Origin: Pomacea canaliculata
Lineage: Eukaryota; Mollusca; Gastropoda; Architaenioglossa; Ampullariidae
Direction of reading: 5' to 3'
Assembly (NCBI RefSeq): GCF_003073045.1
Contig: NC_037594.1
Location: forward strand, 34,172,338-34,236,337
Length of the DNA: 64,000 nucleotides
Position numbers and translations under genes: made by a program. Of the stretch, positions 1-64,000 are shown in pieces; within the stretch, counting starts at the first letter, position 1, and every line of letters begins with the position of its first letter. The notes below the pieces were generated by a model. It saw only the letters and a program-made list of their open reading frames with translations. It made no database searches and was not told the DNA's origin.

Positions 1-797
1 TTTTGCGCCACCGGACCGCGTTCTTTGGCACAGCCAGGACCTTGCTTAGGGGGCAGGCAGCCTAGAGCCCCACACTTTTTATTAATAATATTAATATTAA
101 TTTCATATTATGGTGACTAGGCTCCAAATTATTCCCTATGCCTCAGGCCCCGCAAGGGATAAGAGGGAGCTTTGGCACAAGTAACTACCTCGTAAAATCT
201 GACTGAAAAGGGACCCTCTCCCAGATATCTAACATCCCAATCCATTTCACTGTCAAATCACTCGTTGAGTGAAGTACAACACCAACAAGTACGTTTTCCT
301 CTTCCTTTTTAATCTTCTGCGCACACTTACACAAATTCTCTCTCCCTCTTCGCTTTAGACCTGTCTAAAATTTCAACACTAACCCAAAATAAAGAATGTA
401 AAAGAAAATAAAGCCTCTTCTACAGGTAAAGCTTGGAGTATCAAATCCAGTGAAGACAAGTTCATTCATACCCACCGTGGGTACATTTATAATGACTCGT
501 ACTGGTTTCATCGAGATGCAGTTGTTGACTTGTCTTCGTTCCGCTGAATGACAGAGGGAGGGGAAGGCGAGGCAGACGTCAGCAGTTTCTTAGAAAATGC
601 TGACCTGGCGACCCCTCCAAATCACTTCACGCTTGTCCTGTTACTTGGACAAGCACTAACTGTTCTCGAAATTAGAAAAGAAAAAGAAACCAGGTCTCCA
701 CCGTGGGATCAAGAGGTACTTTCTCCTCATGAGCTTTAATTCAGATAAAGAACGCAGTACAGGTCAGTCCATCCTGTTGATAATAGGACTAACATGG

Positions 798-918
798 CAA
801 GCCTCCATGTACAGAAACAGAAGTTTATTACACATTTAGCCGTTGTATACACGTGGACAAGCCTGTATACAAGTAAACAGAAGTTGAAATACGCATTTAC
901 CCATCGTATACGCATGGA
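798..918. repeat. Diverged two-copy tandem duplication, unit 60-61 bp
   Basis: The segments 798-857 and 858-918 align end to end. Both begin CAAGCCT, share AAACAGAAGTT in the middle, continue with a CATTTA-containing stretch and a GTATAC, and end in TGGA. Divergence of roughly a quarter of positions suggests an old duplication. No coding meaning is apparent. Confidence 0.6.
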
Positions 919-1743
919 CCACCCTTCCAAACTGTTTTGCCATATTTTGTTCCGCTTACTTTTGATTTGTACAAAAGATTTTGCAGAAATTATCTGCTGT
1001 TCAGCTGACAAGAATCCCAACCGAGTGATGTGCAATGGGAAATCAGTCAACATTGAGCAGCCACACTTGCACAATCTCCATTACACATGTGTGTGCATGT
1101 ATGTCGATAATCTGAAAATATTCTGTCAAGCGTGACCGTTATTAAGAAACACTTCACTGCCATTGTCATGCGGTCCATCCGGATGAACTGAGCGAAACTG
1201 TCCTCGTTAAAATCCTTCTGACTGGTCAGTGTTCAATGGGTAAAGTACCAGTTATGTTGCACTAGGAAGGACTATGTCAAACGGGTGCATCATTATGTGT
1301 ACTAACTGACAATGGTGGAACAAGCTGAATAAAAAAAAAACGGTCCTGGATGGAGGATATAGAACGATAGTACACACTTTCCAAGCGTTGCTGTTGTTCC
1401 GCATCCTGCCAGTGATCTTCTTTGTTCTATGTGTCAGCAATTTGTTTGCCGCGCGAGCGAAACAGATGGATTTCAAACGAAAAGTGTAACTTCCGTTAAC
1501 AGGAACTCTCAGACTAAATACTTAATTTTCCACATGACTTTGACCAATGAAGAAAAAAATAGTCTGAACTTCTGCGAAAGAAAGAAAAGGAGGAGGAGTT
1601 ATGTACATGTATGCTTTCTGGAGGCTTATCGCATGATCACGAGCAGTGACTACCCAGAAAACACCGCGAGCAGTGGTGGCAGATGATTGATCGTACTGCA
1701 AGGTGATGACAAGAGCGCGCTGTAAGGTCGCCGTGTGTAGCAA

Positions 1744-1755
1744 TGCGCATGCGCG
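1744..1755. promoter_or_regulatory. NRF1-like palindrome
   Basis: TGCGCATGCGCG differs by one terminal base from the palindromic NRF1 consensus TGCGCATGCGCA. No start site or gene is evident beside it, so function is unproven. Confidence 0.3.
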
Positions 1756-1894
1756 TGCATGATGACCTCATCTGATGATGCATACGTGGGAGTGTGCAAA
1801 CCTTCCTCTAATGCCAGATTTTGCCGGGGCAACGATATTCACTAATTTCAACAGTAAATACTAATTTAGAAGAAGAAAACATAGGTAAAGGGTT

Positions 1895-2060
1895 CTTAGC
1901 CGACTGTCTACCCAAAGTTAGCCGAGTCTAGATGTGGAGAGCGGAACCCGCCTCTCATTGTGCTACTTGTTACCTTACCTATTAAACCGGGTATCCATTT
2001 GCTGGGTGGGCTGGGTAGTTTGGGGACGTTTTCTAATCACAGCCCAAGGTGACAATTAAA
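1895..2060. repeat. Possible SINE-like dispersed repeat
   Basis: The phrase CATTTGCTGGGT at about 1995 recurs at about 49585 in similar context: a preceding TAAACC or TAAGCC-like stretch, then GGCTGGG or GGCAGGGG. A short inverted pair (GAGAGCGG and CCGCCTCTC, about 1938-1958) precedes it. Recurrence suggests a dispersed repeat, but ends and family are unknown. Confidence 0.3.
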
Positions 2061-2417
2061 TTGGAGACATTCTACGAAGTCCAGCCAGAGTTACCAGTGC
2101 AATAATAACACCTAAAATCACCCTTATTGCAGGTGTACTCACTGCCATTCAATAGTAGAACAGTGAAAGGAATAAAGAAACACACCACAGGATGTTGGAA
2201 AGTTAGAGAAAAGTAGTTCACACAAGCACCTGAGAATAGAAAAGAAATAAAGCCAGTCGAGCACACAGAGATGTAGGGTAAAACTCGCAGTCAGTTATTC
2301 ACACTCCAGTTACATTCGCCAAAACTATTCAGGGAAGAAATGTGTGCAATGTGCAAGTGTGGTCTGGTCATAATAATGGCTTTGATTGCAGACTCTGGAA
2401 GAATGCTGTAGAGGACA

Positions 2418-2702
2418 GGGCCGCCGAGAGCCAGCCCGGACCCCGGGACAGACCTCTCCGGGCCCCTTGTACTTGTAACCGTAAATTATTTTCCCAGTAT
2501 ATAATGTATGTTTACAATTCTACAGACTTGAAACTCAACTTCTGCATGTGTAATGCTTGGGTGTTCTGTCCTTAGACCTTTCTTTAAAAGAAAAAGAAAA
2601 GGAGAAGAAGAAAAAAAAAATCCACTGACCAAGGCCGGGCCCCCTTGACAGCCGCGGGCCCGGGTACACCAGACCCTCCTGTCCCCCCCTCTCGTCAGGC
2701 CT
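2418..2702. mobile_element. Candidate MITE with imperfect GC-rich inverted ends
   Basis: Two GC-rich ends bracket an AT-rich centre. The left end reads GGGCCGCCGAGAG. The right end, read on the minus strand, begins GGCCTGACGAGAG, giving imperfect terminal inverted repeats. Inside each end is a CCCGG-rich palindromic stretch (about 2435-2447 and 2654-2666). No target duplication was identified with confidence, so the class is uncertain. Confidence 0.35.
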
Positions 2703-4006
2703 GGTAGAGGAGAGAAGCAGTGGCTCGTAGAAATAGTCTGGCAGGAAGCAGAGAGGAAATGAAAACTATCTATACTTCAATACGGGTGGGAACTGGTAGT
2801 CAGTGGCAGGCACTAATGAGTGGGTGTCCCTAATTCTCGTCCAAGTAATTGGAGAAGTTAAGAAGTATGTGGTCTGAGAGATTACAACTTGCTGCTTACT
2901 TCCGCAGTCATCTTACATTCTGCACCAACTCGCTGTCCCTACAACCCATGGAAGCTTTGCACTCTGTCTGAAGCCTTGGGGAATGTGCAGGAAGTTATCA
3001 GGCCGTGATAACCAGGAGTAATTATTAAACCCTCGCCCACGTTAACGGGACCACGAAATGAAGAGGAAATTGCTTTTTAAAACTGCCTGGCGACCTCTCG
3101 TGTGTATGGTGACCTTATAAGGAAATGCTGACTAATTTAAAAAAAAGAAAGGATAGTCCACCCGAAAATTTATGCTGCAGTTATTTATAATAATAACAGT
3201 ATTCGTATGACATGCTTCTCCACACAGAAGTGAGCTCAATGCTCTTTACAAGATGTCAGAGGCAGCGAGGAGAAGTGCAACACAATCAGCCACACATACA
3301 AACACATATGCACAGTTAATATTGGTAGGAACATGACATAGTGATGTCTTTGTGTCTGTGTCCACATGGGAACTGATCTTACCCTTATGATTTGAAACTA
3401 ATAATAATAATCATAATAAAATAATAAGAACAACAGCAATCGCAAAATCAAAATGTTAAACTGCTACCAGCAGCAGTAACAGGCTAGTACATCGAAGGAT
3501 CTCAGTGATGTCTTTTCTCGCTTTACACAGTGAATAGTGTTATTGAAATAATATCTATAACAACGGCATACAACACAATAATGCAAACCCACAATTTCAA
3601 TAATATGCTAGACAATTATTCCCCATCATTTTTTTTATTAATTTTCCCCCAGCAACTTCCGAACACGGATTTTTAGACAAGGTATTCTCCATGTTGCTAA
3701 CAACAACTTCATCAAGCCGAAGCAAGCTCCCAAAATTCCACAGCATCTTACGGGGGACCAACATCCTGCGCCGTTATGTGCTGAAGTGAGGGAAGTGCTA
3801 GCTAAGAGTAAACAAACTTTTCTATGTACTATACATCAATTTTGTTTTCGATGTGACCTGGTAGTTTCGTTACAGTTAAGCGCACTCTGACAGTCTGTGC
3901 CGCGAACGACCGCTAGAAGGTTCAAGTAAACGCCAGTAGACAAAAACGTATCGAAAGTAAAGGCATTCCGCGAAGCAATCTATTTTTAGCTCGGCGGGGA
4001 CCTTAT

Positions 4007-4017
4007 GGGGTTTCCCC
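4007..4017. promoter_or_regulatory. NF-kappaB-like site upstream of the IAP gene
   Basis: GGGGTTTCCCC fits the kappaB consensus GGGRNNYYCC on both strands. It lies about 40 bp upstream of a TATA box and 120 bp upstream of the IAP start codon. IAP genes are well-known NF-kappaB targets in animals, so the placement is meaningful. Binding here is inference. Confidence 0.5.
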
Positions 4018-4058
4018 ACTGCGCTATTAATAACCAGCTTCTCGAGCTTGCGTCGGGT

Positions 4059-4066
4059 TATAAAAG
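4059..4066 (+). promoter_or_regulatory. TATA box of the IAP gene
   Basis: TATAAAAG lies 71 bp upstream of the start codon. A transcription start about 30 bp downstream (near 4090) would give a short 5' leader of about 45-50 nt. Confidence 0.55.
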
Positions 4067-4136
4067 CCGTCGTCGCTGAGTCGAAGCATTTGATCACAAA
4101 CAAACCGATAGTAGAAGACCAAAGAAAAGCGAATCA

Positions 4137-7100
4137 ATGACTGTTTCAAAAAGATTGAAGACGATAATGCAGGATATGCCTGCGCACATCTACAGCATGA
4201 GCGACGATGTTGTCGAAGATTCTTTCGGCGACGGCTTGGGAGGTGAGGAGAGGGATGATGTTTGTGTTGATGCCCCCTGTGAACTACACCGCGAGCAGAC
4301 GAGACTCGACTCCTTCCGGCACTGGCCTGTGTGGGCCCATGCAGATCCCAGGGACCTGGCGAAACATGGCTTCTTCTACCTCAACGTGGACGACCAGGTG
4401 CAGTGTGTCTTCTGTGGACTGTGTGTGGGGGGATGGAAGGAACATCAGGATGTTTACTTTGTGCACTGGTTTAGGGCTCGACATTTCTGCCCCTTGATCA
4501 AAGGAGAGCATGTAAATAACATACCGATAGACAACGAGTATACAACAGCCCGAGGTGAGGATTTACATGTCACAAAGACCGGCACCACGCAGCCACGAGA
4601 CACGTTTCACCTGGACCGGACTGCCACAACATTAATAAGCCCAGACATTCATCGTCATCCTGAGAACAGTGGTTATCGGTGTCCAGCCAACGAAGTGCCA
4701 CACAGAGCAAGTGTTAGCCGCGTGTGGAGTGATATTGTCAAGACTGCTCACTGTCCAAGCATGGCTGCCTTCCAGGCTCGTCTGAACACGTTCACACGGT
4801 GGCCTCTACTGCGACCCACGCCCAGGGAGCTGGCCAGAGCCGGGCTGTACCACTCGCCCTCCGACGATCAGTCGGTCGACTCGGTCAAGTGCTTCTGGTG
4901 CGGCGAGCGGCTGCATCGCTGGCGACCCTCGGATGACGCGCTCGTCGAGCACGCGCGCCTGTCACCTCACTGTCGCTTTGTCAGGCGCGTGCTGGGGGAC
5001 AGGTGTCATGACGACATCGTCAGAGCTGCTCATGGGACTGAGACAACAAGGTAAGGAGACAGCAATGCTTTGTTTACCTTTTATGTTGTGTGTGACTTGG
5101 TTTGCTTTTGTTTTGACAGGTTACTATTGTGTGTTTTGTTTTCTTGTTTTGGTTTAGCTTTGACAGACTAATATCGTGTGTTTTGTTTTATTTTCGTGTT
5201 TTGCTTTTCTTTTGACAGGCTATTATCGTGTTTTGTTTTGTTTTCGTGTTTTGGTTTTGTTTTGACAAACATCGTATGTTTTGTTTTCTTGTTTTGCCTT
5301 TGTTTTGACAGGCTAACATCGTATGTTTTGTTTTGTTTTCTTGTTTTGCATTTGGTTTTGACAGACTAATATCGCGTGGATCGGTTCACTGGTTGGCTGT
5401 AAGATGGATGTAAACATTAATGAAATTAGAGTTCAGAATGAAAAGAAAAGTGTCAAAGGAACTCATTATTTACTGGACTAAACTTACAAAGGTAAATAGT
5501 GCTTAATAATACAAACACTCATACTGAACACGCTTCCTGCTGGTAAACACAGTTTTATTGTTCTAGAAAATGCGTCTATTTATACACTGATGTTGTTATA
5601 TGCGTAAAATTATTCTATTCACATTGCATCATTTCAATGGAGAAAGCTATAAAAATAATTTCCTGAGCTGTTTACCATCATGAGCAAAATATGTCGGGAC
5701 TGTGCACGGAACAATGACTGCTGTCAGATATGATTAGAACACAGGAAACCATCATCAGAGCAGATTAAATGTTATAAATACATCCTGCGACATTGAGCCA
5801 GCTGACGCCCAACACGAAACCCTCGTTGAGAGGGAAATAAATGTTGTGGCGGGCATTTTTGCTGGGTTTTGTCGATGAAGAGTGAAAAGTCGAGTAAGAA
5901 AACAACTCAGCGCCATGCGGACGAAAATAGGAATCCATTATGGGATTGTATACAATAATGAAGTTAATGACACGCATGCTATGGCTATCCCACGTGATGT
6001 CATGAGATAACTGTTTCAAATGCGAAGTTCGTTGCCGAACGGAAAGAAATCACTTTAGGAAGTGCGTCCGGTTCGAATCCTAGCAGTGTGCTTAGGATGG
6101 GTATATTCACAGATAAGAGATTTTCTATTAGTGTGCATGTACTTGAGGAAGACATCCTGCTGTGTCTGCTTCCTTTTGCGAATGAACAATGCTCAGTTTA
6201 AAACAGTTGCAATGTAATCAAACGCAGAAGCCATGCTGGCGCGCCTTTTCTCGATGACCAACCAAACCTGAATTTTTCCCATAAAAATTTCTTTCTCGCC
6301 TCTTCCGGACATGATAGTCATTTAGTTATTTACGCATCGAGCTGGGAATTATTCATCATGCTTTCCGTAACTGAACACAGATCACCAAAAGAAGTCACTA
6401 CGGTCCTTTTATGGGCAGAAGTAGTCGTAGTCTGTCAAATGTCCGTTGCAACCAGTAGGCCAAACCAGATTTTAGGAACAGTGACCGTCATTTCTTTAAC
6501 TGTTGGTCAACAATTATCAGAAAACATTTAATATACTAGATTGAAATCATAGTTGTCAAGCTTTGTATTGTTGTACAATATTTTTGACAGAATCCTTTTT
6601 TTTTCCACAGACAAACAGGAACTGAACGACTGACCACAGAGTCAACGCCGAGTTCTGAATTAAGCATCAACAGGAGGAAATCATGGGCGGCAGACTGTCT
6701 TCTTCAGATGGGCTTCCCTGCTGATGTGGTCATAGACCTTGTCTCACAGTACCCACTGGAGCTTAATGTGAACACCCTGTGCAGCCTCGTTCTTCAGATG
6801 ACGGAGGGCGACGAGAACTCCTCGCCATCAGAGGTACGCGAGCCGCAGTTGCATCCGGGCACCAGTCAAGGACCAGCTTCGACGACGCAAACGCCATCTA
6901 GCGAAAAGACGACACTGAGGAGGGAGGAAAGGACCCCACTGGCGCCCTCAGCTCTCCCGGGTGTGGGTGTGGGGCGACTGACCAACGACAAGGTTACATG
7001 CAAAGTGTGCGCCGAGGCTGAGGTGAGGGTGACTTTTGTTCCTTGCGGTCACCTCATTACCTGCTGGCAGTGCTCTCAGAAGGTCTCTCTTTGCCCCATC

Positions 7101-7145
7101 TGCTCCGCCTTCATTGCCGACAGGGTCGTGACCTATCTGTCGTGA
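4137..7145 (+). CDS. Inhibitor of apoptosis protein: two BIR domains, UBA-like region, C-terminal RING
   Basis: Two coding exons, 4137-5050 and 6611-7145, join in phase 2 at AG|GTAAGG and CCACAG|A to give 482 residues. BIR1 has zinc ligands C90, C93, H110, C118 (CX2CX16HX7C). BIR2 has C252, C255, H272, C279 (CX2CX16HX6C). Residues 330-370 look like a UBA domain, with Met-Gly-Phe at 338-340. The RING at 433-482 shows C435, C438, C450, H452, C456, C459, C466 and C469, and ends in the usual Tyr-Leu-Ser. The architecture matches the BIRC2/3/7 group: caspase or IBM-peptide binding through BIRs and ubiquitin ligation through the RING, in the cytosol. No CARD is present. The start is the first in-frame ATG after the TATA box. 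ATTAAA at 7494-7499 is a possible poly(A) signal. Which vertebrate BIRC it matches cannot be decided by eye. Confidence 0.93.
5104..5375. repeat. Minisatellite in the IAP intron, about five copies of a 45-60-bp unit
   Basis: The unit consists of TTTTGACAGRCTAAYATCGT followed by a T-rich TTTTGTTTTCTTG stretch. It repeats about five times just after the donor site, with length variation between copies. It carries repeated TTTTGACAG, which resembles a splice acceptor. Confidence 0.75.
6070..6080 (+). repeat. Isolated Pol III B-box, possible SINE remnant
   Basis: GGTTCGAATCC is an exact tRNA B-box in the IAP intron. No tRNA cloverleaf or A-box is visible at the right distance upstream, so this is either a decayed tRNA-derived SINE or chance. 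Confidence 0.3.
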
Positions 7146-9693
7146 CCTCTTACACTACAGTAACAAAGAAAATAATACGTCCATATGTTGCAACTTTCAT
7201 ATTTGCTTCAACCAACTCAGAAGCCAGTTCCTGGATGTCGGTTGAAAACCAAGCATCAAGTCAGAGCATCGGTATTTCATTGCTACAAGAATCTTTCCTG
7301 CTTGGTTTGAAACTGGTGATGGCTTGAAACGGTTGGACAGGGTTATCTTCTCTCACATCGTGAACATGCGAACAAATCAAGAGCACAAACACAGCTTGAA
7401 CTGATGAATTATTGATGGTTGTAACTTAATTCTTTCATAAAAGAATAATGCTTTAACTTTACAAAGCCTACATATATATGTGTGTTACATATCATTAAAT
7501 ACACGAGTGTACATAATTATAATTTAACAGTTGGCAATATCGTTGTATATTAACAGTGGAAAATAATTCATGAGCACATCTGCTACTCTACAATTTTGTT
7601 TACAGACGTTTGTTTACATGACAATATTTATAAATCGACACGCTTTTGTGTTACCCTTTGATGATATTATCTTTACCAGTAACAAGTCTTTACTGTTCAA
7701 ACTCTTTGGCTGAAAGTATCAAAGGCAGCTGTGTGCATCGACTATTTATTATGAAAAATATATTGTTTACATTGAATCTAACAAAGCCGATTCTTTTTTG
7801 TGGTTTACAGAATTAAAATATTAATTGATGACAATGATAAACGGAGCAGTCTTTGGATAAATGTGGAGAGAGAGAGAATAACATAAATGATAGACATACA
7901 GCTTTGACACTATTTTGTGATGTAATATACTCACTGGAGTTCGACACGCGTTCGACACGAGTTCGACAAAGCTGGTCCCTGTAACACGGTTTTATTTAAA
8001 CACGGAAACTAATATAAACGAGTCGTCTGCTTTAAAAATAACTGCCTAAAAATTTGCTTCAAGGTGATGCTAGACATCAGTATCTCATTCATGTTAGGCT
8101 GCTAGGAAAAAAACTACAGGTCTCTTTATTATTGTGTTAGGATCTCTTGATTCTCGCACATTATCGTGTTTGTGTGTGTGTGAGTGAGAGTGAGAGAGAG
8201 ATTAAGAGAGAGAGAAAGCCGGGTTTCGCCTGATTAGCAGTTGTCAGAAATGACCATACGCACATCCTGTTCCGTGTTCTGGAACAAACTGCTTATGCCA
8301 GGAAACAAGGCATAGCATTGTAAAATAACATCAGATACGACGATATTTATCCCAGAGATTAATTTCAAACAAGTATGAAACACAGCTGTGGACATTTATG
8401 GAGGTATGTCCAATGGGGGTAATTGTGAAGAAATTGGGAGGAGTTGAGGATCGCGAGAACACGTCCTTTCTCGAACAGTTCCCGTATTATGCTGCACTGT
8501 TTTCTGTCAGAAGCAGAAGCCTCCACCACCTGCTTTACCGGTGATTAAGGCAGATCCACCTGATCTGAATGGGACATAGAAGCAGGCGGTTTCTAATTAA
8601 AGGTCCCTTTTATTCGGATAGTTTACAGAAAATGCCAGCAAACAAGTATCTTTATAAAATCGCAAATCCACGCCTGGAGCTCGTCCGTCTTGTTGTAAAG
8701 CGACTGGACTTTAAAAAACAGGATGGGAGGGTCCTAGAGTCGATCATGAAGACAAAACTCCTTGAGTCACCCTGCATCTGCCTTTCTTCTTTAAAAGGTC
8801 CACTCCTTCACATCAGTCATCCAGTTTTTCTACTGCTTTCCTGGTCGTCGGCCGCCTTCATCGCAACTTTGGAGAAGTGTCTTCGGCAAGGTAACATATT
8901 ACAAGACATGATCAAACAACACTAGCTTCTGCCTATTGACGGTGCCAAGCAGAAGCATCTGGAGATGTACCAAGCAGGTGACTAGGCTGTGGACAAAGTC
9001 GTTTGTCTTCTTCTCTATTTAGGAGATCCGAACAGAACTGAATGGTTTTTGTGCTTTTCAGAGACGACATATAAATTGCTGGCGGTCGATCTGTATGTGT
9101 GAGAGAGAAATAATGATCGACATACATGTTTGATATTATTATAAGATCTAACTAAATGGTCACTAGACATAAGTCTATCGTACATATTCAGCGATTTTAA
9201 TTAAGCGGCGCAAACCTAACAAAGAAATAGAGAAACTATAGACTTTGTCACTTACCAAACTTCATGATCAGTTTATCCTCGAAAGAAGCTCTGATACTTT
9301 CAAAACTTCTAAAATTAACGGATCTTTTGTTGGGGTTAATCTTTCACAGTTTTCAAACATATTTATCCTCCCTCCTTCTCTCGCTCGGAGCAATGTGAGT
9401 TCCACCTAATATAACAGAATATAACACAAGGCAAAGCAACTTGCCAGAAGCAAAACACGGTAAAGCGGATCTCCTGGTCATCGCAGGTGTATTGTACGAT
9501 GTAACGGTTATTTCCGCATCAGCAGGTAGATTAACAAACAGCCAGTAGCCTGTACTGTTGGATTACCTTCCCCGCAGGTTGCTGCTAATCAGCTTAACCA
9601 CCCATCGCCATTAGCTAAGCGGAAGAGGTCGCCACAGAGCACTGAGTACTCAAGTTGAATCTTCTTTTGCTCGTCATCTCTGTAGCTGTCAAG
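7146..9693. other. IAP 3' region and intergenic DNA, no further gene seen
   Basis: AT-rich sequence holding the probable IAP 3' untranslated region. It includes a threefold 11-bp direct repeat (GTTCGACACGN) at 7939-7971 and a GT/GA microsatellite at 8166-8216. A 118-codon open frame at 8569-8925 has no recognisable motif and no splice context, so I do not call it a gene. Confidence 0.5.
8166..8216. repeat. GT/GA microsatellite
   Basis: A TG run passes into GAGTGAGAG and GAGA repeats, interrupted once by ATTAAGA. Confidence 0.8.
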
Positions 9694-12600
9694 ATGTCTT
9701 CAATGGTAAGCACGAGACTTTTTTCTTATACACCTCAATTCTGTGTGTGAATTGTGTGTGTGTGAGAGAGAGAGAGTGAGAAAACGAACGAAAAAAAAAA
9801 ATTGTCTTGAAACTGAGGGCATCGATAAAGTCCTGGATCGTCCAAAGAGCTTTAAAAATACATGAATAATCCATACTTTTGCTCGTCAGGTCTCTAAAGG
9901 CAGATGAAAATGATAACCTAGTAGTAAAAAAAATAGTATTTATATATTCAAAAGATATACAAAACAAATACTGTACAAAAGATCTGACTACTGGCCATTC
10001 TCTCGCAGTGTGTACATTGCCCTAAGGGAATAACAGAAAAAGATCTGAAAACTTTCTTCACGAAAGTTCTCAACAGGAGCTCGGAACTGGAATTGAACGC
10101 TGGTCTGCAGCTGCTCCGGCGCTACACAGACGCCACCTTGCGGGATGCCAAGCTCAGGATTATCGGTCCTTGGGGAGAAGTGTGCTTCGTTGCCGGGACT
10201 GGAAAAAATAGCCTCTGCATCAAAGTTGAGTCGTCTGTGGTGAGTACACAAACTGTCTTCTGCTGACAGCTTAGTACCAACAAATACCATAGTTGCAAAG
10301 TCATAAATATCATAATCATAATTACAATTGCATAAAAATATTGTGCATTTAACAGTTTCCATCATGATCGTCATATCGTCTAAGCTACTTTATATACCTT
10401 TATATATATATATTTCAGTATCCTCTCAGAGGTAGTCTGCAGAATCTGTTCCTGGGATTCTTTCGGCTGTTTGTTGCAATGGCAGCGCTACTTCAAGGGG
10501 CTTCTGTAGTCCTGACAGTTAAAGAAAGGTCCACCTTTTCCTTTAGGGGAATGTCACAGTCGGATGTCTTCTTGCATTTGTTGTATTTCATGTAAGTAAC
10601 ACCAGGAAAGTTTAAAAATTACATTTTGTAATCAGCATGAAAGTTTGTGTGAAATGTGAACTAGGGAATGTCAGTGTAGTCCACGAACAGAAGAATACTT
10701 TAACTAGTAAACTGTAAGCGTTTTGTTAAGAAATGTCAAGGTAGCAGGTAGAAACCAACTAATTAGCCGTATGACACATATCGTCCTAAGCAGGTAAACA
10801 GCTGTAAAGATACCCCCAATATTCATTTTCTGGCTTGATTCTGTACACCAGTCAATGCATGAATTGATGTTTTCTTGACTTTAAACAACAAAAACAAAAA
10901 AAAAAATAAATAAAAAACCAACGGTAAGAGAAGAACAAAGTGTCTATCTTTATCTAATTTCGAAGTGCTACCTTTCAGCATAATGTTGAGCTTGCAATTA
11001 AAATGTCTTTAGTTATGTATAAAAAATTCTTCGTCACCCACAACAGGTACCTGCTGCTGCGCCTGAGTGTGGCCCTTGTTGTTGTCATGGACACCATGAA
11101 CGGCTCGCAGATACTGTTAGGGACTTGGCCGGAGTATGACAAAGAGGAAGGAAAAGAACTCGACAAAAGTTTGAGAAACCATGTGGGAGGTAAACCAATG
11201 GAAGAGGGTGGTGAAGAGTGCACTCAGGGAGTAAAGAAACAGCTGGAAAGCATCGCATCCCGGAGTTCATTAGAAAAGACGACGAGGAGCCAGCAAAACG
11301 GCGACAACCTACCAACCACCAGTGGCGACTTCTTGGTGGACTCAGACGTCGTTAACGATGGAATCGCACGTTGTCGGACATCGTCCGGTGGACAGCGTGG
11401 ACAAGACGGCCAAGCCTTGTCGACACTGCTCCCACCAGGCGTCAGATGGTTGTCTCGCGCAGGGCTCTATCTCACGCTCGCCTCCTCTGGTTCCGGAACA
11501 AAGAGGGCACAAGGGGCTGTGGCAGGTCCACTGCCGATCTTTGGACACTGCGTCGTCAGCATCGCGCTTGATTATTCAGGTACCACTCAGGAAACCAAAC
11601 ATCCCAGATCATCGATGAGCTCTTGAGATGATTCTTCCTATGTCCCATTCCTACTCATTCTTTACGACCGCGGTTCTCAAACAGTGGGGCGCGCCCCCCT
11701 TGGGGGGCGAAGGTGGTCATTTTTTTTTTAAGTTTCTTATACCGGTATTAGTGAAATTAGCTTACATTGCCGGCTAAGGGGGGCGCGTGGACGTACTTTT
11801 GTTCGTCAAGGGGGGCGTCACAAGTAAAAGGTTGAGAACCGCTGCTTTACTATTTACTACTTTTGGTTTCTGTTGGTAGGGTTTTCCCAGACGGTAGCTT
11901 AGTATCTCTAAAAAAATTGCTTCTGTATTGTTTCCTTGGGTAGTGATCAGCAATCTCTTAGTACCAATGTCAACACAATATTCCCAAATGAATATTTAAT
12001 GTTTAAATTCAGCATTTGGAACTGGTTTGCAGGCTTCTTCCTGTACACCGCAGGAGTTGTGGCCCTGTTAGCAGCAGGCCTGGGGATCATTTTCCCTCGA
12101 TGGCTGAGGACGCCCTGGGCACGAGATGTGATCCGCCCTGACGGTGACACGAACGACCGTCGCCAGACTGCACTCGACGCACGTGCCTCGCATCTTTGTA
12201 CAGGGTCAGAATCTCTTCGCTAATTGGACCATAATCATCGTTGGTTTCTTTTTTAATTATGATTCAACTTTTTCTGCTGGGGATACAGATGTATAATTCC
12301 ACTCCAATGCCCATAGCAGATAAGCGAAGTTGCATTGTACATATATAGGACCTAACACAAGAGCTTATACGATGGTCTACTGCTTCGTGTGCATGCACAA
12401 ACATATGTGAGTGTGCGTGTTCCATCCTACCAATGTTTCCACCTTTGTGATTTCAGACATTGTAAAACACTGTCCAAAATAGTCTGCCTGCTGATGACGA
12501 TTGTTATTGGAGTGGTGCACGTGCTCAGAATGTCCTCCACGGCGTCCTCAACGTGCTTAACGGCGTCCAGCATCACGTGCCCGCCTGAAAGAAGCAAAGG

Positions 12601-15600
12601 CCACTTGCACTCAAGGACGCCCCTAGATGCTGAATGTTGCATGTCCATTCTGCCACTGCCACCCGTGACATCTTGTTTTCTGCAGTCTTTGTCAGCAGCG
12701 ACTTTGTGCGCATACGCTTCATCCTGGATCCTGGCAAACCTCGTCTCCGACCTCACGAGAAGACAACTTAAGAAGGCGTCGGGCTTGTTTGCTTCCCTGC
12801 TGTACCTGTGTTGCCTGAGTACCACGTGGTCACGTGAAACCGAAGCAGTGTCCGGTAATGTCATGACTAAAGAAGGTCAAAGTAATGTCACCGTTAGGAT
12901 CACAGATGGGTACAACCAGCCCGCATCTCCAAACAATCAACCTGTACTCAATTCTTCTTCTACATTAAACATAGTATTATCCTTTCTTGATTCAGGACTG
13001 GCAACACTCATCTTACTAGCGACATCTGTAATTCTTCCCCTCTCTCTTTCCCTGATCAGTCAGTACCCAGCGCTTAGACAGATGTTTCAGAAAACAAGAG
13101 AAGCACTAAAAGAAAGACAACACGTGAAGTGCAAAAGCCATTCGGCTAACAATGAAAAGAAAGGTGAACACCGTTCCAGATTTGTTTTTTTTAACCTTCT
13201 GCAAGCGATCGCCATGTTGGTCTCTTTCTGTGGCTTGGGTTTAGTCCTGGTGGCTTTTACTTTGCCTTGGGTAACAGTGATCACCAAGGCTGCTCCAGGA
13301 TTCAGCTCTGTCGTGCACCACCTAAGAAGCTTGTCGACACAGCTAGAGGGTAACATGGCTGCCATGGATGCTCTTTTTAAACTACCCATCTGTTCTAGGG
13401 ACAAAGTACGCATTCTCTCTTCCGAACTGACCCAATCCCATAAATCAATGGCCGGGATCCGTGTAGAAGAAATCGCCAGTTACTGCCAGTCTTATGTCTG
13501 CAAGAACACATCACACACGGTCTCGAGCCAGAGGCGAGAAAACGAAAGCCACAGAAATTTGTGCACCAAATTTTGTTCTACGTTGGCGTTCTTTCAAGAT
13601 AAACTAGAATACAGCCCTTCGCTTCACGATCCTTTGGCTCGTACGGTGAAAGGCGACAACAAGTCTCAAGAAACGTATCTGAAGACCGTGATTCAAGAAG
13701 AAAAGGATCGGATTCTTCACGAATTTTCGCCTGGAAGCACGAGGAGCGAGCTTCGGAAGTGGCTGCGTTCGGACGACCAGACAGCCAAGAAAAACGTGTC
13801 TGCTGCTCTCGTTCCAGGAAGAGGTCACAAGTTTGGCGCCAATCATGGCAATGGCAGAGCTAGTCCTCAAGAGCGAGGGCAGGTGAGAAAACGTCGGCAG
13901 GTTGAATATTCGACCTGTATGCATACCCTGTGCATAATTCGAAGTGTCAGCTTACTGGGACTTATGTTTCCTGTGATGGGTTGGATGTTCAAGGCCTCAT
14001 TCCTGACAGTCAATGCTCTCTTGGTGTTACTCAAGATAGTGATCAAAGCCGAGGAGTTGTCTACCGCCATCAGCGACTTCAGGGTCCTAATGGACTCGTT
14101 AGCACTGTACCTGGAACACAGCCAGGAGGAGCGGACGGTGCACTTCTCCGTCACTAACTACAGTCTGGTGAGTCAAATTTGTTGCTTGCTTCATGCTTTC
14201 TTTGGGTAACATCCTGCATATGAGAACGATCGTGTGTGATCGATTCTTTTCTATGCTTGCAAAGCTTTCTTCCAGATATGAAATCACTTTCAAGTCCCAT
14301 TTAACTCAAGGGTTTAGCTCCATTGGATATATTTCCTAGTGAAATTTCTTTCTTCTGCATAAATGTTCACACAAGTAATGAGTAGGACTTTCTTTCGATG
14401 TTAAGGAAATCTGTCAAACGATACCGTGGTTCATTCATAATTTGGTACATTTCAGGTTTACCTCGCCTACCCGGCATTATTAACGGGTTGTATTGGGATT
14501 CTGACTGCCTTCTGGCACAGGAGGAGGATCCCGGACTATCGACATCGTCGTTCTGCGTATGCTGTTGTCTTGCCACTGCTGGTGCTCAACGTTCTCGGTG
14601 CGGCTGTCGCAGTGTTCTGGACGCACATCGTATGTATAGACGTGACATGTGAAAAATCTTACTATTATTGTTGTTGCTGCAACTGATGATGTTACTTTGA
14701 ATCAGTGTGGCTGGATTTCAAAGTAAAATGTGACCACGATTCGAGGTTAGCCCCGACCTGTGACTACTAAACGTTCCCTCCCCACACAGCAAATCGGTTT
14801 TGAGTTAACAGCAAACATAGCATGCGCGGGAATGAGAGAGTTCGGGTCTTAGATACGGTGAACCACTTACAGGTGACAGTGTTAAACTCGTTACCTTTTT
14901 CTTCTTCTTAAAAGACACCTAGTGGTAGTTCTCGATTCATGTTGCAGGTTGAATCTTTGGTTGATTTCGTCCCCCTGGTTCATGTGACAGTTTCTCTCGA
15001 GTCGGGTGGCCGGACTTTGCTGGCGGCTTTCGCCTGTGGCGCCTGCTCGTGCTTTATATTCTTGATCTCGGCCATCGGGCACGCTAGGCTGTCGAATTTG
15101 CAGAAGCAGGACGCCGATCTCCTGCTTGACCATCAGCAATGTTCAAAGCTAGAAAGTGCACATAACCAGGACAGCTCTCATCCTCTGCCGAGAGGCGAAA
15201 GTTCAGAGTTAACACAAGCTGAACCTGCCAGTGGACGCAGCCAAGACATTGAAATAATTTCCTTTCCCCAGTCGTCTTGTTCAGATGGTTGGTATCTAGG
15301 TCATATAGGGGACCTAGGGGATTCTTATCTTGCAGCCACAGACCCTCACAAACTCTCTCACCCTATAGAAGACACAAGGCTATCATCATCCCAAACATCT
15401 GAACAGCTGGACTGCCCCAGTTTTCGCAGTGACATCACTGGGGTGCGTATCAAGAAAGGCTCCGGATTGTTGACAAACTGCTATGGCCGTCTTTCCAGTT
15501 CTGTGATGAACTTTCACCGCAAGAAGAAGATCGACCGCCGCCGTTGGAGATGTGACGCCACAGAAGCAAGTCGCCCCCTGCCGTCTGGTTGTCGTCCCTG

Positions 15601-16586
15601 GCTTCTGGCCGTGCTCTTGGCGTGTGGAGGATGCAGCTTGATGGTGGCCTGCATGCTCATCTCTGTCTTTCACGTGAGCATCGACCTACACAAAGACTTC
15701 CAAGTCCTGTTGTAAGAAAACCTTTGTTTTATTTTTCAATGCAGAAACTAGTACTAAGTTCATTTCCTGTCTATAAATAATTGAATGGAGGGAGGAGAAA
15801 ACACGACAATGTAAATTTGGAATTTTGAGTGACAATAATTTTATTTAAGCAAAGCCCTCGGAAAATGTCACAAGGAGTTATTTTCAATGTTAATTATTTT
15901 GAATTTTTTTCTGAAATTTGATGCAGGGCGCGCCTTGAGCAAAGTGGCAAGGCCGTTGAGTTAGGCCGCCATGTTTTGAGTCAAGAGGACCTCACGTGTG
16001 ACGTCATAGAAGCCATTGCCCGCGAGGTCCTGCTTCATTACCTCAGCACGCTACGGGAGATCGACTTCCAGCCGCTCACGCACGCGATAAAGGATCTAGA
16101 AGCCAAGATAAAGGTGAGTATTTGTGAGACTATATAGCTACCAGTCTCCTCAGGCAGTGCACCATAACAACACGTCTACCTCAGGTACTCGAAGAAAAAT
16201 GGTCTTGCTCTCTGTCCTACTGTTTCCAGAACGACGTGGACACAACCCTCCCTTTCATCACCGCTCCGTGTCTCGTTAGTCTGGCAACGGCCTCCATCTT
16301 GGTCGTGTATGGCGCTGCGGCAGCCAAGCTTCTGAGTCCGAGGTCGCGATCGTTCCTGCCGATGTCAGCAGCCGCCTCCGGCACTCGGCGTCTGGCGCTG
16401 CTGTCGTTGACGTGGTTTTTACACGCATCCCTCGCCCTCACCGGACCTGTTGCAAACGCTGCCACCCCGGATGTAGTCGACCTGCATGTGTACCTGACCC
16501 CTGGATTTGGCCTGGTGATTGCCGCCCATGTGACAGTGTTGCTGAGTAAGGTCTTGGTTGTGAATATTTATATACTTGTAGAATAA
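9694..16586 (+). CDS. Large multi-pass membrane protein of unrecognised family, ten exons, about 1437 residues
   Basis: Exons: 9694-9705, 10009-10239, 10419-10591, 11047-11579, 12033-12204, 12457-14167, 14456-14629, 14948-15711, 15927-16113, 16230-16586. All junctions are GT-AG and all phases agree, giving one continuous frame, which is strong support. The product begins with a short soluble Cys-containing region of about 80 residues. It then has about 14-16 hydrophobic segments, in exons 3-6, the end of exon 6, 7, 8 and 10. A long polar loop in exon 6 carries several cysteines, N-glycosylation sequons and a basic Arg-Lys-Arg-Arg that could be a furin-type site. Exon 8 holds a Ser-rich loop. 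Weakest points: the 12-nt first exon, the exon 4 donor, and whether the frame truly ends at 16586 or splices on at CTGA|GTAAGG near 16545. I considered DC-STAMP-like, prominin, STRA6 and otopetrin families and saw none of their signatures. Function unknown. Confidence 0.7.
11668..11844. mobile_element. hAT-type MITE, 177 bp, with 8-bp target duplication
   Basis: The ends are inverted: CCGCGGTTCTCAAAC on the left, and the right end read backwards begins CAGCGGTTCTCAACC. This is the well-known hAT (Charlie/SPIN-like) terminus. The flanks CTTTACGA (11660-11667) and CTTTACTA (11845-11852) form an 8-bp target duplication with one mismatch. GGGGGGCG tracts lie inside both ends. It carries no coding sequence and sits in an intron of the multi-pass membrane protein gene. 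Confidence 0.85.
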
Positions 16587-19500
16587 CCTGACAAGCAATG
16601 CCCCTAAAGGCCTAATGCTGTCACAAAAGATCCCCTTAACATAGGAGTCAGACCAGACACGTTTTCAGGATAAGGTTGCTGAAAACAGCTATAATTTCAC
16701 TGTTCAGAATCATTTGTCTCTCTACAATCTTAGGAGGCTATTATCCCCAGAATGCGAACTATCAAAATATTTAATTGCGGATGGTGGGGTGACACCAAAA
16801 TTTCCTTGAAGGCAAAAGCAAAGGAATGCTTGTCTAATTGCTTACTGGCACACAAAGAAAGGGTAGCATTTTTCCTGCAAACATTTAACGAAAACACACA
16901 CAAGGGGTTCTTTTCTTGCTTCCTTTAATGCATACCTTATATGAATGTATACCATCCATTGAATTGTGAAGAAAAAAAAACACCTGAATTTTGCTTTCGT
17001 CTATGATCTTTTTCCCTGCAACGGTTTTCGGCAAAGCATGAGAGATTATTAATTTCAAAAAGTTTTCAGAAATATTTGTATTTTTCAGGTGCTCTTGAAC
17101 TGCGCATTGCAAAGTTTTCTCCCCTGATCTGAGGACTAGCAACTCAAGCAGGACAGCACTGATAAAATTATTTTTAGACTGGAGAAGTTTATTTTATGCT
17201 GAAGGAGAGGAAACCCTTTTATTCTTCAAGATCACTTTAAACCTTAATGGCCTATTGATGTTTCTACAGCTAGAAAACTGCAATTGTCATTATTCAGATG
17301 ATTATGCATGGTTTACTTTTTATACTTCAAGGGAACAAAAATGCCAGATTTAGCAGCTCAGAAAGTGTGGATAGATTAATACCTTTTTTTAACTGCATTT
17401 GTAAAATACATTCACTCTCCACTCCTTTTCAGATCTGTTTACAAGTGGCCAGGTCGTTTTTTTTTTTTTGCAGGCGAGTTGTACAAATGAACAGATGAAA
17501 CCTATTGTTATGGATCATACAGTAATTAAATGATAAAGTTGTGAGTTTTGCAGCTATGGACTATTTGCTTTCACACACATCAGGATGCAAGAGGAGGGAC
17601 AAAAAAGACAAAAGAAAAAATAAAAAGGTCATCCCTGAAGATTTTTGAAGCATATCTAGTTTACAAAGTACCCTTGAAAACTGCACTCTGGTGTGAAATT
17701 GATTGGCACTTTACAATCCAACTAGGCATTTAAGTGTGCATATACACCCACCCAAACACAAACACCAAAATACACATTCTCAGAAACTTTTAATTGAGAC
17801 ATAAAAATTCCCTTAACAACATGACATCAGTTCATATGGTGTGCCACATCCACTTTAATCCTGCAACTTCTTTCAGTCTATCATTTGTTTGACCCGTTAT
17901 TTTCATTCTTCTCTCTTGCTCACACACAAAGAGAAAATATCAAATAAGTAATACACTTCCTTTTACAATACTACTTGAACTGTGTCATGTGGAGATATTT
18001 TTATAGAAAAACTACAGACAAACTCTCAAACAAAGTAACTTTGAGTATTTTTAAAATGTTAGTTAAAGATAAGAAAGGTCTTCAGCTCAAAAAGGAAGTA
18101 TAATGGAGAACTTTAAAACATTGGATGGAGAAGAGAGAATGGTCCGTCACCGAAGGACTACCAGCAGGGCAAAAAATGAGAGAAAAAAAGAGAAAGGACT
18201 GAAAGGTAGATTCAACAGTGGATACAGGTCTATGATCCTACAACCACCATATATGGTGTTGATATTTAAGATAATGGTGTAAAAGCAGGGGAGGTGTGTG
18301 CGTGTGTGATGCTAATATTCACAAATGCTACATGAAGTGCATGTGTATATATATGTCTCTATAAAATTTGAGAAAAACTGGTCTTGACATTACTCATTAC
18401 TGGATTGTATGTACAGCAGTTTTAAGATCTGTAGGCATTTTCTTAAATACACCTTTGCTGAAGCTATGCCCTTAAAGTAATAAAGAATCAAGCAATCTGA
18501 CACATACTGAAATGCTTACTTCTTAATCTGAGTTCCATTGTAGATTTTCATTTGCACTAGTTGAATTCTGCATTTGTTCCATTTAGTTTATGTCGTTTGG
18601 TGAACATAATCTCAAATACTGTCCATGTTGGGATATAAAATAATGATGTTGCTGTACATCTTACATCTTCGTACTATCGAAAGTTAACTGTATCTTTATT
18701 TTACACACTACAGTTTATGAAAATGTAAATGATGATGGCTGCTGTTGTTCCCCTTGAAATGGGCTCAGGCCTACTCAATAAAAATTGAAATCCTGAAAAA
18801 AGACCAACCCTTTGTAATGGACATAGATGTGTTTTTCGACAGATTATGCAGTCTCTTAACACTAGTCTGTGGGACAATCTAAAGATACCTACATGAGTGT
18901 ACACAAGGACACAGTTTCTAGAGAGGTAGTGAGAGAGAGTGTGTCGCAATTAATTTTTATATGTGTGCGCGCGCGATTGTGCTCATGGGAAGTCTTATAT
19001 CTTATGTTAATAAAAGTTGGCAGGGCCAATAAAGACAGAGTCGTCTTTTATTTTGTGGAGTGAAAAGAGCATGTAGATGTCAGCGCATGCACGAAAGTAA
19101 GGGGGTGCACTTTTGAATAGGTAAACTTCATATGGACAGCAAAAATTTCCAGCATGTTGAATGTTTGCTTTGCTGTTTCATTTTACACCACACTGATGAA
19201 AAGATTAGATTACTTAATATCTGAAGGTGCTTTCTCCCTCTGGAAATTGTGACAATTTTCTACATTGACCATAAAGTATACATAACTTCTCCAAAGCAAA
19301 AAATGCAAAGGTAGAGGGAAAAAGGAGAAAAAAACCCAACCTATAATTAATCATAAACTCAAGGACTAAATGCTAGGCCTGTCAGATCCAAAAAAAAGAG
19401 GAAATTAGAATTAATGCTTATGAGACAGAAAGCTGATTGATACATGTTTATACAAAAGTACTCCTTCAAAATGACAAGACCCTAGTGCTGTTTAGAATAA

Positions 19501-19786
19501 TTATCAGGCATAAAGATCAGAACTTACAACCACCATTAAAATGCCACTGCCCTTGAGCAGTTTCCTCCACATCCCCTCCAAACATAAGCAAAATAACCCC
19601 AATTAATCAGAAAGATGAAGACAAAAAATGACTCCAGTTGTGACAGATCCATGCATGCATCATTAAAATGCTGTAATCAGCATATCCACCATGGCTTAAC
19701 ATTACCCATGTAGTGTTCCTCTCCATGATATCACAGAACTGCCATATATTTTTTCGCAACCGAAGCTGCCAAATATTCCTCATGCA
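16587..19786. other. AT-rich convergent intergenic region, no gene seen
   Basis: Lies between the 3' ends of the multi-pass gene (plus) and NSMCE4A (minus) and must hold both 3' untranslated regions. It contains T runs (about 17457-17470), short CA and GA runs, and no frame with family resemblance. TTTATT at 19787-19792, which reads AATAAA on the minus strand, lies just after the NSMCE4A stop. Confidence 0.5.
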
Positions 19787-19794
19787 TTTATTTT

Positions 19795-22700
19795 TCAAGA
19801 AGAAGAGGACGCCGCTCCATTTTGTTCTGCTACTGGTGCTCGGCTTTTGATGAGAGGTTGTGTAATTTTAAAAGTCTTGATGATTTCCTGCATAGAAAAG
19901 ATTGTGATGTTGAATGAAAAACCCTACTTCTAATTGTCACATATGCCTAATATCAATTTGGTCTCAAACAAAAACATGCAATTCTGCCCATCGTTATAAT
20001 GACAAAGTGCATAATACGATGATTAAACAGCTGACCAGTAATGAAAATTTGACTCACCTTCCATTCCTTGGGTGTGATAGCAACCACCATCTGTTGTCGA
20101 GCAGCATTTTCTGCTGGCTCTCTATCATGCCGGCTCTCATTTTCTCTATCCAGTGGCTCTGTAGATAAATATTCCACTTCATGCAAGGTACAGCATTGAA
20201 AAAAAAAAAACAAAAAAAATCTATTTGCAATGAAAAAAAAAAAGTGGAAACGAGGCATCCAGTATACTGCTACTGCCAAATGTATTCATTTTCCCTCTTG
20301 CTTTTTCACACACTTGTCTCAGGATTTCCAAGCTTTTTAAGTAAAGTATATTTAGAAGCTACAGAAAGTTAACTCTTAATATAACACTCGGAAAGGCTAT
20401 TGGAGATGTCTGAGAGAAACTGCCTTGTCATAAAATAATGATATATAAATAGCTTTGTTTTTGCATGGTTTGTGTTTCAATTATAGTTCTGATTTGTTCT
20501 GTTAGCACTTTTGATTCTTTGTATTTTTTTAATAATTTTGTGCATACCCGAGTATCTGAATGACTTACTTTGTGACACTGCTCAAGAGTTCGAATTGTTT
20601 TTTAAACAACTGTCAAAAATCCAATGCTTACATCATTATCCACAATCTCTGCTGTCATTATTTAGGACTATGCCAGGAAATGTTTGCAAAGCATGCCCTT
20701 TATAAGAGATCAACAAAATTAAACCCTTTGGAATGGAGGAAAATGTTTTTGTCTGCTAAAAGCAATTTTCTACTTAAAATTAGCTTCACACAGATTTTAG
20801 TTCCCTTCTATCACAATTTATAAGTGAAAACACACAATATATATATACCTATAACAGGTAGCCCATCTTCATCCAGAAAGATCTTGATGAACCCATCCTA
20901 TTGACAGATACAAAAACAAAGGATTCAAGTCTTTTACTTGTTGGAAATCTCCAAAATAATAATACTGCTATATCACAACAGTTATCTCAAAATGCATTCA
21001 GCCTGAGTAGAAGGTGATCTAAAGGTAGTAAGTACATTAAGTCTACTGTTGGTAACAAAAGACGTTTACACCTAACCGCAAGTAAAAAAGGGGTATGAGT
21101 GGGAAGAGGGGATTGATTTTCTCTGTCTGAAACAGGGAAGGGGGAAAAATCCCACAAACATACAAATGTTGGAGGGAAACAACTAGAAATCAAATAAGGG
21201 ATTAGTTTCTTCCATATTCTTGGTACTGTTGACTGTGCATGGGCGTTTGCATGTTTGTCTGTCCCTGTCATCCAGTTTCACTCCCTGGTGCTCTTTTGTA
21301 CAGTGCATCAAGCTCGCCTAAGTGTGGGGTGAATGTGCTATACAAATCCTATTATATAAGAAAATTTACAGAGTCTCTATCTTGCCTAGGTTTGTTTTTA
21401 GATTTAGAAAACTTAGCATACCTTGCTGTTGTCTAGATATTTTCGTAGTAGTGTGCTGGTCAGTTATTTCATAACAACAGTATAAACACATTATCAAAAG
21501 TACCTTTTTAATTTAAACCTTGAATTAAAAAAAAAAATCAATGTGCATCTTTTGATTATTAATGTCAGAATAAGTGAAAAAAAAATACATATACAGATAC
21601 ATGCATATTGTCTCCCCAAATCGCCCATTTCTCTCTCATGCACAGAAACATATATGAATACATCTGCAGAGAGCCCAGTATCTTTTCTCCACTTACTCTA
21701 GCTAAAAAGGAGACATAGAAGATGTTTTCAACTGTCTGTCCAAATGAATGTGGATTTACCACAAACTCAAAATAGCAGATCGGACTTTCTGAAACATAAA
21801 TATGCATACACGTACACAGCCAATGTATATATATCGCACAGTGACAATTTACAAAGCCTACCGAACACCATACATTCAGATATATGGATCACAAGGCATT
21901 TTCTTAAAAATGCCCTTCTTATCCAAAGGGATAATCAACTTTTAGAAAAGAAATGAATACTTAGAGGAAGTTCCATAACACTGACATAAGAATTACAAAC
22001 AGACTGGGGCAAAGAACTTTAAATGTGTCTAGCTGAAGTATAGTGGTCAAGAAACCTACAAGCACATTATGGTCTCAACAAATGTTGTTATAAAGGCAGG
22101 CTGGCCACAAGCAGCTTTGAGCTTAATGTCAACTAGCATCTAATAATTTAACTTAAAATACTTTTCTCAACAACTGAATACTTTAATAATCAACAGTTTT
22201 AAAAAATGTGGAATATGAAGCGTGACATTCATTTAGAAAAATATACAAGACTTAGGGGTCACTTAATTAACTTATTAAAAGTACTTACTCTCATTTAAGT
22301 TCTCATATAGATTCCAGAGATTCTTTAATATTTCTTCAACTTCTTCTGTTGTGGCCTCTCTTTTCTCACTGAAAGACTTCAACTGCAAACACAGGCAACC
22401 TCTATTAACACATTAACATACAAGATAGTATGTCATCTCAATAAAGTATGTGGGGTTGCATAACCAATCCTCATGTGTTGCAAAGAGATTAACTTTTGGA
22501 TTGTATGTAACACAGTATAATTAGCCATCAGAATCAGCTATAGATAAGGTTGTCTAAAACTGGCTAAAAGTTTTATATGCAAGACATAATTTACATGAAA
22601 CAACATATATTTATTTATGATGAGATAGCACAAAAAGTGCATGCTATAGGTTATTCTGATGTAAACTGGCAAGGTGTTAGTTGTCATTACAATCCATTTA

Positions 22701-25700
22701 CTTTTTGACAACTGGTAGAGAATTCTGATGTCTGTATGTTTCTTTAGAGGCACCCTCTTTTTTCTACAACATATATTTTGACTCCCGTTACTTAATAAGT
22801 GCGCGCACACACACATGTATGCAGTAAACCATGCACAAAATTATTAAAAGACTAAAATATTGATTGTTAAAAGAAAGCCTTAAATATGAGTAAAATTCTC
22901 CATTTTATATAATTCTTACATGTATAACATCAACATTCTTCTTTGTCGTTGGAAAGAACCAAAACTCAAGCTCCTATGACATCACAGGTCCAGGTTTGTT
23001 GTTCTTAATGCCATGTTCTTGATATCATATGGCTGTTTTTTTTTTTAAATGAATGATGTGTTTTTCGGTGCTAATGTGCTTTAACAAGAAACTTATTTTC
23101 ACTATTATTTTTGTACTACCAAAAGTTCCTTACCTCCTTCAGCTCTGTTGTTTTCCCTGGTTCAGTGTCTTTCTTCCCTCTACGTTCTCGAGTAACTGTT
23201 TTCTTCACTACTTCTCCACGTTCAAATGATCCACACCTTCACACATAATCCATAGTCCCCGTGGATACAACACTAAAATTTTCTAATATAAAACATTTAT
23301 CACACTAGAGGATAAATTTCATGAGCAAAGAAAATATGTCATTACATGAAGTGTAGAGGTGGTGACTTTTTCAGGAACCGCTGTGCAAAACTACCGAGCT
23401 CTTTCCATCCTTGTTTTGTCAAGCTTCTTCCATCATGCACTCCAAGATTCTCATCAACAAAGGTTTTCTGAGAATGGAAACCAAACACACACAACCACAC
23501 TTACAATATTCTATTGTATTTTTCTTCTCAAATTTATGGAGTCTAAAAATTCAAAATTACAGCAGCAAAAGGTAAGCAGATTTTTTTTTTAAAATTGCTA
23601 TTGCTGGCCATCAACAACAGCAGACAAAATTTTCGATTGCTGTCTTTTAATGTAATAGTGACTATCAATTACAGTTGCCATACAGCCAAGGACACTATTT
23701 GTGCAGTGAATGTTTTGGGTTTTTTTAATACAAGATGGAATCCCTCACAACTTGGAAGCTTCACTGAATAAGGGCAGTTTTGGGTCTATGACCAAGGAAC
23801 CATGTAAATGTATCAACAACCAGACAACATGTATTGTACTCCACTTATGACAGGATGCATTGGTATGTTTTAAATTAATAATAGCTTACCAGCTTTTCAG
23901 AAAACTCTGAAGGCTGAAATTTAACAAACTCTAATGTGAATGCTTGGGCTTTCTGTCTGCCTGCATCTGCTATTAATGCTAGAATGTGAGAGTCTAGCGC
24001 AGCCTCTCTTGGGTTAAGAACTGTAAAGAATTGAAAAAAAAGCATTCTCTTATTACCTTTCAAGTTCAAATTAACAGAAAGACTTTCATATTTTTATGGT
24101 ACAAAATGAGAATTCCCTTTGCTCTAATTAACAGCCAGCAGACAAAATTTAATTTTGTTAATTATTAACCCCTGCCAGTCACAATTATACATACCTCGCA
24201 TAAACCTTTGATTTTGCTCCTCGAGAATCTGGTTCAAAACATCTGATTCTGGATTGGTCAGCTCCTGCCGATTTTCTAGTTTAAAGAGCAAAACAGACAA
24301 TTTTAAGGAACAAAATGCCATTAAACCTGATATCTCCCAAATTTTGTTCAGTAAATTTGTTTTTATGGTAAAACTTGTTATTTGGAGTCCCCAGAACACA
24401 TAAAAAAGATCAGGAAAGCAGTTTTTTAATTTTTGTTTGTTTAGATACAACCTGCCCTATAAAGATGACACCGGGATGATGTGAGAGAAAAGAACCTCTT
24501 TGCAATATGAGAGCAATGTAGTGTTCATAAGTTTAAAAAACGTATAAGGAGAATCATAGTCCAAATCATAACATTATGTATCATGACATGGCTTAAAACA
24601 TCTGAGGCAGAGGGATGTATTGCACTTTTGATTAAAAAGGCCGGCTATCCCTGCAGGGCACACTCAAACTGTTGACACTGACAGCTGCATTAATTGCTCT
24701 TCCAGCTACTTTTCCTATCCCCTTCCAGGCTGAAAAAAACATTTAAAAAAAAATAACACAGCAGGTTTGTGACAAAGAGTTGCATTGGAGTATGTTGGCC
24801 TAAAGTTTCTCATATTATTATCTGAATGGCCTGTCCATTCAGTACAAATGTCGTTGGGAAGGCCGGATTTTTCTGCAGTATTCAGGACGATGAAGAACGC
24901 TTGTTGTTCCTAGGATGTTTCACAGGAGGCACTGAGCTTGTAGATGTTTGCCATATACAAATAAGAGAAAATCTTAGATTTCTGATGCCACAAAGGAATT
25001 TTTTTGGTGTTATTGTAAGATTTTTATTCTCTTCTGGTTCAGCATCATCATGATGCTGTCCATTCCCAGCAAAGTCCTGGCAAGGGTAATGCAAGACAGA
25101 CTAGTGCATACTATAGGTTATTCTAGACACTAGATAAGAGACTGAGACCAGGACAAGCAGGGTTTCGTAAGGTCATGGACTGACCACATCGCCACCCTCC
25201 GTATCATCAAGCAGTCTATTGAATGGCAATTCTCCCACTATTTAACTTTTGTGGCATTTCAGGAGGCATTTGACAGTGTAGACAAGGACGTCATCTGGAG
25301 GTTTATGAACCGCTATGGTATTCTGCCTAAGCTCATAAACATTATCGAGGGGTTGTACAAAGACTTATCCTGCCAAGTTATCCACACTGGCAAACTCAAT
25401 TAAACCTTTCATCATGAAGACTTACATAAGACAGGGTTGCATATTTTCCTGATAGTCATAGACTGGATTATGCGTAACACAACCCAAGACACCACCAGTA
25501 TCCAGTGTAACTTCATCAAACAGATAAAGGACGTAGTCTTTGCAGATAGTATTAGTTTTATATCTCATCGGCAACAGCATACACAAACCAAACTGAATAG
25601 GCTATCCGCTATCGGACGAAGCGGAGAACATTAGCCTAAAAATCAACAAAAAGACTGAAGTAATGCGAATCAACAAGCAGAAACTCCCAATCCAACTTCA

Positions 25701-26055
25701 AGGAAAGAACATTAAGGACGCCTTCGATTGTTTAAAATGTAGGAAAATTAAAAATTAAAAAAAATCATTAACCAAGTTTGAAATTTAAAGTGATTTACAA
25801 ATTCTTCGAGGACACTCTTTCGAGGTGTGAAAATTAAAAATCGTTGGCGCATGCTATTAACGGTCCCTCTTGAAAATTAATTTTTGTCATTGACATACCA
25901 AGGAGAGCACCAATTGCGGCGTATGATTCTTGTCGTATAGTACGTCTTTCACTTTCTGACTGATGTCTCGTTGTTCGCTTGACAATTTCCTCGAGCTGTT
26001 CCAAAGGAAAGTCTTCGTCTTCTACATCTGTTGCAACAGTTCTCTTACCCGCCAT
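19795..26055 (-). CDS. NSMCE4A: SMC5/6 complex kleisin subunit NSE4 (NSMCE4A), ten coding exons, 340 residues
   Basis: Minus-strand exons in order: 26055-25899, 24275-24195, 24020-23890, 23467-23346, 23236-23134, 22382-22289, 21788-21697, 20897-20849, 20158-20058, 19887-19795. All are GT-AG with matching phases. Family hallmarks are plain. The ARREAVLD-like helix appears as [13 protein letters not shown] (about 83-95). The F-M-x-G-S-F motif appears as FMCGSF (about 162-167). The C-terminal winged helix contains [10 protein letters not shown] and [17 protein letters not shown] (to residue 260), then DGFIKI, and ends with [11 protein letters not shown]. In this family Nse4 bridges the Smc5 and Smc6 heads and binds the MAGE-type Nse3, acting in nuclear DNA repair and chromosome segregation. 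The C-terminal tail is short and Ser-rich. Length is slightly below the human protein (about 385). Intron 1 holds a LINE fragment on the opposite strand. Confidence 0.95.
25045..25735 (+). mobile_element. Degenerate non-LTR (LINE) reverse transcriptase fragment
   Basis: Plus-strand translation shows reverse-transcriptase pieces in order: [12 protein letters not shown], then [16 protein letters not shown], then [18 protein letters not shown], then [25 protein letters not shown] and [13 protein letters not shown]. The catalytic F-A-D-D is changed to F-A-D-S, and there are several stops and frame breaks. The 5' part and the endonuclease are missing. It ends in an A-rich ATTAAAAATTAAA stretch. 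It lies antisense in NSMCE4A intron 1. The clade (CR1/RTE/Jockey-like) cannot be fixed by eye. Confidence 0.8.
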
Positions 26056-26301
26056 TTTCGAGTAAACATAAGCATTGGTGTAAAATCTGGATTAATAAAC
26101 AACACATTATTTTAAATAAAAATCTTTTTAATGTAATATTTTATGAAATAACAAATACAAAATAGCCAAACATTCAGATAATACAATAAATTTTTATAAA
26201 TCAAGATTTACTTAAAAGGACCATTACTTTCTTTCATTTTATTATCACTGACTATTTTTGATTGACAGGAAGTTTCGGTAGCAGACTATGTTTTCGTCAA
26301 G
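26056..26301. promoter_or_regulatory. Divergent intergenic region between NSMCE4A and CYP20A1
   Basis: Only 246 bp separate the two start codons, so the genes probably share or overlap promoters. The stretch is strongly AT-rich, with no TATA box at a useful distance or CpG cluster. On the plus side GATTGACAG at about 26261-26269 looks like a splice acceptor 32 bp before the CYP20A1 ATG. The CYP20A1 leader may thus begin in an upstream exon inside NSMCE4A. Confidence 0.5.
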
Positions 26302-29300
26302 ATGTTAGATTTTGTGATTTTTGCCGTTACTTTCGTCGTCATCCTTTTCATATTAGTGATATGGCTTTATCCGGTATGTCATTGAGCATCGTGGTTTTAA
26401 AATTTTTAACTGGAATGATTTGGATAAGCTGTACACAAGTTTTTGTTACCATGCTGACGTGTTCTTTTTCTCAAGAAAGTACAAGAATATCAAAGATGGT
26501 GTATAAAACTAAGCAAATACATGTTCACTGTCAGCCCCTGTAAGATATTTTCATAAATAGTTTAAAGTGACATTTATAATTAAAATCAAGTATCTAAGGC
26601 ATTAATAGAGCAAGACAAACATTGGAATAGTGATTCGGAGCTGACAGCTATAACTGTTATTATTTGTGCTCGTTCTTTACATTCTCTTGAAGAGGAGCAG
26701 ATTATGAATGAATTAGATTACATATACTTTCAAAAGATCCCAAGTCACTGACTATTTATTAACAGCTATGATATCTTATATTTTACAGACATCCAGAAAG
26801 GTAACAACAGTTCCTGGTCTGGAACCATCAAATAAAGAGTAAGCAGTAACTTTTTCAGTTTATATATATTTTAAAGGAGCTACTGCATAGTTTTTATTTG
26901 GATAATTTGGTTATTTAAACTGAAGTCAAAAACTAATGAGTTAGGCAATCCATTTTGGGAAGAACATAACCCACTCACTCGTCTAGTACAACTATAAGAC
27001 TTCACCTTTTATTATGTCAGCATGTACAACAGGTATGATATAACCTCTGTTTAAAGCTCTGCACTTGATATTAAGAATAACAGTGAAAAATATCACAGAT
27101 AGCTATGATGGTTTAGTTGAGCTTAAACATAGCATTGATTGGAAAGAGCCACCTTACAAAATACCAGCACAAACCAAGACGATTTAAGTGTATCTTATTT
27201 AAAGTCATTGGTGAGATTCCATCACTTTGAGGTTGGGAAGGGAAAGGTTGCTTAGCCTTTAGCTTGTTCACACTTGTTTCTAGTTCATTATTCAACTATT
27301 TAATATGGATTTTATTTGTTCATATGACTTTGGATAAAAACAAATTGCATGTTTATGTAACTTTCATCACACATTTAGCCTCAAGGGTATTGCGAGTTAC
27401 CAAATATTTTGGGTATGTAAGTAAAAATAGAAAATGTTCTTTTCTGATGGGGTGAAAAAATAACTTGTCAATTTTATTTTATTTACAATTCAGTGATGGT
27501 AATCTCAGTGACATAACACGCGCTGGAAGTCTGCATATGTTCCTGATTGACCTACATAAACAGTTTGGCCCAATAGCTTCCTTCTGGATGGGAGAGCAGC
27601 TTGTTGTTAGTATTGCTTCTCCTGAGTTGTTCAAGCAGCAAATGAGTGTGTTTGATCGGCCAGGTCAGCTCCATGTTTTAACATTTTCCACAGGCAGCTT
27701 AGTCTAAATGCTTAGTTTTGCTAGTATTATTACATTGGGCTTGAATAGACATGATTTGTGTGCGTTGGTACATGCATGTCTGTGTATGTGCATCTAAATA
27801 CCAAATATGCATCAACTGTTCCTAAAATTTGCATGATTTTTCAGCAAGATTTCACTTGCTTTGTTAATCTCCCTTTGTTAACACATTTTTCCATTTTAAA
27901 TTGTTATCATCATAGTATTTTAACACAGGTACTAGGTTATTTTTGCTTTCAGACTCAATTTTTCTAACTTTAATGTACACTTTTGTGAATGTAATCTTAT
28001 TTCACTCTGTGGCAATACTGGTATTTTATTTATTGGTTATCCTGGATAAAATGCTTTAAAAATAATGACTTTTGTTATACCTTAACTGTTGAAAGCATTT
28101 GTTTTATTCTGAAAACTTTCTGAATTTCAGACCAGATGATATAAAAAAAACTTTTTTTGCAGGTGACCTATTTCAGATTATAGCACCTTTGTGTGGTCCT
28201 ACCAGCATCCAATTTTTGAATGGTGCTGAAGGGCGTGGACGTAGACAGCTGTATGATAAAAGCTTCCTCCATGAAAATCTACATGTTTACACAGAAGGAC
28301 TCCAGAAGGTACATCCAGAAATGTCTAATGTGGAGTTAATAATCTGATTTGCCCCATTTGTTTTTAAAATGTATTTGCATGTCTGATCACCCATCCTTTG
28401 AGCAATTTTGTCCTTTGTCTCCTCTGTGTAAATAATCACTACCTAGAATTATTTGTCCCTATGCCATACCAAAATTTGACATGCTGAATTTTAATACCCA
28501 GGCGAATCTGACTTCTTATGATCCCTTTCGCCACCTGGACAAGCTTATGTATGGGAATATTTGTGTTGTAGCCATTCAGAATATATATTCTTTTGGATTA
28601 AGAAAGATAATTTTTTTTTTTGTTAGCATTTTGAAAATCAAAGGATAGCTTTATCATCAGGTGCTTACAAGTACCCTTAAACCAACATTTTATTTTCTGA
28701 AAATGGTTTAAAATTACTATTTCTTTGATAAAGATACAAGTCTTTTGTTTTTTCTTTAGTTGTCATATGGGTGTTGGTATGTATGTGACAGATTTCTAAA
28801 GAGATGGTGACCAAGTGGGGCTCTTTAGTGAAGGAGGAGCACATTCCCCTACAACAGTACATGAAGGCATTTGCAACGAAGGTGGTGCTACAGTGTACTT
28901 TAGGGGCATTTTTCCTTGATGACAAAGAGGTCTTTAACTTCAAGCAGCACTTTGACAAGGTCTTCAGAATCTTTTTTCATGGGTATAATGTATTAACAAC
29001 GAAAGTTTTTTTTTTAAGAGATAGTGCACAGATGCATGATTTAGACAAGCAAAAGTGTAAGAACCATACACAATAGGTGAAATATAATTTATTTTAGGAC
29101 CTATCTCTCATTTATATTTTAGTTATGCTTCTTTTCAGAAGGCAGAACAGGTTTCATAACTGAATAGCTATTCATTTTTTTGTACATCTGTGTGTGTGTG
29201 TTGGTACAGCTTATTTAAAAGAATTATTGAATTCTTGTCTTCATCAGTTTCTGAAGTAATACATGAAAATATGATAAAAATAAAAGCTAATATTTTGTAG

Positions 29301-32300
29301 GCATGGTCTGAGCTGGAGCATCGTTTGCAAGACCCATCCATCCCACCTGAAGACAGTCCCAGAGGAAAGGCATTCAGAGAGGGTAATGATGATGACACTA
29401 TAATGAGATCTCGCAGTATCCTCCAGTTTCCTCGCAGCATCCTCGCGAGATCTCGCAGCATCCCCGAGTTTCCTAGCGAGATCTCGCAGAATCCTCCAGT
29501 TTCCTCTCAGAATCCTCGCGAGATCTCGCAGCATCCCCGCGTTTCCTCGCGAGATCTCGCAGAATCCTCCAGTTTCCTCGCAAGATCTCGCAGCACCCTC
29601 GCGAGATCTCGCAGAATCCTCGCAGCATTCTCGCGAGATCTCGCAGAATCCTCACAGCATCCTCGCATTTCCTCGCAAGATCGAGCAGAATCCTCCAGTT
29701 TCCTCGCAGAATCCTTGCGAGATCTCACAGCATCCTCCAGTCTCGTAGCATCCCCGAGTTTCCTAGGGAGATCCCGCAGAATCCTCCAGTTTCCTCTCAG
29801 AATCCTCGCGAGATCTCGCAGAATCCTCGCGAGATCTCGCAGCATCCTCGCGAGATCTCGCAGCATCCTCGCAAGATCTCGCAGCATCCCCGTGTTTCCT
29901 CGCGAGATCTCACAGCATCCTCCAGTTTCCTCGCAGCATCCTCGCGTTTCCTCGCGAGATCTCGCAGCATCCTCGTGAGATCTCGCAGCAGCCTCGCGTT
30001 TCCTCGCAAGATCAAGCAGAATCCTCCAGTTTCCTCGCGAGATCTCGCAGCAGCCTCGCGAGATCTTGCAGAATATGACCTCATCAAGATGGCCGCCCCA
30101 ACAGTGACTTCCGGCAAGATGGCCGGCCTATGCGACTTCCGGCGGCTGTGACGTCACGGCTCCCCAAAACCCAAATGAGGGGTGAAACGCAGCACCCTCA
30201 CGTTTCCTCGCACAATCCTCGCAAGATCTCGCAGAATCCTTGCGATATCTCTCAGCATCCCCGCAGCATCCTCGCGAGATCTCGCAGCTTCCTCGCAAGA
30301 TCTCGCAGCATCCCCGCAGCCTCCTTTTCTCGCTCTTCTCGCTTTTCTCGCTGTTCTCGCTCTTCTCGCTTTTCTCGCTGTTCTCGCTCTTCTCGCTGTT
30401 CTCGCTTTTCTCGCTGTTCTCGCTCTTCTCGCTCTTCTCGCACTCCTCGCAAGATCTCGCAGCATCCTCGCAGAATCCTCGCAGCATCCTCGCGTTTCCT
30501 CGCGAGATCTCGCAGCATCCTCGCGTTTCCTCGCAAGATCTCGCAGCAGCCTCGCGAGATCTCGCAGAATATGACCTCATCAAGATGGCCGCCCCCACAT
30601 CCGGCAAGATGGCCGGCCTATGCGACTTCCGGCGGCTGTGACGTCACGGTTCCCCAAAATGAGGGGTGAAACGCAGCATCCTCACGTTTCCTCGCAGAAT
30701 CCTCGCGGGATCTTGCAGCATCCCCGCTTTTCCTCACGAGATCTCGCAGCATCCTCGCGAGATCTCGACGCATCCCCGAGTTTCCTAGCGAGATCTCGCA
30801 GAATCCTCCAGTTTCCTCGCGAGATCTCGCAGCATCCTCGCGGGATCTTGCAGCATCCCCGCCTTTCCTCGCGAGATCTCGCAGCATCCCCGCGTTTCCT
30901 CGCGAGATCTCGCAGCATCCTCGCGAGAGCTCGCAGCATCCTCGCAGAATCCTCTCGAGATCTCGCAGCATCCTCGCGAGATCTCGCAGAATCCTCGCGA
31001 GATCTCTCAGCATCCCCGCAGCATCCTCGCGAGATCTCGCAGCTTCCTCACAAGATCTCGCAGCATCCCCGCAGCATCCTTTTCTCGATCTCGCTCTTCT
31101 CGCTGTTCTCGCTCTTCTTGCTGTTCTCGCTGTTCTCGCTGTTCTCGCTCTTCTCGCTTTTCTCGCTCTTCTCGCTCTTCTCGCTTTTCTCGCTCTTCTC
31201 GCTCTTCTTGCTGTTCTCGCTCTTCTCGCTTTTCTCGCTCTTCTCGCACTCCTCGCACTCCTCGCGAGATCTCGCAGCATCCTCGCAAGATCTCGCAGAA
31301 TCCTCGCAGCATCCTCGCAGCATCCTCGCGTTTCCTCGCGAGATCTCGCAGCATCCTCGCGTTTCCTTTCGAGATCTCGCAGCAGCCTAGCGAGATCTCG
31401 CAGAATATGACCTCATCAAGATGGCCGCCCCCACATCCGGCAAGATGGCCGGCCTATGCGACTTCCTCGCGAGATCTCGCAGAATCCTCGCGAGATCTCG
31501 CAGCATCCTCGCGGGAACTTGCAGCATCCCCGCTTTTCCTCGCGAGATCTCGCAGCATCCTCGCGAGATCTCGACGCATCCCCGAGTTTCCTAGTGAGAT
31601 CTCGCAGAATCCTCCAGTTTCCTCGCGAGATCTCGCAGCATCCTCGCGGGATCTTGCAGCATCCCCGCCTTTCCTCGCGAGATCTCGCAGCATCCCCGCG
31701 TTTCCTCGTGAGATCTCGCAGAATCCTCCAGTTTCCTCGCGAGATCTCGCAGTTTCCTCGCGAGATCTCTCAGCATCCCCGCAGCATCCTCGCGAGATCT
31801 CGCAGCATCCCCGCAGCATCCTTTTCTCGCTCTTCTCGCTCTTCTCGCTGTTCTCGCTCTTCTCGCTTTTCTCGCTGTTCTCGTTCTTCTCGCTGTTCCC
31901 GCTCTTCTCGCTTTTCTCGCTGTTCTCGCTCTTCTCGTTCTTCTCGCTGTTCTCGCTCTTCTCGCTGTTCTCGCTCTTCTCGCTTTTCTCGCGAGGGATC
32001 TCTTCTCGCAGCATCCTCCAGTTTCCTCGCAGCATCCTCGCGTTTCCTCGCGAGATCTCGCAGCATACTCGCGAGATCTTGCACCATCCTCGCAGAATTC
32101 TCGCGAGGTCTCGCAGTGTCCTCGCGAGATCTCGCAGCATCATTGCAGGATCTCGCAGCATCCTCGAAGAATCCTCACGAGATCTTGCAGCGTCCTCGCG
32201 AGAGCTCGCAGCATCCTCGCAGAATCCTCTCGAGATCTCGCAGCATCCTCGCGAGATCTCGCAGAATCCTCGCGAGATCTCTCAGCATCCCCGCAGCATC

Positions 32301-35300
32301 CTCGCGAGATCTCGCAGCTTCCTCACAAGATCTCGCAGCATCCCCGCAGCATCCTTTTCTCGATCTCGCTCTTCTCGCTGTTCTCGCTCTTCTCGCTTTT
32401 CTCGCTGTTCTCGCTGTTCTCGCTTTTCTCGCTCTTCTCGCTTTTCTCGCTCTTCTCGCTCTTCTCGCTTTTCTCGCTCTTCTCGCTTTTCTCGCTCTTC
32501 TCGCTCTTCTCGCACTCCTTGCGAGATCTCACAGCATCCTCGCGAGATCTCCCAGAATCCTCGCAGCATCCCTGCGTTTCCTCGCGAGATCTCGCAGCAG
32601 CATCGCGAGATCTCGCAAAATCCTCGCAGCATCCTCGTGAGATCTCGCAGAATCCTCGCGTTTTCCTCGCGAGATCTCGCAGCAGCCTCGCTAGATCTCA
32701 CAGCGGCCTCTCGAGATCTCGCAGAATATGACCTCATCAAGATGGCCGCCCCCAGATCCGGCAAGATGGCCGGCCTATGCGACTTCCGGCGGCTGTGACG
32801 TCACGGCTCCCCAAAATGGCTACCCAAATGAGGGGTGAAACGCAGCATCCTCACGTTTCCTCACAGAATCCTCGCGAGATCTGGCAGCATCCTCGTGGGA
32901 TCTCGTAGCATCCCCGCGTTTCCTCGCGAGATCTCGCAGCATCCTCGCGAGATCTCGCAGCATCCCCGAGTTTCCTAGCGAGATCTCGCAGAATCCTCCA
33001 GTTTCCTCGCAAAATCCTCGCGATGATCTCGCAGCATCCTCGCGAGATCTCTCAGCATCCTCGCGGGATCTCGCAGCATCCCCGTGTTTCCTCACGAGAT
33101 CTCACAGCATCCTCCAGTTTCCTCGCAGCATCCTCGCAGTGTCCTCGCGAGATCTCGCAGAACCCTTGCGAGATCTCGCAGCACCCTCGCGAGATCTCGC
33201 AGCACCCTCGCGAGATCTCGCAGAATCCTCCAGTTTCCTCGCAAGATCTCGAAGCATCCTCGCGGGATCTCGCAGCATCCCTGCGTTTCCTCGCAAGAAC
33301 TCGCAGCAGCCTCGCGAGATCTCGCAGAATCCTCGCAGCATCCTCGCTATCCTCCTACCCAAATGAGGGGTGAAACGCAGCACCCTCACGTTTCCTCGCG
33401 AGATCTCGCAGAATCCTCGCAGAATCCTTGCGCGATCTTGCAGCATCCTCGCGGGATCTCGCAGCATCCCAGCGTTTCCTCGCGAGATCTCACAGCATCC
33501 TCTAGTTTTCTCGCAGCATCCTCGCGAGATCTCGCAGCATCCCCGCGTTTCCTCGCGAGATCTCGCAGCAGCCTCCAGATCTAGCAGAATCCTCGCAGCA
33601 TCCTCGCGAGATCTCGCAGAATCATCGCAGCATCCCCGCGTTTCCTCACAAATTCTTGCAGAATCCTCGCAGAATCTGCGCGAGATCTCGCAGCATCCCC
33701 GCATTTCCTCTTGAGATCTCGCAGAATCCTCCAGTTTCCTCGCGAGATCTCGCAGAATCCTCGCAAGATCTTGCAGCATCCTCGCAAGATCTCGCAGCAT
33801 CCCCGCGATTCCTCGCGAGATCTCGCAGAATCCTCGCGAGATCTCTTAGAATCCTCGCGAGATCTCGAAGCATCCTCGCGAGATCTCGCAGAATATGACC
33901 TCATCAAGATGGCCGCCCCAACAGTGACTTCCGGCAAGATGGCCGGCCTATGCGACTTCCGGGGGCTGTGACGTCACGGCTCCCCGAAACGGCTACCCAA
34001 ATGAGGGGTGAAACGCAGCACCCTCACGTTTCCTCGCGAGATCCCGCAGAATCCTCGCAGAATCCTCGTGAGATCTCGCAGCATCCTCGCGTTTGCTCAC
34101 GCAGATCTCGCAGCATCCTCTAGTTTTCTCGCAGCATCCTCGCGAGATCTCGCAGCATCCCTGCGTTTCCTCGCGAGATCTCGCAGAATCCTCGCAGAAT
34201 CCTTGCGAGATCTCGCAGCATCCTCGCGTTTCCTCGCGAGATCTCACAGCATCCTCCAGTTTCTCGCAGCATTTCCTCGCGAGATCTCGCAGCATCCTCC
34301 AGTTTCTCGCAGCATCCTCGCGAGATCTCGTAGAATCCTCGCGAGATCTCGCAGAATCCTCGCGAGATCTTGCAGAATCCTGCGAGATCTCGAAGCATCC
34401 CTGCGTTTCCTCGCGAGATCTCGCAGAATCCTCGCAGAATCCTCGCGAGATCTCGCAGAATCCTTGCAAGATCTCGCAGCATCCTCGTGGATCTCGCAGC
34501 ATCCCCGTGTTTCCTCGCGAGATCTCGCAGAATCCTCGCGACTCGCAGAATCCTCGCGAGATCTCGCAGCAGCCTCGCGAGATCTCGCAGAATATGACCT
34601 CATTTCCAAATGAGCACCCTCATGTTTCCTCGCGAGATCTCCAGTTTCCTCTCAAGATCTTGCAGCAGCCTCGCGAGATCTCGCAGCAGCCTCGCGAGAT
34701 CTCGCAGAATATGACCTCATCAAGATGGCCGCCCCAACAGTGACTTCCGGCAAGTTGTCCGGCCTATGCGACTTCCGGCGGCTGTGACGTCACGCTCCCC
34801 AAAACGGCTACCCAAATGAGGGGTGAAACGCAGCACACTCACGTTTCCTCGCGAGATCTCGCAGAATCCTCGCCGAATCCTAGCGAGATCTCCAGCATCC
34901 CCGCGTTTCCTCGCGAGATCTCGCAGAATCCTCGCTAGATCTCGCAGCATCCTCGCGAGATCTCACAGAATCCTTGCAAGATCTCGCAGCATCCCCACAT
35001 TTCCTCGTGAGATCTCGCAGAATCCTCCAGTTTCCTCGCGAGATCTCGCAGCACCCTCGCGAAATCTCGCAGAATCTCCGAGATCTCACAGCATCCTCCA
35101 GTTTCCTCGCAGCATCCTCGCGAGATCTCGCAGCATCCCCGCGTTTCCTCGCGAGATCTCGCAGAATCCTCGCAGAATCCTCTCGAGATCTCGCAGAATC
35201 CTCGTGAGATCTCGAAGCATCCTCGCGGGATCTCACAGCATCCCTGCGTTTCCTCACGAGATCTCGCAGCAGCCTCGCGAGATCTCGCAGAGTCTCGCAG

Positions 35301-38300
35301 CATCCTCGCATTTCCTCGTGAGATCTTGCAGCATCCTCGCAAGATCGAGCAGAATCCTCCAGTTTCCTAGCGAGATCTTGCAGCAGCCTCGCGAGATCTC
35401 GCAGAATATGACCTCATCAAGATGGCCGCCCCCACATCCGGCAAGATGGCCGGCCTATGCGACTTCCGGCGGCTGTGACGTCACGGCTCCCCAAAACGGC
35501 TACCCAAATGAGGGGTGAAACGCGAGATCTTGCAGCATCCTCACGAGATCTCGCAGAATCCTCGCGAGATCTCGCAGCATCCTCGCGGGATCTCGCAGAA
35601 ATTGGGAAATTCCCACTTCGACGGATCTTGCGAGATCTTGCAACGAGACCTCGCGCGATCTCGCACAAGATTTTTTGCAGTTGTCTCAAATTGTGTAATT
35701 CGTTTTAGCATACTTGCATGCATTCAGCTCTAAGTTATTTATCAGGTGAGGAAGATATTTTTGGTAGGCTGGATTTACAAATATAATGCAGGCATATAGA
35801 GCTCTGTGTTATTTTGGTAAGCCATTACTGTGATATCTCAAAATTTGGAATTGTTGTGTGCTGAAGAGAGAGAAGGTAGTGGAAGATTGGGGATGGCGGG
35901 GGAAGATAAAAGGCTAATGTAGAGATCGGCAACAGATGCTGGTCTAACAGAAAGTACATCAGCAAAAACTTAAAGCATGACCCCGAAAATCAGGATGCAA
36001 AGGTTTAGGTCAAAGACATAAGTAGCATAGATACTGGCTGATGGGAAATTGTAGAGAAGAGTGAGAGTGCATTGAAAGTTTGTAATTATGGTCTTGAATG
36101 ATTATTTGATCATCAGCACTGAAAGGTCTTCAAGGAATTATCAAAAAAGCACTGCAGCACAGGGAGAAAAATCGACTTGCCAGCAAAGAATCTCTAATTG
36201 TGGACCATATTTTATCTGTCCACAAAGACGAGGATGCTCAGACATCAGACTGCTTGTCCTATCTTGTTTATGGTATCCCAGCAGCTGGCAGTTGTAAGTC
36301 TTCACTATTTCAACTGCTAAAACCTTACATAGTGCTACCGAGATAAATGTTAAAGCTATGTTTGACATTGTACCAGTACTTGCCTTTTGAGGTCATCTTT
36401 TGAATAGCCATATACTTTTATAGATATATCTACTCATAACCCTAATCATATTTTTAATTACCAGCTCTGTGTATCCAGTCAGTGCTATAAAGGTGCTATG
36501 AAATACCAGATTTTGTAGTCCTGGTACATTGTTGTATCAAGTTTACTCCGATTAGCTAGCTTTATTAACTGGGCTTAGCTGTTTATATTAGATGTTATTT
36601 CCCATATTCTGAACAAACCACTTTCATTTGCAAAGTCCAAGCCTTTAAACATCAACATATCTGTGGAAAGAAATAGACCAACTCCATGTACCAGTTTAGA
36701 ACTGTGTTTCACATTTTTTCTCAGATGCATGGCAGTGGCTCTGGGGAACTGAGCGTATGGGTGGAGGTTACACATCAAAGTCTGTACTCTAACCTGACCA
36801 CCCACACTAATATAGACAGAGGATGATAATAATCACAACATTGGCTACAGTTAAAGTAACACCCTACACAGCTCATGAGCCACCACCCCTGCTCTTCCCT
36901 GCTCCACAAGACATATATAATACTTGAGTCAAGAAAAATGGAGTTTATTATAGAACAGACAGATTAAGCACAATATTTATACATTTAAACTGGCTTTTGT
37001 AAGGGTGTCCCAATACCATGAGCTATTCATACTTCCAGAAGCTACACAGTGCTGCCATCTCTTGTTAGATCACCCATCCACTCTCACGCACAGATCCACA
37101 TGCATGCATACACGCACGCACAAAGCAACATCCACTTAACTCTAAGGGTTACCACCACCCTTGCATTGCTGCTCTCCTATTTTATACGTGACATTGATCC
37201 TAAACTTGTGGCAATTCTTCCAAAATAGTTGGTGCCATACAGTTGACAAGCCCTGGTCCTCAGGCAGAAACAGCAAGTTTAGAGTAGACAGTAGACAGTC
37301 ACCACACACCGGTGAACTCGCCTACTGACTGTACACCTTGTACACATCGTCACTCAATCTTCCAAGACAGTGATTACTGCTTAACTGAATTGTAGCTGCA
37401 GCACCCAGTACTAAGTGCCAAAGTGTGCAAAGCTACTAATTGTCACTGAACAAATACTACTCGGATGGGTCAGATTTTCCTGACTAGTATTTTGAAATAT
37501 TCGCAAACATCCAGATTTTCTTTTTTTCTTTGTGAATAGGGAACTTTTCCAGCAGACTTTGCCATTGAACTCCTACCTCTCACAGGTAGCTGAAGTCCTG
37601 TTCTACCTCCATACTCGACAGGATAAACTCTAATATGGCTTAGAAACATACTCCCAATCTTCCATTGGTTGTAGCTTTGACGACATAGTCTTTTTTAAGG
37701 GTAAAAAAGAATTTGACCTATTTATGTACATGGGGTTAGCCGATGGCCAACATGTGGGATCTCAGTTCTCATTAAATGAAAGCAATAATTTATTTAGATT
37801 TTGAAAATTAAAAGCTGATAATGAACAGTGCGTTAGCAAGTGACTGAAAAAACATTTTGCATTTCTCTTGTAGCCTGTCGAGCCTCCGATCAGCTTTCTC
37901 TAAGTAGTCTTTATTTTTTTCCATTTTCATCATGCGCAGTTTAGTGTCGAAAGATATGCAATTCTCATGTCTTTATTAATTCATAATACTTTGTTGTTTG
38001 TGTAGTGCTGACTTGGTGCCTCTACTTTCTTGCAAGCCATCCAACCATTCAAGATAAGCTAAAGCAGGAACTCAGTGGTGCTGGTGATTTCTCTCCCAAA
38101 AGTTTGGAAAAGCTCAGGTATGAGCAGGTATCAGTATTAGATGTCTTTCTATGATATAAAAGGATTATTAGTACTTGTGTAAGTTATATGTATCACTTTT
38201 TACTTGATGTTTTAAGAGAAATATTGGTAAATGTCATATCTTGATGTTAATCAAGAGCATATTACTACCTTCTGTGATATGCTCTAGTGTAATTGTCGAA

Positions 38301-39578
38301 GGACTGTAGAGTGTATGAAGAGAATAAAGTTTGATATTTGTGGTACAGAACAAAACATAAATTTAGTAATGGAATAAAGCTGATCTTCATAAGCTGAATT
38401 CATTCTTTTATTTTTCAATAAATTAGCAAACTCTGGCAAATAAAAATTCATTTATTAAATGCATATTGCATAGTCAAATCATTTTAAGCTACCATGCTAC
38501 TATTTAGCTTAAAGCTATTAGTCTACAGCTGATAACTAATTTGCTGGTATAAGTTGTGAGGATCTCATGTTAATTTGCATGCAAGTTAATAGAATCGTCA
38601 TTCTGTGGTGTTTTCAGGTATCTGAGACAGGTCCTAGAGGAGACTTTTCGTTGTGCTGTTATAGTGCCTTGGGCTGCTAGATACCAAGATTTTGACTCGG
38701 AGCTTGGAGGTCACAAAATTTCTAAACGGGTAAAGAAATTGTGCATTTACTGTATAAACTAACTACACATTTCTTTTCTTGTGCCACCTACTGTGCTGCT
38801 TGTTGAGGCTCAAAAGCAGAATTGTAATGGAGAAATGGAATTTTGTGCACAAAAGTAGAATGACATTACAGTTTATAATCTGTGATTATTAAATATCATA
38901 TTAGCATATTATAGCAAGCAAATTAAATCACTAATATAAATATTTTTTTTTGAACAGACACCTGTGGTGCATGCACTGGGAGTTGTTCTACAGGATGACA
39001 ACCTTTGGCCTCTTCCTAACAAGTATGTCTACACTTTTAGAGATGGAATATCTCTGTCCTAATAACAAACACACAATGGGGTTAAACACCATTGTTAAAA
39101 ACTTGTCTTTTCTTTTGAAATTATAAAAAAGCAGCAAGATCAGCTGGAAAGATTTTTTCCAGTTGCGTAGGAGGATTAGTATTAATCTGATGTTGGCTTC
39201 TCCTTGTAGATACTTTATAATATTTTAGCTCCACATACATATGAATGAGTCTTACAGTGAGGCAAACATTTTTTAAGTAGGTTTGTCCTGAAGCACTGAT
39301 CCATTTTGTTTCTGTCTTTGGAAAGGTTTGACCCAGATCGCTTCTCAGTGGAAAATGGAAAAGACAGGCCAACTCTTGCATTTGCGCCGTTTGGATTTGC
39401 TGGTAAAAGACTTTGCCCTGCCAAGGACTTTGTTTATCTGGAGGCTGCTGTTCTAGTGGCATCACTTGTCAGCAAGTTTAAGGTCAGCCTGGTTGAAGGT
39501 CAGGTTGTGAACCCTGTGTATGGCTTGGTCACAAAGCCTGAGGATGAAATCTGGGTCACTGTGCAGAAAAGAAATTAA
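26302..39578 (+). CDS. CYP20A1: Cytochrome P450 20A1, eleven coding exons, 468 residues
   Basis: Exons: 26302-26373, 26789-26838, 27494-27663, 28163-28308, 28792-28959, 29301-29382, 36117-36293, 38006-38117, 38618-38729, 38958-39022, 39326-39578. All are GT-AG and in phase, for 1407 nt; the human protein has 462 residues. The start MLDFVIFAVTF is nearly the human N-terminus and forms the membrane anchor. DGNLSDI and LHMFLIDLH also match the family. The ExxR motif is E334-R337, FDPDRF is 386-391, and the haem ligand is C415 in FGFAGKRLCP. As in other CYP20A1 proteins, the cysteine is followed by Pro rather than Gly and the I-helix (about 275-292) lacks the usual AGxxT. The protein is an orphan microsomal P450 with no firm substrate. 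Intron 6 (29383-36116) holds the large CGCG satellite. The exon 4 acceptor (TTTTTGCAG|GT) is the least certain junction, because the alternative acceptor at 28130 leads to a stop. Confidence 0.95.
30073..30194 (+). repeat. Promoter-motif block A (complete, long form)
   Basis: It begins ATATGACCTCATCAAG and ends GTGAAACGCAGCA. It carries CAAGATGGCC twice (YY1-like), ACTTCCGG twice (ETS-like), and TGACGTCA (CRE) at 30149-30156. This long form has AACAGTGACTTCCGG between the two YY1-like sites and a shortened CCCAAAACCCAAATG junction. Confidence 0.85.
30323..30450. repeat. 9-bp TTCTCGCTN repeat block 1
   Basis: About a dozen tandem 9-mers of the form TTCTCGCT plus C, T or G, ending in CTCGCACTC before the 21-bp monomers resume. 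Without change of frame it reads Ser-Leu-Phe repeats in one frame and Arg-Ser-Ser/Arg-Phe-Ser in another. Confidence 0.85.
30569..30678 (+). repeat. Promoter-motif block B (complete, short form)
   Basis: Short form in which GCCCCCACATCCGG follows the first YY1-like site, so only one ACTTCCGG is intact. The CRE is at 30639-30646. It lies 496 bp after block A. Confidence 0.85.
31078..31263. repeat. 9-bp TTCTCGCTN repeat block 2
   Basis: About twenty 9-mers introduced by CTTTTCTCGATCTCG. The introducing ~100 bp is nearly identical to the lead-in of block 4, pointing to a segmental duplication within the array. Confidence 0.85.
31405..31466 (+). repeat. Promoter-motif block C (truncated)
   Basis: Short-form block broken off at GCGACTTCC, where it joins CTCGCGAG monomers directly. 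It keeps both YY1-like sites but loses the CRE and the second ETS core. Confidence 0.85.
31820..31992. repeat. 9-bp TTCTCGCTN repeat block 3
   Basis: About nineteen 9-mers with a few variants (TTCTCGTTC, TTCCCGCTC). It runs straight into CGCGAGGGATC. Confidence 0.85.
32352..32520. repeat. 9-bp TTCTCGCTN repeat block 4
   Basis: About eighteen 9-mers introduced by CTTTTCTCGATCTCG as in block 2, ending CTCGCACTCC. Confidence 0.85.
32726..32848 (+). repeat. Promoter-motif block D (complete, short form)
   Basis: Short form with CCCAGATCCGG after the first YY1-like site. It has both CAAGATGGCC sites, one ACTTCCGG and the TGACGTCA. Its 3' part reads CCCCAAAATGGCTACCC. Confidence 0.85.
33355..33382 (+). 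repeat. Promoter-motif block E (3' remnant)
   Basis: Only the right end (CTACCCAAATGAGGGG and GTGAAACGCAGCA) remains, fused to 21-bp monomers. All binding-motif cores are absent. Confidence 0.75.
33893..34020 (+). repeat. Promoter-motif block F (complete, long form)
   Basis: Long form with two ACTTCCGG, both YY1-like sites and TGACGTCA. It has GGGGGCTG in place of GGCGGCTG before the CRE. Confidence 0.85.
34592..34622 (+). repeat. Promoter-motif block G (internally deleted)
   Basis: The start (ATATGACCTCAT) is fused to the end (CCAAATGAG and CACCCTCA). The middle with all motif cores is missing. Confidence 0.75.
34709..34834 (+). repeat. Promoter-motif block H (complete, long form)
   Basis: Long form; the second YY1-like site has decayed to CAAGTTGTCC. 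The CRE and two ETS cores are kept. Confidence 0.85.
35406..35521 (+). repeat. Promoter-motif block I (complete, short form)
   Basis: The last block, short form, with both YY1-like sites, one ACTTCCGG and TGACGTCA. It lies about 140 bp before the array ends. Confidence 0.85.
36294..38005. other. CYP20A1 intron 7, no other gene seen
   Basis: AT-rich intron of 1.7 kb. The central part (about 36880-37270) has a different texture (CCACCACCCCTGC, CACGCACGCACAAAG) and could be an old dispersed repeat, but I found no ends or coding remnant. Confidence 0.4.
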
Positions 39579-39813
39579 AATTTAGCTATTACGCATTTCA
39601 CTGGTTATGTTTTTGAAGCAAGTTTGGCTTTGATGTGGACAACTATGGTGGACTGAGGGAGGAAATTTAAGAGGGGGAGGGGGATAGAGAAAAACCTGTC
39701 AGCCTGAGGAACCACTCAAATTCCAGGTTAAGAAGTCTAGAAGGTAAAGAAATGGGGTCTGTTACAGTGCTGTAAAGTCACACCTCTAAAATATTGTTAT
39801 TTTGCATATGAAA

Positions 39814-39819
39814 AATAAA
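39814..39819 (+). terminator. Likely CYP20A1 poly(A) signal
   Basis: AATAAA lies 236 bp after the stop codon and is followed within 30 bp by a TG-containing stretch. A second AATAAA near 40158 is an alternative. Confidence 0.55.
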
Positions 39820-39839
39820 GATTCTTGTGCCTTGAACAT

Positions 39840-42800
39840 GAGAGAATTGTTGAAAATGAGGAGGATTAGCATTGTTCTGGAGGTGGCTTTTACTCCTCAG
39901 AGTTTTGTGAAGATCTGCTCCCATGAGGACAAGACACTAAAATGTTTCAGAGATAACCTGCTGTAAGATATTTGGTGGGTCACTAGTGTTTAACCATATG
40001 TAAACCTTTTGCTCTATACCAGAACAAGTGCTTGTTACATTTCTTGCAAATAATAATTAACTTATGACAGATCATCTTTTAGGGCTTATATTTGCATTCT
40101 CAATTCCTATGACATCTACTTCTGTATGATATTTACTTGTTAAGCATATAAAAAGAAAATAAAAGATTTCTTAGTCTGTATATTGCTGTGAGGATTATTC
40201 ATTAGGCGTGAAGATGATCATGCAAGTGTAGTCTGCTCTAGTAAACTAAATATTTATCTCATTAATAATTTTAGTTTTATTTGACAGACATCTATTATAT
40301 GCATTTCTGTCTGACTCGACTATTTCAAAAATGTTTAAATGAAGTGAAAAAATTTCCAGTGAGAGCTTGCTAATTCCTCAGATTATTTATTTACAATATA
40401 TGGTTTGAATTTTTGTATGGCATTTATCAGTTCTTGTAGTCATTTTAAAACTATGACCTTTCATGTTTACTTTGTAAATTCATCAAGTCTTTTGGAAACA
40501 AGAGCATTTGCTTCAGTGAAAAGGTTCATTCATGCACTGGGAGAAGAATGCTTCTTGTTCAACACCTGAAAAAAAATGTTTACAAAGGCAAGAGGTTTTA
40601 ATGCAGGACATCATTTCTCTCTTTCTGTCTTACACACTGCATTTATTTCTTGGTAACATTACAGCAGTATGCAAATCTATGAACAAATATTTTATTATAA
40701 TCATATTAGGTGGAATGCTAGACATTTACTATTATTGCTAATTAGCTTTTTTGCCATGGTGGGTTGATTAAAAAAAATAAAAAATTATAAGCGGATGCAA
40801 GAATGTTTGGAAATTCAGATCTACACATTACTGAGGCTAAATTTTGAGTTTGGCTATTGCCAGTGCATCTTTCACAAATGTCTGGATTATGTTAATGGGA
40901 ACATGTCTTAGTAATAATCCTTATGAATCAATTTGCCTGATTTATATGAAGTGTGTCATGAGAAATGGCAATGACTAATGCTTCAGTATAATGAATGCTG
41001 TTTGTTTTTCTTATTGCCACCACTTCGTTTACTGATGACAACTTTAAAGCAAGGCCACCATGAATTTATTTACTTCTTTTCGTTTACTTTAGGATTTCTA
41101 TAAGAGGATTTTTTTTGTTCATTTGTATTGTTTGCTACAGTATATATATATTTTCTTTTTTTTTGTGTGTGTGTTTCCAAATTTCATACAATTTTGGGTT
41201 TGAGTCTTGTTTATAAAATGTATACATTAATTTCTTTCTTGTTCACTTTGCTTGTATGACTGTTAAGTAATTTCTACTGCAAATTTGAAAGATACATTTT
41301 GAACATAACTACAAGCATTTAAAAAAAAAAAAGAAGATTCGCAATAAAATTGCCTACACATACAATGAAGTAAATTTATCACATTTCTTCCTCAACCATC
41401 AAACCTTTAAGAATATGATTTCTGATACTGTCAGATTTTGTATTTCTCTTCACTGCTGCATAGAAATTCAGAAGCTGTTGGTCGTGATCACTAAAGCTTT
41501 AAGAATGTGAGAAACAAAGATGAAGTGAGGTTTATGTACGCCATTTCACACACTTGCAAAGGCCCACGCAAAGACAGCAAGCGTGAGATGTGTTTGCTTT
41601 TCTGTTGCTTTGCTTTTTTTGATTCAAGAATCCTTAAACATTTGTTGGTTATTGTGAGTCTTCAAAAGGGTGCAGGTTTTCTAGTCTCATTTTTGGAATT
41701 ATTTTTGTTCCTGATCATAAAACTGAAAGATAATCAGTAATATTTGAAAATGTATTTTTTTCTTTGTGGTCTTGGTGTTTGTGAATAATAATTAATGCAA
41801 ATAAAGAATACCAGAAAATTCTATGAATGTTTTTGTTCACTTATATCTCCTTTTTTCATAGATTCTAATTGCAGAAGATGTTTTATATAGCAGGAGCCGC
41901 CGAGGGCTGCATCATTTTTTATTAATGGTGTTTACGAATGGGAGATTTGCTTTTGAGAATCACTAAAATTGATTTTCTCTAATTTCTCCATTTTCTCCAA
42001 GTGTTCACCTTCAGACCTGACGCAGAAGCTGTTGCCATGTAGCAGACGGTAGGCCAGTAGATCCCTTACTGTTGGAGGCCTACTCGGACCTGTGTATTGA
42101 AAACTGACCTCTTGCTCACCCATTAAACTTTGGTACCTGCATGACTGATCAGAGAAAGTGAGCTGATAAGCAAGGAACTATTCTTTTGTGTTTTAGCATC
42201 CACCCCAATTATAGACAGATTCCTTGCTGATATCATTGAAGCTTGAAACCTGTGACAGCAAAGTCACCTAAGTAAAGAAACCATGGTTGTCTTGATATCT
42301 TACTTATCTACTTCACGTAGAGTCGACGTGCGATTAGCAAGAAACGCGAGGTCCCTTTGCCACGAAATTTCTTACATCTGTGTTAATATTACTTTCTGTC
42401 ATGGGTAGCCGACGGTTAACAGGCAGCAGCACAGCAGAGCAAACGAACGAGAGAGCGAGAAAGGGAAGGAGGGAGCGCACTTATGCCACTCCGCATCAAC
42501 AAATGGTGTGAGACGGCATGGCTCAATCAGCAGACATATACATATATATATATTCCGATCCTCGTAAACACACGTGACATCCAGTGTCAGACCTACGCCG
42601 CGAGGAAGCTGACATTTAGAAGGAATGTACCCTCCGTGTTGTGCGCCTGTTGAAAACATGGGGTAGTCGACTCAGAGTTGTAATACAGTAGTGGGTGGGT
42701 GGAGAAGTTATCTGCAGGTCAAGAGCAGCTTGGATACCGGTATTCCTTTAGAGTGTCAGCTTGCTGAAGTGTTTGTACATATATATATATACAAACGAAT

Positions 42801-44398
42801 GAACACGGGAAGAAAACTGCATGTACACTTGCGCACAGGTGAGATAGGGGAAGATCAAAGAGATTGTAGTAGAAAGTGATTCATTGATAATTTCTGGTAG
42901 GTATTTTGTAGGGGATGGTGAAGGTGCATCTGCTGATGGGGTTGGCAGCAGGTGTCTGGTGAAAAACAGCAACGCATGCACACAGGTGGAACTCGCAAGC
43001 ATGCAAGCAGCTACGTGCAGTTTTCTGGGACGATTATGTAAGTGATGTACATCTGACGGGAGAGCTCAACTTGCTCATTATGCTTGCTGAAATATGAGAG
43101 CAAGTATGATAGCATCTATTAACACCAATCGTTTCTAAGAAATGTTCACATTTCAGTAGACAAAATTATAACCTGGCGCATTGTTTTGAATATATCACAA
43201 AAAAATTGCTTTTGTTTTGCAAGTGTTTTCTTCGTGTGTCCGTTATCTCGACAACAAAGATGGATGTGCGACAGATCGGAGAAAAAGCAAAGGAAGTCAT
43301 GTCGGCCGGGTGAATTACCTATCTGTTGATGTGTAGAGGTGGGAGTCTCATGAGTAAACTCGAGAAACCAGATGTTCTTGTTTTTCTTCCTGTTCTGCTC
43401 TAAGAGAACAATCTGCTATGCACGAATGAATAAGCCTCTTATGAGATATTCATTTCAAAACGCGAACATACAGAAAAATATTTATTATTGTTCGTCTTGC
43501 CCTGATCAAGGCCAGATTGTCTTTACTAAACTGAAGGCGGTTCGAGACTACAAAGCAAAGTGGCTAAGACAACAAACTCAAGAAAGCGATTTGTGATGGT
43601 TCTGAATATATTAGGGGATTTTTCTTTCTTCTTTTCTTTCTTTCTTTCTTTTTAACGAGGCTTTTGGGAATTCCTGTGCCCTCACTGAAAGAGCTTGTGA
43701 GGCATAAACTTTTCAGGCAGACAGAAGAGAGTTTGATGAATATCGATTTAGATGAATCGTGTTTTCGTCAGTTTCACAGTGAAAAAATGCAGTCGAGGGA
43801 TAATTAATTTTATCGATTTTCTATGCCTCTGCAGAAAGATCGGGAATATTTACGTCTGTCCCTTCGGCTTTTCCCTCCTGCAGGAGTATAACTCCTTTAA
43901 GCAGGAGAAATAAAGGTCGTTAAAATGGTGAAATTTTAAAAATTATGCCCGAACTCCAAATTGTCGTAGAATTGTAAGGCAATTTATTGAACACTTTATG
44001 TCAACATTGTACGAAAAGTCCATTTTTTTCAGACATTTTAGCAGTTAAGTTTTGATTTTCTGAAGTAGCTTTAACATGTTTGTAAATATAAGCTCACTCA
44101 GATGTCAACATCCAGCCCGACTGTGCAGCCAGCTCCTGGACAGAAATCCTATCACGTGTTTGCTGTTTACAGTCACCATGAAGATTCGGATGCACATTGA
44201 TTAATTTTATTGTCCATTTCCCGCCATGTATACAGGACATTTGATGACTCACTCAAAAGTGATTGTCAGGGTCTTGAAGTCCGTTGCTGTAGCAACGTGT
44301 CCTCTTCGAACCTGCATGCTACGAACACGACATTGATTCGATACAGTCACGATAGCTTCTCGAGATGATCAAGCAGAGGAGTCTTCTTATGACATCAT
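39840..44398. other. Intergenic DNA downstream of CYP20A1, no gene seen
   Basis: AT-rich near CYP20A1, then mixed composition from about 41900. TA microsatellites lie at about 42536-42553 and 42780-42791. None of the short open frames shows a domain or splice context that I trust. Confidence 0.45.
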
Positions 44399-44803
44399 TC
44401 TCCTTGTGACGTCACACGCACAGGAAGTGTCTGAGGACATTGCGAAGATTTGACGTCATTTTATTGTATGACGCACTCTGTGTGTCAGGCTTGTAAGGCT
44501 CTGTCTGTCGGAAACTGATGAAAAGACAATTTGAATCTTTTCCATCTTTTCGTGGCAATCAGGTGCAGCACATTCTCGAGGCATGGTTGTCACTATGGAA
44601 ACCACACGTCATAGGGTCACGTGACGGAGAACGAGACTTCGTGGAAGCAAAAAAAGAGTCCCGTGTAATTTCTCTTATTAAACACAACATTCTACTAAAA
44701 ACCTTCAACGTTTTCCACACAAACACACATATAAATAGACGAGATTCAAATGTATCCTACTCTTTACGCCATTCTAAGCAGTTTTATTTTGCCTTTAGAA
44801 TCC
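44399..44803 (-). mobile_element. Dispersed repeat with a broken THAP zinc-finger start, copy 1
   Basis: About 405 bp, highly similar to 61414-61825 in the same orientation. On the minus strand an ATG at 44584 opens MPRECAAPDCHEK, the usual start of a THAP domain (C5, C10). One base out of frame follows KRWKRFKLSFHQFPTDRA, which contains the THAP signature FHxFP. The stretch upstream of the ATG holds the E-box palindrome GTCACGTGAC, and TGACGT sites flank the other end. It looks like the 5' part of a THAP-type gene or DNA transposon (P-element-like), now non-coding. Confidence 0.65.
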
Positions 44804-45911
44804 ATAATATAACGGAGACACCATCATGGAAGATGATGAAGTGTTGAGTAGCATGTTCATGATTCATGCCGGAGAACTAACTGGTCTATCAACATGTTGT
44901 CTGATGATATCACGAACTTTTCAAAACACGCCATATTGACATGCACCTTGTTATGTATTATGTATTGTATGTATTAGTCCCGCTTAACTGTATCTTCTGT
45001 TTGTGTGTTGCTGCTATAAATGTTGGTGTAACCTACGTGTAATTGGGAACTGAATTTGCATATGCACTAAACGTGTCAAACGGACACCATCCAGACAAGA
45101 GCCATTAGAGGAAGGATTTAGAGGGTCGATGGATGCCATGGCTTCAGTTGTTTGATGTTCAACCGCCACCTACCCTCATCTTTATGTGGCCTGGCCATTC
45201 TCTCAGTCCAGGGTCGCCGTCTAACGGGCTGCTATCTCGTGTTATTGCATCCGAGCTTTGATGAAGGATTTAGTGCCCATAAGCTTCTGGTTCATTCCCC
45301 ATCTCTCTGTCGAGTTGCTGGGTCGGTTGTTTACGCTTATCACTGATATAAAGTTGTGTATGTCGTGCTTGTCTGGGTTTATGTTAAAATTAATTATTGT
45401 CATGATAGAGGCTTTCGTTTTTAAACTGGAATAGGTGGTGTGTTTTGCTAGGAATGAATGTTTAAGCTCATCTTTCTTAAAGCTCATCATGTCAGCGTTT
45501 AACTTGAAGTCGTCCACAAAACAAAGAACGAAAAGAAAAGCTTGGAAAGAATAAGTTTGAAGTTCGTTAGACATTATCTCACACTTCTCACAAGGAAGCC
45601 GGTGTTTATTTAGTCCATCATTTTGTCAGCTCCTGCCCGCAACAGCTTGCCAAGAATACGCCCCGACTGCTGTGTCCGTGTGTCCGTGTGTCCGTGTGCA
45701 TGATGCCCTCGTCAGCAGCTGCTCGCGTGCTCCTGCGTGTACCCGTGTGCTTATGTGTGTGCGTGCATGCGTGTGCACGCGCCTGTTACGCTAATGAACT
45801 AGACGCACAGCTATTACCAAGTTAAAGATAGACTAATGATAGACACAAGGACGAAGCATTCCAAGTCAGCTGCCAGCTTTTTTTTTTTCTTGCTCTCGCT
45901 CTATTCTCTAT

Positions 45912-45972
45912 GTGTGTGTGTGTGCGCGCGTGCGCTTGTGTGTGTGTGAGTGTGTGTGTGAGAGAGAGAGCC
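45912..45972. repeat. GT/GC/GA microsatellite
   Basis: Runs of TGTG, GCGCGTGCGC and TGTGTG, ending in GAGAGAGAG. Confidence 0.75.
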
Positions 45973-47081
45973 TTGATTAGTCTAGATTTACGATTTCAAC
46001 ATGTCTTTCAGACAACAAGCAGGTCTGGCATAAATGGAAGCTGTCGTCAGACTCATAAGGTCGCAAAAAGCGAGCGATTGAGGAAAAGACTAAGAGGCGA
46101 TGAGAAACAGAAACAAGAGCAAGCGAGAGAAAGAGTGTTTAAGAAAATGTTCGACTCTGCTGTCTTAAATGTAACTGTGGAAATGAGTGCATAGCACTGC
46201 CTGCCTCCAGTGTTTGTTACTGAGGAATGCAGCTATCTGAGCAAAGAACAACAGCTGGCGAGATCACGTGGTGTTAACAAAGTGATTTTTAGACTGCACA
46301 TGGCAAGCTCGCAAGTTTCCCAAGTGAAGGACTTTGGGGAGGTCAGCAAACGGCCGTTCTGTAGGCCTTCATCGTTTGGAAATATGCTGTTGCCACACTT
46401 GTTCATTTGTTTTTCTCCCACAGATAATCTTGTCGCAAGATGCTGGTGGCTAAGAAAGATTATTGGAGTGCCCTCGATAGTCTTCTCCACAGAGGAATGA
46501 AGCTCATTGCTGATTACTCTGTTGTCAGCTTTTTTATTTGGAAAGTAAGACATTCAAGGAAAGCATTACGTATTTCATAGAAATCTTTGAACGAAATTAA
46601 GGTAAGTACAGTTTTTACATGGAGACATTTTGTGGACAGATAATGAGAGTGTTATGAAGAAGTGAGTTGTGTGTATTGACTGATGAGCAGATTTCACTCA
46701 CAACAATACGATATTAATCGTACAGAAGGAGACAAACGGGGCTGAAGCATGATTATGGTGGTGGTGAGTACTGATTTGATATCTTAAAAAAAAAAAAATA
46801 TTGCTCATCTGAAAACATCTGTGCATGCGTGAGTGCGCGTGTGTACCTGTGCTTGCATGAGAAACCAGAGAGAGAGTGAGACAGTGAGAGAGGGCAAGAG
46901 AAATCTGACGCTTGTGTCGAGGACTAAAAAAAACAACAACAAAAAACATTGTATGCAATTTTCTAAGCATCAGAAACATTTGTCCAACAAATCAAATGAG
47001 CGCTCAGTTTAAATACTTCTGCTTGCATTACTTGCTAAATCTTCCTCTTCCTGTGGAAAGTCTTCACTTTTTATATGCACA

Positions 47082-47309
47082 TTAAAATGCTGAAGAAACT
47101 TTCTTGCAATCATGGAAGCAAGCGGTAAAAAAGTCTACGCCACTTTCGCAAATATTACACACTTTGATCTTTTGGAATTTTACGCCAGTGAAAGCTCTGA
47201 CACTTTCATGCTTCTGAGCCTCTTCAATCATTTTTTGGTTGCCGCCTGTCTTGGAGAAACTTAGCTCTGTCTGGTTACCGCTCATGTTTAAAAATCTTTT
47301 GCTTGGCAC
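47082..47309 (-). CDS. Weak small ORF with a cysteine pattern
   Basis: An open frame of 75 codons; its second Met opens MSGNQTELSFSKTGG. It contains CNICESGVDFFTACFHDC, a CX2C followed about ten residues later by CX3C, which could be a zinc-binding piece of a domesticated or decayed transposase. Composition is more protein-like than its neighbours. There is no promoter, splice or homology support that I can name, so this may be a gene fragment or chance. Confidence 0.2.
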   Translation of the reverse strand: MPSKRFLNMSGNQTELSFSKTGGNQKMIEEAQKHESVRAFTGVKFQKIKVCNICESGVDFFTACFHDCKKVSSAF

Positions 47310-47592
47310 GACCCTCAGTCGTAGGAGTCACGGTCTGCCTGAGACTTGGGAGGACAGATAGTTTGATGACTTGACCTCTGACCTTCTTGCTACGTGAATC
47401 GATTGAGAGGCTGATCCCGTGGCTCGCTGTTGTAAGATTGCTTATCGCCGATGGGCGCTTTCATCTTTCGTCTCGCAAAAGGCGGAGAAGCCTGAAGTTC
47501 ATAGGTTGCTCTCAGCCAGAGGTATCATGAGGCTTACAGGTTGTCAGCCGAATTCCCCCTAAACAAACGAAAGTTGTCGAGGGAAACGTTTA

Positions 47593-47604
47593 TGCGCATG
47601 CGCA
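47593..47604. promoter_or_regulatory. Perfect NRF1 palindrome
   Basis: TGCGCATGCGCA is the NRF1 consensus in full. Nearby sequence (47640-47660) is locally CpG-rich (CTCGCGTTTCGCGAAACC). It could mark an unannotated promoter, but no gene was found beside it. Confidence 0.4.
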
Positions 47605-49656
47605 GGGAAACGAGCTCTCTAAACTGAAGACACTAAAATCTCGCGTTTCGCGAAACCTTTCGTTTTTCACAGAGTGATTATAGTCCACTTTCTTTCCTTT
47701 AATTTTTGCCGTTTATTAATTTTGCCAAATAAAACACTCATGCAAAATTTACAAGCTTATATTTTCAACATCCATTTGGAATACCTGTGAAGATATTCAG
47801 AAGATATTCAACTTTGACAGTTGTTTAAATATGGCGTGTGACGTAGACTTCAAACTGTGGAAACACACGTATATTTGAGTCATCCAAAATTCGCAGGACG
47901 GACGAGGAACTAATTGTAGAATGGCTTGTGTGAATAGAGTTCAATCCATCATTTCTGTAGCATTTGGCAAGTATCACCTCTGCTCTCAATCAGCAACGAC
48001 GACTGTAATATTCTTAGGGTCAGCAGGTCAGCTTGGGAGGAAGGGGCTTTGTCTGATCTAAAAATATCCTGAAGGCTTGGATGGGAGAATGTGATATGAT
48101 GTGGTTGAAGATTACTAATTATTTGCCTTGTTGACGACTTTTGTGAATTTTATATATCTCGCAGAAACTCTACCATACTACGCATAGTTTAAGAATGAAC
48201 CTGATATGACTAAACATGACATTAAAATAACAAAATAAATAAAAGCTTATATCCTCCTCCCATTATAAATGGGCCTGAAAAAATATCCATTTCAAGATTG
48301 TGGAGCAAGCTGTGAACCGGTAAAGGCGAGATATCATAACTGAAATGTAAGCATGGAAAGAACGGAGCGCCAGCTGGGGAGGAATACACAACCGTCGCCG
48401 TGGACATGTGAGGAGCAAGAAATCAGTTCTGAGAAGGTTTCAGACGGTTAGCAGCTGCTGCTGTCTCACGCCTCAACGACTCTCTACCTTCCCCTCCTCC
48501 GTGTTGGCGAGTCGGCAAAGTGACAACCAAAACTGTTTATTGCAACTCGACCGACAGCGGCGACACGAGGGTCTAAATGGCAAAGCGATGTTGTTCTTTT
48601 TATTTTTGCTAAAGCTAGCCACAACCGCGGAGACCTTCATTATTTATTCCCGATGGTTTCTGCTGGAGTTTTCATTGCAGTTGTAAGTCTGCAGAAAGGT
48701 AATCTCACTTTCGCTAACTCTCCGAGAATGGTGGGAGAGGGGATATGTCAGTCGAATGTTCAAGCTTCTTAAAGCATCTAAGAAAAAGAAAAATAAAATT
48801 TTCTTCTTAAAGGATTTAACAGGGGTCCAAAAAAGTTGTTTGATGTTCCGTCTATCGTTAAATTCACAACTGAATCGTTGTATAGATTATTTTTCATTCT
48901 AGAATCGCCAGAAAGATTAACGGAACACGGCAGGCTGGGGACCACATTCTCTTCATCATCTTTCTCTTTTCTTTCTTCTTTAAACCGTGTATATTTCCAA
49001 TGCCAGGGAAAGAATGCAGCACACGCACGCACGCACGCGCGCACACCAATCGTGGGCCCTTGGAACCGTCCACTATTTCACTGATTTCTCTGTGGGCTGC
49101 ACCAGCAGGTCATCCAAAAATCTGCTGCATCAGCTCCTGACGATCAAAGACCATACTTTATGATTATTGGTGTTTTTATTTCAAGTCGATTCTCTTGTTC
49201 ATTTCAAATGCTTTGGGGAATTCATCTTTTTGTTAGCGTTTGCCTCCTGGTTCCAGAACACTTTTGATCCCCAGCACAATGGCTGAGCACAGCAGTGAGC
49301 GAGGGAAATGCGCTTGAAACACGAACTTTGACCTTAGAGTACGAATAACGGAGACATAAAATATAAAAGGCATTAGGTGAGAGACTGCGTAGTGCAGTTG
49401 TGTGACTAAGGGAGATGCCACGCAAACAAAACAGTGACTAATATAGGCTAGTGACCTGTAGGGGTTGTGAGCTGTAAGATATTTAGTAAACGGAATGTAG
49501 AAGGTGATACTCTAACCTCTTCTTCAGTCAACTCGTTTTCAATGGTTTAAATCAATTTAGCTCCCCTTAATAAGCCAGGCACCATTTGCTGGGTTGGCAG
49601 GGGCTACAGGCCTCAGTTCTGCTCCCAAATGAAGGACAAGGCTGAAGTAAGGAACC

Positions 49657-49810
49657 CCGGTGGCTCAGTGGTTGCGCTTGTCAACAGGTATAGGGAGGAT
49701 TCCTTGGGCACGTTCTTCCTTCTCGTGGCCTGCCGCTGATTGTTTTTCCTACAGGTCTATTGAAGGGGGCGACATTCCGTTCGAAACCCTTCTCCCACAA
49801 AAAACAAACA
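49657..49810 (+). repeat. tRNA-derived SINE-like element
   Basis: TGGCTCAGTGGTT (about 49670) resembles a Pol III A-box, and CGTTCGAAACC (about 49780) a B-box, although they are farther apart than in a tRNA. It ends in an A-rich ACAAACAAACAAG tail. Confidence 0.45.
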
Positions 49811-52570
49811 AACAAGAACTATGAAATTATACAATTCATGATGTAATGGCGGAAGGCAACCTTTCCTAAAACCCAAAACAACTGGGACAATGCTTTAAAA
49901 TTTAAATATGTTAATTTAGATTTCAGCTTTCAGGCACACGCGGTGATCACCAGAATAATTTTTTTTTTTTTTTTACGCGTTGCTCAGTACATGGTCATAC
50001 CAAAGTTTCGTGGTTTTAACGGTCCAGGGAATAAATGAAAAGATTTCGCTTAGCGCGGATGTCTAGGTCGCTTACATCACGCTCCGAATGTTTCCCAAAT
50101 TGTTCCTTTCTCTGGACGGTTAGGGGAAAGAAAAGATCAAAGAGCCGGCTGATTTGCCGCAATGAAACACCTCAAGCGAGACGACCATACCACGAGGCGT
50201 ACTTACCGCCCTTTGAGACATGCCCGAGTTGCGAGCCTTGGTAGTCGCTGCGTCCGGCTGCAGTATTCTCATCGCCCAGCAGTTCCCTGCGGACCAGCAT
50301 AACAACCATTCGGCAGCTGGTACCAGTCAATGGAAGACTGAATAAATTAATGAATAAGACGACCAACTCGCATACTGATTCGAGCTTTCGTCTTGATTTG
50401 ATCTACTTTTTTTTTTTTTTATTGCTTTTCTTTTCCTGTAAGAGCAACATCATCCATTTTACAATCATCTCAGGGTTGTTTATTTCCTCAGGCCTGACCT
50501 CTTTCCTGTTGGTCTGGCGAGAAGAGGGTTGAGATTAACAGCATCAGCGGCGTAGTGCAGAATGCACCAGCACACCACACCAGTAGTAGTAGGCTACTGA
50601 GTAGTGTGTAGTCAAAAAATATTTCTCCCTTTATTCATCTTTCCTGCCTTTGCGTCATGATCATTGCCAAGAAAATTGTCAGCTGCCATGGCCATATATT
50701 AATGTAATTTTTCACTCTAACATTTTTTTTTCAAAAGCATTCTGTTTCATGCTTTAAGAACTGAGCATTCCTTCGTGTGTATGCAAGTGCGTGTAAGGTA
50801 GAAAGGGAGATTACTGGACCTTTGGATGTTGCACTAATAAATAAAGAAGAAAAATGAAGACAGAAGAATAGATAATGGGAAGAAGTGAAGGAAAGATAAC
50901 TATGAAGTAAGGAGAGGAGGGAATAGTGAAGGAGACAAAGTAGATGTTATGTCCAGATGGAGTGAAAGAAAGAAAGAAGAAGCAAGCTTTGTTTTCTCTG
51001 ATCATAAGGTTGTCAACACGATGTCAGCTTAACACTGTTTCGGTTGTTGCAGCGCCTATCGGAGGGCCCGGGGCTCAGTGAAATGGCCCGTCAAGAAAAC
51101 TGTTGTGTCTCGCTGAGACAGAGAAGGAAGGTTTATGACACCCCAAAAACTCCAGTCATGATGAAAAGCTTCAAGACACGCGTAAGAAGGAAGACTATCA
51201 AAAACAGCGAACGAAGAAGCACGGACTAAACGAGAAAAAAAAAGTACTCTACGAAAATGAGAGGACGGGAGAAGGGTGGGGATGGGGGATGAAAGTCAGG
51301 AGAGAGAAAGAAAGAGAAAGAGTTGGCCATTGTACTGGAAGCGAACGAGAGAGAACAAGAGATATGTTGGAGGTCCGCCTGCCTGCCTGCCACACAGCAG
51401 CAACAGCAGCAACAGCAGCCACTACAGCAGATGCTGCAACTCCTGGTTGGTCGGACAGACGCACACAGCGTCGGTTAAACCGAGATTTTACACTTTTCAA
51501 CACGAGGCACAGCAGCCCTATAGTGCGCCCAGAATCTTCGATCCCGCATTTGGTAAGTATTGTTATCTTCTAGTTATTCTTAAACACTTTTTCCCCCCCG
51601 AGAACATTCCGGAAAATACTAAAACGGAATTACAAGTGAAAAACTAAATGTCAACATAAATTATTGCATGCTTGTTATATTGAAGTGGTTGAAGCATGAC
51701 AGATGAGGGTGGCATAAATACAAAAGTTTGACTTCTGGACTTATTATCATCACCTCATTGACGGCCATCAGAAAAACTACACACATCGTTGGTTAAAAGT
51801 TAAATACCTCAATGAAAGATAAATGAAAGCGAATGTCATGCAAAAGAACTCATAACCTTAAATAAAAAGGATAATATAACTGCGTAAATAAAAATACACG
51901 TACAATAACAATTTTCATTTATGATGCACACCTTATTTTCCAAAAAATTTGCGAGATTCCGATAAGCGGTTACCGTGAATGCGTATTTGGCTAAACATTA
52001 ACATCAAAACTCATTATCATGAGTTGAACTTTGATATGAGCACAATAATTCTAGAACCTGTACCTAAGATAAAGCAAACGAGAAAGAGGATCTGATTGAA
52101 AGACTGAGTTATTTACCTTCATTAATTTACTCATTGCTGAGCTTTAAAAGTTTAAAATGTTTACTCAAGCCGAAAAATTTAGACACCTGTAGTGAAGAAG
52201 ATGCTTCCTGTGATTAACATGGTGTTTGCAAGAAAAAAAACAGATGCACACAGTTTTTTTTTTATATCTGAGATTTAGTTTCACGGCCAGTTTTAGCCTC
52301 ATGTGAAAATGTGGGAACCTGCTGGTTATTAGGTCTGGCGAGGAGTTTTACTGTCTTCCAGCGAAATTATGTCTGAAGCCTTTTAGCTCTGTTCTCAAGA
52401 ACCGATTAATTAAATTTTATTGCCAGCTAATGGCGTTTGAAGGAATGGAGACTGTGTTCGTCCAAAATATTTTTGGCAATATAATGCGTAAAGCAACTCA
52501 CAAAAACAGTCATTAGGCGTCTCTGAGGGACTAAAAGAGTGGAAACCTTAAGAATGGACACAAATACAGG

Positions 52571-52680
<110 letters not shown>

Positions 52681-53704
52681 GCACGCACGCACGGAGAGAA
52701 TAAAATAAAGTCACATCATTTAAAGAACGACAACACGATTTCAATAATTTGAAAAGAAATTATCGAATTAAAAAAAAGAACAACAAGAATACGAGGAAAA
52801 TTAAGAGTCCTAAAATAATCATAATGATATTAGGTCTTTCACAATTTAAGTTCAAGCAGAGTACAGTGTAAAAGAAGAGTGAGCCAGGTTAAAAAAAAGT
52901 GAGAGGGAAGATAGATGCAAACATCTCAAACACCTCGTAAACACACACCGCGGGAAACCAAGAGGAGGAAGAAGCTGAAAGAGAGAGAGATAGGGGTAGG
53001 AGAAGAGGAGAAGGAGTAACAAGACAGCAAAGTCAGTGAAATAGCTTCTAGCCATTTGAGTTACTGCTCATAGCCTGGAGTTTCCTGGAATCTTTGACTC
53101 AAAACAACACCTAGTGGTGTGTGTAGCCACCCTCAACATTTTGTAAATAAAATGTGAGAAACTATTAGCAGGCTGACAAAAGTGTTTGTACATACACACA
53201 TATATGTATATGCAGCTGCTTTATCAGCCTGAAAAAAAAAATACAAAGGAAGAAAATATAAAGGTCAGAAAACAATTAAATTTCCGAGAATTTTTGCCAC
53301 GAATTTATTGTGTAATCTGCATGCATGTATTGCTGTGCCACATCTTAACGATATTTACATTCGCTGTGTTTCTGATTTCTTGTTTTGATAGGAAGAATGA
53401 GTTATTTAAAATTGGATCAGGGCTTCACCAAAAAGATATCTCTGAAATGTTACAAAAGGGTCCTAGTACAGAAACCCAACTTTCTTGTGGTGAGAGGAAT
53501 TACGTCCACGTCAAACGAGGAAATAAAATATTTCTTTCCCTCCTGTGATTTGTTTCGACATTTGTTTTGTCCCCCGAGGACGAGATTGCATCACACATGA
53601 GAAAATGAAGAGGTCTTGCACGGAAAGCCCGTAGATACGACTTGTTCTTGTCAGGTAGCACGAAAGAGACTACTTAATTGATGATGAGTATTTCAAGAGT
53701 ATCT

Positions 53705-53890
53705 CGGAAATCGGATAACCGAGTGGTTAGGGCATTGGCGCCCAAACCTGAGGGCAGATTGGTTCGATACCCATGTGGCGCAAGCGATCTCTCCCATTTC
53801 GATTTAGCTGTCTGTACTGCGTACCCGAGTCCATAAAAGGTTGGAGAAAGGAAAATCTCGAGAGAAAGATGGACACCGCCCTCACAGAAG
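53705..53890 (+). repeat. tRNA-Ser-like SINE
   Basis: AACCGAGTGGTTAGGGC (about 53718-53732) matches a type II tRNA A-box region, and GGTTCGATACCC (53761-53772) the B-box at about the right spacing. The anticodon and acceptor stems do not pair, so this is a SINE head with an unrelated body, not a tRNA gene. Confidence 0.6.
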
Positions 53891-55197
53891 TGTGATCTGT
53901 AATACCTCAATCCTAAACGGCCGATAAAAGTTACAACTTCTATCTTTTTTACTATTCAATAGATATGTAGACTTTGTTCATCGTGAATGATGTGAAAGAG
54001 ATATATTTTCGAAGGGTTAGAGGAAATATGGAGGTCCACGTTAGAGTACACACTCACACACAGGAAAGCCACCATTTAAATGCTCGTTTGTGTAAAAACC
54101 AACTGTAAACTCTGGCATGGCAAACATAATTTCATGGCAGCTGACTGGAAATGTATGATCAGCAGCATACAACTAATCTGTGTTGCACAGAATACACTAT
54201 TTAAACAATAAATGTGCAACTACAGCACAGGGTGGGTTGGCCTCAACATGGACAACATTCGTGTTGTTCTACAACTTGAGATGGAGAGAGCGGCGATCAC
54301 AGCAGACTGTAGGCACGGAGGGGTCTCTGCTGTACTTTGTTGGCCTCCATCAAAGCTTCTCTGTTGTGAACAGGGCAGGTCTCCATTTCCTCCACCCCTT
54401 CGTCCCTGATGTGTCTGGTCTGGTGTGAAGTTGGAGGCAATGCTTCACGCTTTTGCTTCGATAAAAGCTCTCGCGCGTATGTCAGGGCTTGATACAGCGA
54501 ATGCTCTGGGTTACAAAAAAATAAAATAAAAAAAAAACAAACAAAAAAAACCCCCAACCAACAAACAAAAAACAGAGTACTGGGGGGCCACGAAGGTCGC
54601 TAATTTACTTAACACTCATCTCAGTATTTAAGGATGGTGAAAGAAATAAAAGAAAACATCAGGAAAAGACGGAAGAACAATGGATTACATGGAAGTGGCA
54701 TCGGCACACAAATTCTCTCTCTCTCCTTTACCGTGTCGAGGTTTTCTTTTTTCCTATCTCATCTGGCACTTCTTTAACAGTAGTTTGATTGTGTATGGTT
54801 TATTCTCGTCTTTGCACTGTAGGTATTTTTTTCTATTTTTTTTTTTTATTGTTGTCTGTATTATTTTGATGTTCTGACAATAGCGAAGTCTGTTGCCCTG
54901 TGCAGCACTCGTCATAGCCGGGAAAGGAGTGGTGTCGTCACCATAAATAATAAATAAAAAGTATACGAAAGTGTGACACAACAAGCAGCTCAGGCAGACA
55001 TGTGAATCATCCACTTAAAAAAATTGTTTTGCTTTATTTTTTACCTTCTCATTAAGCTGTCAGAGTTGTTTGCTCCTGTCGTTCCGACCACGTGCTATGG
55101 AGTTATTGCCCATGGTTATCAGATCGCCCCTGTCAATAGTCTGTCTTGGAGGTGATATGGAGGAGGAGCGGGGTTGTTGATTTACGACCCAGGCGTT

Positions 55198-55390
55198 CGT
55201 TTCCCGCAGAGTTTCCTAGTGGTTACCGCAGTGAGTTGTGGAGCAGAAAGTTGCTGGGTCGAGGTGGCGGGAGGATACCCCAGGAGGAGAAATATCCACC
55301 CAGCAGCTGTCCACCAAAATAGTAATTGAGTTATCATACGGCGGCGGAAGGAGAGGGCTGGGTTCCGCCTTACACTGTGAACCACTTTTG
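55198..55390 (+). repeat. tRNA-derived SINE-like element
   Basis: CCTAGTGGTTACCGCAGT (about 55217) is an A-box-like start, and TTGCTGGGTCGAGG (about 55252) a decayed B-box. The body carries CCACCCAGCAGCTG and GGCTGGGTTCCGCC. Confidence 0.5.
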
Positions 55391-55597
55391 TAGGCTAGAA
55401 ACATCTCAACACTTTTTCCTACCTAGGTAATGTAATGTTTCTGTGACAAGTAATGTAATGTTTCTGACATCTTGTATCCTCCGAGTCGTGACTTATTCTC
55501 TCATATTTCGGGAATAAATAGTGAGCTAATCCCAGTCATCTGAAATGCTTAGACTCCAGTCGGTCTTTAAAAGTTACTAGGCACGGTGGGGCATCGT

Positions 55598-55618
55598 TAG
55601 ATGGGAGACTGTCCTGGG
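55598..55618 (+). repeat. 5S-rRNA-like segment, possibly SINE3-type
   Basis: TTAGATGGGAGACTGTCC and the following TGGG resemble the conserved 5S rRNA internal-promoter end (TTGGATGGGAGACCGCCTGG). The rest of a 5S gene is not visible, so it may be a 5S-derived repeat fragment or chance. Confidence 0.25.
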
Positions 55619-56204
55619 CCAGCAGCTGTGAACCATAGACAGACTGTGGTTAGTTTTCTTCCAATGCCAGTCCCGCTGGTTCGAGGCCTACTCTGTCCTG
55701 TCGCTGGAAAATTCTGCGTGTCCGCCTAGCATCTCTCCAGCAGAACTGGCCATCTGATTGAGCAGAGAAGGTACAGACGGCAGCTCTATCAACTGTCTAT
55801 TCCATTCCATCTTTCATGAAAAAATTGCCTGCAATGAAGCTTGCATATGATTAATGTATGAGCCACATAGCTGACTCTCAAAGAAGCCTGGGATGCCCCG
55901 GCGTCTGTTTTCATGTTTGAAATAGTACAACCGCCATCTCTTTTTAAAGAACTTTTCCGAGCTCTCAAACTCCTTTGTCAAACCTGCTACATATTAAATC
56001 CTTGTGCAGAAGTTCCACTGGACAGGAATTCGCTCCATCTGTTGTTGAGGTCTTATATATACCCCTCAAGGCCTGATATACCTCTTAGACTCTTCCGAAG
56101 GTTCTTTGAGAAGCAAACCCACAGGTTTTCTCAGTCATAGTATATAGTCTTCTCATCCCTTTGCTACGTTATTTTGACCATCCTCTCTGTTCTAAGTGTC
56201 GTCA

Positions 56205-56205
56205 A

Positions 56206-56253
<48 letters not shown>
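56205..56253. repeat. (AAC)n microsatellite
   Basis: About fifteen AAC/CAA triplets without interruption. Confidence 0.95.
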
Positions 56254-58702
56254 CGATCTGAAAGGAATCTATACAAGTACCAACCTAATTTTTCATCGAT
56301 GTGACGGAATATTTCCTAAGTTAGCGACAACCTCTCCCAGGAGAGATATCGATAACTGCGTGACATAAATCTCATGCATGACTTATTTTGCAATTAATCA
56401 ACCGGCAGGGGGTCCTGAAACATTTCCGACAAGAGAGTGGAAGCGCAAGAGGTGTGTGTGAGAGAAAAGTTGGAAGGGAATTCGTCCGGCTACTTCGGTG
56501 TTCATGTTTCGCTTCGTGGACACAATGACCCATGGCTACCAAAATATCTACCATCATATTCTCTTCTTCAGTTTTGAAAAAAGCAAAAGTGAAAATGTCC
56601 AAATTCTATTTGCATAACTATTGATAGAGCTGTGGTACAAGTAGCATAGTTCACAGAAGTTCAAAGAACACCATGCAGTAAATAGGCTGTAGGTAGAACT
56701 GAACACAGTCATTCACATCCTGACTGGCTAAATATACCATACTCGCTTTTTTGCTACATTTAGCTGTCTTCTGATAGGATACTTAGGGCTTAGACGAATA
56801 TATGAAAAAAGGAGGATATTTTGGCAAAAAGATGATATTTACAGAATTACATTCGCGAAACTGGCAATAACAAGTGAAAGAAACAGCGAAACTAGAGAAG
56901 AAAAAACCTACAAAAACTTGAAGGTCGGTTTTTAAAGGGGAAGTGGGGCAAGCACTTGCAGAAAGGAAAGATGAATGCGAAGGGTTATTCTATCACTTTT
57001 GAACAGGTAAGTAAACATCACTCAGGTGTGTAGAGAGAGCTCAAATGTCCTGCACACGACTAAAAATTTCCGGGCCGGCTGAAAGACTGATGGAGGAACA
57101 AATAAAAAAACGCCCCGAGAGAACGAAGATACGGCATGGCCATGAAAAAGTCAAACGAATAACATGTTTATAATGCTCTGCTTATGGAGCTACCCAGACA
57201 GATTGATAGCTAACTCCACCAATACTCTCTCCAGCCCTCGACAAGGTTCCAGTTGGTTAATTCCTTGGCCAGCGATCCCTGTGCGGGTAGACAGGCGGGT
57301 AGACAGGCGGTAAAGCAATTCCGAGACTGATGTTCTCCGAAGTCAATTGTTTAAAGCTCATTTCTGTATCAACATAAATTGTAATAAAAAGAAAATCTGT
57401 TCACCAACAGTTAGAATTCATCGACGGGTCACCCAAGGTGGATGCGCAAACAAAAACAATGTGTCTTTAAACCTCTCGCCAACATCAAGACATTCAAGTC
57501 TGAACCCAGTAGAAGGGGGGAAAAAAAGGGCAGACTGGAGGGAAAAGCCCACGACCTTTCTCGTGTTCCGCTGCATTGACAGAGGACTGCACTGTCAAAA
57601 CAACTGCAGGTAATCTGCAGGAACACATGCGAATGCCATAATGTAAGAGGAGACCGTTTATCTGGAGACGGATGTTCTAAGGTGTTTCGCTTCAACGGGA
57701 GACCATTCTGATATACAAACACGCACCTTCATTTTTCTGCTCCTGTCTTCGTGGAGGAGAAAATTCAGCACAAGACTGAGTGTATGAATCTTGTCTGGAT
57801 GTAAGAGGTTGTGACCGGTAACCCACCGGCGGCCTGGTATGGATCCAGAGAAGCTTACAAGTGACGACAACCTTCTGAGGTATAGAGACTGAGACTTAGC
57901 CTTATAAGATGTAGAATTGCGATTGTTTGGACTCTCAGTGACATGGATGCGGTAGTATAGGAGTATGGGGGAAAAGTCAAGACCTTGAAATAGGTATATA
58001 TTTCCCTCGAAATGACAAATCATCTGTAGATGGAAGCACTTTCCTGCCAAACTAGTCAACCACAGAAAGATGTAGAGACGGCTTCGGCGCTTTGAGGCTA
58101 AAATGTTGCTGTAGAAAAAATGCCACCATGGCATTGTATTTGCTGGCTCTCTGCCTGCTTCTGATTGTGTGGTCTAGAAAGTTTGTTTACTCACAACACA
58201 CCTCCCACCACTCGCTTACATCGTTTGTGCGCTGCGAGCAGAATCTCCAGGTAGCAGAACAGCGGCAATGACATCAAAGCCTCGAGAAATTACCTTCTAC
58301 AAAAGTTTTATAAAAGACACCAGGACAGTGTGGAGAAGTTCAGAAGGAAGACAAGGTGGCTCTGCCTCTGAATCCAATGTCACACAATGCTGCTCGTGGA
58401 TGTGTCCTCAGCGAACTCAGGGGCCTGCCAGACTCCGAGTTATTATGCCCCCCATGACATAATTCATGCACCGAAAACGATTATGAATGTAGTAATAGAG
58501 GCATATGGCGAGCATTAAGATGCCATCGACATAATCGTAAGTTTCTACAACCGGTGACAGCGGTGCGAGGAGGATGCTGATGAGTGTGGCGGGATGCTGC
58601 GTACCTCGCAATCAAAAACCAACAACTGGCAGCGAAGCTCAGTGTTTATCACACCAATCCACCCTCCACTACTCGGTTACATAAAAATACAACAGCATTA
58701 CG

Positions 58703-58746
58703 GACACACACACAGACACACGGACACACGGACACACACACACACA
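58703..58746. repeat. CA-rich microsatellite with CACGGA variants
   Basis: CACACACAC units interleaved with GACACACGGACACACGG. Confidence 0.8.
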
Positions 58747-60149
58747 CCTGTTTTTCACAGGTATTATCTGAAACAAACATCCTTTTATCCTCATGTCTAT
58801 AGTAAACAGAAATAGTATCCACATGTTCGATAAACCGCCATCCTAGTATGCAGACACTGCTGATAGTAAGTTTAGCAGCCACATACTTTAGACAATTCTG
58901 TTCTTTCTTCACTGCCTTCTCCTCCACTGCCATCGATTATCGTTTGTCGCACTTTAACTATCACATTGATTATAAATGAATTTTTTTCTTATAAAGATAA
59001 TTATTTATGTCTTCCCTTTAATTGCTGGAAGTTATTGTCTTACCTGAAGTCCTGTTATGGACATTACAGGTTTCTTCCGTTTCTATCGAAAACAAATGTA
59101 AAACTAGTTTCAGATTCTGGGTTAGTATCAAATTCTGATTTTCAGGTTAAAGTAGTATGTGATAAATTACATGGATTGGTTTCACACCGAGACTGTAATC
59201 TACCTGCAAGCCATTCTGACTGGTTACCTGTCTTCTGTGTGGCGGCGACTATGTGTGTGTGAGAGAGAGCACGTGCGCTCGCCGGGGGGCGCGTTTCATG
59301 GGTTAGTGGAGCTTTGACGGGGGCACACAGGTCAGACCTTATCCACTTGACGAGCCTGTAACCACCCTTACAGTCTCCACGGATTTCAAGTCTGAGCACG
59401 ACAGCCTCAGACCAGCCCCGCAGAACACCTTGCTACGTTGTGAAAGAAAACTTGGCATCCAGCAAGGAATCGTTTGGTAAACAAGTTACCTTCGGACCGC
59501 TTTTCTGCTTGATGTTTAGTTGCTCTCTCTCTCTCTCACACTTTTTGAAAATAACATGAATCCACAGAAACACAATAAAAATATCGAAAGTGTAGGCCTC
59601 CTTCTCCCCATCGACATAAAAAAGCAAGTGAGAGAATAACTTATATAAAGAAGAAGATTTTGACGATAAAAGAATTTTCTAAAATAGAGTTTTGTGGGAA
59701 AACGACGAGTGTGGCCACTTATACAGATGTGGAGGGAGAGAGATATAAAAGCGTTAAAATGAGGAAGGCATTAGCCTTTGGAATTTTTAAAACAAATATA
59801 CCTTTTTTCAGAGAGAAAGGTGGGAGGAGCGAGAGAGAGAGAAGGTTGGTTAATGTAAAGTCGCAAAGCGATCGCTCCCTGCACCTGGCTGTGATCAAAG
59901 ACGATGGAGAGCGCTTGTGAATGAAACTTCGCCGCAGCATCTTCACCTATCCATCAATGTCCATTGCAACACCATCGACAAGTGGGCAGTTTTTGGTGTT
60001 TACAGGCGAGAAGCGTCTGCGCCCCAAGTGCGCCACAAATGATGGAAATATCTGGCACAAGAGGGGCATGTTTACTGGAAGAAAATACAGCCAAGGCTTG
60101 TGAAGCTTCTGTCAGGGAGAAGTTAGGGAGGGGGAGGGAGACGACTCAC

Positions 60150-60305
60150 CTTGTTTAGGCTGTCAATTACCGGATCCAGCTGTCTGAACTTCTTGCGGAG
60201 GGCCGCCCACCTTTGGGGGCCAAGACGTTTTGTAACGCGATGCCCTCGCCTCGGTCTCGGGACGTCGGGCGCGAGTCTTCGATGGCAACAACTGCGCACT
60301 TGCAC
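60150..60305 (-). CDS. Possible coding exon, product unknown
   Basis: GC- and CpG-rich compared with its flanks. The minus-strand frame reads basic sequence including RLGPQRWAALRKKF and RQLDPVIDSLNK, and ends at a good donor (AAG|GTGAG). I could not find a matching next exon or a certain start, and I do not recognise the protein. It could also be a CpG-rich leader exon of a non-coding RNA. Confidence 0.25.
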
Positions 60306-61413
60306 CCCGGTAGTCTGGCATCTTCAGGAATGTTTGTCAGTTGACCAACTGACCCTTTTCACGGCAGACTAGAGGTTCTGTTTCTCTTCTGCGGTCCTGC
60401 AATTATTCTGCTCTGTAAGGTGAGTTCCTTCTCGCCTTCGTGTGTGACTTTCTGTACTGTGGTCTTTGAATTGTTTCTCTCTCTGGTGTCACCTGCTGCT
60501 TTTTTTTTTTTTAATGACAGGACCTGTTTCTCAAATACAAGCTGATTTGTGGTCTTTCCAAAGCATTTGTGTGAATAAAATCAAAGAAAATTGCTTATGG
60601 AGGATACATGTATTACACATTTTTCTTTCACTAGTATAAGGTTTTCTTTGAAAGTAAACTTTATCTCATCTACAGGTAATTAATTTACAAGAAGAATGTC
60701 CCCACTCGCTTACATTTTAGAGATACATGGAATGATAAAACAGAAAATTATTTGCATCCTTCTGATCCTCAGTGTTGTTATTTTTTACTGTTTTTTCGAT
60801 CTCTAGCCAGACACCCGTCAACAAACCGTAAACCTTGAATGTAGCATTTGTGTCAGACATATCATCATGTGTGGGAGACCAGCAGTGTAGTTTGTTAAAT
60901 AAATGTTGGTACAGTAGCTCATAAACATTTAATAAATGTTAGTGTCGTTAGATAAATTATCTCAGTTATTTTTGTAAACTGCTGGTAATGCATTGCCTCA
61001 CAACTTTCCCTTTTCTTTTTTTAAAAAAAATGGCGGTGACCTGGTGAAACACTTGTTTGTCGTTGGTACTGATGATGACAGGTCTGTGATCGCTTTGGTC
61101 AATTAATCCTTCAGCAATGACGAACAATAGTTGAAACATTATTTCTTCCCTTAAGACGTGTTCCTGTCGGTGATGGCATCACACTTTATCCTTCCCTGCT
61201 GTTAGGGTCTCACTTCCGGGAATTTTCTTGAAAATATTTGTTCACTGTCCTGCCTCTGCTTCGATGTTAAGGTTCAAATACACATGCACGTAATTTTGTG
61301 TGATAGTTTACAAAGCAAATTTTCATGGTTTATCAAAGGAGAGAGCAGAGTTCTTGAAAATGTTGGATTTGGGGCTACAATTTGTCGTAGTAAATATGTG
61401 TAACATTTTCTTT

Positions 61414-61825
61414 CATCTCCTTATGACGTCACAAGCACAGGAAGTGTGTGAGGTCATTGCGAAGATTTGACGTCATTTTATCGTATGACGCACTCTGTGT
61501 GTCAGGCTTGTAAGGCTCTGTCTGTCGGAAACTGATGAAAAGACAATTTTGAATCTTTTCCATCTTTTCGTGGCAGTCGGGTGCAGCACATTCTCGAGGC
61601 ATGGTTGTCACTATGGAAACCACACGTCATAGGGTCACGTGACGGAGAACGAGACTTCGTGGAAGCAAAGAAAAGAGTCCCATGTCATTTCTCCTATTAA
61701 ACACAACATTCTACTAAAAACCTTCAACGTTTTCCACATGAACACACATATAAATAGACGAGATTCAAATGTATCCTACAATTACGCCATTCTAAGCTGT
61801 TTTATTTTATTTGCCTTTAGAATCC
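61414..61825 (-). mobile_element. Dispersed repeat with a broken THAP zinc-finger start, copy 2
   Basis: Second copy of the element at 44399-44803, about 17 kb away. The minus-strand ATG at 61602 again opens MPRECAAPDCHEK. A one-base insertion relative to copy 1 leaves the FHxFP segment in a different frame. Similarity stops abruptly at AGAATCC on one side and near ATCTCCTT on the other, giving approximate element ends. No target duplication is evident. Confidence 0.65.
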
Positions 61826-64000
61826 CTTTAATGGCGCACTCTGTCCAGTATAGAGTGTATGGGATCATATATATATAATTATAATTATATTGAACTGTTA
61901 TTTATGTCTCCTTACTACTCACCCTTGTAAAATAACACTGTAAATGAACTCTGGGGTTTTTGTTTAATGAAAAGTAAAGGTAGTTTTCTAACTTTTAGGT
62001 CGTTGTGAAAGATTTTATTTGTAAATCTTATAATAATACTACCAAGATAAAAAGACTTTTTACTGTATAGAAACTAATGTCGACTTTGTGCACACCAAAT
62101 ATAGAAATAACTCGCACAGTGCCAGCAAGACACAACCAACGTGCTTCTACAGCTGACTAGTAGAAGACAGCACGAACAGGACCAACAAGATGAATCTCTG
62201 GTGTCTTCACCGCCCCTAGACAGCCCTACCGACTTTCCTTCCTTCATTCTTGTCTGTCGAGCCTCGTATATCAACATGGCTTTGCGAGAAAGCGCAGCGG
62301 ACCGGAACCACATCAATATTATCAATAATTCCCCAATTCCTGCGAACACCAGGCAGACACGTGTAACAGAACCGAATTATCTCCAGTCTTAGTAGCACAG
62401 GGTACACAGGGAGGAGTCTGACCTGCCCATTACAAACACGAGACAACAAGTGGAATGCATCTTAAAAAAATCCAATAGTCCAGCGGCCGTAGAAGAAGTA
62501 AGTGGCTCATCGTGGCTAGGGCACGGCATGTCTCGAGGTTTGTTACAGTCGGCTACAAGCCTGTGGTCAAGCGGCGCAAGGTGTTGAGATCTGAGGAAGA
62601 GTTCTTTATACGGGTACTAATGACCTTAATTAGCTAGAATGTGTACTGGTAATTTTAGTGTCCTTTGTATGGTCTATCATTATATGTTCTCTTACTTTGT
62701 CGCTTGATTTCCGTTTCTCGTCCAGTCACTCTTTCTTTAGTTTGCATTTTGTTTGTTTGTTGTCAGTTTGTTTGATCTTTCTTTCATTCTCGAACTTGTT
62801 TTTGATCACTATCATTTGTAAGTAGGCAGGCACAAGTGGAACTAAAGAGAATTTTGTTCTGGAAGCGATGTACAAGTGCAAGCTGAAGACAGTAAAGTAA
62901 TAACCTCGGCTTCAGCCAGAAGCTATCAGAAGTCTGTCAGCAGAAAAAGCAATGAGCTAATTTCCATTCAAAAAAGAAGCTCCATGCACATAAAATACTG
63001 TGCTGGCGGTCTCGTGTCTAGAATTCGTGAGTGTAAAAGAATAAAATGCTTTCTAAACATAAAAAAACCACCATTAGACTTCATTCGTTTATTTTTTTTT
63101 TAAATAGATGACTACCAAATTTATTTTTATGTCTGCATCTTCGGTGGAATGCACTCCGCCAGGGTCCAGTCAGTCACGGCAGTTCGAGTTAGCGATAAAC
63201 AGATAAACACCTCCACTACGTGATCGTGCCGCTTTTTCACGTAATGGTCCTGGCCACCAGCGTTGCTCTTATCCGTCGCTTCAGCGATGGCACTTGGGCG
63301 CCCCTAGCGGCTCAGATATTAGCTGCGCTTACCTCCCCCTCACGTTGTGGAAGGAGGAGCAGACGTGCCATCGCCTTCCGTCGTCTAAAGAATGGGATTA
63401 CCATTAAGCCCTGACGTAAATGCAGACGACGCTGCGCTGGGCATGACATGGCGACTGAAAATCCACAGACATTAGGCTGGTCCATGAAATTCCAGTCTAG
63501 ACGGCATCTCACTGTGCAAGCCGAGAGACATTTTCTTCCCATTCCTCTGCCCCCTGCCGCCATCCCACCCCTGCTTGACGAATGCACAGCACGTAGTGAG
63601 CAGTGTTTGAGCCAGCTGTGTTCACATCCATGAAAGACTTTGTCGAAGCTTTTATATTATGGAGATCCCTTCCTCTCCATCGGGTACACATAATAAACAA
63701 GAAATTATAGTTTTGTCGGAATCCACATCAATGACGAGCTGGAGTTTCGTCCTGGTACATTGTAAATTGTCCTGGCTTATATACTCATCCGGGACTTATG
63801 TTTTGTCTTAGTCCATCGTTGAAGATGAATAGGTAGGTCCGAGACATATACTCTTAGTTCTCGCTGTGAGCCAGGGCATGTAGCTTCCTCCTACATCAAG
63901 TAAATGAGTCAGGAAATTGGTTTTATTCTTTTATGTAATGTAACGAACAAAGAAATGGAGTTGTGTTCTACTCAATGTAATGATCCAGGAAATATTATAG
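61826..64000. other. Intergenic DNA to the window end, no gene seen
   Basis: Mixed composition, with TA-rich sequence at 61867-61890 and GTTT repeats near 62750. Open frames up to 91 codons at 62074-62392 and 63220-63633 overlap on both strands and have no family features. Confidence 0.4.

Follow-up and report, generated by a model that had tools for sequence, protein, structure and literature searches.

A composite minisatellite in a P450 intron of Pomacea canaliculata carries modules that match Maverick/Polinton terminal repeats

The forward strand of the window, the whole 64,000-nucleotide stretch of Pomacea canaliculata DNA that was analysed, contains a P450 gene in which a repeat array fills 93% of one intron. 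This intron is 6,734 bp long, opens with GT at 29383 and closes with an AG ending at 36116, and the array starts 21 bp past the donor. When joined by eye, the exon frames match Pfam p450 (E 3.8e-48, at the level of the superfamily only), while a Pfam search with four P450 exon frames alone returned nothing convincing. The splice sites and the Pfam match bear out the first-pass annotation, which had placed the array inside a single P450 intron. The gene is presumably CYP20A1, a name taken from that annotation. The features are as follows.

29301..29382, + strand: P450 exon 5′ of the array (exon frame, Pfam p450)
29383..36116, + strand: P450 intron, GT...AG (splice dinucleotides, exon frames read from sequence)
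29404..35668, + strand: composite minisatellite of R units, T blocks and M modules (word counts, TRF, 158 R units)
29629..29638, + strand: only exact TCTCGCGAGA of the window (word count)
30072..30190, + strand: M module 1, Maverick terminal-repeat segment (94% match with the query module over 1-139; alignment)
30327..30450, + strand: T block, 9-bp TTCTCGCTC repeats (TRF)
30568..30674, + strand: M module 2 (genome search match, alignment)
31089..31265, + strand: T block (TRF)
31404..31464, + strand: M module 3, truncated ahead of a word we take as CRE-like (genome search match)
31824..31992, + strand: T block (TRF)
32364..32513, + strand: T block (TRF)
32725..32843, + strand: M module 4 (genome search match, alignment)
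33355..33378, + strand: M fragment, 3′ end only (AATGAGGGGTGAAACGC at 33362)
33892..34016, + strand: M module 5, query of the genome search (alignment)
34591..34612, + strand: M fragment, 5′ end only (sequence comparison)
34708..34831, + strand: M module 6 (genome search match, alignment)
35405..35523, + strand: M module 7 (genome search match, alignment)
36117..36295, + strand: P450 exon 3′ of the array, 3′ end approximate (exon frame, Pfam p450)

The array spans about 6.3 kb (29404-35668, against 29404-35662 in the first reading) and is a composite of R units, T blocks and M modules. More than a hundred copies had been reported, and we count 158 non-overlapping R units (at most four mismatches to the 18-mer CCTCGCGAGATCTCGCAG), 64 of them perfect and 94 deviating from the consensus. 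The earlier inventory had captured the R-type repeats and missed both the 9-bp TTCTCGCTC blocks and the M module. The words CTCGCGAG, CTCGCGAGA and GCGAGATCTCGC occur 89, 87 and 73 times inside the array and never in the remaining 57.7 kb of the window, while 200 first-order Markov sequences modelled on the array gave means of 2.2 for CTCGCGAG (maximum 7) and 0.07 for GCGAGATCTCGC (maximum 1). Recent internal duplications retain 97.4% identity over 232 bp in one case and 96.2% over 342 bp in another. Long open frames, reaching 669 codons from stop to stop, cross the array; we rejected it as coding sequence and judged these frames compositional, because the R unit has no stop codons on either strand.

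The M module, about 125 bp long, is present as six long copies, one truncated copy and two fragments, and it matches at least 69 places in the genome (40 of 54 candidates scored). Outside the array, these include at least 14 inverted pairs with spacings of 4.5-14.5 kb, along with two unpaired matches and a pair of small sites on contig C12. All 14 M-carrying element ends that we read finish in CATGCCTATACTACT (ACTACT ends), and the 6-bp target duplications are perfect in each of the four checked among the 14 pairs (GTCGCC, CTCAAG, GGCGCC and GTTCTC). Excerpts of PMC8097293 describe Mavericks as having (AGT)2//(ACT)2 ends and 6-bp target duplications. Protein-domain searches, covering pieces of two M-carrying elements, identified DNA_pol_B_2 (PF03175; 26.3 bits, cut-off 25.8; predicted to be protein-primed), the Pox_A32 packaging ATPase (PF04665; 24.7 bits, cut-off 22.8) and PC4 (34 bits, cut-off 25), along with an rve integrase match below the Pfam cut-off (26 bits against 32.6, E 1.1e-5). 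M is thus a match to the end segment of the terminal inverted repeats of P. canaliculata Maverick/Polinton elements, stopping about 19 bp short of the terminus. The array itself differs from these elements: there is no ACTACT terminus beside M, no clear target duplication in the flanks by eye and no Maverick gene, and its many M copies are interspersed with R and T, neither of which was found in the 14 ends scanned.

R is nearly confined to one locus. An R query of the genome returned only the array and the two C12 sites (all three candidates scored), and 65 of the 75 genomic places of the R 15-mer core fall in the array. We therefore reject a genome-wide satellite, and the label "satellite" used in the first reading is too strong. 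At the C12 sites, pieces of R and M are joined in an orientation that is the reverse of that at Maverick ends, for which reason we do not count these sites as an element. Both have GGCTACCC in common with the array, where all 20 Maverick ends viewed have GGCTCCCC. R was also considered as a component of the Maverick terminal repeat, but none of the 14 ends scanned contains an R unit (at most four mismatches in 18). Contig C16 ends in a satellite that is CGCG-rich like the array, but has its own unit length of 143-152 bp and keeps exact TCTCGCGAGA (15 copies in 3,068 bp); neither this satellite nor a fold-back repeat on C2 is among the best 40 blastn matches to the array, and both were rejected as sources of R.

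The literature searched yielded no paper on this array, an absence that proves nothing. Tandem repeats linked to mobile-element sequence are described for the oyster in excerpts of PMC8268682, where the satellitome is mostly Helitron-linked and a table labels CgiSat52 as DNA/Polinton. The snail array differs in occupying one intron and two small sites with short, CpG-dense units, and in involving only the end of an element.

We consider it probable that the array is a composite minisatellite, that a piece of a Maverick end and a CTCGC-rich repeat gave rise to it by local growth, and that it shares the methylation of its gene and is largely silent. Against this reading stand the lack of R units in the 14 Maverick ends scanned, the absence from the array of a Maverick terminus and of a clear target duplication, and the fact that M ends some 19 bp before the terminus. 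A fragment of the terminal inverted repeat (M) would have become joined to R, with T as a 9-bp relative of R, and the compound would then have expanded in place through repeated duplication of blocks of 0.1-1.3 kb, probably by unequal exchange or replication slippage assisted by the palindromic units. The direction, from Maverick to array, may also be reversed: the repeat could have come first, with Mavericks taking M from a promoter-like repeat of the host. The lack of R in the Maverick ends fits such an order, as does the content of M, in which TGACGTCA occurs six times, CTTCCGG nine times and AAGATGGCCG 13 times; we take these words to be ETS-, CRE- and YY1-like, as in a host housekeeping promoter. 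However, M holds the same place within both ends of 14 element pairs, the Maverick terminal repeat contains further related tandem copies, and the copies in the array and on C12 are without the element's terminus, so that we regard a repeat-first origin as unlikely.

The composition of the array is set apart from that of its gene, with a CpG observed/expected ratio (o/e) of 1.33, whereas the gene body on its two sides has 0.33 and 0.25. Such a ratio is also expected of an unmethylated island. Among the array units, transitions were counted at 73 of 948 CpG sites (37 C>T and 36 G>A) against 11 of 948 other C/G sites, a ratio of 6.6 (block bootstrap 4.7-16.0), all transition and transversion counts being inflated by inherited variants. 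This excess within a CpG-depleted gene body is as expected under germline methylation and suggests that the array shares the presumed methylation of its gene. Counting by unit also shows an excess of CpG transversions (29 versus 16 of 948), which a pairwise count does not (50/1243 versus 76/1776). In the T blocks, CpG transitions (17/588) are rarer than transitions in other C/G columns (68/833), which speaks against uniform CpG decay. The array looks promoter-like on paper, and its mutations suggest a methylated state rather than a working switch.

The first-pass annotation had likened the repeat core to the BANP element and proposed a promoter or enhancer cluster, a methylation sensor or a factor sponge. 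The likeness to the BANP/CGCG element TCTCGCGAGA is exact at nine of ten bases, and TCTCG half-sites number 314 on both strands of the array (50 per kb versus 1.6 outside). A motif scan finds exact TCTCGCGAGA only once in the array, the sole copy in the window, and 85 of the 87 CTCGCGAGA near-sites have a CCT flank (C at position 1), so that by exact or fully active sites the array does not belong among BANP-motif promoters. Compared with the vertebrate CpG-island element (PMC6192621, PMC9363121, PMC10206803), these putative sites are CpG-decayed and intronic instead of lying in a promoter. Genome-wide, exact TCTCGCGAGA occurs at 741 places versus 134 for the matched palindrome CCTCGCGAGG (5.5-fold), while the CCT-flanked form, at 464 strand-places of which about 85 lie in the array, is near background. 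A BEN-domain protein is present in the genome (one match over the cut-off); against solved structures it matched no BANP structure, the best being a phage protein (E 0.51).

An intragenic promoter or enhancer cluster would have a BANP-like BEN protein on CTCGCGAGA and TCTCG, and ETS, CRE and YY1 factors on M, driving an alternative or antisense P450 transcript. Besides the words in M, the BEN protein and the genomic excess of TCTCGCGAGA, it draws on published assays: in excerpts of PMC10206803 the BANP BEN domain prefers TCTCG in vitro, and in excerpts of PMC6192621 CGCG-element reporter activity rises with copy number. The same excerpts of PMC6192621 report lowered reporter activity in human cells for the CCT-flanked form and abolished promoter activity on methylation, which, with the single exact site and the CpG decay, count against it. 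Exact-motif windows on contig C1 also show no clear difference in CpG o/e from controls (median 0.81 in 19 windows versus 0.71 in 20, p = 0.07; 19 of 20 motif windows entered, with the control of the left-out window kept), values below 0.55 occurring in 5 of 20 controls and none of the 19 motif windows. We judge this reading distinctly unlikely. About as unlikely is a conditional form of it, in which Maverick ends carry the promoter grammar of host housekeeping genes (ETS, YY1, CRE) and the array is a methylation-gated cluster, silent while methylated and yielding sense and antisense starts with BANP- or Kaiso-type factors where gene-body methylation erodes.

The mutational signature would also suit a sink of methylated CGCG, on which a Kaiso-type zinc-finger protein or another methyl-CpG reader dampens intragenic initiation or slows the polymerase; excerpts of PMC6192621 report that Kaiso in human lysate bound only the methylated element, but the array is a single locus, and we consider such a role very improbable. 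We hold an action through RNA, in which hairpins of palindromic units near the 5′ splice site would alter splicing or lead to retention of the intron, to be similarly improbable: the segment 29375-29600 has a folding energy of -71.7 kcal/mol (z -3.94, 200 shuffles) and the frame of the upstream P450 exon continues into the array for 225 codons without a stop, yet palindromic repeats fold well regardless of role and the open frame follows from the stop-free unit. An assembly artefact, with the repeat collapsed or invented, is the least credible, for although long tandem repeats are frequently misassembled, the copies are heterogeneous, the blocks follow no regular order and the array passes on either side into unique intron sequence without a match in it.

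The earlier interpretation is thus supported in part, by the nine-of-ten match, the BEN-domain protein and the excess of TCTCGCGAGA, and had not considered a Maverick terminal module or a local origin of the repeat. As a locally grown minisatellite, the array is probably removed as ordinary intron and would have little activity of its own. On this reading, the change of a Maverick terminal repeat into an intronic minisatellite could be dated here, and the locus would serve as a natural experiment on how a CpG-dense, promoter-like repeat behaves within a methylated invertebrate gene body. Together with the BEN protein, the genome-wide excess of TCTCGCGAGA makes the function of the BANP element testable in molluscs.

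The joined exon frames of the host gene match Pfam p450 (E 3.8e-48), and one of its introns consists almost entirely of the repeat array.

29383 to 36116: P450 intron, from the donor GT at 29383 to an acceptor AG ending at 36116 (6,734 bp, 93% array)
29404 to 35668: composite minisatellite array, inside the P450 intron

Three components alternate along the array: R, an 18-mer unit; T, four blocks of the 9-bp TTCTCGCTC; and M, a module of ~125 bp. The 158 R units (at most four mismatches to CCTCGCGAGATCTCGCAG; 64 perfect) are irregularly spaced at about 21, 31, and 52 bp and bear out the repeat array that the first-pass annotation placed in this intron, while M and T make it richer than described there. 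M occurs in long form six times, truncated once, and as a fragment twice, and contains the words AAGATGGCCG, CTTCCGG, and TGACGTCA, which we take to be YY1, ETS, and CRE words. CTCGCGAG occurs 89 times in the array versus a mean of 2.2 and a maximum of 7 in 200 first-order Markov sequences, and GCGAGATCTCGC 73 times versus a mean of 0.07 in such sequences. Recent duplication of blocks within the array is indicated by internal duplicates of 232 bp (97.4% identity) and 342 bp (96.2%). The upstream exon frame (29301-29978) is open across the donor and 225 array codons, giving an RS-rich peptide if the intron is retained. Two pairs of TGACGTCA at 44407/44451 and 61424/61468 (44 bp within each pair) are perhaps copies of another dispersed repeat.

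When one M module was used to search the genome (440,159,624 bp in 24 contigs; the window is on contig C5), at least 69 matches were found, 8 of them in the array; this is a lower bound, since 40 of 54 candidates were scored. Matches outside the array include 14 inverted pairs, two solitary places, and a further two sites in contig C12. Members of the pairs lie 4.5-14.5 kb apart with the 3′ end of M facing outward, CATGCCTATACTACT terminates all 14 element ends read, and the 6-bp flanks are identical in the four element pairs examined at both ends. Pieces of two elements match DNA_pol_B_2 and Pox_A32 at scores just above the Pfam cut-offs, with PC4 above and rve below the cut-off. These ends, flanks, and gene matches are marks of Mavericks/Polintons, for which PMC8097293 describes (AGT)2//(ACT)2 ends and 6-bp duplications; terminal motif and duplications both agree. 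The M copies of the array are 91% identical to the nearest element ends over 120 bp and end ~19 bp short of the element's terminus.

Two of the Mavericks differ from each other. One on C1 (~10 kb; stretches L011, L023, L024, and L010) has ATPase, integrase-like, and PC4 frames, and one on C4 (~6 kb; L021-L022) has polymerase and zinc-finger frames; their ends are alike and their genes different, raising the question of whether they are partial elements or a set dividing genes between them. The element ends in L018/L019 (C4) are identical over 653 bp, marking a recent insertion.

A 442-bp R query, in a search that passes over very common words, recovered the array and two small C12 sites only (3 of 3 candidates). 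The "satellite" of the first-pass annotation, if understood as spread beyond the locus, is not upheld by this search, and R is nearly private to the P450 intron. The exact 15-mer CTCGCGAGATCTCGC has 75 places in the genome, 65 inside the array, versus none for its reversed control, and no R unit (at most four mismatches) was found in any of 14 Maverick ends scanned. GGCTACCC is common to the array and both C12 sites, with GGCTCCCC in its place in all 20 Maverick ends viewed, which suggests that on at least one occasion R became joined to a fragment of a Maverick end. Once joined, the compound would have grown at the P450 intron locus. Read by eye, the C12 cluster of R and M (L042, 1374-1584) has AAAATA on both flanks in AT-rich DNA, a possible, if weak, sign of a 6-bp target duplication. 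In a separate stretch (L047, C2:520930), a long inverted repeat resembling a fold-back element comes after a minisatellite rich in CGAGATC.

Substitutions in R point to germline methylation. Relative to the unit consensus, transitions number 73/948 at CpG and 11/948 at other C/G positions, a ratio of 6.6 (block bootstrap 4.7-16.0), evenly divided by direction (37 C>T, 36 G>A). Among internal duplicates of at least 90% identity, whose pairs are non-independent, R transitions number 116/1243 at CpG versus 55/1776 in other C/G columns, with equal transversions (50/1243 versus 76/1776), and M transitions 7/230 versus 1/606. Two results count against methylation: T-block transitions run opposite (17/588 at CpG versus 68/833, pairs again non-independent), and unit-count transversions are also higher at CpG (29 versus 16 of 948). 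The gene around the array has CpG o/e values of 0.33 and 0.25 versus 0.77 and 0.74 further out; CpG depletion is expected of gene-body methylation in invertebrates, as described in PMC11292947. The depleted block (o/e ~0.3) spans 17000-42000 round the P450 gene, its sharp edges falling at about 17 kb and about 41.7 kb. Inside it, a stretch at positions 25-27 kb, by eye a putative reverse-transcriptase remnant, keeps higher values of 0.72 and 0.59. Younger DNA inside a methylated gene is thus still CpG-rich in appearance, and the array's high CpG is no proof of an unmethylated island.

Because M and R both resemble promoter parts, the array is possibly regulatory, although the sequence evidence leans against this. 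Of the BANP-like site proposed in the first-pass annotation, near-sites and 314 TCTCG half-sites are present, and TCTCG is preferred in vitro by BANP's BEN domain, which is reported to bind methylated and unmethylated sites similarly (PMC10206803). Methylation-dependent binding in cells, as cited in PMC9363121, contrasts with these in vitro data. The exact element, TCTCGCGAGA, occurs once in the array, and 85 of the 87 sites of its near-site core, CTCGCGAGA, have C at position 1; CCT-type flanks reduced reporter activity of the element in human cells, and methylation abolished it, according to PMC6192621. Genome-wide, TCTCGCGAGA has 741 places versus 114 for its reversed-word control, and the matched palindrome CCTCGCGAGG 134 versus 57. 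The CCT-flanked CCTCGCGAGA typical of the array has 258 + 206 strand-places, ~85 of them from the array, leaving ~190 on each strand elsewhere. The genome is therefore enriched in the exact form and carries the array's form at close to background frequency. Satellites hold part of the 741 places: a C16 scaffold-end satellite (L087, C16:164500-167567; period 143-152 bp) alone has 15 in 3,068 bp. The first 50 of the matches listed, however, lie on C1 with no two closer together than 2,242 bp. Windows around exact motifs on C1 were not clearly different in CpG o/e from control windows (medians 0.81 in 19 and 0.71 in 20; p = 0.07), so promoter-like surroundings are not evident there. Together with the genome's one BEN-domain match (C14:18434176-18434406; 38.4 bits, cut-off 23.2), the excess may reflect a working BANP element in a mollusc.

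The array is most likely a young, near-single-locus composite minisatellite in which Maverick terminal segments have been multiplied and which is methylated along with its host gene. It resembles the oyster satellitome described in PMC8268682, in which tandem repeats are linked to transposons, and adds a fresh variant to this known kind of repeat.
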